Source: Sedimentisphaerales bacterium
Lineage (GTDB): Bacteria; Planctomycetota; Phycisphaerae; Sedimentisphaerales; SM23-30
Reading direction: 5' to 3'
Assembly (NCBI GenBank): GCA_016930855.1
Contig: JAFGFX010000055.1
Location: forward strand, 1-47,786
DNA: 47,786 bases
The position numbers and the translations under genes were made by a program. Below are positions 1 to 47,786 of this stretch, in pieces. The notes under the pieces were generated by a model that saw only the letters and a program-made list of their open reading frames with translations, did no database searches and had not been told where the DNA came from. Position 1 is the first letter of the stretch. Each line of letters opens with the position of its first letter.

Positions 1-260
1 CGAATCCCAATCCCTACGTCGAGGAGCACAAGGACCTGATCGCCAGCGTCCGGGCCGGCACGCCGATCAACGAAGGCAAGAACGTCGCCGAGGGAACATT
101 AGCGGCCATCATGGGCCGGATGAGCGCCTATACGGGCCGGGAATTGAGCTGGGATTGGGTGATGAAGGCGTCGAAGCTGGACCTGACGCCGCCGAAGTAC
201 GAATTTTTCGACTTCCCCGCCGAGCCCGTGGCCGTCCCCGGCGAAACGCCTCTCATATAA
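1..260 (+). CDS. Gfo/Idh/MocA-family oxidoreductase, C-terminal end only (cut by window edge)
   Basis: The reading frame is open from base 3 to the TAA at 258-260 and gives 85 residues. The residues match the C-terminal end of the large secreted Gfo/Idh/MocA oxidoreductases common in Planctomycetota: an ExHxDLIxSxRxGxPxNE pattern (here EEHKDLIASVRAGTPINEG) followed by AIMGRMSAYTGRELSWD. Family members are NAD(P)-dependent sugar or sugar-derivative oxidoreductases. The catalytic N-terminal Rossmann part lies outside the window, so substrate and export signal cannot be judged. The gene is convergent with the minus-strand oxidoreductase that ends 63 bases further on. Confidence 0.8.
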   Translation, partial: NPNPYVEEHKDLIASVRAGTPINEGKNVAEGTLAAIMGRMSAYTGRELSWDWVMKASKLDLTPPKYEFFDFPAEPVAVPGETPLI

Positions 261-323
261 GTAAGGGCGCCCGACTGAAGAAAGGCATATGGCCCGGCCC
301 GGGCGTTTGAGTGTCTTGGTTGT

Positions 324-1355
324 TCAGGGGGCGGAAAGGGAAGCGGGTGTTCCGCGACGGAGCCGGTTTTTCTCTTTGGCGGCCTGGAGGACCGATTCGA
401 GGGAGACGGCCGCGCCGTTCTGCTGTTTGGAGACGTCGGCCGCCGTCATGAAGGCGAAGATCTCGATGGTTTCCTCGGGCGCCACGGGAACTTGGTTGGT
501 CTGGAAGAACGTGACGATCTGCTCGACGAGGGGGTCATAGCCCACGTAGCGGTCGATATGGTGTATCGTCTTCGAGCCGAACACCAGGGCGCCGAAGCCT
601 TTTTGGCCGCGGCGCAGGCCCCGGTAGGTGCCGACGCGGCCGTCCGCCCAGAGACCGACCACCTCATCGGTGTCGGCCGTATGGATCCGCCGGACCGACT
701 GGCAGCCGGGCCCCATGATGGTGAACAGGGTTTCGACGCCGTGGACGCCGTACCAGTACAGGTCGGGCATGACCGTTTCGATGGCGCAGGGTCCGTAGGC
801 GACACAGCCGATCACCTCGCCCACCTGGGCGTTGCGGCGCATGCCGTAGGTTTCCGGATTGTAACGCAGGGAGGAGCTGGACCAGCAGGGAACGCCGTGT
901 TCCTTGGCCAGGCGGAAGATTTCCAGCACGTCGGCGAGGTCGCCGGCCATGGGCTTATCGATGAAGACCGGCTTTTTCGCCTGGAGGACCGGCCGGATCT
1001 GCCCGAGATGGGGCCGTCCCTCCACGCTTTCCAGCAGGACGCCGTCGACCTTGCCGCAGAGCTGCTCGATGCTGTCGACGATTTCGAGGCCGAATTGCTC
1101 GCGGAGCTGTTTGGTGTATTGTTCCACCCGGCTGGAGGAGGGGGCGAAATCGGGCGAGCCGCCGGGAAACCCGGCCACGATCCGGCAGGGATAGTTTCTC
1201 TCCGGATCGTTGATCTGCTTGGTGAAGGCGATCACGTGCGAGGTGTCCAGGCCGATCATGCCCAGCCGGATGGGCGCCTGGGGGGGCTGTTGGCCCGCCA
1301 GGGGGGCCGTAGCGGCCAGAACCAGAATCCCAAGGAATGCCATTTGATATCTCAT
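324..1355 (-). CDS. Secreted Gfo/Idh/MocA-family oxidoreductase
   Basis: 343 residues. The first 21 residues (MRYQMAFLGI...ATAPLAG) form an ordinary Sec-type signal peptide, unlike the Tat leaders of the paralogues at 7058-11414. The Rossmann N-terminus starts near residue 29, but the usual glycine-rich loop is replaced by GLDTSHV. The catalytic-site motif is FIDKPMAG with the lysine at about residue 134, the equivalent of the family's EKP lysine. Family members oxidise or reduce sugars with NAD(P). A nicotinamide-dependent enzyme with a Sec leader is odd unless the cofactor is acquired outside, so it may be a weakly active or scaffold member. AAGGAG lies 7 bases before the ATG at 1355. It is the last gene of the minus-strand sugar region. 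Confidence 0.8.
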   Translation of the reverse strand: MRYQMAFLGILVLAATAPLAGQQPPQAPIRLGMIGLDTSHVIAFTKQINDPERNYPCRIVAGFPGGSPDFAPSSSRVEQYTKQLREQFGLEIVDSIEQLCGKVDGVLLESVEGRPHLGQIRPVLQAKKPVFIDKPMAGDLADVLEIFRLAKEHGVPCWSSSSLRYNPETYGMRRNAQVGEVIGCVAYGPCAIETVMPDLYWYGVHGVETLFTIMGPGCQSVRRIHTADTDEVVGLWADGRVGTYRGLRRGQKGFGALVFGSKTIHHIDRYVGYDPLVEQIVTFFQTNQVPVAPEETIEIFAFMTAADVSKQQNGAAVSLESVLQAAKEKNRLRRGTPASLSAP

Positions 1356-1381
1356 CGGTTATCTCCTTGATTGAAGTAAAC

Positions 1382-1519
1382 GGATCAACTCGGAAAAAGT
1401 TGGTAAGGAACGGCTCCGCGAATCCGGCGAAATGTTTTCGCCTCCGCCTTTCTTTCGCCGCCCCCCGCCCTAACGGGCTTTCCCATGAGGGCGGCGAAAG
1501 CGGACTACGGCGAAAACAA
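1382..1519. repeat. Dispersed palindromic repeat, copy A (core 1382-1465, full hairpin to 1519)
   Basis: Bases 1382-1464 recur at 47702-47784 with one mismatch (C at 1444, A in the other copy). Inside are a perfect hairpin 1426-1432/1436-1442 (GGCGAAA, loop TGT, TTTCGCC) and a larger inverted repeat 1452-1463/1489-1500 (CTTTCGCCGCCC with GGGCGGCGAAAG). The arms extend imperfectly so that 1433-1462 pairs with 1490-1519. It lies in the 357-base gap between the oxidoreductase start (1355) and the symporter stop (1713). It carries no protein signal of its own. It resembles REP- or MITE-type non-coding repeats. The rest of the gap (1520-1712) holds nothing I can recognise. Confidence 0.85.
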
Positions 1520-1712
1520 TACCACCGAGATACATCAGGTGCTTTAAATAACATAAGTCTCTACTAACAAAACACATATGAGTCAGCAGCACGATCCTGC
1601 CATTAACTTTTTCCGAGAAGAACCAAGTAAACTATACAAATCCGAATGCTCACTGCATGTTGGATCCCGCGATCCGGGGTTCGGCCCGTTCGCCCGCCGC
1701 GATCGCGGATGT

Positions 1713-3392
1713 TCAGCCGCCGATCTGCATGAGGACCCAGGCCAGGCCGATCAGGATGAACACGACGGCCCAGGCCAGCAGAAAGCCGAAGAAATCCTCG
1801 CGGTATCGCTGGAAGAATCCCTGCCAGCGTTCGGCCCGCCGCCAGCCGGGCAGGTCCAAAAAGAACAGGTCCTTGCCGTGTTCCCGCGCCAGCGGTTTCT
1901 CCTGGCCGGGGGCGACCTTGGCGTCGGAGAGGCGGTTCATGTTGTCGAAGAAGACGCGGATTTTTTTGACCGGTTCCCGCCGGGTCAGCAGGCTGACGAC
2001 GATCAGGGCGGCGAATCCGGCGAGAATCGCCCAGCCGAAGGGCTCGGGCTCCCACTTGTACACGATTTTCAGACCGCCTTGGTGAAGATAATTGAGCGTG
2101 TAATACAGTCCGAAGGAGACGACGACCGACGCCAGGGCGCCGTAGCGATTGGCCCGTTTCCAGAGGATGCCGCCCAGCATCATGATCCCCATGAAGGCGG
2201 CAATGGTTTCAGTGAAGAGGAATCCCTGCAAGACGTTCTTGACGCTCAAGGCGAACAGCACTCCCAGGATGGTCAATCCGAAGCCCGAGCATCGTCCCAC
2301 CCAGAGCAGTTGCTTGTCGGAGGCCTGGGGGTGGATGTAGTGCCGGTAGAAGTTGCGGGTGAACAGGGCGCCGGTATTGACCATGAAGTTGGAACAGGAC
2401 GACATGTTGGCGGCCAGCACGCAGGCGATCATCAGGCCGGTCAGGCCCGGCCAGAGCAGTTCCCGGCTGGCGTACCCGAAGGCGTGCTCCGGATCGGTGA
2501 TCGATTCGCCCTTTTGGATGATCAGGGCGGCGACGATCAATCCGGTAAAGGCCCAGCCGACGGTGCAAATGCGTTTGACCAGCGCCCCGTAGGTCTGGCC
2601 GATCCGCCCGGCCCGCTCGGTGTTGCCGGTGGCGCACATGGTCAGCATGTGGGGCTGGGCGGTGATGCCGATGATCCCGTTTAGGGCCAGCATGGCGATG
2701 GTAAAGGCGCCCATGCCGCTTTCTTTGCTGAGCAGGTCGAAGAACTCCTGGGGCAGGCTTTGGCGCATGCCGCCAAATCCGCCCACCTCGTACAGGCCGG
2801 AAGGGATCAGCATGATCGACAGGAGGATGATCATCAGGCCCTGGATGAAATCGGCGTAGGCCGAGGCGATCAGGCCCCCGAAGAAGCTGTAGAGGATAAA
2901 GGCCACGCTCATCCCCACGACCACGGCTTTCGGGGAGATGGCGTAGTTGGTGGCCACCGAAACCATCTTGGCGGCCCCCTGGAGCATGACGCCCTGGGCG
3001 AAGACGAAAAAGGAGATGGCGAAGACGGTATAGAAGCCGGCCATCCAGCGGCCGTAGCGGTCCTCGATCATCTCGCCGATGGTGGTCCGTTCGCTGCGGC
3101 GGTACCACGGCGCAAGCAGCCAGTAAAACGGGGTGATCAGCATGTTCTTCCACTGGTACCAGATGGTGGAAAAGCCGCTCTGGAAGGTGGCGCCGGCCTG
3201 GGCGACGAAGTTTTCCGCGTGGGTTCCGGTCCCGAAGGCCTGGCCCATCATGATCCACCAGCGGAATTTCCGCTCGCCGCGAAAGTAGCTGTCGCTGCTC
3301 TTGATGCGTCTCGAGAGCCACAGGCCGAACGCGGTAATGCCGACGAAATATCCCGCCAGGACCACGATGTCCAGCCAGTGGAATCCATTCAT
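1713..3392 (-). CDS. Sodium:solute symporter (SSS) family transporter
   Basis: 559 residues with about thirteen to fourteen hydrophobic segments. The start (MNGFHWLDIVVLAGYFVGI) and the following RRIKSSDSYFRGERK and WWIMMGQAFGTGTH are typical of the SSS family (sodium/glucose or sodium/myo-inositol cotransporter-like), which imports sugars, polyols or related solutes with sodium. The C-terminal third has two charged cytoplasmic stretches before the last hydrophobic segment. AGAGGAG stands 8 bases before the ATG at 3392. It follows nagA by 137 bases on the same strand, so the transported solute may be an amino sugar or a product of the secreted oxidoreductases upstream. That substrate idea is inference. 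Confidence 0.87.
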   Translation of the reverse strand: MNGFHWLDIVVLAGYFVGITAFGLWLSRRIKSSDSYFRGERKFRWWIMMGQAFGTGTHAENFVAQAGATFQSGFSTIWYQWKNMLITPFYWLLAPWYRRSERTTIGEMIEDRYGRWMAGFYTVFAISFFVFAQGVMLQGAAKMVSVATNYAISPKAVVVGMSVAFILYSFFGGLIASAYADFIQGLMIILLSIMLIPSGLYEVGGFGGMRQSLPQEFFDLLSKESGMGAFTIAMLALNGIIGITAQPHMLTMCATGNTERAGRIGQTYGALVKRICTVGWAFTGLIVAALIIQKGESITDPEHAFGYASRELLWPGLTGLMIACVLAANMSSCSNFMVNTGALFTRNFYRHYIHPQASDKQLLWVGRCSGFGLTILGVLFALSVKNVLQGFLFTETIAAFMGIMMLGGILWKRANRYGALASVVVSFGLYYTLNYLHQGGLKIVYKWEPEPFGWAILAGFAALIVVSLLTRREPVKKIRVFFDNMNRLSDAKVAPGQEKPLAREHGKDLFFLDLPGWRRAERWQGFFQRYREDFFGFLLAWAVVFILIGLAWVLMQIGG

Positions 3393-3529
3393 GAGGATTC
3401 TCCTCTAGTTGTTCGGGCTCTTGCTCCCGCGGCGTCCGCCGCCGGCGGATCAAACGTCCAGGCCCTCGCCGGCAGCATGAATCGATGGGTCCTTGAGATC
3501 CAGCGCCCCAGCAGAGTGTCTTCGTTGCC

Positions 3530-4534
3530 CTATGTCGTCGTCTTCAGCGAGAACCTGCCCGCCTGTTCGTCATAGCACAGCGTCGTGGACCGGCCCAGGG
3601 ACTCGGGCCGCACGCCGAGCAGCCCCAGCGGTTGATAAAAGCCCATGGCCAGCATCTCGGCCCGGTCGGCCAGCCGCAGCGATGCCAGGTGATTCATGCA
3701 GGCAAGCATCAGGGACGACGACCCGGCGAGGTAGCCGGTCTGGGGATTGTACAGCCGGCCGTTTTCCTCCAGGACGGCCTCGCTGGCGAACAGGGAATAA
3801 CGCCCCGGAGCCAAGCCGGCCGCGGCGGAGGCGTCGCTGATCACGATGGTGCGGCCGACGCCCTTGGCCCGCAGGAAGGTCTGGATGACCGCCGGCGGCA
3901 GGTGGTGGCCGTCGGTGATCATGGTGATGGTGAAATCGTCGTCGGCCAGGCCCGCCCAAATGGGATTCCGGTGGCGGTCCAGGCAGGCCGGCACCCCGTT
4001 GCCCAGATGCGTCAGGACGGTGGCCCCGGCCTGATGCAGGCGTTTGAGATCGTCCGGCCCGGCCAGGTGATGGCCCAGCGCGACCACGATCCCCTGCTCG
4101 ACGGCATGGCGGGCGACCCGGTCGGCACCGGGCATGTCGGCGGCCAGCGTGAGCATCCGGACCGTGCCCTGGGCCCAGTCCAGCAGGCGTTTGAGATCGT
4201 CTAGGTCCGGCGGTCGGATATGGGCCGGATCGTGGGCCCCGTGGGCGCCGGGATCGGGATTCAGAAACGGTCCTTCCAGATGGATGCCGAGCAGGATATC
4301 CCGCCAGCGTGGTGAGCGGACGGCATCGGCCAGGATGGGCAGGTTCTTTCGGTACATCCGCTGGGGGCCGGTGATCACCGTGGGCAGCAAGGCCGCGGTC
4401 CCGGCGGCGACGATATTCTCGCAGGCCGAGTGCAACGACTCTTCGGTCAGGTCGTCGCCGGTGAAATCGACGCCCTGGTAGCCGTTTACCTGCAGGTCCA
4501 CGAAGCCGGGTATGTTCAGGTTGTCGGATGTCAT
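3530..4534 (-). CDS. nagA: N-acetylglucosamine-6-phosphate deacetylase, form lacking the N-terminal beta-domain
   Basis: 334 residues. NagA removes acetate from GlcNAc-6-phosphate in the cytoplasm and makes glucosamine-6-phosphate for NagB. The key sites of the amidohydrolase are visible: E87 in GIHLEGPF (metal), H155/H156 in VALGHH (metal), H176 in LTHLGNG (metal) and D234 in VISDASAAAG (catalytic). The protein begins almost directly at PGFVDLQVNG, so the roughly 45-50 residues that usually form the first part of the small beta-barrel domain are missing; the family is usually about 380 residues. The upstream sequence is the end of nagB, so no longer start is possible without overlap. The ATG is 6 bases after the nagB stop; AGGA lies about 10 bases before it. 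Confidence 0.85.
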   Translation of the reverse strand: MTSDNLNIPGFVDLQVNGYQGVDFTGDDLTEESLHSACENIVAAGTAALLPTVITGPQRMYRKNLPILADAVRSPRWRDILLGIHLEGPFLNPDPGAHGAHDPAHIRPPDLDDLKRLLDWAQGTVRMLTLAADMPGADRVARHAVEQGIVVALGHHLAGPDDLKRLHQAGATVLTHLGNGVPACLDRHRNPIWAGLADDDFTITMITDGHHLPPAVIQTFLRAKGVGRTIVISDASAAAGLAPGRYSLFASEAVLEENGRLYNPQTGYLAGSSSLMLACMNHLASLRLADRAEMLAMGFYQPLGLLGVRPESLGRSTTLCYDEQAGRFSLKTTT

Positions 4535-4540
4535 GAGAAA

Positions 4541-5281
4541 TTATCCTGTCAGCAGGGAGGCCGCGAAGGTGTCCAGGAATATGGCGGCGTCCGGATGCGT
4601 TTGCAGGATCGAGGCGGGACAGGCATTGGTCACGGGTCCCTCCAGGGCGTCTTTGACGGCTTGCGCCTTGCGCTCGTCGGGGACGGTCACGATAATATGC
4701 CTGCTTTTGAGGATCTGTCGGATGCCCATGGAGATCGCCTGTGTGGGCACCTCCTCCAGGCTGCCGAACCAGCCCTCGCCGAGCTGCTGCCTGCGGCAGG
4801 CCTCGTCCAGGTCCACCACGAGATAGGCGTCCTCCGTCTCGAAATCGGCCGGGGGGTCGTTGAAGGCGAGATGGCCGTTCTCCCCGATGCCCACCAGGGC
4901 CAGGTCGATTGCGTGGTCCGCCAGGACGACGTTCAGCCGGCGGCATTCCGCGTACGGATCGGGGGCGTCGGCGTTGACGAAATGCACGGCCCGCAGGGGC
5001 GCCACCTTCTCCACGAACTGCTCCCGGAGATAGCGGCGGAAGCTGGCCGGGTGCTTCGCGTCCAGGCCGATGTATTCGTCCAGGTGGAACATGGCCACCT
5101 TCGACCAGTCGAGCGATTCGGCCCGGACCAGGTCGGCCAGCATGGCGAACTGGCTGGCGCCGGTGGCCAGGATCAGGTTGGCGCTGTCCTGCCGGGCGAT
5201 GGTCCGCTGGAGAATCTGGATCGCCTTCGCCGCGGCCGCCGCCGCCATCTGGGTGGGGGTGGGATGGATCGAGATCTTCAT
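4541..5281 (-). CDS. nagB: Glucosamine-6-phosphate deaminase
   Basis: 246 residues. NagB converts glucosamine-6-phosphate to fructose-6-phosphate and ammonia. ATGAS (40-44) is the phosphate-binding loop, FHLDEY (66-70) carries the conserved acidic pair, and GIGENGHLAFNDPP (131-144) carries the catalytic histidine H137. In the Escherichia coli enzyme this loop reads GVGNDGHIAFNEP; here the aspartate before GH is asparagine and the later glutamate is aspartate, a variant I believe is found in other members of the family. The ATG overlaps the TGA of the phosphatase gene upstream (ATGA), which indicates translational coupling. GGGAG precedes the ATG by 6 bases. Confidence 0.9.
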   Translation of the reverse strand: MKISIHPTPTQMAAAAAAKAIQILQRTIARQDSANLILATGASQFAMLADLVRAESLDWSKVAMFHLDEYIGLDAKHPASFRRYLREQFVEKVAPLRAVHFVNADAPDPYAECRRLNVVLADHAIDLALVGIGENGHLAFNDPPADFETEDAYLVVDLDEACRRQQLGEGWFGSLEEVPTQAISMGIRQILKSRHIIVTVPDERKAQAVKDALEGPVTNACPASILQTHPDAAIFLDTFAASLLTG

Positions 5282-6087
5282 CGTTTTCTCCCATACTCGT
5301 TGGATGGCAGGTTCCCGGCGGCCGGCGGCCGCCCGAGCAGATCCAGCAGCTCCGCGTGAAGGAAGCCATTGCTGGCGGCCAGCTCATCGAAGAACCGCTC
5401 GTCGCCGCCTCCAAAATCGCTGACGGTTCCGCCCGCCTCCTCCACGATCAGCATCCCCGCGACCGCGTCATAGGCCTGGAGCTTCCGCTGCCAGTATCCA
5501 TCCAGCCGGCCGTCGGCCACGTAGCACAGATGCAGGGCGGCGGAGCCCAGGATCCGCACCGTCTGGATGCGGCCCTTCACGGCGGCAAAGGCGGCCAGGT
5601 TGTCATCCGGCGGGCCGAATCCCCGGCATCCCAGATGGGTCGCCAGCACGGCCTCTGACAGCCGGGCGCAGCTGGATACGGCGATGGGCGCATCGTTGCA
5701 CAGGGCACCCTGGCCCTTCTCGGCCTCGAACAGCTCGTTCAGGGCCGGCAGGTAAACCATGCCCAAGTATCTCTGACCCTGGCGTTCCACGCCGACCGAG
5801 ACGGCGAAGAACGGCTGGCCGTGCACGAAGGAGGTCGTCCCGTCGATGGGATCGATCAGCCAGCGGCAGGATTGGCCGGCCTGCTCGCCGGATTCCTCGG
5901 CGACGATGGCGTGGCCGGGGTACCGCTGCTTGATCTGGGCGATCAGGTACGCTTCGACGGCGCGATCGGCCTGCGTGACCAGCTGCGTTTCGCTTTTCCG
6001 TTCGATGTCCATCCGGCCGATCCGGCCCTGGTACTCCAGCGCCATGTGCCCGGCATGGCGGATGATCTCACGCAGAAACCGTCTCAC
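5278..6087 (-). CDS. Inositol monophosphatase-family phosphatase
   Basis: 269 residues if translation starts at the GTG at 6087. An ATG at 6204 would add 39 residues that do not look like family sequence and has no ribosome binding site. The GTG has GGGAGA about 11 bases upstream and puts the first helix the usual 11-12 residues before the conserved AG. Metal-site motifs are AEES (E64/E65), DPIDGTTSF (D79, D82) and YDAVAG (D207; the usual WDxAAG has Y and V here). Family members are magnesium-dependent phosphatases acting on inositol phosphates, sugar phosphates, PAP or fructose-1,6-bisphosphate. Four-base overlap with nagB suggests a sugar-phosphate role in this operon. Confidence 0.82.
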   Translation of the reverse strand: MRRFLREIIRHAGHMALEYQGRIGRMDIERKSETQLVTQADRAVEAYLIAQIKQRYPGHAIVAEESGEQAGQSCRWLIDPIDGTTSFVHGQPFFAVSVGVERQGQRYLGMVYLPALNELFEAEKGQGALCNDAPIAVSSCARLSEAVLATHLGCRGFGPPDDNLAAFAAVKGRIQTVRILGSAALHLCYVADGRLDGYWQRKLQAYDAVAGMLIVEEAGGTVSDFGGGDERFFDELAASNGFLHAELLDLLGRPPAAGNLPSNEYGRKR

Positions 6088-6251
6088 TCCAGACCATTCT
6101 CCCTGTTGTTCGACAACATCCCATTCGCCCAGCGTCCGCGGGATCCCGAGGGGATCATACCCGCTTTGCCAGCGGATGGCAACCGATAGAATCTGGGCGC
6201 ACATTTCTCATGCCGATGTCGTCGCTCCGGCGGCGCTGCCGGCCTGTTTGT

Positions 6252-6923
6252 TTATATCCGGGAGGACTCGTCCAGCGTTGTCACCTTGACGTTGCGATAC
6301 CAGACGGGATGGCCGTGGTCCTGGAAGCCGATGAATCCCGCCCGGGGGAAGTCCTTGATCGGACGGTTGAACTTGTTGGGGCTGTCGTCCTGGGGATTCT
6401 TGTGCGGCTCGGTCCATTCATCCAGGTTCATCTCGATGATCGGTTCGCCGTTCATGACGACGTTCAGCCGGCTGCCGCGGGCGGTGACGATCAACTGATT
6501 CCATTCGCCGGACTTCCTGGCGGCGTTCGTGCTCGGCGCCAGGCAGTCGTAGATCGCCCCGCAGTCGTGCTTGCCCGGCGCGTCCGTGCCGTGGGAATCG
6601 TAAATCTGGATCTCCAGGCCCGTCTGCACGCAGTCGTCCGGATCGCCCGTGCGGATAAAGACGCCGCTGTTGGTCTTCTCGGCGACCTTGAACTCGAGCG
6701 ACAGGACGAAATCCCCGTAGGGCTGGTTCGTCCAGATGTCGCCGCCGCCCTGTCGGGCGAGCACGCCGTCGGTCACCGTCCAGGCCCCCGGCGGACAGTG
6801 GAAATTCAATAGATCGTCCGTAATCAAGGTCTGCGTGCCCGCCGGATTCATCGTCGTGCAGGACGATAGCATCATTGCCAGTGCCGCCAGAACGATGGCC
6901 GGCAGAATCGACTTGTTGGTCAT
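6252..6923 (-). CDS. DUF1080 / 3-keto-disaccharide hydrolase family lipoprotein
   Basis: 223 residues. The N-terminus (MTNKSILPAIVLAALAMM) ends in a lipobox LSSC with the lipidated cysteine at residue 22, so the mature protein should be membrane-anchored outside the cytoplasm. The body is a concanavalin-like DUF1080 domain: DGVLARQGGGDIWT, FVLSLEFKVAEKTNSGVFIR, LEIQIYD, GAIYD, GEWNQLIVTARG and GFIGFQDHGHPVWYRNVKV. Pfam names this family (PF06439) after activity on 3-keto-disaccharides. The open frame runs upstream to 7145, but the ATG at 6923 has AGGAGA 7 bases before it and begins the signal peptide. It lies 134 bases downstream of three tandem secreted oxidoreductases, which could supply the keto substrate. 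Confidence 0.85.
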   Translation of the reverse strand: MTNKSILPAIVLAALAMMLSSCTTMNPAGTQTLITDDLLNFHCPPGAWTVTDGVLARQGGGDIWTNQPYGDFVLSLEFKVAEKTNSGVFIRTGDPDDCVQTGLEIQIYDSHGTDAPGKHDCGAIYDCLAPSTNAARKSGEWNQLIVTARGSRLNVVMNGEPIIEMNLDEWTEPHKNPQDDSPNKFNRPIKDFPRAGFIGFQDHGHPVWYRNVKVTTLDESSRI

Positions 6924-7057
6924 GGAAATTCTCCTGTAGCAGAAAACAAAATGGCTGCGGATTTTCACCCGTATCTGTTGGTCATTCCAGATGAACATCA
7001 GAGACGAAACCGCTGCGTATCCTCGCCCGGAGGCGCTATCGGTCCCGGCCCACCTGC

Positions 7058-8404
7058 TTACAGGCTCCAGCCTTTGCGGTATTCGCGATGCAGATACTCG
7101 TTGGCCTCCGGCAGGTTGGTGATCCGGAACGCCTCGGGATCCCACTGCAGTTTCATCCGCACGACCTTCTCTTTCAGGGACCGCCGCAGGGCGATATTGC
7201 CCAGCAGGACGGCCTCGGCCAGCGGTCCGGCCCAGTCGAAGTTCGAGCCGGCCGGCTTATCGCCCTTGCAGGCCGCGATCCATTCGGCGTGATGGCCCGG
7301 CGAGCGGGGGATCGACGGGTCCGGCGGCTTGAACTCGCGGCGTTTCGCCTCGGGTATGATGGTGGTGCCCAGCATTAGCCCCTCGTCGCCGACATAGAGG
7401 GTGCCGTTGTCGCCGATACTGCGCCCATCCTCCAGCTCGTCCGGCCGGTTCGGCCGCATGCCGCCGTCGTACCAGGTCAGCTTGACCGGCGGCAGGTCCC
7501 CGCGGGCGGGAAAATCGTAATGCACCATGGAGGCCGCCGGATAGGTTTCGTTGTTGACCAACGTCGAGGTCGCCTCCACGCTGGTCGGGGCCCCCAGTTT
7601 CAGTGCCCTAAATACCGGGTCCAGGGCGTGACAGCCGATATCGCCCAGCGCCCCGGTGCCGAAATCCCACCAGCCGCGCCATTTGAAGGGGGCATACGCC
7701 GGATGATAGGGCCGCTCGGGCGCCGGGCCCAGCCAGAGGTCCCAGTCCAGCGTATCCGGCACGGCGGGCGTATCGCCGGGTCGATCCACGCCCTGGGGCC
7801 AGTAGGTGTTTAACAGTCCCTGCATGGGCCGATCCGTCCAGACGTGCACCCGGCGGACCTTGCCGATGGCGCCGGCCCCGATGAATTCGCTGATCCGGCG
7901 GGTCTCTTCCGAGGCCTGGCCCTGGTTGCCCATCTGGGTGGCCACCTGGTGCTCGCGGGCCGCCTCGGCGAGCTTGCGGGCCTCGTAGACCGAGTGGGTC
8001 AGCGGTTTTTCGCAGTAGACGTGCTTGCCCCGCTTGATGGCCGCCATGGCGGCGACGGCGTGGATGTGGTCGGGCGTGGCCACGATCACGGCGTCGATGT
8101 TCTTGTCCTCCTTGTCGAGCATCTCGCGGAAGTCCTTGTACTTCTTGGCCTTGTCGAAGCGTTTGAAGGAGCCGGCGGCGTTTCGCCAGTCCACGTCGCA
8201 CAGGGCCACGATCTCCTCCTGGCTGACGGCCTCGATGTCGCCCGAGGCGCGGCCGCCGGCCCCGATCGAGGCGATCCGGAGTTTTTCGCTGGGCGGGGTC
8301 TGGCCCGGTCCGCCCAGCACGTGGCGGGGCACGATCGTGAAGGCCGCCGTGGTCGCGGCCGCCGATCCCATGAATTGCCGACGTGAGATGTTGTTCTTGT
8401 TCAC
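7058..8404 (-). CDS. Tat-exported Gfo/Idh/MocA-family oxidoreductase (tandem copy 1)
   Basis: 448 residues. The Tat leader has the twin-arginine motif SRRQFMGS at residues 8-15, a hydrophobic alanine/threonine stretch and a shared RHVLGGPG end. The Rossmann fold follows (SIGAGGRASGD at 46-56, CDVD at 69-72) and the active site EKPLTH has its lysine at residue 133. Tat export is expected for an enzyme that folds around NAD(P) in the cytoplasm. The C-terminal half contains SVEATSTLVNNETYPAASMV and LTWYDGG, typical of the large planctomycete subfamily. The two genes upstream (8518-9882, 10086-11414) are close paralogues, apparently from tandem duplication. The reaction is probably oxidation or reduction of a glycoside. 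Confidence 0.88.
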   Translation of the reverse strand: MNKNNISRRQFMGSAAATTAAFTIVPRHVLGGPGQTPPSEKLRIASIGAGGRASGDIEAVSQEEIVALCDVDWRNAAGSFKRFDKAKKYKDFREMLDKEDKNIDAVIVATPDHIHAVAAMAAIKRGKHVYCEKPLTHSVYEARKLAEAAREHQVATQMGNQGQASEETRRISEFIGAGAIGKVRRVHVWTDRPMQGLLNTYWPQGVDRPGDTPAVPDTLDWDLWLGPAPERPYHPAYAPFKWRGWWDFGTGALGDIGCHALDPVFRALKLGAPTSVEATSTLVNNETYPAASMVHYDFPARGDLPPVKLTWYDGGMRPNRPDELEDGRSIGDNGTLYVGDEGLMLGTTIIPEAKRREFKPPDPSIPRSPGHHAEWIAACKGDKPAGSNFDWAGPLAEAVLLGNIALRRSLKEKVVRMKLQWDPEAFRITNLPEANEYLHREYRKGWSL

Positions 8405-8517
8405 GGTATTCTCCTCTATGATGTTGTGGTGCCGATGGAACTGGCGTATCCCGCCTATGGCGCCGCCGATCGGCGCGCGGGTTTGAGGTCCATTTATTTA
8501 GGTTTAGCCGATAGGGC

Positions 8518-9882
8518 TTACAGTTGCCAGCCCTTGCGGTATTGGCGGCGGATGTACTGGTTGGCCTCCGGCAGGTTGGTGACGTTCATGTTCGGACCGT
8601 CGTATTCCAGCAGCAGGCCCTTTTCGTAGAGCACCTTCTCCATGCGCAGGGCGATGTTGCCCAGCAGGACGGACTCCGTCAGGGGGCCGGCCCAGTCGAA
8701 ATTCGAGCCGGCCGGCGGGCCGCCCTTGCAGGCGATCAACCATTCGGCGTGGTGGCCGGGCGAGCGGTCAAGCGTTCGGGGGGGCTTGGGGGTTTCTTGA
8801 AGTTTCGTTTCGGGGATGACCCGGTGTCCGAGCATCTTTCCCTTGTCGCCGATGAACAGGTTGTCGTCGGCGTCGCCCAACCGCCGGTTCGGTTCCAGCT
8901 CCGGCGGCCGCGGGGGCATCAGGCCGCCGTCGTACCAGCTCAGCGCCACCGACGGGGTGTCCTGGCGGGCCGGAAACTCATAGCGCACCACCGAGGCCAG
9001 CGGCGCCGTTTCATCATTAACACCGCTGGAGCAGGCCTCCACGCGGGCAGGGTACCCCAGTTTCAGCGCCCTAAAGACCGGGTCGAGCTGGTGACAGCCG
9101 ATGTCCCCCAACACGCCGGTGCCAAAATCCCACCAGCCCCGCCAGGAAAACGGCAGGTAGCAGGGATGATAGGGCCGCTCGGGCGCCGGGCCCAGCCACA
9201 GATCCCAGTCGAGGGTGTCCGGCACCGGTGGGGTATCCTTCGGCCGGTCGATCCCCCGCGGGCTGATGTAGCGGTTGGACCAGGAATGGACCTGGCTCAC
9301 CTTGCCGATGGCGCCGGACCAGATGTATTCGCACACCAGCCGGGTGGCCTCGGACGCCTGGCCCTGGTTGCCCAGCTGGGTGGCGACGCGGGCCCGGCGG
9401 GCGGCCAGCGTGATCTGGCGGGCCTCCCAGATATCGTGGGTCAGCGGTTTTTCGCAGTAGACGTGCTTGCCGTGTTGGATGGCGGCCATGGTGGCCACGG
9501 CATGGCAGTGATCCGGCGTGGCGACGATCACGGCATCGATCGTCTTTTCCTCTTTGTCCAGCATGGCGCGGAAGTCGCGGTATTTTGTGGCCTTGGGGTA
9601 TTTCTCGAAGGTGGCGGCGGCATGCCGCCAGTCGACGTCGCAGAGGGCCACGATATTTTGGCTTTCAACTTCGGCCAAGTCGCCCGCGCCGCGGCCGCCC
9701 ACGCCGATCCCGGCGATGTTCAGTTTCTCGCTGGGCGGCGTGTTGCCCGGCCCGCCCAAGACGTGTCGGGGGACGATGGTAAAGGCCGCCGCGGCCGCCG
9801 TGGCCGCTGTCGTACCGGCCAGAAAGGCCCGCCGCGTGGGTTTCTCTTGGCGAGAGGCAGAGGATTCGGGACGAGTTTGCAT
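8518..9882 (-). CDS. Tat-exported Gfo/Idh/MocA-family oxidoreductase (tandem copy 2)
   Basis: 454 residues from the ATG at 9882, which has AAAGGGG about 8 bases upstream. An in-frame start 60 bases earlier exists but would push the Tat motif far from the N-terminus. TRRAFLAGT (residues 16-24) is the twin-arginine motif, followed by an unusually alanine-rich hydrophobic core and IVPRHVLGGPGNTPPSEK, shared with its neighbours. The Rossmann loop is GIGVGGRGAGD and the active-site motif YCEKPLTH has its lysine at residue 145. Copy 1 lies 113 bases downstream and copy 3 lies 203 bases upstream, all on one strand. Divergence in the C-terminal half suggests separate substrates or steps. Confidence 0.88.
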   Translation of the reverse strand: MQTRPESSASRQEKPTRRAFLAGTTAATAAAAAFTIVPRHVLGGPGNTPPSEKLNIAGIGVGGRGAGDLAEVESQNIVALCDVDWRHAAATFEKYPKATKYRDFRAMLDKEEKTIDAVIVATPDHCHAVATMAAIQHGKHVYCEKPLTHDIWEARQITLAARRARVATQLGNQGQASEATRLVCEYIWSGAIGKVSQVHSWSNRYISPRGIDRPKDTPPVPDTLDWDLWLGPAPERPYHPCYLPFSWRGWWDFGTGVLGDIGCHQLDPVFRALKLGYPARVEACSSGVNDETAPLASVVRYEFPARQDTPSVALSWYDGGLMPPRPPELEPNRRLGDADDNLFIGDKGKMLGHRVIPETKLQETPKPPRTLDRSPGHHAEWLIACKGGPPAGSNFDWAGPLTESVLLGNIALRMEKVLYEKGLLLEYDGPNMNVTNLPEANQYIRRQYRKGWQL

Positions 9883-10085
9883 GGCAGTACCCCTTTCGCA
9901 TTCGTTGACCCGTCGTTTCGGCGTCTTTAAGATGCCTGACAACGTGAGGGCAATTGGCCAATACGGACCATTGGCCGTTTGGGCTGCTCATCGTGTCGAG
10001 ATCCGCAGGTCCCTTACGCGATTCAGGATCAGCGCGCTAAGGCCACGTTTGCCGGATTGCTCATTGGGCCGGGATCCGCACGTTG

Positions 10086-11414
10086 CTACACCCTGAAACC
10101 GTCGCGGTATTTCTTGTTGATCAGGATGTCGGCCTCCGGTTCGTTGACGGCCTTCATGTGGGCGGCGTCCCAGCGGATCCTCCGCTGGAGGCGGACGGCC
10201 AGGTTGCCCACCAGCAGGGCCTCGGTGAACGGGGCGGAATACTCGAAGCCGGCCTTGGCCATCTTCGGGTCGTTGGCCTTGCAGGCATCGATCCATTCGG
10301 CGTGGTGGCCGACCGAGCGTTCCAGCATCTGCTGGGGTTTCGGCGTGGCCTTGCGCAGGGATTCCGGCTTGATCACGGGCGTGCCGGCGTGGCTACCGCA
10401 GAGGATGCCGCCCTTGGACCCGACGAAGTAGATCCCGTTGTCGCGGAACTTGAGGCCTTCCATCTCCGGCGGCTCCTTGGGCAGCTTGCCGCCGTCGTAC
10501 CAGGTCATCTTGACCGGCGGCAGATTGCCCCGGGCGGGGAAGTAATAGTGGATGATCGACCATTCCGGGAAGGTCTCGTTGTTGACCTTGCTGGTTTCCG
10601 CCGCCACCGCCTCCGGGGCGCCCAGGTCCAGGCAGAAGAACGCCGGATCGGCGTTGTGCACCGCCATGTCGCCCATCGCCCCGCAGCCGTAGTCCAGCCA
10701 GCCGCGCCATTTGAACGGCACGTACGCCGAGTTGTAGGGCCGGTAGGGGGCCGGTCCCAGCCACAGATCCCAATCCAGGTTGTCCGGCACGGCGGGCGTA
10801 TCGCTGGGTCGATCCACGCCCTGGGGCCACCATCCCTTGGCCCGGTCCGACCAGACGTGCACCTCACGGACCTCGCCGATGGCGCCGCTCTTGATGTATT
10901 CATAGGTCAGCCGCAGTCCCTCGCCGGCGTGGCCCTGGTTGCCCATCTGGGTGACCACCTGGTTGCGGCGGGCCGCGGCGAGCATCTGGCGGCACTCGTA
11001 GATGGTGTGGGCCATCGGCTTTTCCACGTAGACGTGTTTGCCCAGTTCCATCGCCATGATCGCCGCCGGGGCGTGGATATGGTCGGGTGTGGCGACCACC
11101 ACCGCGTCGACGCCGCGTTCCCGTTCCAGCATCCGGCGGAAGTCGCTGTACACCTTGGCCTGGGGAAACGCCTTGAAGGTGTCGCCCGCCCGCCCGTGAT
11201 CCACGTCGCAGAGGGCCACGATGTTTTGGCTCTTGACGTTGTTGATGTCGCCGGCGGCCTGCCCGCCGGCGCCCACGGCGGCGATATTCAGCTTGTCGCT
11301 GGGCGGCGTGTTGCCCGGCCCGCCGAGCACGTGCCGCGGCACGATGGTGAAGACCGCCGCCGAGGCGGCCGCGCCCCGCATGAAATCACGTCGGGAAATC
11401 TTGCCTTGTTTCAT
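10086..11414 (-). CDS. Tat-exported Gfo/Idh/MocA-family oxidoreductase (tandem copy 3)
   Basis: 442 residues. SRRDFMRGA at residues 7-15 is the Tat motif and VFTIVPRHVLGGPG ends the leader. The NAD(P) loop is AVGAGGQAAGD and the active site YVEKPMAH has its lysine at residue 132. It lacks the WSNRYISP or MQGLLNTYW segment found at the matching place in copies 2 and 1 and has a shorter KGWWPQGVDRP. AAAGGAG lies about 7 bases before the ATG. This is the first gene of the minus-strand sugar region, so any promoter for the tandem set should be in the gap at 11415-12031. Confidence 0.88.
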   Translation of the reverse strand: MKQGKISRRDFMRGAAASAAVFTIVPRHVLGGPGNTPPSDKLNIAAVGAGGQAAGDINNVKSQNIVALCDVDHGRAGDTFKAFPQAKVYSDFRRMLERERGVDAVVVATPDHIHAPAAIMAMELGKHVYVEKPMAHTIYECRQMLAAARRNQVVTQMGNQGHAGEGLRLTYEYIKSGAIGEVREVHVWSDRAKGWWPQGVDRPSDTPAVPDNLDWDLWLGPAPYRPYNSAYVPFKWRGWLDYGCGAMGDMAVHNADPAFFCLDLGAPEAVAAETSKVNNETFPEWSIIHYYFPARGNLPPVKMTWYDGGKLPKEPPEMEGLKFRDNGIYFVGSKGGILCGSHAGTPVIKPESLRKATPKPQQMLERSVGHHAEWIDACKANDPKMAKAGFEYSAPFTEALLVGNLAVRLQRRIRWDAAHMKAVNEPEADILINKKYRDGFRV

Positions 11415-12031
11415 GGGATTCTCCTTTTTTGTCCCGGTCGCAGCGGCGCCGTCGATCCCGGCTCCCGAGGGTTATGTTGTACCGCTGCCGGATTTACGTG
11501 GTGAATCCCATTGTAAAGGCCGCCCCAGGTCTAATCAACGCCAAAAGCCCGCCTCAAATCATCCCGAAATCCTGTCTCGAATCAGCCCAAAATGCCCGAT
11601 CAAATCAAGGCCCAAACGCCGGCAGAGATCAGCCGCCGCCAGGCGAATGTGTCCCGACAGGCCGCCCGGCGGGCAAACGGCAAAAACGGACCAGATAAAA
11701 CATAAGTACTTATTTGATAGAATATTACAATCCATATCGCCGATAGAGCCATCTGGCCCCTTTGCCCCGGACATTTTGGGGCAAAATACCTCAAACCGCC
11801 CTGAGCAAACAGCCGAATCAGATAGGGCGAACTGCGGATATGCCGAAGGAACCTTATCGGATCCTGCTGGCGGCCAGAATGGGCAATATGTTCCTAAGTC
11901 TCGCTGGCATATTGACATATTGATCTGGTGATTTTGGCCGCCGCCGGTTATGATGAGGTTTCCCGGCGTTAAAATGACAAAAAAAAGTGTAACAATCGCG
12001 GTCTCGATGGACCTTACAGGTGTAAAACGGG
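11415..12031. other. Divergent intergenic region with palindromes (candidate regulatory region)
   Basis: A 617-base gap between the minus-strand oxidoreductase and the plus-strand sigma factor, with lower GC than its neighbours. No convincing gene is present. Visible structure: a perfect 12-base palindrome ATAAGTACTTAT at 11702-11713; an 8-bp hairpin TTTGCCCC/GGGGCAAA at 11761-11768/11778-11785 with a 9-base loop; and TTACAGGTGTAA at 12014-12025 just before the sigma-factor ATG, whose GTGTAA is repeated at 11987-11992. These could be operators for either gene. I could not place a convincing -35/-10 pair. Confidence 0.4.
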
Positions 12032-13957
12032 ATGTCGCTCGGTAAGCCACAAGAGTACGTAGAACTGGTAACGAAGGCCCAGGGTGGCGATATCGACAGT
12101 CTGGACCAGTTGGTTTTGCTGGTGCGAAATCCGCTGAAGTCCTATGTGTTTCGGCTGACGTTGCATGAGGACCTGACCCAGGACATAGTGCAGGAGACGT
12201 TGTTGGAGATGTTCAAGGTGCTGGGAAAATTGAACCGGGCGGACCGCCTTTGGCCCTGGTTGTGCAAGATAGCGCTGAACAAGGTCCATCGCCATTATCG
12301 CACGGAAAACCGCCGTAAAACGATACTGAAAGAGCGGATAGAGTATATCCCCATGTCCAGCCAGCAGGAGAAGGGACTCTCCGAATTGGTCGGCCAGGAG
12401 CTTCGGCAGGTGGTCCTGGAGGCGATGAGTCGGTTGAAATTGCGGCAGCGGGAGGTGCTGGCCCTGCGCTGCTACGAGAACCTGGAATATGCCGATATCG
12501 CCGAAGTCATGAAATGCACGGAGTTTAACGCCCGGGTGATGTTTTTCCGGGCCAAGAAGGCCCTCCAGAGACAGCTTTCGCGGAACGGATTCGGCAAGGG
12601 GGCCCTGCTGGGGGCCCTGGTGATCTTTGGCAAGCTGACCGCCCCGAGTCAGGCGTCCGCCCTGAAGCTCTCGGTGGCATCGGCCAGCCTGAAGGTCGGC
12701 GCCGCGGCCAGCGCCGTGGGCTTCGCCGGCTCCGCCGGTGGACTGACCACGATCGCGGCCACGGGGATCCTGACCCTGGGGACGGCCTTGATACTGCCGG
12801 CCCTGCCGGAATCCTGGCCCTTTGGACCGGACGCGGCGGCACCGACCACCCACGCCCAGGCGGATGCCGCCGCGTCCGCCTACGAACAGTACTGGTACTA
12901 TTATCCCCAGTCGGTTCCCGGCCCGGTGATGTTGCGCTATTTGACCACGACCTCCGCCTCGGATAAGGATAAACCGTTCTGTCAGTGGATGCAGAACGAC
13001 TACGGCAATTATTACTACGATCGGCCGAACCGGAGATTGCTGATTCGCAATTATCGCGTCTGGCGGCTCGACGGCCGGGTCTGGCGCCTGCCGACGGATT
13101 CACCGGAACTATGGAGCTTCCTGGACCAGGTGGAAGGGAGCCAAGAATCCTTGGCGCCGATTTCCTACGATGCCTCGGGCAGCGGCTTACTGGTCGCCCT
13201 GACCCGCGAGAAAGGGGCCGAGCCCGCCTACGAGCGGCTGCATCTGCCGCCCAATTTATTGGACGAGTTGTGGTTTCGGTACAACTGGCCCACGCCGGTC
13301 CGGGTCGAGGACCAGCGAAGCCTGCTGCATCAGCGGGGATGGTGCTGGATCGTGATTTCGGGACAGATTGCCGGTGAACCGGTTTCCGGAGTAGGGAGAA
13401 TGCCCTTTGTCTACGATGCCTACAAGAGCCATCCGCCTTATTTGCAGTTGGCCATCTCCGACCGGTTGCAGATCGTGGACACCCCGGCGGCAGCGGCCAT
13501 CCGGGATGCCGACGGGCAGGTGTTGGCGGCCTGCCCGTCGGAGAGTTTTTGGGCCGGATTCTGCCGGCCCTGGATGGGCCTGCATACCCTGGATCTGATC
13601 CGCCGGGATGCCGCCGCCCAGCGGATTGCCTTCCAAACCGTCATCCGGAACGGAGACGATGCCGGCCGGGTGAGTCTCCATCCGCCGCAGGGCCAAATCG
13701 ACTATGAGATCGACATGACGAACGACTGGATCAATTCGATCACCTTCGAATTTGAGCGGGACGGTGGGGTGCGCCGGGGGGAACTGCATTTTGAATATCT
13801 GGGAGAGACAGATCCGGTCGGCGCCGGATATACCGAACCACAGATTCGCATTCCGGATGCGGATTCCCTCTGGGAGCGACCCGGTCTGATGTGGTTGGTA
13901 TATCTGGCGGAGGGCAATGTCGCCCGGCGGGACGCGAACCCGCCGGCGGGTCGTTGA
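12032..13957 (+). CDS. ECF-type RNA polymerase sigma factor fused to a membrane segment and large C-terminal domain
   Basis: 641 residues, over three times the size of a normal ECF sigma factor. Residues about 20-95 are sigma region 2 (DLTQDIVQETLLEMFKVLGK, then WPWLCKIALNKVHRHYR) and about 120-185 are region 4 (MSRLKLRQREVLALRCYENL, ADIAEVM, ARVMFFRAKKALQR). Then comes a glycine/alanine-rich hydrophobic stretch at about 222-258 (AAASAVGFAGSAGGLTTIAA...LILPALP) that could cross the membrane once. The remaining 370 residues, rich in Y, W and D, match no family I recognise and would lie outside the cytoplasm. No separate anti-sigma gene is adjacent, so the C-terminal part may hold the sigma domain inactive at the membrane; that is inference. 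Confidence 0.82.
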   Translation: MSLGKPQEYVELVTKAQGGDIDSLDQLVLLVRNPLKSYVFRLTLHEDLTQDIVQETLLEMFKVLGKLNRADRLWPWLCKIALNKVHRHYRTENRRKTILKERIEYIPMSSQQEKGLSELVGQELRQVVLEAMSRLKLRQREVLALRCYENLEYADIAEVMKCTEFNARVMFFRAKKALQRQLSRNGFGKGALLGALVIFGKLTAPSQASALKLSVASASLKVGAAASAVGFAGSAGGLTTIAATGILTLGTALILPALPESWPFGPDAAAPTTHAQADAAASAYEQYWYYYPQSVPGPVMLRYLTTTSASDKDKPFCQWMQNDYGNYYYDRPNRRLLIRNYRVWRLDGRVWRLPTDSPELWSFLDQVEGSQESLAPISYDASGSGLLVALTREKGAEPAYERLHLPPNLLDELWFRYNWPTPVRVEDQRSLLHQRGWCWIVISGQIAGEPVSGVGRMPFVYDAYKSHPPYLQLAISDRLQIVDTPAAAAIRDADGQVLAACPSESFWAGFCRPWMGLHTLDLIRRDAAAQRIAFQTVIRNGDDAGRVSLHPPQGQIDYEIDMTNDWINSITFEFERDGGVRRGELHFEYLGETDPVGAGYTEPQIRIPDADSLWERPGLMWLVYLAEGNVARRDANPPAGR

Positions 13958-14074
13958 TCGAACCATTCCGGTCATACCAATGGCGGCCGATGCGCCGCCG
14001 GCCGGGGAAAGACAAGCGACGGCGGCCGACAGGTTGCCGGGGGATAACAGCCGAAGGCAGAAAGGCTCGGCGTA

Positions 14075-15676
14075 TTGAATCGGGTAGGGAGAAAAGCATT
14101 TTTTGGGATCGCGGTCTGGTGTCTGGCGACACCATTCCTCATCCTCGCCGTGGACAGCAAGGGGGTCGAAGGGATTGAACCGCCGATGCCGATTGCCCAT
14201 TGGCGGTTGAACGAGTCCGACGGATCGGTGGCGGCCGACGCTACCGGTCTGGCGGACGGCGTTTTGGGGGGCAATCCCCGGTGGCAGCCGCACGGCGGAC
14301 GGATCGGGGGCTGCCTGGAGTTCGACGGGACGGGCGATTACGTCGATTGCGGCGTCAACAACCTGTTCCAGATTACTGGTCCGATCACCGTGTGCGCCTG
14401 GGTGCGGGCCTGGGGTTTCAGTGGGGAGGGCCAGACGATTCTCGCCAAGGGCACGACCGCCTGGCAATTGGAGTGTTACAATCCGGCCGATCATGCCTGC
14501 CGCTGGATCTGCAACGGGCTGACCGGCCCCAACGGGGGCATCTTGCAGGCGACCCAATCCCTCGACGATGGCCAATGGCACCATGTCGCCGGCGTGTACG
14601 ACGGGACGCATATGTACCTATACCTGGACGGTCAGCTCGATGCCTCCCAGGAGGCCGCCGGCTCGATCCAGACCAATAGCGCCCCGATCTGGATCGCTTC
14701 CAACTCCCTGGCGACCGATCGGGAATGGTTCGGCAGGATCGACGACGCCCGCATCTATGATTGCGCCCTGATGGCGGACCAGATCAAGCTGCTGGCGCAT
14801 CGGACGATTCACGTGGACGGCGACGGCGGCGATGACGAACAGCATGACGGCAGCAGCCGGTCCGAGGCGTTCCGCACCATTCAAAAGGGCATCGACGTCA
14901 GCGCCGACGGCGATACGGTGCTGGTCTGGCCGGGGATCTACAGCACGATCGGCGAGGAAGTGATCATGTTCCACGGCAAGGCCATCACGGTCCGCAGCGC
15001 CGAGGACCCGGCCATCCTGGAGGCGTGGAACAATTATGTCGCCGTATTTCACTCGGCGGAGACCCGCCAGAGCGTCCTGGAGAACTTCGTCATCACCAAC
15101 GCCATCGGGGGGATATTTTGTCTGGACGCCTCGCCGACCCTGCGCCACCTGACCGTGGTGAACAACGGCATCGGCCTGGAGGCCTGGGGTCCGTCGGTCC
15201 CCTTGGTTCGCAGCAGCATCTTCTGGAAGAACGTGTATGGGGACGTCTTCAATTTCTCCAGCCTGTGCGACGTGCAATACAGTTGCCTGGAGCGGGGACA
15301 CGAAGGCCAGGGCAATCATTCCCTGGCGCCGGGTTTCGTCAACGACAGCAGCCCGAATCCCTATGCCCGCGATTATCACCTGCGTTCCCAGCGCGGCCGC
15401 TTTTTGCCCGAGGCGATGGGCGAGGATCAGGGCATTTGGATCCTCGACGACGTCTCGAGCGCCTGCCTGGACCAGGGCGATCCGGAGGTCCGCCCCGAGC
15501 GCGAACCGTCGCCGAACGGCGGCCGGGTGAATATGGGGGCCTACGGCAACACCCCCTATGCCAGTCGCAGCGACTGGACGCTGCCGGGCGACATCAACCA
15601 GGACGGCATCGTCAATCTGCCGGATTACGCTATTATGATCCGGCACTGGCTGGAATCCTTCGGGTGGTATGACTAG
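14075..15676 (+). CDS. Secreted LamG-domain / right-handed beta-helix protein with C-terminal dockerin-like repeat
   Basis: 533 residues from a TTG at 14075 (GAAAGG about 10 bases before). Residues 1-26 form a signal peptide. Residues about 38-250 are a LamG/concanavalin fold (AHWRLNES, LEFDGTGDYVDCG, ITVCAWVR, GQWHHVAGVYDGTHMYLYLDG). Residues about 258-480 read as a right-handed beta-helix (EAFRTIQKGIDVSADGDTVL, then VENFVITN-type rungs). The C-terminus holds one calcium-binding dockerin half-repeat, DINQDGIVNLPD (506-517), then YAIMIRHWLE. Such proteins are usually surface or extracellular glycan-binding proteins. It follows the sigma-factor fusion by 117 bases. The ligand is unknown. Confidence 0.8.
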   Translation: MNRVGRKAFFGIAVWCLATPFLILAVDSKGVEGIEPPMPIAHWRLNESDGSVAADATGLADGVLGGNPRWQPHGGRIGGCLEFDGTGDYVDCGVNNLFQITGPITVCAWVRAWGFSGEGQTILAKGTTAWQLECYNPADHACRWICNGLTGPNGGILQATQSLDDGQWHHVAGVYDGTHMYLYLDGQLDASQEAAGSIQTNSAPIWIASNSLATDREWFGRIDDARIYDCALMADQIKLLAHRTIHVDGDGGDDEQHDGSSRSEAFRTIQKGIDVSADGDTVLVWPGIYSTIGEEVIMFHGKAITVRSAEDPAILEAWNNYVAVFHSAETRQSVLENFVITNAIGGIFCLDASPTLRHLTVVNNGIGLEAWGPSVPLVRSSIFWKNVYGDVFNFSSLCDVQYSCLERGHEGQGNHSLAPGFVNDSSPNPYARDYHLRSQRGRFLPEAMGEDQGIWILDDVSSACLDQGDPEVRPEREPSPNGGRVNMGAYGNTPYASRSDWTLPGDINQDGIVNLPDYAIMIRHWLESFGWYD

Positions 15677-15870
15677 TACCGCCAGTCGTATGGGGACAAG
15701 GGACAAAGGGCGGTTCCCGGTCCTGGTCATTTCCCTTCCTGAGTCCGATCCGAATTCCATTCCCGCAATCGTTCCATTTATATTGTATCGTTATGCGCCG
15801 AATGGTTCGCGAACCGGGGCGGCGATCCGGACGTGCCGCGGTGGGATCATTGATATTCGGGCAGAACGCA

Positions 15871-15954
15871 GAGAAAAATCGTTTGGGCAGACGGGCAAAT
15901 TGGGGCAGCCGGGGGGGGCAATTTGGCCGGCTGGGGTCCCGAACGATTTTTCTC
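15871..15954 (+). ncRNA. Candidate structured RNA or repeat: 17-bp stem enclosing a possible pseudoknot
   Basis: Bases 15871-15887 (GAGAAAAATCGTTTGGG) pair with 15938-15954 (CCCGAACGATTTTTCTC) over 17 positions, the only non-Watson-Crick pair being a U-G wobble. Inside, CAAATTG (15896-15902) matches CAATTTG (15919-15925), and CAGCCGG (15906-15912) matches CCGGCTG (15927-15933). These two 7-bp helices interleave, which is H-type pseudoknot topology, or two alternative folds. It lies in the 391-base gap between the LamG gene and dus, 114 bases before the dus ATG. It could be a dispersed palindromic element, a regulatory leader or a terminator, though there is no T-run after it. Nothing else is evident in the gap. 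Confidence 0.5.
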
Positions 15955-16067
15955 GTCGCCGATCCACTGTCATATATCCAGTTACTTTGTGTTGCACTTG
16001 GAAGTTGAATCCGCTAAATGATTTTCTTGCCGGGCAGGTATCCGCCAGACGCTGGCAGGCGGGAACA

Positions 16068-17069
16068 ATGATACGACTGGGACACATCGAGTTGGCCGAG
16101 CCGGTGATCCAGGCGCCGTTGAGCGGCTATTCGGACTGGGCCATGCGGCGAATCGCCCGGCGGTTTGGGGCGCCGCTAACCTTTTCCGGGTTGATGCTGG
16201 ACCGGTCCGTCCTGCATCCGAGGGCCTGGCGGCAGGGGGTTTATTACCTGGACGCCGACGAAGCGCCGATCGGCGGGCAACTGCTGGGCAACGATCCGGA
16301 GACGATGGCCCGGGCGGCCCGGGTCATGCAGGAGAAGGGCTATGATCTGATCGACATCAATTTCGCCTGCCCGGCGCCCAAGGTGATTGCCCGCCGCCGG
16401 GGCGGATACCTCTTGCAGCAGCCCGCCCTCGCCGGCGAGATCGTCCGCCAGGTCCGCGGCGCCGTCTCGCTGCCGGTCACCCTGAAGCTGCGCAGTTCGT
16501 TCTATCAGGGCGACCAGGAAAAGGAGCACTTCTGGCGGATCTGCGAGCAGGCGGTCGCTGCCGGCGTCGAGGCCCTGATCGTCCACGGCCGCTCGGTGGA
16601 GCAGCGCTACCGCGATCCGGCCGACTGGCGGATCATCCGGCAGGTCAAGCGGCGCTTCGCCGACACGTTGGTGTTCGGCAGCGGTGATTTGCACACCGCC
16701 GAGGATGCCCTCGAACGGCGGCAAGACAGCGGCGCCGACGGCGTGATCATCGCCCGGGGGGCGATCGGCAATCCCTGGATCTTTCCGGAACTGCGGGCCC
16801 TGCTGGCCGGATCAGCCAAGCCGCCACCGCCCGAACCGGCGCAGGTCGGCCGCATCATGGAGGACCATTTCGACCTGGTGCTGCGGCTGCACGAACGGCG
16901 CAAGGTGATCGCCTATTTCCGCAAGTTCTGCGTAGGCTACTGCCGCCGCCACCCCCGCCGCCGGCGGGTGTTGCCGATCCTGCTGGCGGCCCGCACCGAG
17001 GATGAGCTCCGCGAGGCGATCCGGAAATGGTTTTACCAGGATTCCGACACGGCCGCCGACGACACGTGA
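16068..17069 (+). CDS. dus: tRNA-dihydrouridine synthase
   Basis: 333 residues from the ATG at 16068. The open frame runs upstream to 15669, but that part is intergenic and includes the stem element. Dus enzymes use FMN and NADPH to reduce uridines in the tRNA D-loop. The TIM barrel starts with LAEPVIQAPLSGYSDWAMRR. DINFACPAPKVIARRRGGYLL carries the catalytic cysteine, ALIVHGRSVEQRYRDPADW the FMN-site H and R, and GADGVIIARGAIGNPWIF the phosphate site. The family consensus around the cysteine is INxGCP; here it is INFACP. It ends 81 bases before the convergent methyltransferase gene. Which Dus subtype (A, B or C) is not clear. Confidence 0.9.
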   Translation: MIRLGHIELAEPVIQAPLSGYSDWAMRRIARRFGAPLTFSGLMLDRSVLHPRAWRQGVYYLDADEAPIGGQLLGNDPETMARAARVMQEKGYDLIDINFACPAPKVIARRRGGYLLQQPALAGEIVRQVRGAVSLPVTLKLRSSFYQGDQEKEHFWRICEQAVAAGVEALIVHGRSVEQRYRDPADWRIIRQVKRRFADTLVFGSGDLHTAEDALERRQDSGADGVIIARGAIGNPWIFPELRALLAGSAKPPPPEPAQVGRIMEDHFDLVLRLHERRKVIAYFRKFCVGYCRRHPRRRRVLPILLAARTEDELREAIRKWFYQDSDTAADDT

Positions 17070-17150
17070 ACGCCGTCGTTTGAATTCGGCCAAGGGGATC
17101 GTCAAACCGGCGGGGAGGGCGGGAGTGCTTCGGTCGCCATTAATGAGATA

Positions 17151-18026
17151 TTATCGATCTAAAAAAGATCGCATGGCGGCGATGTGATCGGCCGTCGTGC
17201 CGCAGCAGCCGCCCACGATGTTTGCCCCGGCCTCCAGCAACTGGCCCAGCTTCTCGGCCATCTCCCGCGGCGTGGCCTTGAAGACGGTTCGATCCTGCTC
17301 GATCACGGGCAGCCCGGCGTTCGGCTGCATCATCAGGTACTTGTCCGTGGCGCTACGGAATTCGCGGCACACCTCGATCATCTGCTCCATGCCCCCGCCG
17401 CAGTTGCTGCCCAGGATGTTGGCCTCTCCCAGCTCGCGGGCCACCTGCGCGCAGCTGACGCCCATCAGCGTGCGGTAATCCCCCCGCACGCCCTTCTCGA
17501 AGGTGAAGGTCACGATGACCGGCAGGTCGCAGACATCCTTCGCCGCCCGCAGGGCCGCGCGGGCCTCCTCCAGGGCCATCATGGTCTCGATGCAGATGAC
17601 GTCGGCGCCGCCGGCGGCCAGGGCGGCGATCTGCTCGGCGAAGGCCTCGGTCACCTCCGTTTCGCGGGCCGGACCCAGCGGCTCCAGCAGCACGCCCGTG
17701 GGGCCGACCGAACCGGCGACGAAGTGATCGTCTCCGGCGGCGCGGCGGGCGATCTCGGCCGCCCGGCGGTTCAGTTCCGTGATCCGGTCGGCCAGGCCGT
17801 AGTGTTTTTGCTTGTAGCGGGTGCCGCCGAAGCTGTTGGTCTCGATCAGGTCGCTGCCGGCGGCGATGTAGTCGGCGCTAATCTGCTCGACCGCCTCCGG
17901 ATGGTCCAGGTTCCAGCGCTCCGGATTGTCCCCGGGGGCCAGGCCCCGCTGCTGCAGGGCGGTTCCCATGGCGCCGTCCGAAAGTAATATGCGTCCCGCC
18001 TTCAGTGCTTCCAGGATGGAGTCCAT
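17151..18026 (-). CDS. Homocysteine S-methyltransferase domain protein (MetH N-terminal type)
   Basis: 291 residues from the ATG at 18026, with GAGGA about 8 bases upstream; the frame could extend to 18095 but the start of the domain fits 18026. The fold is the homocysteine methyltransferase barrel (LLSDGAMGTALQQRG, DLIETNSFGG, VAGSVGPTG, ETMMALEEARAAL). Zinc ligands are visible: the cysteine in NILGSNCGGG and the pair in IVGGCCGTT near the C-terminus. It has only the first domain of cobalamin-dependent methionine synthase: no folate, B12 or activation domain follows. It may transfer methyl groups from another donor (S-methylmethionine or betaine type) or work with separately encoded MetH parts. 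It is divergent from aroDE. Confidence 0.83.
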   Translation of the reverse strand: MDSILEALKAGRILLSDGAMGTALQQRGLAPGDNPERWNLDHPEAVEQISADYIAAGSDLIETNSFGGTRYKQKHYGLADRITELNRRAAEIARRAAGDDHFVAGSVGPTGVLLEPLGPARETEVTEAFAEQIAALAAGGADVICIETMMALEEARAALRAAKDVCDLPVIVTFTFEKGVRGDYRTLMGVSCAQVARELGEANILGSNCGGGMEQMIEVCREFRSATDKYLMMQPNAGLPVIEQDRTVFKATPREMAEKLGQLLEAGANIVGGCCGTTADHIAAMRSFLDR

Positions 18027-18185
18027 GGCATATCCTCGTTTGTATCGTGTTATGGTTTCCAGGTGGCAGTTGCCGCCGTTCGGAGACCTTCTCAACCGTG
18101 CGGCCGGTCGTTCGGCTGTCCGGCCAGTTTACAGTATCGTAGGGTCCGCGATGGGCGTTTCCCAGAAAAATTTCAGCGGAAGCCC

Positions 18186-18213
18186 TTGGATTTGCCGGCG
18201 GGTATGGTACAGT
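18186..18213 (+). promoter_or_regulatory. Candidate sigma-70-type promoter for aroDE
   Basis: TTGGAT at 18186-18191 and TACAGT at 18208-18213 with a 16-base spacer. The expected start of transcription, about 7 bases on, is 18220, only 4 bases before the aroDE ATG. No ribosome binding site precedes that ATG. The two facts agree with a leaderless or nearly leaderless mRNA. Confidence 0.45.
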
Positions 18214-18223
18214 AGCGCCCATC

Positions 18224-19768
18224 ATGACGTATCTGACCGCCGTGATTCAAGTGAAAGAACCGGACCGGATGGAGGCCGCCTGCCGCCAGGCCGCCCAGGA
18301 GGGCGCCCAGATGCTGGAGCTGCGCCTGGACTATCTGGACGACCCGGACGTCGAGACCGTCCGGCGGGTGGTGCAGGCGGCCGGCCAGATTCTCCTGCCG
18401 CGGATCGCCACCTGTCGGGCGAACTGGGAAGGGGGACACTTCCCCCACAGCGAGTCGCAGCGCTGCGCGTGCATCGGCGCCGCCCTGGACGCCGGCGCCG
18501 AGTACGTGGATATCGAGCTGGCCGGCCTGGATCGGCCGGACAATCCCCTGGCCGAGCTGCTGGCCAAACACGCGGACCGCGTCATCCTGAGCAGTCACGA
18601 TTTCGAGGGCAAACCCGCTAATATCCCCGAGCTTCAGGACGCCATCCGCCGTCGCTGTTGCGCCGTGGGCAAGATCGCCTACGCCGCCGCCGAGATCGCC
18701 GACGGCTTCGACGCCCTCGATGTCCTGGGCCGCTGCGGCGCGGGCGAGGCCTGGATCAGCCTGGCGATGGGCGAGGCGGGACTGATCAGCCGCGTGCTGG
18801 CCAAGAAGCTGGGGGCGTTTCTGTCCTTTGCCAGCCTGGCGGCCGGGGGCGAGTCCGCGCCGGGCCAGTGCACCGTTCGGCAGATGCGGGAGATCTATCG
18901 CTGGGACGCCCTCGATACCGATACGGCGGTCTGCGGCGTGCTGGGCAATCCCATCAGCCATTCGCTTAGCCCCGCGGTGCACAACGCCGCCTTTACCGAG
19001 GTGGGCTTCAACGGGGTGTATCTGCCGTTCCGGGTGGCCTCGCCCTGGAACAAGTTTAGGGGATTCCTCGACGGCCTGCGGCAACGGCGCTGGCTGGACG
19101 TGCGGGGCCTGAGCGTGACCATCCCGCACAAGCACAACGCCCTGCAATACATCCAGGAGAACGGCGGGATTCTGGAGCCGCTGGCGGGAAAGATCGGGGC
19201 GGTCAATACGCTGGTGTGGGATGCCGACGGCCGGATGTATGGCTACAACACCGATTACGCCGGCGCGCTGGATGCGATCACGCAGTCGCTGGGAATGGAA
19301 CGCGGCGATTTGCGGGGGATGCCGGCGGCGATCATCGGCGCCGGCGGCGTGGGGCGGGCCCTGGCGGCGGGTCTGACGGACGTCGGCTGCAAGGTGACGA
19401 TCTACAACCGTACGGTGGAGAAGGCCCAGAGTCTGGCCCAGGAGTTTGCCTGCGACTATGCGGGCCTGGACGAGCTGGGCCGCCTGGATGCCAAGCTGGT
19501 GGTCAATGCCACCCGGGTGGGCATGTACCCCCAGGTGGACGCCTCGCCGCTGCCCCGGCGGTGTCTGCGGCGGGAGCTGATCGTGTTCGACACGGTGTAT
19601 AACCCGGCCCGGACGCTCCTGTTGCGCCAGGCCGCCGACGTGGGGGCCACCGTGGTGGACGGCGTGAGCATGTTCGTCAACCAGGCGGCCGGGCAGTTTT
19701 CCCTATTCTCTGGCCGGGAGGCGCCGCGGGCTATCATGCGGGCCGTTCTGGAGAAGCATCTGTTTTAA
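18224..19768 (+). CDS. aroDE: Bifunctional 3-dehydroquinate dehydratase / shikimate dehydrogenase
   Basis: 514 residues with two shikimate-pathway enzymes in one chain. Residues 1-225 are type I 3-dehydroquinate dehydratase: LELRLDYLDD, H125 in SSHDFEG (general base) and K150 in AVGKIAYAA (Schiff base). Residues 235-514 are shikimate dehydrogenase: GNPISHSLSPAVHNAAF, SVTIPHK with K303, YNTDYAG with D344 and the NADP loop GAGGVGRA at 372-379. Together they convert 3-dehydroquinate to shikimate in the cytoplasm. The order matches the plant fusion and is found in some bacteria. The gene stands alone, divergent from the homocysteine methyltransferase gene, with no ribosome binding site at its ATG. 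Confidence 0.93.
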   Translation: MTYLTAVIQVKEPDRMEAACRQAAQEGAQMLELRLDYLDDPDVETVRRVVQAAGQILLPRIATCRANWEGGHFPHSESQRCACIGAALDAGAEYVDIELAGLDRPDNPLAELLAKHADRVILSSHDFEGKPANIPELQDAIRRRCCAVGKIAYAAAEIADGFDALDVLGRCGAGEAWISLAMGEAGLISRVLAKKLGAFLSFASLAAGGESAPGQCTVRQMREIYRWDALDTDTAVCGVLGNPISHSLSPAVHNAAFTEVGFNGVYLPFRVASPWNKFRGFLDGLRQRRWLDVRGLSVTIPHKHNALQYIQENGGILEPLAGKIGAVNTLVWDADGRMYGYNTDYAGALDAITQSLGMERGDLRGMPAAIIGAGGVGRALAAGLTDVGCKVTIYNRTVEKAQSLAQEFACDYAGLDELGRLDAKLVVNATRVGMYPQVDASPLPRRCLRRELIVFDTVYNPARTLLLRQAADVGATVVDGVSMFVNQAAGQFSLFSGREAPRAIMRAVLEKHLF

Positions 19769-19881
19769 AACAACTCCCGGGGCCATTGAATACCTTTGGC
19801 AAAAGGCGATAGTAGTCTTGATGATGCCGCCGGTGTGGTTCGTTATGAAATAGCTTCCAGGCAATTAGAGGAGGACAGGTC

Positions 19882-21198
19882 ATGCCTTTGGATCGACGAA
19901 GATTTCTACAGGGCTCCGTGGCTTCGGCGCTGGCGCTGCCGAGTGTCGTGCGGGGCCAGGGCCAGGCGACCTATCGCACCGCCCTGATCGGCTGCGGCTG
20001 GTGGGGCACGAACATCGTCCGCCAGGCGATCCAGTCGGGCGCATGCCGGGTTGTCGGTCTCTGCGACGTGGATCGCCGCCAGGTGGACCAGGCAGCCGGC
20101 GAGATCGAGAAACTCAACGGCGATCAGCCGCGCCGGTATAAGGACTATCGCGAGCTGCTGGAGAAGGAAAAGCCGCAGATCGCCATCGTCGCCACGCCGG
20201 ACCACTGGCACCCGCTGATCACCATCGCCGCCTGCCGGGCCGGCGCGGATGTCTACGTCGAGAAGCCGATCTGCCATACGATCCAGGAGGGCCGGGCCAT
20301 GGTCGATACGGCCCGGGCGACTGGCCGGGTCGTCCAGGTGGGCACCCACCGGCGGGTCTCGCCCCACAACGTCTCCGGCCGGGAGTTTCTCCGGTCGGGC
20401 AAGGCCGGCCGGATCGGGATGGTCCGCTGCTTCGTGCACTACGGCGGCGAACCGGAGGCGCCGGCGGCCAACGAGGAGCCGCCCGCGGAGCTGGACTGGG
20501 ACCTGTGGTGCGGGCCGGCGCCCCTGCGGCCCTTCAACCGGAAGATCCACCCCAAGGGATTCCGCAATTTCCTGGACTACGGCAACGGGCAGATCGGCGA
20601 CTGGGGCATTCACTGGCTGGACCAGGTGCTCTGGATCATGGAGGCGGCTTGGCCCAAGACGGTGTATTCGCACGGCGGTCGAGTCATCCAGGGCGAACCG
20701 GTGAACACCCCGCAGATGCAGACCAGCGACGGGCCCGACCACCAGGTGGCGGTGTATGAGTTCGACGAGTTCACCTGCACCTGGGAGCATCGCCGCTTCG
20801 CCGGCAACCAGGCGGAAAAGGGCGAGAACGTCGGCTGCTATTTCTACGGCACCCAGGGCACTTTCCACATGGGCTGGCAGCAGGGCTGGACGTTCTATCC
20901 CGCCGACGGCCGCAAGGCCGTCGTGCACGAGGAGCCGCAGCTGCACCTGCCGGATCAGCAGAACATCCAGGAGCTCTGGACCGATTTCCTGGACTGCGTC
21001 AAGAGCCGCCGCCGGTGCGTCTGCGATATCGAGATCGGCCACCGGTCCACCAGCCTGAGCCTGCTGGCGATGCTCTCGATGAAGATCGGCCGCAGCATCC
21101 GCTGGGATGGCCGCAGCGAAACGGTTGTCGACGATCCGGAGGCGAACCGGCACCTCCGCCGCGCGTATCGTTCGCCCTGGAAATACCCGGAGGCCTAA
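19882..21198 (+). CDS. Tat-exported Gfo/Idh/MocA-family oxidoreductase
   Basis: 438 residues. RRRFLQGS at residues 5-12 is a twin-arginine motif, with a short leader ending at SVVRGQG. The NAD(P) loop is IGCGWWGTN, CDVD follows at 61-64, and YVEKPICH gives the catalytic lysine K128. The C-terminal half has ELDWDLWCGPAP and GDWGIHWLDQVLWIME, as in the paralogues at 7058-11414, but the leader lacks their RHVLGGPG. GAGGAGGAC stands just upstream of the ATG. It is convergent with larE and isolated from the sugar cluster, so its substrate cannot be inferred from neighbours. Confidence 0.87.
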   Translation: MPLDRRRFLQGSVASALALPSVVRGQGQATYRTALIGCGWWGTNIVRQAIQSGACRVVGLCDVDRRQVDQAAGEIEKLNGDQPRRYKDYRELLEKEKPQIAIVATPDHWHPLITIAACRAGADVYVEKPICHTIQEGRAMVDTARATGRVVQVGTHRRVSPHNVSGREFLRSGKAGRIGMVRCFVHYGGEPEAPAANEEPPAELDWDLWCGPAPLRPFNRKIHPKGFRNFLDYGNGQIGDWGIHWLDQVLWIMEAAWPKTVYSHGGRVIQGEPVNTPQMQTSDGPDHQVAVYEFDEFTCTWEHRRFAGNQAEKGENVGCYFYGTQGTFHMGWQQGWTFYPADGRKAVVHEEPQLHLPDQQNIQELWTDFLDCVKSRRRCVCDIEIGHRSTSLSLLAMLSMKIGRSIRWDGRSETVVDDPEANRHLRRAYRSPWKYPEA

Positions 21199-21233
21199 CG
21201 GGGGAACTGTTCCGGTGTGTTGGTTGGCTGCGG

Positions 21234-22127
21234 CTAATCGTCTACGTCGGCTTCGTTGGGGAGAACGCGGATCTTTTCCCCCGGCTCCGGCAGCACCTCG
21301 TTGGCCGAGCCGCTGCGGAAGCCCTGCAAGTCCAGGCTGACGTAGGTGAATCCGAGTCCTTTGAAAAAGTCCACGATCCGGCGGCGGCGGTCCGGTTCTG
21401 TGAGCCGGGGGATCTGCTCGGCGGGCACCTCGATCCGCACCAGCGTGTCGTGGTGGCGGACCCGCAGTTCGGACAGGTCCATGCTTCGCAGGAATTCCTC
21501 GCCCTCTTCGATCTGCCGGAGCCGTTCGGGCGTGATAACCAGACCGTAGCTCATCCGGCTGGCCAGGCAGGGCTGGGCGGCCTGGTCCCACGTCGGCAGG
21601 TCCAAATACCGGCTTAACGCCCGGATGTCGTCCTTGGTCATGCCGGCGGCGGCCAGGGGGCTGTCCACCTGGAATTGGCTGGCCGCCCGCAGGCCCGGGC
21701 GAAAGTCTCCCAAATCGTCCCGGTTGGTCCCGCAGAGCACCGCGTCGTAGCCGCCCCGCCGGGCGAGATCGCGCAGCAGGCGGTACAACTGCGACTTGCA
21801 GTGGTAGCAGCGGTCGGCGGCATTCTGGCGATAGTCCGGATTGGCCAGTTCCGCCGGATGGACGATCTCCAGCGGGACGCCCATCCGCTCGGCAAGCTCG
21901 CGGGCCTGGCGGTATTGACTGGCGGGCAGGGACTCGCTTTGGCCGATGCAGGCCAGCACGTTGGCCCCGCCCAGGCAGTCGGCCGCCACCCTCAGCAGGC
22001 AGCAGCTGTCCACCCCGCCGGAATAGGCCACGATCACGCGGCGGTACTGCCGCAGGATGGCCCCCAGCCGTTCGTATTTGGCCCGTTGATCGGGCGTTAG
22101 CGATGGATGGTTATCGTGCTGGGTCAT
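21234..22127 (-). CDS. larE: ATP-dependent sacrificial sulfur transferase LarE
   Basis: 297 residues from the ATG at 22127; a TTG at 22142 would overlap metXW. LarE is a PP-loop enzyme that adenylates the pyridinium carboxylate precursor of the nickel-pincer nucleotide cofactor of lactate racemase and gives up its own cysteine sulfur. Motifs: YSGGVDS (PP-loop), DRCYHCKSQLYRLL and PCLASR, whose cysteine is the expected sulfur donor. The C-terminal LRVRHHDTLVRIEVP and FKGLGFTYVSLDLQGFRSGS are typical of the family. The ATG is 5 bases after the metXW stop, so both are probably on one mRNA. LarB, LarC and LarA are not in the window. Confidence 0.87.
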   Translation of the reverse strand: MTQHDNHPSLTPDQRAKYERLGAILRQYRRVIVAYSGGVDSCCLLRVAADCLGGANVLACIGQSESLPASQYRQARELAERMGVPLEIVHPAELANPDYRQNAADRCYHCKSQLYRLLRDLARRGGYDAVLCGTNRDDLGDFRPGLRAASQFQVDSPLAAAGMTKDDIRALSRYLDLPTWDQAAQPCLASRMSYGLVITPERLRQIEEGEEFLRSMDLSELRVRHHDTLVRIEVPAEQIPRLTEPDRRRRIVDFFKGLGFTYVSLDLQGFRSGSANEVLPEPGEKIRVLPNEADVDD

Positions 22128-22131
22128 GGGA

Positions 22132-24066
22132 TCAATCCGCAATCACGAAGATCGCCTCGTCGGCGAACAGGTTGGCCAGCCGGGTCACTTCGCGGCCGCT
22201 TTTGCTGGACAGCGGTATCCGCCGGACCAGCCGGGCGTGCAGCACCCGGCGGACGAAGTGCTCGAAGCCCGAGATCGACAGGTAATTCACGACCGATTCC
22301 TCGGGCTTGTCGAACCAGGTGTAGGGCAGGGCCGTGCAGGTGGGAACCTGACCCCGGAACATCAACTGCAGGCGGCTGCGCCAATAGGCGAAATTGGGGA
22401 AACTGACGATGGCCTGGCGGCCGATCCGCAGCATCTCCCGCAGAACGGTCTGGGGCTGATGGATCACCTGCAGGGTCTGGCCGAGCACCACGTAATCATA
22501 ACTTTTGTCGGCGAAGACATCCAGGCTCGTGTCGAGGTTGTACTGGACCACATCGACCGCCCGCTCGACGCAGATCTGGATGTCCGTCTGTCCCAGCGTG
22601 ATGCCCCGGCCCCGAATGTTCTTCTGCTCCCGGAGCAATTGGAGCAGTTCCCCGTCGCCGCAGCCCAGGTCCAGCACCGAGCTGTTCGGCTCGATGAGGT
22701 GCTCGATCTGGCGATAATCCACCCGCTCGCCGGAAAAGATGCTCCGGGTGGACCGGACCGTTTTTCCAGCCGGCGCATCGTGCGTCCGGTCCGGCGACTG
22801 CGCGGCGGCCGTCGCGGCGGCGCGGGATTCGCGTGGCAATTTCCGGTGGGTTTGATCGAGAAAGCCGCGCAGCAGCCGGCCCTGGACCTCCGTCTCCAGC
22901 AGAAAGGAATCGTGCCCGTAGGGACATTCGATGTTGCAGTAGGTCACGTCCTTTTCGGCGGCCAGCAGGGCGTTGACCATCTCCCGGCTCTGGCGCGGCG
23001 GAAAGAGCCAGTCCGAGCTGAAGCTGAGCACCAGAAAGCGGCTTTGCGTGCGGCGCAGGGCCTCGGTCAGGCCGCCGTACTGGCGGGCCAGATCGAAGTA
23101 ATCCATCGCCTTGGAGAAGTACAGGTAGGTGTTGGCGTCGAAGCGGTCGACGAAGATGCTGCCCTGGTGGTCCAGGTAGGTCTCCACGCTGAATTCGTTC
23201 TCGAAGTCGTAGCGGTAATCACGGGCCCGCTGGAGGCGCCGGCCGAACTTCTGGTGCATGGCCTCCTCGGACAGGTACGTAATGTGTCCGATCATCCGGG
23301 CGATCACCAGGCCGGCGGCCGGCTGGTTGCCGGTGGCGTAGTAGGTGCCGCCCTGGAAATGTTCATCCCGCAGGATGGCGTTGCGTCCGACAGCGTTGAA
23401 GGCGATCCCCTGGGCGCTGAGCCGGGCGGTGGTGGCGATGGGCAGGACGGCGGCGACGCGCTGCGGGTAGCGGATCGCCCAGTCGAGCGCCTGCATGCCG
23501 CCCATGCTGCCGCCGGCCACGGCCAGCAGCCGTTCGATGCCCAGGTGATCGATCAGGTGGCGCTGTAGCTCGACCATGTCGCCGATGGTGATCATGGGAA
23601 AGCTCAGGCCGTAGGGCCGGCCGGTCTCGGCGTTGATGCTGCTGGGTCCGGTGGTCCCCATGCAGCCGCCCAGGCAGTTGGAGCAGATCACGAAATACCG
23701 ATCCGTGTCGAATCCCTTGCCCGGTCCGACCAGCGTGTCCCACCAGCCGGGTTTGGGATCTGTCTCGCGGTGCCGGCCGGCCGCGTGGGCGTCGCCGGAC
23801 AGGGCGTGCAAAAGCAGGATGGCGTTGTCGCGCCGCTCGTTCAGCTCGCCGTAGGTTTCATAGGCCACCTGGATCGGTCCCAGGGACCGGCCGCATTCCA
23901 GGGTGAGCTTTTGGCTGCCGGAAAAGAGGGTGACCTTCCGCGGGATTACCAGTCCCAGCGACGAATCCGCGTGCGGGGCCGATTCACCCGGCTGCAGCAG
24001 GTCGTCCTGGGGTCCGTTCGGGCCCGGGCAACCGCCGCATCCCTTCATTCGGTCTGCTTGATCCAT
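22132..24066 (-). CDS. metX: Fused homoserine O-acetyltransferase (MetX) and MetW methyltransferase-like domain
   Basis: 644 residues from the ATG at 24066 (AGGTG 10 bases upstream; another ATG at 24075 has almost no spacing to AGGTG). The first 410 residues are MetX, an alpha/beta hydrolase that acylates homoserine for methionine synthesis: LLLHALSGDAHA, VAGGSMGGMQALDWA with nucleophile serine near residue 187, SSDWLFPP and GHDSFLLE supplying the acid and histidine. A proline/alanine-rich linker (about 410-440) leads to MetW: SVLDLGCGDGELLQLL (SAM-binding type), YDYVVLGQTLQVI and SFPNFAYWRSRLQLMFRG. metX and metW are usually separate neighbours. A cysteine-rich leader (CGGCPGPNGPQ) precedes the domain. 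Acetyl versus succinyl specificity cannot be read directly. Confidence 0.9.
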   Translation of the reverse strand: MDQADRMKGCGGCPGPNGPQDDLLQPGESAPHADSSLGLVIPRKVTLFSGSQKLTLECGRSLGPIQVAYETYGELNERRDNAILLLHALSGDAHAAGRHRETDPKPGWWDTLVGPGKGFDTDRYFVICSNCLGGCMGTTGPSSINAETGRPYGLSFPMITIGDMVELQRHLIDHLGIERLLAVAGGSMGGMQALDWAIRYPQRVAAVLPIATTARLSAQGIAFNAVGRNAILRDEHFQGGTYYATGNQPAAGLVIARMIGHITYLSEEAMHQKFGRRLQRARDYRYDFENEFSVETYLDHQGSIFVDRFDANTYLYFSKAMDYFDLARQYGGLTEALRRTQSRFLVLSFSSDWLFPPRQSREMVNALLAAEKDVTYCNIECPYGHDSFLLETEVQGRLLRGFLDQTHRKLPRESRAAATAAAQSPDRTHDAPAGKTVRSTRSIFSGERVDYRQIEHLIEPNSSVLDLGCGDGELLQLLREQKNIRGRGITLGQTDIQICVERAVDVVQYNLDTSLDVFADKSYDYVVLGQTLQVIHQPQTVLREMLRIGRQAIVSFPNFAYWRSRLQLMFRGQVPTCTALPYTWFDKPEESVVNYLSISGFEHFVRRVLHARLVRRIPLSSKSGREVTRLANLFADEAIFVIAD

Positions 24067-24180
24067 GAAGTCCATTCACCTGTTGATAAAGGCCGCCTGC
24101 TGGCCGATTTCCCGTGCCGGAGCGGCCCCGGCGGGGATCGCAAGCGGCCGGTAAACATTCAATACATATCGAAACACTAT

Positions 24181-24209
24181 ATTATCGCAGGGCGACACCC
24201 AAATATCAA
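24181..24209 (-). promoter_or_regulatory. Candidate promoter for metXW-larE
   Basis: On the minus strand, TTGATA (24209-24204) and GATAAT (24186-24181) are 17 bases apart. Predicted transcription start is near 24174, leaving a leader of about 108 bases before the metX ATG. I looked for a SAM-type riboswitch in that leader and could not recognise one. Confidence 0.45.
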
Positions 24210-24254
24210 CTTTTGTTTCGCCGGCCCGTTGCCGCGCTCGGCGCGGCCGGGCGA

Positions 24255-24283
24255 TTGACTTTTCGCCTTTGCGGCACAATACT
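24255..24283 (+). promoter_or_regulatory. Candidate promoter for the family 2 glycosyltransferase, apparently leaderless
   Basis: TTGACT at 24255-24260 and AATACT at 24278-24283 with a 17-base spacer. The start expected 7 bases downstream is position 24290, the A of the glycosyltransferase ATG. There is no Shine-Dalgarno sequence in front of that ATG. Confidence 0.4.
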
Positions 24284-24289
24284 CTGGGT

Positions 24290-25036
24290 ATGACGATCCC
24301 GCAGACAACCGACGAGCCCCGGACACTGCTGGCCATTCCGGTCTACAACGAACAGGAGCATCTCGACGCGGTCCTGGACGAGGTGCACAAATATATACGC
24401 AACGTCGTGGTCATCGATGACGGCAGCACCGACGACAGCCGGATGATCCTGGCCCGGCGCCGGGACGTGTGCGTTGTAAGCCACAAGAAAAACTGCGGTT
24501 ACGGCCAAAGCATCATCCAGGCCTTCCGTTTCGCCCAGGACTGCGGCTTCGATTGGGTGATCACCATGGACTGCGATCTCCAGCATGAGCCCAGCCGCAT
24601 CCCCCTGTTCCGCCAGGCGATCCGGCGCAACGATGCGGACATCATCAGCGGATCGCGCTACCTGGACAACCGGGATTCGCCGGAAAGTCCCCCGGCCGAA
24701 CGCCGGCAGATCAACCAGATCATCACCGAGCGGATCAACCGGGTGCTGCACCTGGACCTTACCGACGCCTTCTGCGGTTTCAAGGCCTGCCGGGTGGATC
24801 AGGTCAGCCGGTTAACCCTGCGGGACAAGGGCTATGCCCTGCCGCTGGAGTTCTGGGTCCAGGTCGCCCATCATCGCCTGCGGGTGCGGGAGATCCCGGT
24901 CCGCCTGATCTATAACGATCCCAACCGGCATTTCGGCGGCGGCCTGGACGATCACGAGGTCCGCCTGCAGCATTATCTGGACGTCTTCAAGAATGCCCTC
25001 CGGCAGGTGGGCCTTGATCCCGGCGTCGTTTCCTGA
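24290..25036 (+). CDS. Family 2 glycosyltransferase (polyprenyl/dolichyl-phosphate mannosyltransferase-like)
   Basis: 248 residues from the ATG at 24290 (a TTG at 24269 is the only longer option). GT-A fold motifs in order: LLAIPVYNEQEHLDAVL, VVVIDDGSTDDSRMIL, NCGYGQSIIQAF, and MDCDLQHEPSRIP, whose DxD-type acidic residues bind the metal and sugar nucleotide; then SGSRYLDN. Enzymes of this type move a sugar from a nucleotide donor to a lipid phosphate or other acceptor. There is no C-terminal membrane segment, so the protein is probably cytoplasmic or peripheral. It is divergent from metXW and followed after 15 bases by a large uncharacterised gene, probably in one operon. Confidence 0.85.
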   Translation: MTIPQTTDEPRTLLAIPVYNEQEHLDAVLDEVHKYIRNVVVIDDGSTDDSRMILARRRDVCVVSHKKNCGYGQSIIQAFRFAQDCGFDWVITMDCDLQHEPSRIPLFRQAIRRNDADIISGSRYLDNRDSPESPPAERRQINQIITERINRVLHLDLTDAFCGFKACRVDQVSRLTLRDKGYALPLEFWVQVAHHRLRVREIPVRLIYNDPNRHFGGGLDDHEVRLQHYLDVFKNALRQVGLDPGVVS

Positions 25037-25051
25037 CCTGCTGGCTTGCCG

Positions 25052-26779
25052 ATGAACCAACCACCGCCCCAGCCTCTGTTTCGCGTCCCCGGCCAATCCG
25101 GCCAGACGGCCTTCTGGCCGGCGGTGCGCCGAATGGAGCAGGCCATCCACCGCAATCAGCGGCTTTTCGCCGGTACCGAGTGTCGGATTCTGGGTGGTTC
25201 GCTGCGTTTCTGGCGGTCGCGTCTGCGCCGCTGGTTACGGGTGGAGCTGGACCGCTACGCCCGGTCCTTGTCACTGCCGCCGCCGTCACCGCCACCGGAA
25301 GGGCCGCAGGAGTTACTGATCGCCACCGGCCATCAGCCGGGATTTCATCACGGGGGGATCTTCGTCAAATACCTGCTGCTCGATGTGCTTACCAGGGGCC
25401 GCCAGGCCCTCGCGGTCAACCTGGTGGCGGATACCGATCTGCCCCGGGATACGGCGCTGCGTTTTGCCTGGCAGACTTGCGACGGCTGGCAGGCGGTTCG
25501 TCTGGAGACGCCCGGCCTGCGGATGGATTGCCCGATGGAGCAGCAGCCTCCGATCGACGCGGAAGCCTGGCGGCGCTTCGCCGCGTCCCTACGCCGCCAG
25601 GAGGGGCCCGGTCAACTGACGGATGCCCTGCGGCATCTGGCGGACCTTTTGGACGGGATCATCCCGCAGGTGGATCGGCCGGCCGATCTGTTCGTCGTTC
25701 TGAACCACCGGCTGGCCGAGCCGCTGGGCGTGCGCTGGTGGGATCTGCCCGTCTCCCGCCTGGCCGAGTCCGAGGCGTTTGGGGCGTTTGCGCTCGATCT
25801 GCTGCTGCGCAGTAGCGCCGTCCACGACGGCTACAACCAGGTGCTCGCCGGGTATCGACGCCGCCATCGTATCCGCTCGGCCCGCCAGCCCCTGGCCGAT
25901 CTGGGAGAGGCACGCCAGGATATCATCTACCGCGAAATGCCCTTCTGGATCCTGCGAGACCGGCAGGGCCGCCGGCCCTTGTTCGTGCACGACGACAACG
26001 AGCAATTGATCCTGTTCGACGGCCGGCGGGAGCTTACCCGCCTGCCGCGCCGGGAACTGACCGAACCGGCCGGGCGGGAAGATGCGGCTGGGCCGGAAGG
26101 AGCGGTCGGTTTGGTCGAGCTGCTGCGCCGCCGTTTGGCGGATAGCGGGGTAGTCCTGCGGCCGCGGGCCGTGACGCTGACCGCCTTCGCCCGGCTGTTT
26201 CTGGCCGATTACTTCGTGCACGGCATCGGGGCGGCGCGATACGATCAGGTTACGGACGATGTTATCCGCCGCGTGTATCGTCTCGAGCCGCCGGCCTTCG
26301 CTGTAGCTACCGCGACGGTCCATCTGCCGTATGCGCCGCCGACGGACCCGGTTCAGTTCCGCCACGCGTGGGACCAGGCCCGCCGGCACCGCCGCGACCT
26401 GTACTACAATCCCCACCGTCATATAACTGAACCGGCCGGGGACCCGCCCGAGCCGCGCCGCAGCAACATCTGGCGGGAACTGCTGGACCGGCGGGCCGAA
26501 TGGATACGGCGCAGCGAATTGCTGCGCCGCCAGGGCGGCCGGCGGCAGTTACGCCGGGAGGCGTTCGAGGCCCTGCATGCCGTCCGGGACGAGATGGCGG
26601 CCGAGATCCCGCAGCTCATCCGCCGCAGCGAGCGAAATATCGAGATCGCCCGGGATCGCTGCCGGATGGCGGCGATTGCCGGCGACCGGGAATATTTCTT
26701 CGGCCTGATCCCGCCGGACGCCTGGCGGCGGATCCTCGAGCGGATCGCCCGCTCGGCGGAATCGGACAATCCTGCCTGA
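25052..26779 (+). CDS. Uncharacterised protein, distantly BshC-like
   Basis: 575 residues from the ATG at 25052. I cannot assign a family with confidence. The segment ATGHQPGFHHGGIFVKYLLL, then VNLVADTDLP, resembles the TGxQxGxxxGPxxxxxKA...D-H-D start of BshC (bacillithiol synthesis, cysteine addition), and the C-terminal arginine-rich helices (about 475-565) could be the BshC coiled coil. LTAFARLFLADYFVHGIGAARYD (split around residues 385-410) may match a later conserved region. Between them is an insert with an EPAGREDAAGPEGA linker near residue 350. There is no signal peptide or membrane segment. It starts 15 bases after the glycosyltransferase stop, so the two are probably cotranscribed. 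Bacillithiol genes bshA and bshB are not in the window. Confidence 0.6.
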   Translation: MNQPPPQPLFRVPGQSGQTAFWPAVRRMEQAIHRNQRLFAGTECRILGGSLRFWRSRLRRWLRVELDRYARSLSLPPPSPPPEGPQELLIATGHQPGFHHGGIFVKYLLLDVLTRGRQALAVNLVADTDLPRDTALRFAWQTCDGWQAVRLETPGLRMDCPMEQQPPIDAEAWRRFAASLRRQEGPGQLTDALRHLADLLDGIIPQVDRPADLFVVLNHRLAEPLGVRWWDLPVSRLAESEAFGAFALDLLLRSSAVHDGYNQVLAGYRRRHRIRSARQPLADLGEARQDIIYREMPFWILRDRQGRRPLFVHDDNEQLILFDGRRELTRLPRRELTEPAGREDAAGPEGAVGLVELLRRRLADSGVVLRPRAVTLTAFARLFLADYFVHGIGAARYDQVTDDVIRRVYRLEPPAFAVATATVHLPYAPPTDPVQFRHAWDQARRHRRDLYYNPHRHITEPAGDPPEPRRSNIWRELLDRRAEWIRRSELLRRQGGRRQLRREAFEALHAVRDEMAAEIPQLIRRSERNIEIARDRCRMAAIAGDREYFFGLIPPDAWRRILERIARSAESDNPA

Positions 26780-26917
26780 ACGTGCGTCCGGCCGGGCACC
26801 GGCGGCGCGTCAAAAAAATAGTTTCCCCCGCCGCCGTTTGGGTTTATGATAGACCACCTGCATCGAACAGGGCGAGACCAATAGGTGACAAACCCCCATG
26901 GTAGTCAGGAGGAAATC

Positions 26918-28252
26918 ATGAAACATTATCGCTATTGCCTGGTTGTGCTGCTGGGATTGCTGGTATCGGGTCTGGCGGTTGCCCAGGAGTATCCTCGACC
27001 CCTGGCGCAGCTGGAGCTGAACCAGGACGACGTGATGGTGTTCTTGGGCGACAGCATCACGCATCAGTGCCTGTACACCCAGTACCTGGAGGACTATTTT
27101 TACACCCGCTATCCGCAGCGCCGCATCCGGTTTCACAACGCCGGCGTCGGCGGCGACGTGGCGGCCGACGCCCTGGTCCGCTTCGCCGAGGACGTTGCCT
27201 CGTTCAAGCCCAAGTATGTCAGCGTCCTGCTCGGCATGAACGACGGCCGCTATCGCCATTTCGATCCGGAGGTGTTCCAGATGTACGAAAGGGACATGAC
27301 CAACCTGATCGAGCAGATCGCCGCCTGCGGGGCCAAGGCGATTCTCATCGGCCCGACCATGTTTGATATGCGGGCCCGGCGGATACGGGCCCGCGCCGCC
27401 GGCCAGGATGAGGAGTCCCTCAGGCAATTCCTGTACTACAACGACGTCCTGGCCTTCTACGGCGCCTACCTGCGGGAGCAGGCCTTCAGCCGGGGATTGG
27501 GCTTCGTGGACATGTACAGCCCCCTGAACAATATCACCCTGGCCCAGCGAAAAAGCGACCCGCAGTTCACCCTGATTGCAGACGCGGTCCATCCGGGCGG
27601 GCCCGGCCAGCTAGTCATGGCCTATGCCCTGCTGGACATGATGGACGTCTCGCGCCAGGTCAGTCGGATCGATATCTATCGGGACGAATGGGGCGAATGG
27701 CAGACCGAAAGCGACGGCGGCGCGCTGCTCGAGCCGCAGCGGGAAAGCGAAACCAGCGGCCGGTTTACCTTCATTCCGGAAGGATTACCCTGGGTGGTGC
27801 CGGATGAAGCCCAGGCGGGCTATGACCTCGTCCAGGCCGGCAACAATCTGAGCCGCGAGGTCCTGCGGATCAGCGGCATCCAGCCGGGCCGCTACGAGAT
27901 CGCCATCAATCAGCAGGTGATCGGCCGTTACACCGACAGGGAACTGGCCGCCGGCATCGAGCTGCAAGGCAACAAGCTTACCCCGCAATATCAGCAGGCC
28001 CTCAAGGTCGCCCTGTTGAACAAGGAGCGCAACGACAAGGCCGTCCGGCCCCTGCGCAACCTCTGGGGGCAGATGAAGGGCAAGATCCATAGCGGCCTGG
28101 CCAAGGATAAGCCCGAGGAATTCACCGCCTGGCAGACGGAGTTTCGCCAAAAGGTCGCCGACCTGCAGGCCCAGGCCGGTCAATACGAGGACCGGATCTA
28201 CCAGATCAACAAACCCCAGACGCTGGAATACGTCATTCACCGGGTGGATTGA
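26918..28252 (+). CDS. Secreted SGNH/GDSL hydrolase (esterase-like)
   Basis: 444 residues from the ATG at 26918, which has CAGGAGG 6 bases before it. Residues 1-22 are a signal peptide ending GLAVAQ. SGNH blocks: block I VMVFLGDSITHQ with nucleophile S46; block II glycine in NAGVGGDVAAD; block III LLGMNDGRY with N; and block V DAVHPGGPGQ with the catalytic D and H. Such enzymes often remove acetyl groups from polysaccharides. After residue about 270 comes an extension with a lysine-rich segment (QQALKVALLNKERNDKAVR) typical of a planctomycete/Bacteroidota subfamily. The gene is convergent with the DUF4432 gene. The natural substrate is unknown. Confidence 0.87.
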   Translation: MKHYRYCLVVLLGLLVSGLAVAQEYPRPLAQLELNQDDVMVFLGDSITHQCLYTQYLEDYFYTRYPQRRIRFHNAGVGGDVAADALVRFAEDVASFKPKYVSVLLGMNDGRYRHFDPEVFQMYERDMTNLIEQIAACGAKAILIGPTMFDMRARRIRARAAGQDEESLRQFLYYNDVLAFYGAYLREQAFSRGLGFVDMYSPLNNITLAQRKSDPQFTLIADAVHPGGPGQLVMAYALLDMMDVSRQVSRIDIYRDEWGEWQTESDGGALLEPQRESETSGRFTFIPEGLPWVVPDEAQAGYDLVQAGNNLSREVLRISGIQPGRYEIAINQQVIGRYTDRELAAGIELQGNKLTPQYQQALKVALLNKERNDKAVRPLRNLWGQMKGKIHSGLAKDKPEEFTAWQTEFRQKVADLQAQAGQYEDRIYQINKPQTLEYVIHRVD

Positions 28253-28314
28253 GGCCGAATCCCGCCACCCTTACTACGCAGGTTTTTCGGGCGGTGCGAA
28301 ACGCGAGGCGCGGT

Positions 28315-29550
28315 TCAGCTTAGCGGTTCCTTCACGACGGTCGTCTCTCGGCCGTGGCGGATGGCCTCGATGTTGGCCCGGGCGGCCTGGACGGCCTCGG
28401 CCCCCGGCAAGATGGCAAAGTCCAGCTGGAACGACCGGCTCTGGCGGGCTTGCAGGATGGGCACGCGGCCGCTGGCCCGTTCCTGCCGCCGATTGCGGGG
28501 AAATCCCGTCGCCGGCTCCAGGCCGGTCACGTAGCCGTCCGGGCGGGCCGCCGGATTCTTCCACAGGGTGAAATAGGGCAACTGCTCGACGTTGTAGCCC
28601 AGCGACGCGCCCCGGTCGCCGGCGGCGTTTTGCAGCAGCACCATCGTGCGGTTTTCCCTGTCGGGCCACATCTCCAGGCAATAGACCTGCTCGGCCCATC
28701 CCGGCGTCGGGCCGCGATAGATGTCGTAGCGGGCCAGGTCCGCCGCGGCGTGTTCGCTGATGGGGGTGATCCTCTTGACCGGTCCGAGAAAGCGGGCCGA
28801 TTCCTCCAGCAGCGGCGGCCCGAAATTGTTGTGATAGAGCAGGGCGAATTCCTGGCTGCTGCCGCCGCGGTTCGTGACGGTGTCGCGAACGCTGAAGGTC
28901 GATGAGCCGGCCTCGGTGACCAGCTCCGTCTCGATCTCCAGCTTCGGCCCGTGCAGGAAGGCCTCCTCCACCCGGCCGCGGACCGCCAGGCGGTAGGGCG
29001 GGGCGGTTTGGGCCTGGATCTCCACGATTGACGCCGGCTGATTGCCGATCCGCCCGTGCAGGGTCAGGTTCATCGTGTGTTTGGCGCCTTGATCGTCCAC
29101 GAACTCGTCCGGGCCCGGCGCCCCGAAACTCTCCAGGCCGCAGCGGACCATCCATTCGCTGAATCCATAGAGCCATCCCAGGCCGTCGCGGCCGGCCAGG
29201 TTCACGAATTTCGGGTGGACCAGGCCGGTCAGGGGCGCGTCCCATCCCAGGCGGATGTCGGCCGTCTTGACGTCCTGGATGCTCATGCCCCGGGTGGGGA
29301 CGATCCGAAAGCGCATCGTGCCGTTGTCCAGCTCGATCAGATCGATCCCCTCCTGGCAGCCGCCGTGCAGGACGGATTTGCGGATCGACCAGGCGTGGGG
29401 GCAGTCCGGCGCGATCTGGTCCCGCGTCCAAAGCAGCTCGGGCGCCCACAGGTTGTACCGGACGTCGGTGAGCACCTGGCGCGAGGCCGGAACCGCCGCC
29501 AGGGCACAGACAAGCAGGGCCGCCATCAGGAAAAAACACAAGCTAAGCAT
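28315..29550 (-). CDS. Secreted DUF4432 (aldose-1-epimerase-like) protein
   Basis: 411 residues. The first 20 or so residues (MLSLCFFLMAALLVCALAAV) are a signal peptide, unusual because many DUF4432 proteins lack one. The family has the galactose-mutarotase beta-sandwich. Recognisable stretches are RIVPTRGMSIQDVK, GWDAPLTGLVHPKFVNL, GLGWLYGFSEWMVRCGLESF, MNLTLHGRIGNQPAS and LLYHNNFGPPLL. Known relatives bind or isomerise sugars, but the reaction of this group is not settled. The start is set by the signal peptide. It is divergent from the glycosidase at 29736, and both may act on the same sugar outside the cytoplasm. Confidence 0.82.
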   Translation of the reverse strand: MLSLCFFLMAALLVCALAAVPASRQVLTDVRYNLWAPELLWTRDQIAPDCPHAWSIRKSVLHGGCQEGIDLIELDNGTMRFRIVPTRGMSIQDVKTADIRLGWDAPLTGLVHPKFVNLAGRDGLGWLYGFSEWMVRCGLESFGAPGPDEFVDDQGAKHTMNLTLHGRIGNQPASIVEIQAQTAPPYRLAVRGRVEEAFLHGPKLEIETELVTEAGSSTFSVRDTVTNRGGSSQEFALLYHNNFGPPLLEESARFLGPVKRITPISEHAAADLARYDIYRGPTPGWAEQVYCLEMWPDRENRTMVLLQNAAGDRGASLGYNVEQLPYFTLWKNPAARPDGYVTGLEPATGFPRNRRQERASGRVPILQARQSRSFQLDFAILPGAEAVQAARANIEAIRHGRETTVVKEPLS

Positions 29551-29679
29551 GGCAGGTCTCCGTCCGGATCGATCGGGTTGACGATCCGGCTGAACGTGTT
29601 TGGCCCACGGGTGACCCCCGCGGGATTCGTCTGTTTACTGATCGCCCTGATTGTAAGGGAAATCATCGTCCCGGCAAGT

Positions 29680-29685
29680 TATAAT
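29680..29685 (+). promoter_or_regulatory. Perfect TATAAT -10 box upstream of the glycosidase gene
   Basis: TATAAT is 51 bases before the ATG at 29736. No good -35 box lies at 16-18 bases; a TTGTAA at 29651-29656 is 23 bases away. The promoter may need an activator or may be a chance match. Confidence 0.35.
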
Positions 29686-29735
29686 GGACGCCCCTGCGGC
29701 AGGAATGCCGGCCAGCGAAGGAAAGGAGTTTTCTG

Positions 29736-31160
29736 ATGAAGACAATGCGGCATGTCTGGTGCGTTTGGATTGTGTGTCTATGGATATCGAGTTTTGCCGG
29801 GCTGGCGGCTCTGCCAGTCGCTCAGGCGGCCGAACCCATCCGGCTGCATCCGGACAATCCCCATTATTTCCTCTGGCGGGGCAAACCGGCGGTCCTGATT
29901 ACCTCCGGCGAGCATTACGGCGCGGTGCTCAATCGCGATTTCGATTACCGCCGCTATCTGGAGACCCTGGAATCGTTCGGCTTTCGCCTGACGCGGACCT
30001 TCAGCGGTGCCTACTGCGAACCGCATGGCGCGTTCTCCATCGAGAACAACACGCTGGCCCCGGCCCCGGGCCGTCTAATATGCCCCTGGGCCCGCAGCGA
30101 CCAGCCGGGCTACGCCAACGGCGGCAACAAGTTTGATCTGACCAAATGGGACCCGGAGTATTTCCAGCGACTGGGCGACTTTATCGGCGAGGCCGGCCGG
30201 CGGGGCGTGGTGGTGGAGCTGGTGTTGTTCTGCCCGTTTTACGAGGACGCCATGTGGGATCTGAGCCCCATGAACGCCCGCAACAACGTGAACGGCTTCA
30301 GCCAGGTCAAACGCGAGGAGGTCTATACCCTCCAGGACGCCAGACTCCAGCAGGTCCAGGACGAGCTTGTCCGCAAGATCGTCGAGGAACTCAAGTCGTA
30401 CGACAACCTGTACTACGAGATCTGCAACGAGCCCTACTTCGCCGGCGTGAGCCTCGACTGGCAGCGGCACATCGCCGCCCTGATCGCCGCCACGGAAAAA
30501 CGGCTGGGCGTCAAACACCTGATCGCCCAAAATATCGCCAACCAGGGCCAAAAAATTATCGATCCCCTGGCCGAGGTCTCGATCTTCAATTTCCACTACG
30601 CCAAGCCCCCGACGACCGTGGCGGACAACTACCATTGGAACCGGGCCATCGGCGACGATGAAACCGGCTTTGCCGGCAGCGGGGCCGATGCCTACCGCCG
30701 CGAGGGGTGGGATTTTCTCCTGGCCGGCGGGGCGGTCTACAGCAATCTGGACTATACCTTCACCGTCGGCCACGAGGACGGTTCCGCCCGGCCGAAGGCC
30801 CCCGGCAATACCGATCCGGCCCTGCACCGGCAGTTGCGAATCCTCAACGAGTTCATCGGCGGCCTGGATTTCATCCATATGCGGCCGGACGATTCGGTGA
30901 TTCGAGCCGGCGTACCGGAAAAGGCTACCGCCCGCGCGCTGGTCCTGCCGGGCCGGGCCTATGCCCTGTATCTCAACGGTGGCAGCCAAGCCGAGTTACG
31001 GCTGGAGCTGCCGAAGGGCGATTATCGGGCCGAATGGGTCAACACCCGGACGGGCCGGATTGATAAAAGCCAGGACCTTAACCATGCCGGCGGCCTGGCG
31101 CTGCTGGCTTCGCCCGCCTATCAGCAGGACATTGCCCTGCGGATAGTCGCCCGGGATTAA
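29736..31160 (+). CDS. Secreted glycoside hydrolase-like protein, clan GH-A (cellulase/GH5-type fold)
   Basis: 474 residues with a signal peptide (about 1-32, ending AQAAEP). The TIM barrel begins with a short N-terminal beta-segment, HPDNPHYFLWRGKPAVLITS, as in DUF4038-type glycosidases. NLYYEICNEPYFAG has the acid/base E232 in the NEP motif that marks clan GH-A. The nucleophile may be E309 in IGDDETGFAG. A small C-terminal beta domain (about 390-474, YALYLNGGSQAELRLELPKG) is also common in that group. AAAGGAG stands 7 bases before the ATG. The substrate polysaccharide cannot be told from sequence; it could also be inactive and only sugar-binding. Confidence 0.78.
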   Translation: MKTMRHVWCVWIVCLWISSFAGLAALPVAQAAEPIRLHPDNPHYFLWRGKPAVLITSGEHYGAVLNRDFDYRRYLETLESFGFRLTRTFSGAYCEPHGAFSIENNTLAPAPGRLICPWARSDQPGYANGGNKFDLTKWDPEYFQRLGDFIGEAGRRGVVVELVLFCPFYEDAMWDLSPMNARNNVNGFSQVKREEVYTLQDARLQQVQDELVRKIVEELKSYDNLYYEICNEPYFAGVSLDWQRHIAALIAATEKRLGVKHLIAQNIANQGQKIIDPLAEVSIFNFHYAKPPTTVADNYHWNRAIGDDETGFAGSGADAYRREGWDFLLAGGAVYSNLDYTFTVGHEDGSARPKAPGNTDPALHRQLRILNEFIGGLDFIHMRPDDSVIRAGVPEKATARALVLPGRAYALYLNGGSQAELRLELPKGDYRAEWVNTRTGRIDKSQDLNHAGGLALLASPAYQQDIALRIVARD

Positions 31161-31354
31161 CCGGCCTTAATGGCCCTATCATGCCCTCGGCGTCCGGGCG
31201 TTGCTACCGGCGTAGGGGCAAAATGGGGCGGATTCAAGCCTTTTATTCCCCCAGGCAACACCTAAGGCAGAAAGGGAATCTATCTGCTTGAACCGTAGGG
31301 CAAATTAAGCTATTGTAGAGGGTTAAGGTAAAACTGATTTGAGGGATCATGCCA

Positions 31355-31381
31355 GGCTGACATAAACGTGTCGGCCTTTTT
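31355..31381 (+). terminator. Rho-independent terminator-like hairpin upstream of the alkaline phosphatase gene
   Basis: GGCTGACA (31355-31362), loop TAAACG, TGTCGGCC (31369-31376), then five T residues. The stem is 8 bp with one U-G pair. It is 195 bases after the glycosidase stop and 49 bases before the alkaline phosphatase ATG. It may end the glycosidase transcript, end a short RNA encoded in the gap, or act as an attenuator in the phosphatase leader. Confidence 0.6.
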
Positions 31382-31429
31382 GGGTATATCTTGTACAGTG
31401 TTGACAGAATCAGATACGGGAGAAGGGAA

Positions 31430-32620
31430 ATGAACCGATCCAAGACACCTTTTGGCTTCCATCCCTGCAAGCGGCTGCTGGGACTCATCCTGGTTATCGG
31501 CTTCGTGAGCTGTCCATTTGCGGCGGCCGAGGTCAAGAATGTGATCCTGATGATCGGGGACGGGATGGGATTCCAGCAGATCAAGGCCGCCTCGCTCTAT
31601 GCCTACGGCAAGGAGGGCAAACTGTCATTCGAGCCCTATTATCGGGCGGAGATGACCACCCATTCGGCGAATTCCTACCGGTCCTCCAGCCACGCCACGG
31701 ACTCGGCGGCCTCGGCGACGGCCATGGCCACCGGCCAGAAGGTCGATAACGGGGTCGTCAGCCAGCGGGACGACAAGCCGCTCAAAACCATCCTGGAGAT
31801 ATTCCAGGAGCACAACCGGGCCGTCGGCCTGGTCACCACCGTGCCCATCAGCCACGCCACGCCGGCATGCTTTGGGGCCCACGAATCCAGCCGCAACCAT
31901 TATACCCAGATCGCCCATGACTATCTGACCGAGACCCGCCCGAACGTCCTGTTCGGGGCCTATTACGCCGACGGCCGGGGTCTAACGGCCGAAAAGGCCT
32001 GCCAGGCGGAGTACGTCGTTCTCCGGAGCCGCCGGGAACTCCAGCACCTGCTCGAGACGGCCAAGGAGCCGCCGGTCCAGGACCGGTCCATCGCGGGACT
32101 GTTCGCGCCGGAGGGGATGCCCTGGGAATACGATTACCATAATCCGCATACGAAACTTTTTGAGCCGGACGACTCTTCCAAGGAGGATGCCGTCAGCTAC
32201 GATACCGCCCCCCACCTGTCGGAGATGACCGCGGCGGCCCTGGAACTGCTCCAGACGGATCCCGATGGATTCTTCCTGATGGTTGAGGGCGGCAAGATCG
32301 ACTGGGCCGGTCATAACAACCTGATCGAACACAATATCTTCGAAACCCTGGAATTCGCCCGGGCCTTCCAGACCGCCCATAATTGGGCCAGGGACCGAAA
32401 GGACACTCTCATTGTGGTGACTGCCGATCATGAGTGCGGCGGATTGTGGGTGGTCAAATCCCGCGGCAAGGGATTCTTCCCCCAGGTCTTCTGGAGCACG
32501 AGCGGGCATACGGGGGCCAACGTGCCGCTCTACGCCGTCGGCGAAGAGGCCAAGCAGTTCCGCGGCGTGATCGACAACACCCAGATTTTCGAGATCATTG
32601 TCAAACTGATCCAGCCCTGA
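31430..32620 (+). CDS. Secreted alkaline phosphatase
   Basis: 396 residues from the ATG at 31430 (AGAAGGG just upstream); an earlier in-frame start at 31391 lacks a binding site and would bury the signal peptide. Signal peptide about 1-34 (RLLGLILVIGFVSCPFAAAE). Metal and active-site motifs of the PhoA superfamily: NVILMIGDGMG (D44), SSSHATDSAASATAMATG with nucleophile S92, FFLMVEGGKIDWAGHNN and VVTADHECGG, plus the final zinc histidine in STSGHTGANVPLY. It hydrolyses phosphate monoesters outside the cytoplasm. No Pho-box was sought in detail. A terminator-like hairpin precedes it. It may work with the neighbouring secreted hydrolases on phosphorylated glycans; that is inference. Confidence 0.9.
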   Translation: MNRSKTPFGFHPCKRLLGLILVIGFVSCPFAAAEVKNVILMIGDGMGFQQIKAASLYAYGKEGKLSFEPYYRAEMTTHSANSYRSSSHATDSAASATAMATGQKVDNGVVSQRDDKPLKTILEIFQEHNRAVGLVTTVPISHATPACFGAHESSRNHYTQIAHDYLTETRPNVLFGAYYADGRGLTAEKACQAEYVVLRSRRELQHLLETAKEPPVQDRSIAGLFAPEGMPWEYDYHNPHTKLFEPDDSSKEDAVSYDTAPHLSEMTAAALELLQTDPDGFFLMVEGGKIDWAGHNNLIEHNIFETLEFARAFQTAHNWARDRKDTLIVVTADHECGGLWVVKSRGKGFFPQVFWSTSGHTGANVPLYAVGEEAKQFRGVIDNTQIFEIIVKLIQP

Positions 32621-33073
32621 CGGCCGGTCACGACTGCCGGGCGGTGGGCGGCGGCCGGCGGCCGGCAAATAGCGGCTGGTACCCGGCGGCCGTCCGATCA
32701 GGCCAGATCGACAATGATTGACGAGGGTGGGGTCGAAGGGATTTTTTCGCCAACAAGTGCTTGACCGGAAACGGTTTGTCGATATTATTGACTGTGTCAG
32801 CCGGAATTCTCCTGGGCTTACGGCACGGGAAAAACATGATTGTGCGACAATTGGATCACGACGCAGGCTTTACCACAACCGGCACGACGGCGTAATCGGA
32901 TTACGCCGCCGGCGGCGCCCCCGTCTTTTCCAGGCGACAAAGGTGGGGAAAAAACGGTTGTAAAGCAGGTGTCGTCTTTTTTATTTTAGGGGCGGGGGAA
33001 ACGGCAGGGGGCCGGCGGGCGAATTGACTGTAAGTTGTTGTAAATAAAGGTTATACATTGAACGGCCACAGAC
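32621..33073 (+). other. Leader region of the thrS-infC-rpmI-rplT-pheS block
   Basis: A 453-base gap without a convincing gene. It contains a good promoter (32761-32788, listed separately) and a 21-base palindrome at 32888-32908 (arms CGGCGTAATC and GATTACGCCG around one G), followed directly by a second GC-rich palindrome (GCCGCCGGCGGC). Further down are T-rich runs at 32970-32982. If transcription starts near 32795, the thrS mRNA leader is about 280 bases, long enough for a regulatory structure. I could not match it to a known leader family. Confidence 0.4.
32761..32788 (+). promoter_or_regulatory. Candidate sigma-70-type promoter for the thrS block
   Basis: TTGACC (32761-32766) and TATTAT (32783-32788) with a 16-base spacer; each box differs from consensus at one position. 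It is the best-looking promoter upstream of thrS and would serve thrS, infC, rpmI, rplT and possibly pheS. Confidence 0.5.
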
Positions 33074-35023
33074 ATGGTACGCGTGATTTTACCCGATGAC
33101 TCTCAGTTGGAATTCGACAGGCCGGTAACGGGTCTGGAAGTAGCCGAGCGGATCGGTCCCCGCCTGGCCCGTCAGGCCCTGGCCGTCCGGCTCGACGGCG
33201 AGCTGCGTGATCTGGCAACCGTCATCGACGCCGACAGCCGCGTCCAGATCGTCACCCACCAGAGCGATCCGGAGGCGGCCCTCGATCTGCTGCGGCATAG
33301 CTGCGCCCACGTGATGGCCGAGGCGGTCTGTCGGCTCTTCCCCGAGGCCCAATTGGTCTACGGCCCGACCGTAGAAAATGGCTTCTACTACGATATCGAC
33401 CTGGACCGGCCCATCCGCCCGGAGGATTTCCCGGCCATCGAGGCCCAAATGGACCAGATCGTCCAGGCCGACGAGCCCTTTCGCCGCCGGGAGATGGACC
33501 GCCAGGCGGCCCTGGCAAAGCTCCGGGCCGAGGGCAATCGCTACAAGATCGACAATGCCGGACGGGCGGCCGGCGATACGCTGAGTTTCTACGTCACGGG
33601 GGCCGACCCGAACGGCCGGTTCGAGGATCTCTGCCGCGGGCCGCACCTGCCCAGCACCGGCCGGATCGGGGCCTTCAAGATCATGAGCATCGCCGGGGCC
33701 TACTATCGCGGCGATGCCCGCGAAAAGATGCTCCAGCGGGTCTACGGCACCGCCTTTCCGGATAAAAAGCAGCTTGCGGCCTACCTAAACCAGCTCGAGG
33801 AGGCCAAAAAACGCGACCACCGCGTCCTGGGCCGGCAGATGGACCTGTTCAGTTTCCAGGAGGAGGGGCCCGGATTCGCCTTTTTCCATCCCAAGGGGAT
33901 GATCATCTGGAACGAGATGGTGGATTACTGGCGCCAGGTCAATCGCCGGGCCGGCTACCAGGAGGTCCGCACCCCGATCATCCTCAACGAGCAACTCTGG
34001 CACCAGAGCGGCCACTGGGACAATTACAAGGAAAACATGTATTTTACCCGGATCGACGAGGTGGACTACGCCGTCAAGCCGATGAACTGCCCCGGCGGCT
34101 GCCTGATCTACAAAAATCGGCCCCATTCCTACCGGGAATTGCCGCTGCGGGTGGCTGAACTGGGGCTGGTCCACCGCCACGAGGCCAGCGGCGTCCTGCA
34201 CGGCCTGCTGCGGGTTCGCCAGTTCACTCAGGACGACGCCCACATCTACTGCAGGGCCGACCAGATCGAGTCCGAGGTCGTCGCGGTCATGGACCTCGCC
34301 TTCGAGATCTACCGGACCTTCGGCCTGACCGACATCCGCCTGGAACTCTCGACCATGCCTGAAAAGCATATCGGCACGGAAGACATCTGGAACCAGGCCA
34401 CCGACGCCTTGAAGGGGGCCCTGGAGCACAAGAAAATCGATTATGCCCTAAATCCCGGTGACGGCGCGTTTTACGGTCCAAAAATCGATTTTCACGTCCG
34501 CGACTGCATCGGCCGCTCCTGGCAGTTGGGCACCATCCAGCTGGATTTTTCCATGCCCGAGCGTTTCGACCTGACCTACGTTGACCGGGACAACAGCGAA
34601 AAGCGGCCCGTCATGATCCATCGGGCGATTTTGGGATCCCTGGAGCGGTTTCTGGGGATCCTGATCGAGCATTACGCCGGGGCCTTCCCCCTCTGGCTGG
34701 CCCCGGAACAGGTGCGGGTCATGCCCATCAGCGAAAAAACCAACGAATACGCCCGGCAGGTGCTGAACCGCTTGCAAGAGGCGAATTTGCGCTGTACTAT
34801 CGACCAGGCGGATGATAAAATCAACGCCAAGATAAAACGGGCCCATGACCAAAGGGTGCCCTACATGTTGATTGTGGGGCCGAGCGAGGCCCAATCCGAC
34901 ACGGTGACCGTCCGAACCCGCGGCCGCAAGGACCAACAGAAGTGGCCGGTCGGCCAATTTATCCAGATCGCCGCCCAGGATATTGCCCGGCGGAGGCTGG
35001 ATCGGGTCGATTCCGCCGGGTAA
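33074..35023 (+). CDS. thrS: Threonyl-tRNA synthetase
   Basis: 649 residues, the normal full length. It charges tRNA-Thr in the cytoplasm. Residues 1-62 are the TGS domain; the editing domain has HSCAHVMAEAV; the class II catalytic core has motif 2 around VHRHEASGVLHGLLRVRQFT, zinc ligands in MNCPGGCLIY and later H residues, and motif 3 RAILGSLERFLGILIE; the C-terminal 100 residues are the anticodon-binding domain (PLWLAPEQVRVMPIS). The ATG lacks a strong Shine-Dalgarno sequence. It is first in the classic thrS-infC-rpmI-rplT order. A serine (or other) tRNA synthetase is excluded by the TGS and editing domains. Confidence 0.96.
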   Translation: MVRVILPDDSQLEFDRPVTGLEVAERIGPRLARQALAVRLDGELRDLATVIDADSRVQIVTHQSDPEAALDLLRHSCAHVMAEAVCRLFPEAQLVYGPTVENGFYYDIDLDRPIRPEDFPAIEAQMDQIVQADEPFRRREMDRQAALAKLRAEGNRYKIDNAGRAAGDTLSFYVTGADPNGRFEDLCRGPHLPSTGRIGAFKIMSIAGAYYRGDAREKMLQRVYGTAFPDKKQLAAYLNQLEEAKKRDHRVLGRQMDLFSFQEEGPGFAFFHPKGMIIWNEMVDYWRQVNRRAGYQEVRTPIILNEQLWHQSGHWDNYKENMYFTRIDEVDYAVKPMNCPGGCLIYKNRPHSYRELPLRVAELGLVHRHEASGVLHGLLRVRQFTQDDAHIYCRADQIESEVVAVMDLAFEIYRTFGLTDIRLELSTMPEKHIGTEDIWNQATDALKGALEHKKIDYALNPGDGAFYGPKIDFHVRDCIGRSWQLGTIQLDFSMPERFDLTYVDRDNSEKRPVMIHRAILGSLERFLGILIEHYAGAFPLWLAPEQVRVMPISEKTNEYARQVLNRLQEANLRCTIDQADDKINAKIKRAHDQRVPYMLIVGPSEAQSDTVTVRTRGRKDQQKWPVGQFIQIAAQDIARRRLDRVDSAG

Positions 35024-35083
35024 CTTGGCACGGTGGATTGGGTTTTCGGTGTTTTTTGCCGGTAGAAAGGACGGTGGTGCTTC

Positions 35084-35677
35084 ATCGCCAAAGACTTAAG
35101 GCTGAATGAACAAATTCGGGTGCCTCAGGTTCGGGTCGTCGATCAGGACAACAACCAGGTCGGTATCATCAAAACCATCGAGGCCCTGGCAATGGCCCGG
35201 GAAGCGGGAATGGATCTGGTCGAGGTGGCTCCGAACGGCGCGCCTCCGGTTTGCCGCCTGATGGATTACGGCAAATGGAAGTACGACCAGAAGAAAAAGG
35301 CGCATAAGGCCAAGGTCAAGCAGCATCACGTGACCCTCAAGGAGATCCGGATGCGGCCCAAGACCGATGAGCACGATCGCCGGTTCAAGCTCAAGAAGGC
35401 GCGGCAGTTCCTGACCGAAGGCGACAAGGTGCAGTTCACGATGCTTTTTCGCGGGCGCGAAATGATGCATTTGGACCTGGCGATCGAGAAATTCAACGTC
35501 ATTGTCCAGGAACTCGGCGATGCCGGACGCCTCGAGGTCCCCCCGAAGAAGATGGGCCGCCGGATGACCATGGTTCTGGCCCCGGAAAAGCCGGAGGTGA
35601 AAAAACTCAAAGAGGAGGCCCCCGCCCCGGCGACCGGAACGGTAGCGCCGAATAACCTGAGCGGCGAACCTTCGTAA
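35084..35677 (+). CDS. infC: Translation initiation factor IF-3, apparently starting at an ATC codon
   Basis: 197 residues from ATC at 35084. IF-3 binds the 30S subunit and checks the start codon. The N-domain carries LRLNEQIRVPQVRVVD and GIIKTIEALAMAREAGMDLV, then CRLMDYGKWKYDQKKKAHK; the C-domain carries LKEIRMRPKTDEHD and FRGREMMHLDLA. The conserved residues AKDLRLNEQIR lie upstream of the first GTG (35120). Reading back, the only codons between the in-frame TAG (35063-35065) and this motif are AAA GGA CGG TGG TGC TTC ATC GCC, so no ATG, GTG or TTG exists. A rare start is known for infC elsewhere (ATT in Escherichia coli) and serves self-regulation. AAAGGA lies 12 bases before the ATC. A C-terminal proline/alanine tail follows the C-domain. 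Confidence 0.93.
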   Translation: MAKDLRLNEQIRVPQVRVVDQDNNQVGIIKTIEALAMAREAGMDLVEVAPNGAPPVCRLMDYGKWKYDQKKKAHKAKVKQHHVTLKEIRMRPKTDEHDRRFKLKKARQFLTEGDKVQFTMLFRGREMMHLDLAIEKFNVIVQELGDAGRLEVPPKKMGRRMTMVLAPEKPEVKKLKEEAPAPATGTVAPNNLSGEPS

Positions 35678-35819
35678 ACCGGTTTCCCCGGCCTGACCCG
35701 AAAGAACCGGACCGGACAGGCGCCAACCAGGCGCGGTCGGGCATCCGTGGGCGGATAATCGCCTCCGGGGCGAAGTGTGTTTTTTCTAACGTACTGGTAT
35801 CTAGAAAGTATAGACTCAT

Positions 35820-36017
35820 ATGCCGAAACAAAAGACCCATAAAGGATTGGCCAAGCGCGTCAAGGTGACCGGCACCGGCAAGGTGCTGCGCCGCCGGGCC
35901 GGCAGCGGCCATTTGATGAGCAGCAAGAGCGGAAAGCGCTGCCGGAACCTCCGCCAGACGACGGGGATGTCCCGCAGCTTGAACAACAAGACGATCGCGG
36001 CCCTCGCCGGCGGCTGA
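35820..36017 (+). CDS. rpmI: Ribosomal protein bL35
   Basis: 65 residues, normal length. The start [22 protein letters not shown] (positions 1-22, shown here only as a guide to the KTHKG...[11 protein letters not shown] pattern) and the basic [19 protein letters not shown] are diagnostic for this 50S subunit protein. It lies 142 bases after infC and 237 bases before rplT, wider spacing than usual for this operon. Confidence 0.95.
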
Positions 36018-36035
36018 TCGGCCGGCCGGATGGCA

Positions 36036-36061
36036 CCCTGGGACCTTCGGAAAGGCCAGGG
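36036..36061 (+). ncRNA. Strong hairpin between rpmI and rplT (candidate L20 regulatory element)
   Basis: CCCTGG (36036-36041), a 2-base bulge GA, CCTT (36044-36047), loop CGGA, AAGG (36052-36055), CCAGGG (36056-36061): ten base pairs with one asymmetric bulge. It is 19 bases after the rpmI stop, at the start of a 237-base gap. In several bacteria L20 represses its own operon by binding structured mRNA near rpmI. The rest of the gap shows only short GC-rich inverted repeats. Confidence 0.4.
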
Positions 36062-36254
36062 CGTTCCGGCAGCATAATCGCCGGCGACCGGCGGTTCCCG
36101 TCGCGTGCGATTGACCGGACAGGATCGGTAACCGAACGCATAACCGACAGAATGCCTGCTTCTCGGTAAACAGCTACCGCCAGCGGGCGCAGCCAAGACC
36201 GCCCCCCTGCGGCAGAGCCGTAAGCGTTGGGCCGGCAAGGAAAGGAAAGCTGTC

Positions 36255-36620
36255 ATGCCCAGAGTACGGAAAGGCGCCGCCCGGCGCCAGGCCAAGAAAC
36301 GTCTCTTTAATCAAGTCAAGGGCTTTCGCGGTCCCCGCAGCAAGAACTGGCGCCTGGCCCAGGAGTCCCTGGTGCGGGCCCAGACCAACGCCACCCGGGA
36401 CCGCCGGCGAAAAAAACGGGATTTTCGCGGCCTGTGGATCCTCCGCATCGCCGCCGCCTGTCGCAGCCGGGGCATTCGCTACAGCCAGTTCATTCACGGC
36501 TTGAAGATGGCCCAGGTCGAGCTGAATCGCAAGATGCTTTCCGAGATGGCGATTCACGATCCGCAGGGATTCGACCAGGTGGTCGCCACGGCCCAGCAGG
36601 CGGTTGCCGCCGGCGCCTAA
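36255..36620 (+). CDS. rplT: Ribosomal protein bL20
   Basis: 121 residues, normal length. MPRVRKGAARRQAKKR, NQVKGFRGPRSKNWRLA and FRGLWILRIAAACRSRGIRYS are diagnostic. The protein is needed early in 50S assembly and in many bacteria also represses its operon. AAGGAAAGGA stands before the ATG. The TAA stop at 36618-36620 is part of the left terminal inverted repeat of the element at 36617-36778. Confidence 0.95.
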   Translation: MPRVRKGAARRQAKKRLFNQVKGFRGPRSKNWRLAQESLVRAQTNATRDRRRKKRDFRGLWILRIAAACRSRGIRYSQFIHGLKMAQVELNRKMLSEMAIHDPQGFDQVVATAQQAVAAGA

Positions 36621-36778
36621 GTGGAAACGCATAATGATTCGTTATGTCATTCCCGCGAAAGCGGGAATCCAGGATTCTTTTGGCGTAACACATGCCCACG
36701 CAAGCGTGGGCATGGCACCCGGCCTACACGCAGGTGCCATCGAGAGCGTTTTATGATTCTTTTTACGTTTCCACTTAG
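36617..36778. repeat. MITE-like element with 13-bp perfect terminal inverted repeats
   Basis: CTAAGTGGAAACG (36617-36629) is the exact reverse complement of CGTTTCCACTTAG (36766-36778). The 162-base element has no open frame. Inside are two perfect hairpins: TTCCCGC-GAAA-GCGGGAA (36651-36668) and ATGCCCACG-CAAG-CGTGGGCAT (about 36691-36712), then GGCACC/GGTGCC. The first hairpin resembles a very widespread REP-type sequence in many bacteria. The element occupies most of the rplT-pheS gap and its left end supplies the rplT stop codon. No clear target-site duplication was seen. Confidence 0.7.
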
Positions 36779-36817
36779 TCTCGCATGTTGTAGTGCTATC
36801 TGGCGGGGATGGGTCTC

Positions 36818-37819
36818 ATGAGCGACATATTGCACCAGTTCAAGCAGATGGGCAAGCAGGCCCTGGCGGATCTGGCCCGGGTCAAGAACAGCCAGGACCT
36901 GGAGTCGTTTCGCCTGCGCTACCTGAGTCGCAAGGGCGAGATCACCCGGCTGGTGGGCGGCCTGGGCAGCCTGCCCCAGGAGCTGCGGGCCGACGCCGGC
37001 AAGCTGGCCAACCAGCTCAAGCGGGAGGTGCAGGAGGCCTTCGGCAAGTTGCAGGCGGATCTCCAGCGCACCCAGGCGGTTTCGGATGCCCCCTTGTTCG
37101 ACGTGACCCTGCCGGGCCGGCCCTTTCGGCTGGCAGCGCGGCACGTGATCATGCAGACCATCGACGAGCTGGTGGAGATCTTCGGCCGGATGGGATTCGA
37201 GGTCGGCTACGGCCCGGAGATCGAGGACGAGTATCACAACTTCATCGCCCTGAACATCGATGAAAAGCATCCGGCCCGCGATCCGCTGGACAATTTCTAC
37301 GTCGACGAGCACACCCTGCTGCGCAGCCAGACCTCCACGATGCAGATCCGGGTCATGGAGACCCGCCGGCCCCCCATCCGGGTGGTCGCGCCGGGCCGGG
37401 TCTACCGGCCGGACAGCGTCGATGCGACCCACATGTACATGTTTTACCAGTTGGAGGCCCTGGCGGTCGACGAGGGGGTCACCATGGTCGATCTGAAGAC
37501 GACCATCGATCTGTTCATCCGGGCCTTCTTCGGCGAGCAGACGCACTGGCGGTTCCGGCCGAGCTTCTTTCCCTTCACCGAACCGAGCGGCGAGGTGGAT
37601 CTTCTCCTCAAGGACCGGCTCGGCAACGAGAGCTGGGTGGAGATGGGCGGCTGCGGCATGGTGGACCCCAACGTCTTCGAGGCCGTCGGCTACGATCCCG
37701 AGCGCTACACCGGCTGGGCCTTCGGCTTCGGCATCGAGCGGCTGGCCATGCGCAAGTTCGGGATCCCCGACATCCGCTGGTTCTTCGAAAACGACCTGCG
37801 CTTCCTCAAACAATTCTAA
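36818..37819 (+). CDS. pheS: Phenylalanyl-tRNA synthetase alpha subunit
   Basis: 333 residues from the ATG at 36818, which has GCGGGG 9 bases upstream. An ATG at 36809 sits directly on that sequence and is less likely. The N-terminal coiled-coil (about 1-85) binds tRNA-Phe; the class II core has RHVIMQTIDELVEIFGRMGF, FYVDEHTLLRSQTSTMQIR, RVYRPDSVDATHMYMFYQLE, RPSFFPFTEPSGEVD and GWAFGFGIERLAMRKFGIPD. PheS needs the PheT beta subunit to work as an alpha2-beta2 enzyme. PheT normally follows, but here the next gene is the convergent rseP, so pheT must be elsewhere. Confidence 0.95.
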   Translation: MSDILHQFKQMGKQALADLARVKNSQDLESFRLRYLSRKGEITRLVGGLGSLPQELRADAGKLANQLKREVQEAFGKLQADLQRTQAVSDAPLFDVTLPGRPFRLAARHVIMQTIDELVEIFGRMGFEVGYGPEIEDEYHNFIALNIDEKHPARDPLDNFYVDEHTLLRSQTSTMQIRVMETRRPPIRVVAPGRVYRPDSVDATHMYMFYQLEALAVDEGVTMVDLKTTIDLFIRAFFGEQTHWRFRPSFFPFTEPSGEVDLLLKDRLGNESWVEMGGCGMVDPNVFEAVGYDPERYTGWAFGFGIERLAMRKFGIPDIRWFFENDLRFLKQF

Positions 37820-37822
37820 GGG

Positions 37823-37927
37823 GTCGCTTGCCGCGACTGGCAATTCGCCGCGATCACCAGGAAGTTACGACGCTCCCGCTGGTCGCTGCCACTTGGCGAG
37901 AATCGCTCACCGCGACCGGCAAGCGAC
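37823..37927. repeat. 105-base imperfect inverted repeat between convergent pheS and rseP
   Basis: GTCGCTTGCCG (37823-37833) is the exact reverse complement of CGGCAAGCGAC (37917-37927). Further short complementary pieces lie inside (for example GGTCGC near 37881 with GCGACC near 37912). It begins 3 bases after the pheS stop. It could be a two-way terminator without T-runs or a decayed repeat element. The remaining 50 bases before the rseP stop show nothing notable. Confidence 0.55.
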
Positions 37928-37977
37928 ACCACATTATTTGTTGATTCAACCAACGTTTTCCGATGAGGGCCCGTGTT

Positions 37978-40188
37978 TTAGATCTGGCCGGTCACCACCT
38001 TGACGATGTCGTGGTAGGTGATCCAGGCGAACAGGCCCAGGATGAGCACCCAGCTGACCGTGGCGATAATGGACTGGGTCCGCAGCGACAGCGGCGAGCC
38101 CTTGATTTTCTCCACCACCAGCATGACGATCAATCCGCCGTCCAGGATGGGCAGCGGCAGGAAGTTGAACACGGCGATCGCCACGCTGATCATGGCGACG
38201 AAAAAGCAGTAGTAGGCGATCGAGCGTTCCTTGGCCACGCTGTAGCTCATCTTGAGGATGCCGACCGGCCCGCTGGCGGCCTTGATGGAGATGGTGCCCT
38301 TGATCATGCCGCGGATGAACAGATAGGTCTGGGCGATGAAGCTGTAGGTCATGTCGGCGCCCATCTCCAGGTTGTCCAGCCAGTGTTTGCCCTTGAAGGT
38401 CCGCTCCAGCGGCGCCAGCGGCAGCGCGGCGATCTGGCCGAGGTCCGGCCGATAGACAAAGCCGACCCAGTCCATCTCCTGCGGGACCGAGACGGTAAGG
38501 CTCCCGCTGGCTCCATCCGGCGCCTCATAGGCGATCGCCACGTCCTGGCCGCGTCGGGCGAGCAGGATCTCCAGCAGGTCGCGCCAGTTCGCCACGTCCT
38601 GGCCGGCCGCGGTGCGTATTAGAGCCCCCCGCGGCACCGGCAGCGGCTGATTGGAGCCCCAGCCGCCGCAATCGGCCACCACTGGATGGGCCAGGTCCTT
38701 GAGCAGGGCGACCCCGATCAGCGGCTTGACCTTCACGCGGGTCAGCTTTTGCCAGAGAGACAAGCTCGGGCGTTTGGCCGTCACCTCGAACCGCAGCGGC
38801 TCGCTGGCCTGCGGGCGCTGCACGACGATCTCTAGCGGCTTGCCTTCGTAGGCCTCGCAGTACTCCTGCATCTCGGCGTGGGTGGGATTGTTCAGGGTGC
38901 CGAACCGCAGGATGATGTCGTCCGGCAGGATGCCCGCTTTCTGGGCCGATCCGCCCTCGGTCACCTGCACGACACGCAGTCGGGGGGTCATGCCGAGTAT
39001 CCGTTCCCGTTGGCCTTCGCCCAGCGACAGCCGGGGCGCCAGTTCCATGGGGATCTCGACTTGCTGGTGTTCGACCTTGCCGTTGATGGTCCGGGCCAGG
39101 GTGCAGGAGATGGTTTCCGGGCAGACCACGCCCGCCTCCGGATAGAGGGCGTCCTCCAGCTCGTCGCCGCGGGTGATGGGCCGGTCCTGGATGGCGACAA
39201 TGGTATCGCCGGGGTCGAAGCCGACCTGCTTGAGTTCCTGGACGAACTGCTCGTTGGCGATGGTCGCGGGGATCGTCAGCGTGCTGGCCGGGCTGATCCC
39301 CAGCATCCGCACGCCCAGGCGATTCTGTTGGGGATCCTTGGGCATCTCCGGCTCGACGTGGAAGGTTTCGACGGAGCCGTCCGGATGGCGCACGGTGATC
39401 GGAATTTTTTGCCCCTCGTCGGCGAAGGCCGCCGCGATGGTGACGTTCATGAAGCTCAGATGCTCATCTTTGCCGTCGATGGCGATGATCTCGTCGCCGC
39501 CGCGGATGCCGGCCCGCTGCGCGGGCGAATCCGGCAGAACCCCTCCGACCACCGCCGGCGCCAGATCCAGTCCCCGGGCGAAAACGAACATGAAGACGAT
39601 GGCGGCGCAGACCACGTTCATGAACACGCCGGCCGAGATCACGATCACCCGCTGCCAGACGGTCTTGTTGCCGAAGGCGCGGGGATTGTCCGAGGGCTTG
39701 TCGGCGCCCATATCCTCCTGGCCGAGCATCTTCACGAAGCCGCCCAGGGGGATCAGGCACAATCGGTATTCGGTTTCCCCTTCCCGCACCGAGGCCATCG
39801 GCAGGAAAAACGACAGGGCGCCCTGGCCGTTGTTGCCGGGGATCAGACCGGGGAGCAGCCGGATGCGAAATCCCCCCTGGACCCGCCGGATGCCGATCAG
39901 GATCGGATTGATGCCGATGGAGAAGGCCTCCACCTCGATGCCAACGGCCTTGGCCGCGAAGAAGTGGCCCAGCTCATGCACGAAGATGACCATCCCGAAC
40001 CCCAGAAGCATCAGGGCGATATTTTTGGCCCGTTCGGGGTCCTGGGCCACAAACCAGCCCAGCGCCGCCAGGGCGAGCGACAGGATCAGCAGGGACTTGA
40101 GGGGATTGCCGGATCGCGCCGGCCCCGGCGATGAATCCTGTGGATCGGCGGCTGGCTGTTGGTCGGGTTTTTCCTGGTTTTCGCTCAT
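37978..40188 (-). CDS. rseP: Site-2 intramembrane metalloprotease RseP-type with several PDZ-like domains
   Basis: 736 residues, against about 450 for typical RseP. After a disordered N-terminus and a membrane segment, VIFVHELGHFFAAK carries the zinc site H71, E72, H75; the partner motif FNFLPLPILDGG (about 675-685) supplies the aspartate D683. Between membrane segments are PDZ-like stretches: VVGGVLPDSPAQRAGIRGGD (213-232), a second around FDPGDTIVAIQDRP (324-337), a third VTEGGSAQKAGILPDDII (409-426) and a possible fourth at 505-570. RseP cuts anti-sigma factors inside the membrane and clears signal peptides. The gene follows dxr on the same strand, a gene order seen in many bacteria. The window also holds a membrane-fused ECF sigma factor, a possible but unproven client. 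Confidence 0.9.
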   Translation of the reverse strand: MSENQEKPDQQPAADPQDSSPGPARSGNPLKSLLILSLALAALGWFVAQDPERAKNIALMLLGFGMVIFVHELGHFFAAKAVGIEVEAFSIGINPILIGIRRVQGGFRIRLLPGLIPGNNGQGALSFFLPMASVREGETEYRLCLIPLGGFVKMLGQEDMGADKPSDNPRAFGNKTVWQRVIVISAGVFMNVVCAAIVFMFVFARGLDLAPAVVGGVLPDSPAQRAGIRGGDEIIAIDGKDEHLSFMNVTIAAAFADEGQKIPITVRHPDGSVETFHVEPEMPKDPQQNRLGVRMLGISPASTLTIPATIANEQFVQELKQVGFDPGDTIVAIQDRPITRGDELEDALYPEAGVVCPETISCTLARTINGKVEHQQVEIPMELAPRLSLGEGQRERILGMTPRLRVVQVTEGGSAQKAGILPDDIILRFGTLNNPTHAEMQEYCEAYEGKPLEIVVQRPQASEPLRFEVTAKRPSLSLWQKLTRVKVKPLIGVALLKDLAHPVVADCGGWGSNQPLPVPRGALIRTAAGQDVANWRDLLEILLARRGQDVAIAYEAPDGASGSLTVSVPQEMDWVGFVYRPDLGQIAALPLAPLERTFKGKHWLDNLEMGADMTYSFIAQTYLFIRGMIKGTISIKAASGPVGILKMSYSVAKERSIAYYCFFVAMISVAIAVFNFLPLPILDGGLIVMLVVEKIKGSPLSLRTQSIIATVSWVLILGLFAWITYHDIVKVVTGQI

Positions 40189-40330
40189 GGAGTTTTCCTG
40201 GTCTACGGTTCAAGGCCCGTTTGGGCCGTTTTCAGCTTATTGGGCACCTACGGTCATCCGGTCCGTTTCCCCGCATCCGGCCCTCGTGACGTCGGCCCTA
40301 CTAACATCGGATCGATAGCGGCCGGCCATT

Positions 40331-40336
40331 ATTATA
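40331..40336 (-). promoter_or_regulatory. Perfect TATAAT -10 box upstream of rseP
   Basis: On the minus strand TATAAT is preceded directly by GTG. The nearest -35-like hexamer, TTGGCA, is only 13 bases away, so the promoter is incomplete by the usual rules. It would allow rseP to be transcribed apart from dxr, with a leader of about 137 bases. The 215-base dxr-rseP gap shows nothing else. Confidence 0.35.
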
Positions 40337-40403
40337 CACTCGAACAAACTGCCAATCCCGGCCGAATCCTGCGGGCTTGACGTCTCGGGGTGGCTGGCCA
40401 TTC

Positions 40404-41597
40404 TTAGGGCGGTCCGGCGGGCGTGGCCCGGGCCGCGGCCGGCACGAGCCGGCGGATCCGCTGGCGGGCCCAGCGGTCGGCCTCAAGCAGATCGTCAAGG
40501 CTGGGTTCCTGCTTCCAGGGGTGATCGTGCAGACATTGTTCCGTCAGTTCGGTGATCTGCAAAAAGGCGATCTGGCGGCGGCGAAAGGCCGCGACCGCCT
40601 CCTCATTGGCCGCGTTGAGGACGGCGCCGGCGGTTCCCGCTCGACGGGCGACGTCAAATCCCAGGCGCAGGGCCCCAAACCGATCCGGATCGGGCGGCTC
40701 GAAGGTCAGTTGCCGCAGCTCGGTCAGATTCAGCTTGCGGGCCGGACAATCCCGCCGGCCTGGATAGGTCAGGGCGTATTGGATCGGCAGGCGCATATCC
40801 GGCGGCGAGAGCTGGGCGATGATCGATCCGTCGCAAAACTCCACCATGGAATGGATGATCGACTCCGGGTGGATCAGCACGGCGATCTTCTCGACCGGCA
40901 GGTCGAACAGCCAGCGGGCCTCGACGATTTCCAGGGCCTTATTCATGAGCGTGGCCGAATCGATGGTGATTTTCGGGCCCATCTCCCAGGTCGGATGGTT
41001 CAGGGCGTCTTCCAGGCTCGCCTGGGCCAACTGTTGCGGGGACGCCCCCCGGAATGGGCCGCCCGAGCAGGTGATGATCACCCGTTCGACCTCGTCCGGG
41101 CTGCCGGCGCGCATGGCCTGGAGGATGGCGGAATGCTCGCTGTCGATCGGCAGGATGGTGGCCCCATACTGCCGGGCTAGGGGCATCAGCAGGCAGCCGG
41201 CCACCACCAGCGATTCCTTGTTGGCGATGGCGATGGTCTTTCCGGCCCGGGTGGCCGCCAGTACGGCCGGCAGGCCCGCCGAGCCGACCACGGCGACAAT
41301 CACGACGTCCACCCGCTTGTCGGCCGCCAGATCGATCAGGTGCTCGGGGCCGGCCAGGACCTCGGTGGGCGTGCCGGCCAGGTCCTCGGCCAGGGCCCCG
41401 GCCGCGGCCGGATCGGTCAGGACGACCTTTTCGAGCCCGTATTTGCGGGCCTGCTGGGCGAGAGCCTGCCACTGGGTATGGGCGGAGGCCGCCACCAGCT
41501 CGTAGCGGTCCTGGAGGCCGTCCAGCACCGACAGGCAACTGGACCCGATCGAGCCGGTCGAGCCCAGGATCACGATCCGTTTTCGATTACTGCTCAT
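40404..41597 (-). CDS. dxr: 1-deoxy-D-xylulose 5-phosphate reductoisomerase
   Basis: 397 residues from the ATG at 41597; the open frame continues to 42608 only because it runs antisense through the rhomboid gene. Dxr makes 2-C-methyl-D-erythritol 4-phosphate in the MEP isoprenoid pathway, using NADPH and a divalent metal. Motifs: VILGSTGSIGSSCLSVL (NADPH), IAIANKESLVVAG, PIDSEHSAI (metal D and E), SGGPFRG, PTWEMGPKITIDSATLMNK and EIVEARWLF, and AANEEAVAAF. It is divergent from the rhomboid gene and precedes rseP. Confidence 0.95.
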   Translation of the reverse strand: MSSNRKRIVILGSTGSIGSSCLSVLDGLQDRYELVAASAHTQWQALAQQARKYGLEKVVLTDPAAAGALAEDLAGTPTEVLAGPEHLIDLAADKRVDVVIVAVVGSAGLPAVLAATRAGKTIAIANKESLVVAGCLLMPLARQYGATILPIDSEHSAILQAMRAGSPDEVERVIITCSGGPFRGASPQQLAQASLEDALNHPTWEMGPKITIDSATLMNKALEIVEARWLFDLPVEKIAVLIHPESIIHSMVEFCDGSIIAQLSPPDMRLPIQYALTYPGRRDCPARKLNLTELRQLTFEPPDPDRFGALRLGFDVARRAGTAGAVLNAANEEAVAAFRRRQIAFLQITELTEQCLHDHPWKQEPSLDDLLEADRWARQRIRRLVPAAARATPAGPP

Positions 41598-41674
41598 TGG
41601 ATAACAGTTTAGGTTTCCTGCCCCGCCGTGACAAGAAAATATCCGCCTCCCGTGGCCCGGCCGGCCTCTATATC

Positions 41675-41702
41675 TTGATTCGGAGGAAATTTCCCCTATG
41701 AT
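41675..41702 (+). promoter_or_regulatory. Candidate promoter for the rhomboid gene
   Basis: TTGATT (41675-41680) and TATGAT (41697-41702) with a 16-base spacer. The predicted start near 41709 gives a leader of about 100 bases to the GTG at 41811. The leader shows no structure I recognise. Confidence 0.45.
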
Positions 41703-41810
41703 AACATGGAGGTTTGAGCCAAGGGGATTCGCCCGGTCCGTAAGGATATTGGGCCGGCCCGATAAAATGGATGTGCCGGGCGGCCAGCCGCCGCCGGCAG
41801 GGGAGTTGTC

Positions 41811-42668
41811 GTGGGATTTCAAGATAGACCCTACTATCGTGAACCGGACGCCTACGGACCGGCGCCGGCGGGAATCCGGCTGGCTAGGCCGCCGCTGACG
41901 CCGATGGTCAAGTATCTGCTCATCGCGAACATCGTCGTCTTTGTGCTGCAGATCCTTTTTCGCAATCCCGAGAAATATTTTCCCTTTCCCGGGGCCCTGG
42001 AGTACTACTTCTCGGCCACCACCTTGTGGAACCATTCGGCCTGGCAGATCTGGCGATTGCTCACCTTTCAGTTTCTCCACGACAGCTCCAGTCCCTTTCA
42101 TCTGCTGTTCAACATGATCGGCCTGTATTTTTTGGGCACGGTGCTGGAACGCAGTTGGGGGTCGCGGCGATTTTTGCTGTTTTACCTGGTCTGCGGGGCG
42201 GTGGGGGGACTGCTGTATGTCCTGGCCAGCGTGACCAAGCTCCTGTCGCCCGGATTGCTGGTCGGCGCATCCGGCGGGGTGCTGGGACTGCTGGTGGCCT
42301 GTGCGATCCTGTTTCCCCAAATGATGGTCATTTTGATCCTCTTTCCCATGTCCATCCGCACGGCGGCCCTGCTGTTGACCGCCGTGTATGTCCTGATGGT
42401 GTTGACCGGCGGCCGCAACGCCGGCGGCGACCTGTGCCACCTGGGAGGGATGGCGACGGCGCTGGTCTGGATTATCGGCCGACCCTACCTGGCCGCCCGG
42501 CTGGGCCGGCGACGCCAGAGGGCCTATAGCGACCGGCTCGAGGAAAAGCGGGCCATACAGTTTGAGGTGGACCGTATCCTGTCCAAGGTCCATGACGAAG
42601 GCATTCACAGCCTGACCCGCAAGGAAAAACAGATCCTCCAGAAGGCCACCGAATGCCAGAAGCGCTAG
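41811..42668 (+). CDS. Rhomboid-family intramembrane serine protease
   Basis: 285 residues from a GTG at 41811 with AGGGGA 7 bases before it. Six membrane segments follow a 30-residue proline-rich start. The catalytic serine S154 is in GASGG and the histidine H210 in CHLGGMATALVW. FHLLFNMIGLYFLGTVLERSWG (split over 96-117) is the conserved HxxxN and ExxxG region. After the last membrane segment is a basic cytoplasmic tail ending SKVHDEGIHSLTRKEKQILQ, a small C-terminal domain found on many bacterial rhomboids. It cleaves membrane proteins within or near the bilayer; substrates are unknown. Divergent from dxr. Confidence 0.9.
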   Translation: MGFQDRPYYREPDAYGPAPAGIRLARPPLTPMVKYLLIANIVVFVLQILFRNPEKYFPFPGALEYYFSATTLWNHSAWQIWRLLTFQFLHDSSSPFHLLFNMIGLYFLGTVLERSWGSRRFLLFYLVCGAVGGLLYVLASVTKLLSPGLLVGASGGVLGLLVACAILFPQMMVILILFPMSIRTAALLLTAVYVLMVLTGGRNAGGDLCHLGGMATALVWIIGRPYLAARLGRRRQRAYSDRLEEKRAIQFEVDRILSKVHDEGIHSLTRKEKQILQKATECQKR

Positions 42669-42828
42669 GCACCTGCGGCCGTAATCATCTCCGATCCCAA
42701 CGGAGTGGTTTTAACGGGACGGGATTTGTTCCGCGTTCGATGGTATGGTTTCGAGCGGTTCTGTACCCGTCGTCGTCGGGATGTCGCCGGGTCGTCTAAC
42801 TCGTGGTCGGGTAAAATCCGACAGCGAC

Positions 42829-42857
42829 TTGACCGGTTATTGCCCGTGCGGTATCCT
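42829..42857 (+). promoter_or_regulatory. Candidate promoter for thrC-dapB
   Basis: TTGACC (42829-42834) and TATCCT (42852-42857) with a 17-base spacer, about 85 bases before the thrC GTG. The rest of the 275-base gap after the rhomboid gene shows no gene. Confidence 0.45.
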
Positions 42858-42943
42858 GGCGCCTCCGATAGCGTACGCCGCGTCCCGGCCGGCTTTCGAC
42901 GGGACTATCGCCGAAAAGAATCCCCCGGTTCGGAGGAGAACAT

Positions 42944-44287
42944 GTGACCCAGATCAGCTATCAGCAGTGCCTCAATCCGGCCTGCGCGGCCGAGTATGAC
43001 GTGCAGGAGGCCCTCTTTGCCTGTCCGGCCTGCGGGGATCTGCTGGACGTGCGCTACCGTTGGGAGCGCATGGCCGTCCCGGCCGATTGGTCCATCTTCG
43101 AAGACCGCTGGGCGAACCGGTCGGACCCGCGGGATTTCTCCGGCGTCTGGCGGTTTCGGGAGCTGCTGGCCTTCTGTCCGCCCGAGCAACTGGTGACCGT
43201 CGGCGAGGGCCAGACCGTCTGCCAGGCCAACGACGGCATCGCCGCCTACGTGCGGAGCCGGCCGGGCCGGGTGTTCCTGCAGTACGAGGGATTGAATCCC
43301 AGCGGCTCGTTCAAGGACAACGGCATGGCGGCGGCCTTCAGCCATGCCCGCATGATCGGCGTAAGGCACGTGGCCTGCGCCTCCACCGGCAACACCTCCG
43401 CCTCGGTCGCCCTGTACGCCCACGCCTGCGGCATGCAATGCAGCGTCTTTATCGGCTCGGGCCGCATCGCCTACGGCAAGCTGAGCCAGGCCCTGGATTA
43501 CGGGGCCCAGACCATCCAGATCCAGGGTGATTTCGACGACTGCATGCGCCGCGTGCAGGAGGTCTGCCGGGACAAAAACCTTTACCTGGTCAATTCGCTG
43601 AATCCCTTCCGCCTGGAGGGCCAAAAGACCATCATGTACCGCGTGCTGGAATCGCTGGGCTGGCGCGTTCCCGACTGGATCGTCGTACCCGGCGGCAACC
43701 TGGGCAACAGCAGCGCCTTCGGCAAGGCCTTCGCCGAACTCAAGGAACTCGGCCTGATCGGAAAAATCCCTCGGCTGGCGGTGATCAACGCCGCCGGGGC
43801 CGATACCCTGTACGACCTCTACGAAAACCAGAACCTGCGGTTCAACGGCGGGCGGGTCGAGGCCGAACGCATCGACGCCTATTACGCCCGTTTGAACGAA
43901 AGCGGCTATCGGCCGCATACGCTGGCCACCGCCATCGAGATCTCCCGGCCGGTGAATCTGAAGAAGTGCCTGCGGGCCCTGGAGATCTGCCGGGGCCTGG
44001 TGCGCAGGGTCACCGACGAGGAGATCCTGGACGCCAAGGCGGCGGTGGGCCGCTTCGGCCTGGGCTGCGAGCCCGCCTCGGGCGCCTCGGTGGCCGGACT
44101 CAAGCGGCTCCGCGCCGAGGGCGTCATCGGCGCCGACGAGACGGTCGTCTGCATCCTGACCGGCCATCAGTTGAAGGACCCCACGGTGACGGTCGATTAT
44201 CACAGCCGCCACCAGGGCGAATTTTCCAATCGGCCCCGCGAGGTGCCCGACGAGATCGACCAGATCATCCGGGCATTAGAGTTGTAA
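42944..44287 (+). CDS. thrC: Threonine synthase
   Basis: 447 residues from the GTG at 42944. An overlapping ATG at 42941 is followed at once by TGA, so GTG is the start; GGAGGAG stands 6 bases before it. It converts O-phosphohomoserine to threonine with pyridoxal phosphate. The N-terminus has a zinc-ribbon-like CxxxxC...CPAC (C9, C14, C27, C30). The PLP lysine is in [25 protein letters not shown] is the phosphate-binding segment, and [15 protein letters not shown] is the glycine loop. It precedes dapB by 37 bases; both use aspartate-family intermediates and probably share an mRNA. Confidence 0.93.
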
Positions 44288-44324
44288 CGTCAACCGAGTT
44301 TTTTTCTCAGACGGGATCAGAGTC

Positions 44325-45122
44325 ATGATACGATTAGCGGTCAGCGGAGCGTGTGGTCGGATGGGTCTTCGGACCGCGGCCCTGGCACACGAGAGCGGGC
44401 AGTTTACCCTCGCGGCGGCCCTGGAACGGAGAGGCCATGAACGAATCGGCCAGGATATCGGCAGCCTCGCCGGGATCGGATCCTTGGGCGTTCCGGTGGC
44501 GGACCGCCTGGAGGCCCCCTCTGTCTGCGACGTCATCGTGGACTTTTCCCTGCCCGCCGGGACCGAGACCTGGATCGCCTATTGCCGTGAACACCGAATC
44601 CCGCTGGTGGTCGGCACCACCGGCCTGTCGGATGACCAGCGGCAGAAACTAAAGGATGCCGCCGGCGACACGCCCATCCTGCTGGCGGCGAACATGAGCC
44701 TGGGCGTCAATCTTCTTTTTGCCCTGGTCGGCGAGGTGGCCAGGAAGCTGGGCGATTCGTACGATCCGGAGATCATCGAGACCCATCATCGATTCAAGCG
44801 GGACGCCCCCAGCGGCACCGCCCTGGAACTGGCCCGGCGGCTGGCCGAGGCGCAGGGCTGGCCCTTCCCCGCCTGCCTGGTCCACGGCCGCCGGGGCCCG
44901 GACGCCGTCCGCGACAAAAATTCCATCGGCATGCACGCCGTCCGGGCGGGCGACACCGTCGGCGAGCATCGGGTGATCTTTTCCGCCCTGGGCGAGACGA
45001 TCGAGCTGCGCCATAGCGCCCATACCCGCGACACCTTTGCCCGCGGCGCGCTGAGGGCCGCGGCCTGGCTGGTCGGGCAAAAACCCGGCCTCTACGGCAT
45101 GGCCGACGTCCTGGGCCTCTGA
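44325..45122 (+). CDS. dapB: 4-hydroxy-tetrahydrodipicolinate reductase
   Basis: 265 residues, normal length. DapB reduces the product of DapA with NAD(P)H in lysine and diaminopimelate synthesis, so it also feeds cell-wall precursors. Motifs: VSGACGRMG (nucleotide loop), DFSLPAGTETW, VVGTTGLSDDQ, ANMSLGVNLLF and EIIETHHRFKRDAPSGTALE with the catalytic H and K, then FARGALRAAAWL. It follows thrC in a likely two-gene operon. A short hairpin-like GTGGGTTGCGCCCCAC (45169-45184) lies between it and the convergent CPBP gene. Confidence 0.94.
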   Translation: MIRLAVSGACGRMGLRTAALAHESGQFTLAAALERRGHERIGQDIGSLAGIGSLGVPVADRLEAPSVCDVIVDFSLPAGTETWIAYCREHRIPLVVGTTGLSDDQRQKLKDAAGDTPILLAANMSLGVNLLFALVGEVARKLGDSYDPEIIETHHRFKRDAPSGTALELARRLAEAQGWPFPACLVHGRRGPDAVRDKNSIGMHAVRAGDTVGEHRVIFSALGETIELRHSAHTRDTFARGALRAAAWLVGQKPGLYGMADVLGL

Positions 45123-45184
45123 CACTCCCTGCGTAATAATAATCGCCTGGGCATGGTCCCTGCGACCGGTGGGTTGCGCCCCAC

Positions 45185-46054
45185 TTACGGCCAGAGTGTC
45201 CTCAGGATGATGTCGTAGGCGGCATGGGTTCCGGCGGTGATCCCGAACCCGCGCCAACTGAACACCAGGGCGAAATAGATCCCGGCGATGGTGCGAAAGG
45301 TGAAGCCCACCAGCGTAAACGGCTCCGGCAGCAGGAGGATCTGCCCGGCATCGATCCCCACGTAATGGTGGGCGGCGAACAGCGCCGAGGAGAGCAAGAC
45401 CGCCACGATGACGGCGATCGCCGGCTTGATCTTGAAGACGTCCTCCAGGAGCATGACCAGCAGGCCGATCAGGATCAGGCGAAAGATCAATTCCTCGTAG
45501 ATCCCGGCGCCGATACTGGTGACCAGGTGCGCCAGGTAGGAACCCGACAGGGCCTGGTCGGCCGCACCGGCCGAACCGGTTGCACCGGCCGCGCCGGTTG
45601 CGGCGGCCGTGGTGGCGACCCGGCTGGAACCGCCCAGGGCGGCGTTGAACATCAGCAGCGGCACGCACAACACGGTCGATTCGACCAGCATCCAGCCCAG
45701 CCGGGTCACCTTCACATTCCACTCATGCCGGCTGGCCAGATGCCAACACAGCAGCAGGATCACCACCACCAGCCCGGGAAAGGCCCAGACCAGGTAGTCC
45801 CGCATGCCGGTCCAGCGGGCCAGCCGGATCAGCCAGATGAAGGTCACCACCCGCTTTTGCACCAGCGTCTGTTCGACCTGGGCGGTATTGACCAGCAGGG
45901 TGCCGACTTCGTAGATGACCACCGCCGGCAGCAGGAACAGCAGGGCGTACAACGGCCGGCTGGTCGTCTCCAGGTAGGAGCCCGGCGCCGTGTTCAGGTA
46001 GCGGCCGGGCAGCGTGGCGATGGTGTTTTTTGCCGGTGGCTTGCTTCGTGTCAT
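45185..46054 (-). CDS. CPBP-family intramembrane metalloprotease (Rce1/CAAX-type)
   Basis: 289 residues with about seven or eight membrane segments. The ABI/CPBP signature is visible: YEELIFRL (E187, E188, R192), LFAAHHYVG (H229/H230) and the late GTHAAYD. Bacterial members are linked to membrane peptide processing or immunity, but most are uncharacterised. Residues about 145-168 are an unusual alanine/glycine/threonine run without charged residues, encoded by an imperfect 18-base tandem repeat around 45555-45615, just before the catalytic part. The ATG has only a weak ribosome binding site. It is convergent with dapB and divergent from the DNA glycosylase. Confidence 0.85.
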   Translation of the reverse strand: MTRSKPPAKNTIATLPGRYLNTAPGSYLETTSRPLYALLFLLPAVVIYEVGTLLVNTAQVEQTLVQKRVVTFIWLIRLARWTGMRDYLVWAFPGLVVVILLLCWHLASRHEWNVKVTRLGWMLVESTVLCVPLLMFNAALGGSSRVATTAAATGAAGATGSAGAADQALSGSYLAHLVTSIGAGIYEELIFRLILIGLLVMLLEDVFKIKPAIAVIVAVLLSSALFAAHHYVGIDAGQILLLPEPFTLVGFTFRTIAGIYFALVFSWRGFGITAGTHAAYDIILRTLWP

Positions 46055-46197
46055 CGTCCGGATTCACTTTCAACGTCGCCGTCAGTCGTCAAACGGCGCT
46101 TGCGTCGATCACGGCGTAAAGCTACCATGGCCCGGCGGCCCTGACAAGCGCTTTGCCGGAATGCTCGGCCGAACGGGCAAATAGAGGATGCGCGCCC

Positions 46198-46860
46198 ATG
46201 CAGGATCGATTACAGCAGTTCTATCGCGCCCTGCTGCGCCATTACGGCCCGCAGCACTGGTGGCCCGGCGAGAGCCCCTTCGAGGTCATGGTCGGGGCGG
46301 TCCTGACCCAGAACACCAATTGGACCAACGTGGAGAAGGCCATCGCCCGGCTGAAGGCCGCCGGCGTGTTGGACCTGCAGCGGCTTCGTCGGCTGGAGCC
46401 TGCCGTCCTGGCCGAGTACATCCGCCCGGCCGGATATTACAACCTCAAGGCCCGCCGCCTGAGGCATCTGGTCGACTGGTTCTGCGAGCGCTACGACGGT
46501 TCGCTGGCGGCGCTGCGCCGGCTCTCGGTCGGCCGCCTGCGGGCCGAATTGCTGGCCATCCACGGCATCGGCCCGGAGACCGCCGACTCGATCATCCTCT
46601 ACGCCCTGGCCAAACCCACCTTCGTGGTGGACACTTACACCCATCGCATCCTCGTGCGGCATCACTGCCTCGACGCCGACTGCGATTACGAGCAGATCAA
46701 GAGTTACTGCGAAGGCCGTCTGGAAGAGGACGTGCCGCTCTACAACGAATTCCACGCCCTGCTGGTGCAGGTGGGCAAAAACCATTGCCGCCCCCGGCCG
46801 CGGTGTGCCGGCTGCCCTCTGGAGAGCTTCGACCATACGGTCGAGGATCCCAACGACTAA
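46198..46860 (+). CDS. Endonuclease III-like DNA glycosylase (HhH-GPD), probably monofunctional
   Basis: 220 residues from the ATG at 46198, with GAGG about 10 bases upstream. It has the helix-hairpin-helix GPD fold: FEVMVGAVLTQNTNWTNVEKAI, then IHGIGPETADSIILYALAKP and VVDTYTHRIL, with the catalytic aspartate D145. In true endonuclease III the hairpin carries a lysine (GVGRKTA) that cleaves the abasic site; here the place is E127 (GIGPETA), so it should be a glycosylase without lyase action, like the MagIII-type alkylbase glycosylases. The C-terminal iron-sulfur motif is incomplete: C197-X5-C203-X2-C206 with no fourth cysteine. Confidence 0.85.
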   Translation: MQDRLQQFYRALLRHYGPQHWWPGESPFEVMVGAVLTQNTNWTNVEKAIARLKAAGVLDLQRLRRLEPAVLAEYIRPAGYYNLKARRLRHLVDWFCERYDGSLAALRRLSVGRLRAELLAIHGIGPETADSIILYALAKPTFVVDTYTHRILVRHHCLDADCDYEQIKSYCEGRLEEDVPLYNEFHALLVQVGKNHCRPRPRCAGCPLESFDHTVEDPND

Positions 46861-47267
46861 ATGGGTAGATCAGAGAGTGGCCCGCGGTGGATCCATCCCT
46901 CCTCAAGGTTTCCGTAATGAAAAGACGTGACCCCGCCGGAGTTTCTTGCCCCTCGGCGAAATCCGGCCTGTTTTCCTGCTCTTCGGCGCCGCCTACGAGG
47001 CGTTTCCTGCCCTTCGGCGGCGTCCTACCTGATGTTTCATCTGCCCAGTGCCGGCCGGCCGGTGGCACCGGCAGCCCTGCCCCAGCGCAGAGAATCCCCC
47101 CTTCACTATCCTTCGCAGGGAATGCGGAATTTCCCCCTCCCGCTCCTAATAACTTCTAACACAATGAGCGCCCGGGACATTCAACCGCCCGGATTGGGCC
47201 ATTTGCCTTCATTATGCTAGACGCCCAAAAGGCCGGAACCAGGAACACGGGCGCAGTCGCACCGGTA
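46861..47267. other. Gene-poor region with three imperfect 29-32 base repeats
   Basis: No convincing gene in 407 bases. Three head-to-tail imperfect copies start at 46941, 46970 and 47002, each with the pattern GTTTCCTGCCCTTCGGCG followed by a variable tail; a shorter possible fourth starts near 47033. Spacing of 29 and 32 bases is not a multiple of one reading frame, so they are probably non-coding. Confidence 0.5.
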
Positions 47268-47378
47268 TCACCCCATCTGTTTGCGGCGGTACATCACGTA
47301 GAAGACGATCAGCGCCACCAGGACAATAATCAGGATATAGTGATACCAACTCCAACCCAATAATGCCAGCGTGTCCAT
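47268..47378 (-). CDS. 36-residue single-pass membrane peptide
   Basis: The ATG at 47378 has AAGGAG 8 bases before it, and the frame ends at TGA (47270-47268). The peptide starts MDTLALLGWSWYHY, continues with a clean hydrophobic helix at residues 15-30 (ILIIVLVALIVFYVMY) and ends RRKQMG. The positive tail predicts C-terminus in the cytoplasm. Too short for most automatic gene callers. No close neighbour shares its strand, so its role cannot be inferred; options include a small membrane regulator or a toxin-like peptide. The strong ribosome binding site and sharp segregation of hydrophobic and basic residues argue that it is real. Confidence 0.65.
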   Translation of the reverse strand: MDTLALLGWSWYHYILIIVLVALIVFYVMYRRKQMG

Positions 47379-47701
47379 GCATCCATCTCCTTGATTGGAA
47401 TAGTCTTGCGACGCTTGGTAGAACCGTGCCGCCTTCGCCTTCCTGCGGGTGCCTTACCGGGGCGCTCCATCGCCGCCGAAGCTTATATTACCTTCGGCTG
47501 GCCTGTCAATAAAAAATTAATCAAACTGACCGATATTGGCTCGAATGTGCGGCTGCCGTCCTTCAACTCATTGTTAATAAGTAGTTTATGAGTCTTATGG
47601 CGAGGTCGCCACCCATTTGCCCTGAACGAATATTTTGTAACACACATAATCACAATGAGTTGTTGTGCCAAAAACGTCAGTCGGCCACTTTGATAAAAAT
47701 T
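47379..47701. other. Intergenic region before the second repeat copy
   Basis: 323 bases, AT-richer than the genes. Short open frames exist on both strands but have no ribosome binding site or family features. It should contain the promoter of the 36-residue membrane peptide on the minus strand; I could not single one out. Confidence 0.4.
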
Positions 47702-47786
47702 GGATCAACTCGGAAAAAGTTGGTAAGGAACGGCTCCGCGAATCCGGCGAAATGTTTTCGCCTACGCCTTTCTTTCGCCGCCCCAC
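47702..47786. repeat. Dispersed palindromic repeat, copy B (cut by the window edge)
   Basis: Bases 47702-47784 match 1382-1464 with a single mismatch (A at 47764). The perfect hairpin GGCGAAA-TGT-TTTCGCC is present at 47746-47762. The right half with the long inverted repeat would lie beyond the window. The sequences to the left of the two copies are not alike, so the left border at GGATCAACTCGG is sharp. Confidence 0.85.

What the first reader, a model, noticed from the sequence alone, without database searches (positions are those of the whole stretch)
15871..15954. 84-nt element with a 17-bp closing stem around two interleaved helices (possible pseudoknot)
Seen: 15871-15887 pairs with 15938-15954 along all 17 positions in RNA; inside, two perfect 7-bp helices interleave (15896-15902 with 15919-15925; 15906-15912 with 15927-15933). 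Chance is a poor explanation for three perfect helices in 84 bases. It stands upstream of dus. It may be a structured leader, an sRNA, or a mobile palindromic repeat.
Basis: seen in the sequence. Interest (0 to 1): 0.58.

Follow-up and report, generated by a model that had tools for sequence, protein, structure and literature searches.

The report
Mobile DNA element carrying conserved RNA hairpin
The 84-base hairpin is the core of a small jumping-DNA element scattered through this bacterium's genome, and related bacteria carry the same hairpin, kept folded by paired mutations, inside jumping elements with quite different ends.

Summary
The three helices exist as described, but the pseudoknot is private to this copy: its second helix is complete in 1 of 124 distinct copies, against 75 of 124 for the rival nested helix. 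The real fold is one long nested hairpin with a bulged GGG and a G-rich apical loop.

It is the core of a ~215-bp MITE. Related Phycisphaerae genomes carry it (31 of 161 in the order). Copies have terminal inverted repeats and target duplications: 10 of 38 perfect 8-bp with ISL3-type ends, 4 of 11 perfect 3-bp with IS30-type ends. Insertion sequences with those ends were found, and the hairpin model has no match in those loci. A third end type fills one genome with about 98 copies. The window copy is IS30-type, with an eroded left end.

The hairpin diverges less than both flanking spacers in six of seven groups. G-U pairs far outnumber A-C mismatches (223 to 46), pointing to + strand RNA. Mobility is well supported; the RNA role is inferred. 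No preference for gene orientation was seen, so a dus leader is unlikely.

The parts
15871..15954 (+). Conserved hairpin core: outer 17-bp stem, inner stem of 13 pairs in this copy, bulged GGGU on the 3' side, G-rich apical loop
   Evidence: Pairing and energy; 93% pairing over 124 distinct copies; covariation
15990..16014 (-). Right terminal inverted repeat, IS30 type (TGTTGCACTTGGAAGTTGAATCCGC on the + strand)
   Evidence: No mismatch at the 20 fixed positions of the end pattern; same end type, 1 mismatch, on IS30 transposase loci in G103
15807..16014 (+). Probable extent of the whole element; the left inverted repeat is eroded and its limit is inferred from the spacing in complete copies (25-nt end, 39-nt spacer)
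   Evidence: Spacing in complete copies; no left end found in the window

Best explanation
A partly eroded copy of a non-autonomous transposon (MITE, ~215 bp) of the IS30 type. Shown: dispersed copies; inverted-repeat ends shared with transposase-bearing IS30 and ISL3 insertion sequences; target duplications of matching length; a hairpin kept by compensatory change and mostly less diverged than its spacers; the same hairpin between unlike ends. Inferred: copies are moved in trans by transposases that recognise only the ends (about 0.9). Inferred more weakly: the hairpin works as + strand RNA (about 0.6), and my first choice of mechanism is that in transcripts running through the element it is a folded unit recognised by a host protein or RNase through its bulged GGG and G-rich loop, much as NEMIS and ERIC hairpins are described to act in mRNA (about 0.3). 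The confidence given is for the MITE with a constrained hairpin core, not for the RNA mechanism.
For: 16 full copies, one cut copy and longer or decayed copies in the own genome. 8-bp duplications perfect in 10 of 38 ISL3-type copies (shuffled partners 0.1%), 3-bp perfect in 4 of 11 IS30-type copies (shuffled 5.3%). Same ends on transposase loci. Nested hairpin: 92.9% of cells paired, 85 double changes, covariation 0.256 against at most 0.085 slid. G168 has a different but complementary outer stem. Hairpin diverges less than both spacers in 6 of 7 groups. G-U cells 223, A-C cells 46. Unpaired loop and bulge G's mostly kept in 97-122 of 124 copies. NEMIS/ERIC precedent: passages of PMC2229807.
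Against: No IS30 transposase was found in the window's own genome, 84% complete. The window copy lacks a recognisable left end, so its own duplication cannot be tested. A tree-aware null leaves one pair significant among all column pairs, so independent compensations are few. Copies were found by their hairpin, which favours intact hairpins in every comparison. No expression data.
Confidence: 0.8

Rival explanations
1. The hairpin is a small non-coding RNA gene acting in trans, a passenger that rides on whatever transposon ends are at hand.
For: Same core between IS30-type, ISL3-type and a third type of ends; about 3 changes of end type on the hairpin tree; conserved unpaired G's.
Against: No promoter was demonstrated: the scan gave 3 consensus-like sites in 551 bases against 0.4 in shuffles, two of them over the A- or T-rich stem. 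Some copies are decayed.
Confidence: 0.3
2. The hairpin is an intrinsic terminator, working in both directions, that insulates the element and its neighbours.
For: A-tract and T-tract flank the G+C-rich part; a run of 4 or more T's lies in the last 14 bases of 115 of 130 cores.
Against: The terminator scan found none there (its loop limit of 8 would miss this hairpin). G168 has no T-tract, and six copies of G118, G057 and others have it broken. Convergent neighbours are the rarest class, 13 of 71. A terminator does not need the conserved loop and bulge.
Confidence: 0.2
3. The hairpin matters as DNA: a strand-specific single-stranded hairpin or cruciform used in transposition or replication.
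For: Palindromic in DNA; both strands fold; strand asymmetry could also reflect one DNA strand.
Against: Ends and duplications fit transposases acting at the inverted repeats, and loci with the full insertion sequences have no such hairpin. The same core serves different transposase types.
Confidence: 0.15
4. No selection on structure: template switching between the arms repairs the palindrome and imitates compensatory change.
For: Few independent events remain in the tree-aware test.
Against: Such repair should be strand-symmetric and remove mismatches, yet G-U exceeds A-C 223 to 46 (121 to 46 without the one largely fixed U-G pair), and the unpaired G's are conserved.
Confidence: 0.1
5. A structured leader of dus.
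For: Lies upstream of dus on the same strand.
Against: A transposon end lies between it and dus; copies sit beside genes in every arrangement, 71 examined.
Confidence: 0.02

Closest known systems
Bacterial MITEs with folded transcripts: Correia/NEMIS and ERIC/RU-1 (PMC2229807, passages read)
   Same: About 100-200 bp, inverted-repeat ends, target duplications, dispersed, transcripts predicted to form long stem-loops
   Different: Here one compensated core with conserved unpaired G's is shared by elements with ends of unrelated transposase types, across an order
IS30-family insertion sequence (ends)
   Same: End type of the window copy matches IS30 transposase loci in G103 with 1 mismatch at the fixed positions; 3-bp duplications in 4 of 11 copies
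   Different: No transposase gene; hairpin absent from the IS30 loci
ISL3-family insertion sequence (ends of most relatives)
   Same: Ends match ISL3 transposase loci in G103, G072 and G136; 8-bp duplications
   Different: No transposase gene; hairpin absent from the ISL3 loci; not the end type of the window copy
REP palindromes, GTAG- and CGTC-tagged (PMC3733652, passages read)
   Same: Multi-copy intergenic palindromes, reported also from Planctomycetes
   Different: REPs are 20-40 bp; this is an 84-nt core within a ~215-bp element with transposon ends

Membership tests
MITE | Terminal inverted repeats shared with a transposase-bearing element | tested here: met
   for the family; the window copy keeps the right end only
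MITE | Target-site duplication | tested here: met
   Family level: 10 of 38 and 4 of 11 perfect, far above shuffled partners; third type 1 of 12. Not testable for the window copy, whose left end is lost
MITE | Short, multi-copy, dispersed, no transposase gene | tested here: met
   16 full copies in the own genome; about 98 in G142; ~215 bp
IS30-derived MITE (window copy) | IS30 transposase in the same genome | tested here: not met
   No NF033563 match in G000, which is 84% complete; present in G009, G001, G103, G136. Called IS30-type by its ends, not as a proven derivative
ISL3-derived MITE (relatives) | ISL3 transposase and same ends in the same genome | tested here: met
   G103, G072 and G136; other genomes not shown: 6 of 18 searched have a PF01610 match
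H-type pseudoknot RNA | Two interleaved helices conserved in homologues | tested here: not met
   Second helix complete in 1 of 124 copies; 53% paired in its larger part on 33 copies
Any Rfam 15 family | Match to a covariance model | tested here: not met
   None at gathering score in the window, none at E up to 5 for 15700-16100
REP element | 20-40 bp palindrome | tested here: not met
   84-nt core; size from PMC3733652
REP element | Associated RAYT transposase | not tested
   RAYT genes were not searched for
NEMIS/ERIC-like RNA function | Processing of co-transcribed mRNA at the hairpin | not testable with these tools
   Needs RNA data

The most novel reading that the evidence does not exclude
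A transposase-independent mobile RNA module: one structured RNA, found almost wholly within one order of Phycisphaerae, has been packaged between the ends of at least two unrelated transposon families (IS30 and ISL3) and probably a third, and has spread to about 100 copies in one genome, because the RNA itself does something for the element or the host.
Probability: 0.35. Interest if true: 0.75.

Novelty: new variant of a known kind. Interest (0 to 1): 0.55.

Why it matters
MITEs are usually read as deletion derivatives whose interior is disposable (general knowledge). Here the interior is less diverged than its spacers in six of seven groups and is shared by elements with different ends, which asks what a short RNA can offer unrelated transposons or their hosts. 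The strand asymmetry and the constant G-rich loop and bulge make that testable. No description of it turned up in eight library searches; the library holds open-licence papers only.

Tried and rejected
Pseudoknot: rejected. dus leader: rejected. Known RNA family: none. tRNA: none. A full insertion sequence carrying the hairpin: none in the 14 loci around ISL3 hits or the 6 around IS30 hits. ISAs1 as mover of the third end type (a recalled resemblance): no transposase found in G142; that mover stays unassigned. A first gene-context count hinted at an orientation bias, but in 28 of 49 copies an ORF ran over the hairpin; the codon-scored recount of 129 elements, 71 with both neighbours called, shows none. 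G016 has two divergent copies 8.6 kb apart; the ORFs of that stretch show no evident mobile system, judged by eye only. Viral contigs: 0 matches to the pattern. Plasmids: no match. The one Clostridia contig matching the genome contigs pattern gave no model match.

Rows dropped and limits: cores of L113 and L199 (cut) and identical cores were left out of the 124-core alignment. For the count of end-type changes five genomes (G055, G016, G143, G116, G168) were left unlabelled, and all others except G000, G009, G012 and G142 were labelled ISL3 by default, some on one end only. R1 genome searches scored at most 28 or 11 candidates per genome, so copy numbers there are floors, and they can count both strands of one palindrome.

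Full report
Observation. No tRNA or Rfam family is present.

A repeat. A 104-bp query finds 16 full copies in the window's own 3.9-Mb, 406-contig genome, one more cut by a contig end, at least five longer copies whose two halves are split by roughly 60-80 extra bases in the apex, and decayed pieces. The flanks align beyond the hairpin to common ends, GCGGATTCAA.....AAGTGCAACA on the left and its inverse on the right, giving an element of about 215 bp. In the window the right end is 15990-16014; no left end is recognisable. The right end stops 53 bp before the dus start at 16068.

Relatives. A covariance model (R1) from 33 copies of four genomes finds the core in 31 of 161 genomes of the order, 21 of 84 genera; in 11 of 397 sampled from the class, ten of them in the same order; and in 1 of 392 sampled from the phylum, the window's own. 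The named contigs found by pattern are Planctomycetota MAGs, many labelled Sedimentisphaerales or Phycisphaerae, apart from one Clostridia contig that R1 does not match.

Structure. On the 33-copy MAFFT alignment the nested hairpin pairs at 92.9% of cells, with 85 cells changed on both sides and a covariation score of 0.256, against at most 0.085 for slid partners and 0 of 500 shuffles. The pseudoknot's second helix pairs at 53% in its larger part. On 124 distinct cores pairing is 93.0%; the claimed helix is 7/7 in one copy, the nested rival in 75. G168, a distant copy, has a wholly different yet complementary outer stem. The unpaired G's of the loop and bulge are mostly kept in 97-122 of 124 copies. 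G-U cells outnumber A-C cells 69 to 7 on 33 copies and 223 to 46 on 124, as expected if the + strand is the folding RNA; one largely fixed U-G pair supplies 102 of the 223, and without it the count is 121 to 46. A tree-aware null of my own leaves one pair significant among all column pairs, and none outside the structure. That tree was built from the same columns, so the test is conservative, and the number of independent compensations is small.

Mobility. The 130 copies of 28 genomes fall into types by their ends: IS30-type in G000, G009 and, by eye, G012; ISL3-type in most others, in G001, G099, G106, G089 and one G072 copy only as a variant seen mainly on the right; and a third type in G142. 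Five genomes (G012, G055, G143, G016, G168) had no end assigned in the mismatch scan, though G168 has a perfect 23-bp inverted repeat. ISL3 transposase loci in G103 and G072 carry these ends on both sides, and loci in G136 carry them or a variant. An IS30 transposase locus in G103 carries the window's end type on both sides with one mismatch each, and G009's IS30 carries ends like that genome's elements. Duplications: ISL3-type 10 of 38 perfect and 18 of 38 with at least 7 of 8 (shuffled partners 0.1% and 1.3%); IS30-type 4 of 11 perfect 3-bp (shuffled 5.3%); G142 1 of 12 perfect 8-bp. R1 has no match in the loci around the transposase hits. G142 has 131 sites of its end and 98 of the hairpin arm at up to 3 mismatches, with 0 in the reversed-pattern controls.

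Constraint. In the seven genome/type groups with at least three complete copies, hairpin divergence was lower than both spacers in six (in G103 the right spacer was slightly lower) and lower than both end repeats in six (the exception is G056's left repeat). Copies were found by their hairpin, so this comparison leans towards intact hairpins.

Context. Of 129 elements, 71 had a called gene on both sides: both genes against the element 21, divergent 20, both with it 17, convergent 13. Gene calls are by a simple codon score, not a gene finder. This speaks against a leader of a particular gene and gives no support to a terminator.

Mechanism and comparison. The mobility part is ordinary MITE biology and well supported. 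The RNA part is inference: the best guess is a folded unit in read-through transcripts recognised through its G-rich loop and bulge, as NEMIS (RNase III) and ERIC (RNase E) hairpins are described to act (passages of PMC2229807). What had no counterpart in the library searches made is one compensated core shared by MITEs with ends of unrelated transposase families.

Noticed in passing
L025, L026, L028, L029, L030 (own genome): Longer copies carry roughly 60-80 extra bases in the apex; similar sequence (GGGCAATTCGCCGCGG and neighbours) also occurs in L017, L037 and L064, so a second repeat family seems to have entered the element.
   Followed up: partly
L291 and other G142 loci: One relative (G142) carries about 98 hairpin arms and 131 end repeats of a third type whose transposase was not found.
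   Followed up: partly
window 15669-17069 +: A 466-aa open frame runs from upstream through the element into dus; the Dus domain match lies in the part from 16068, so an automatic gene call could extend dus wrongly.
   Followed up: partly
window 14075-15676 +: Neighbouring gene has a Laminin_G_3 domain and a weak, below cut-off, dockerin match at its C-terminus.
   Followed up: no
window 12032-13957 +: A 641-aa protein with sigma-70 region 2 and 4 domains at its N-terminus and a long uncharacterised C-terminal part.
   Followed up: no
L177:940-2301, L183:789-2138: Divergent transposase frames; that of L177 has weak ISL3, MULE and Mutator similarity. An IS30-type end of the window's kind lies next to the one in L177.
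   Followed up: no
L296 (G016:C1:27500-42500): Two strongly diverged copies of the hairpin in opposite orientation 8.6 kb apart on one contig, without recognised ends.
   Followed up: partly
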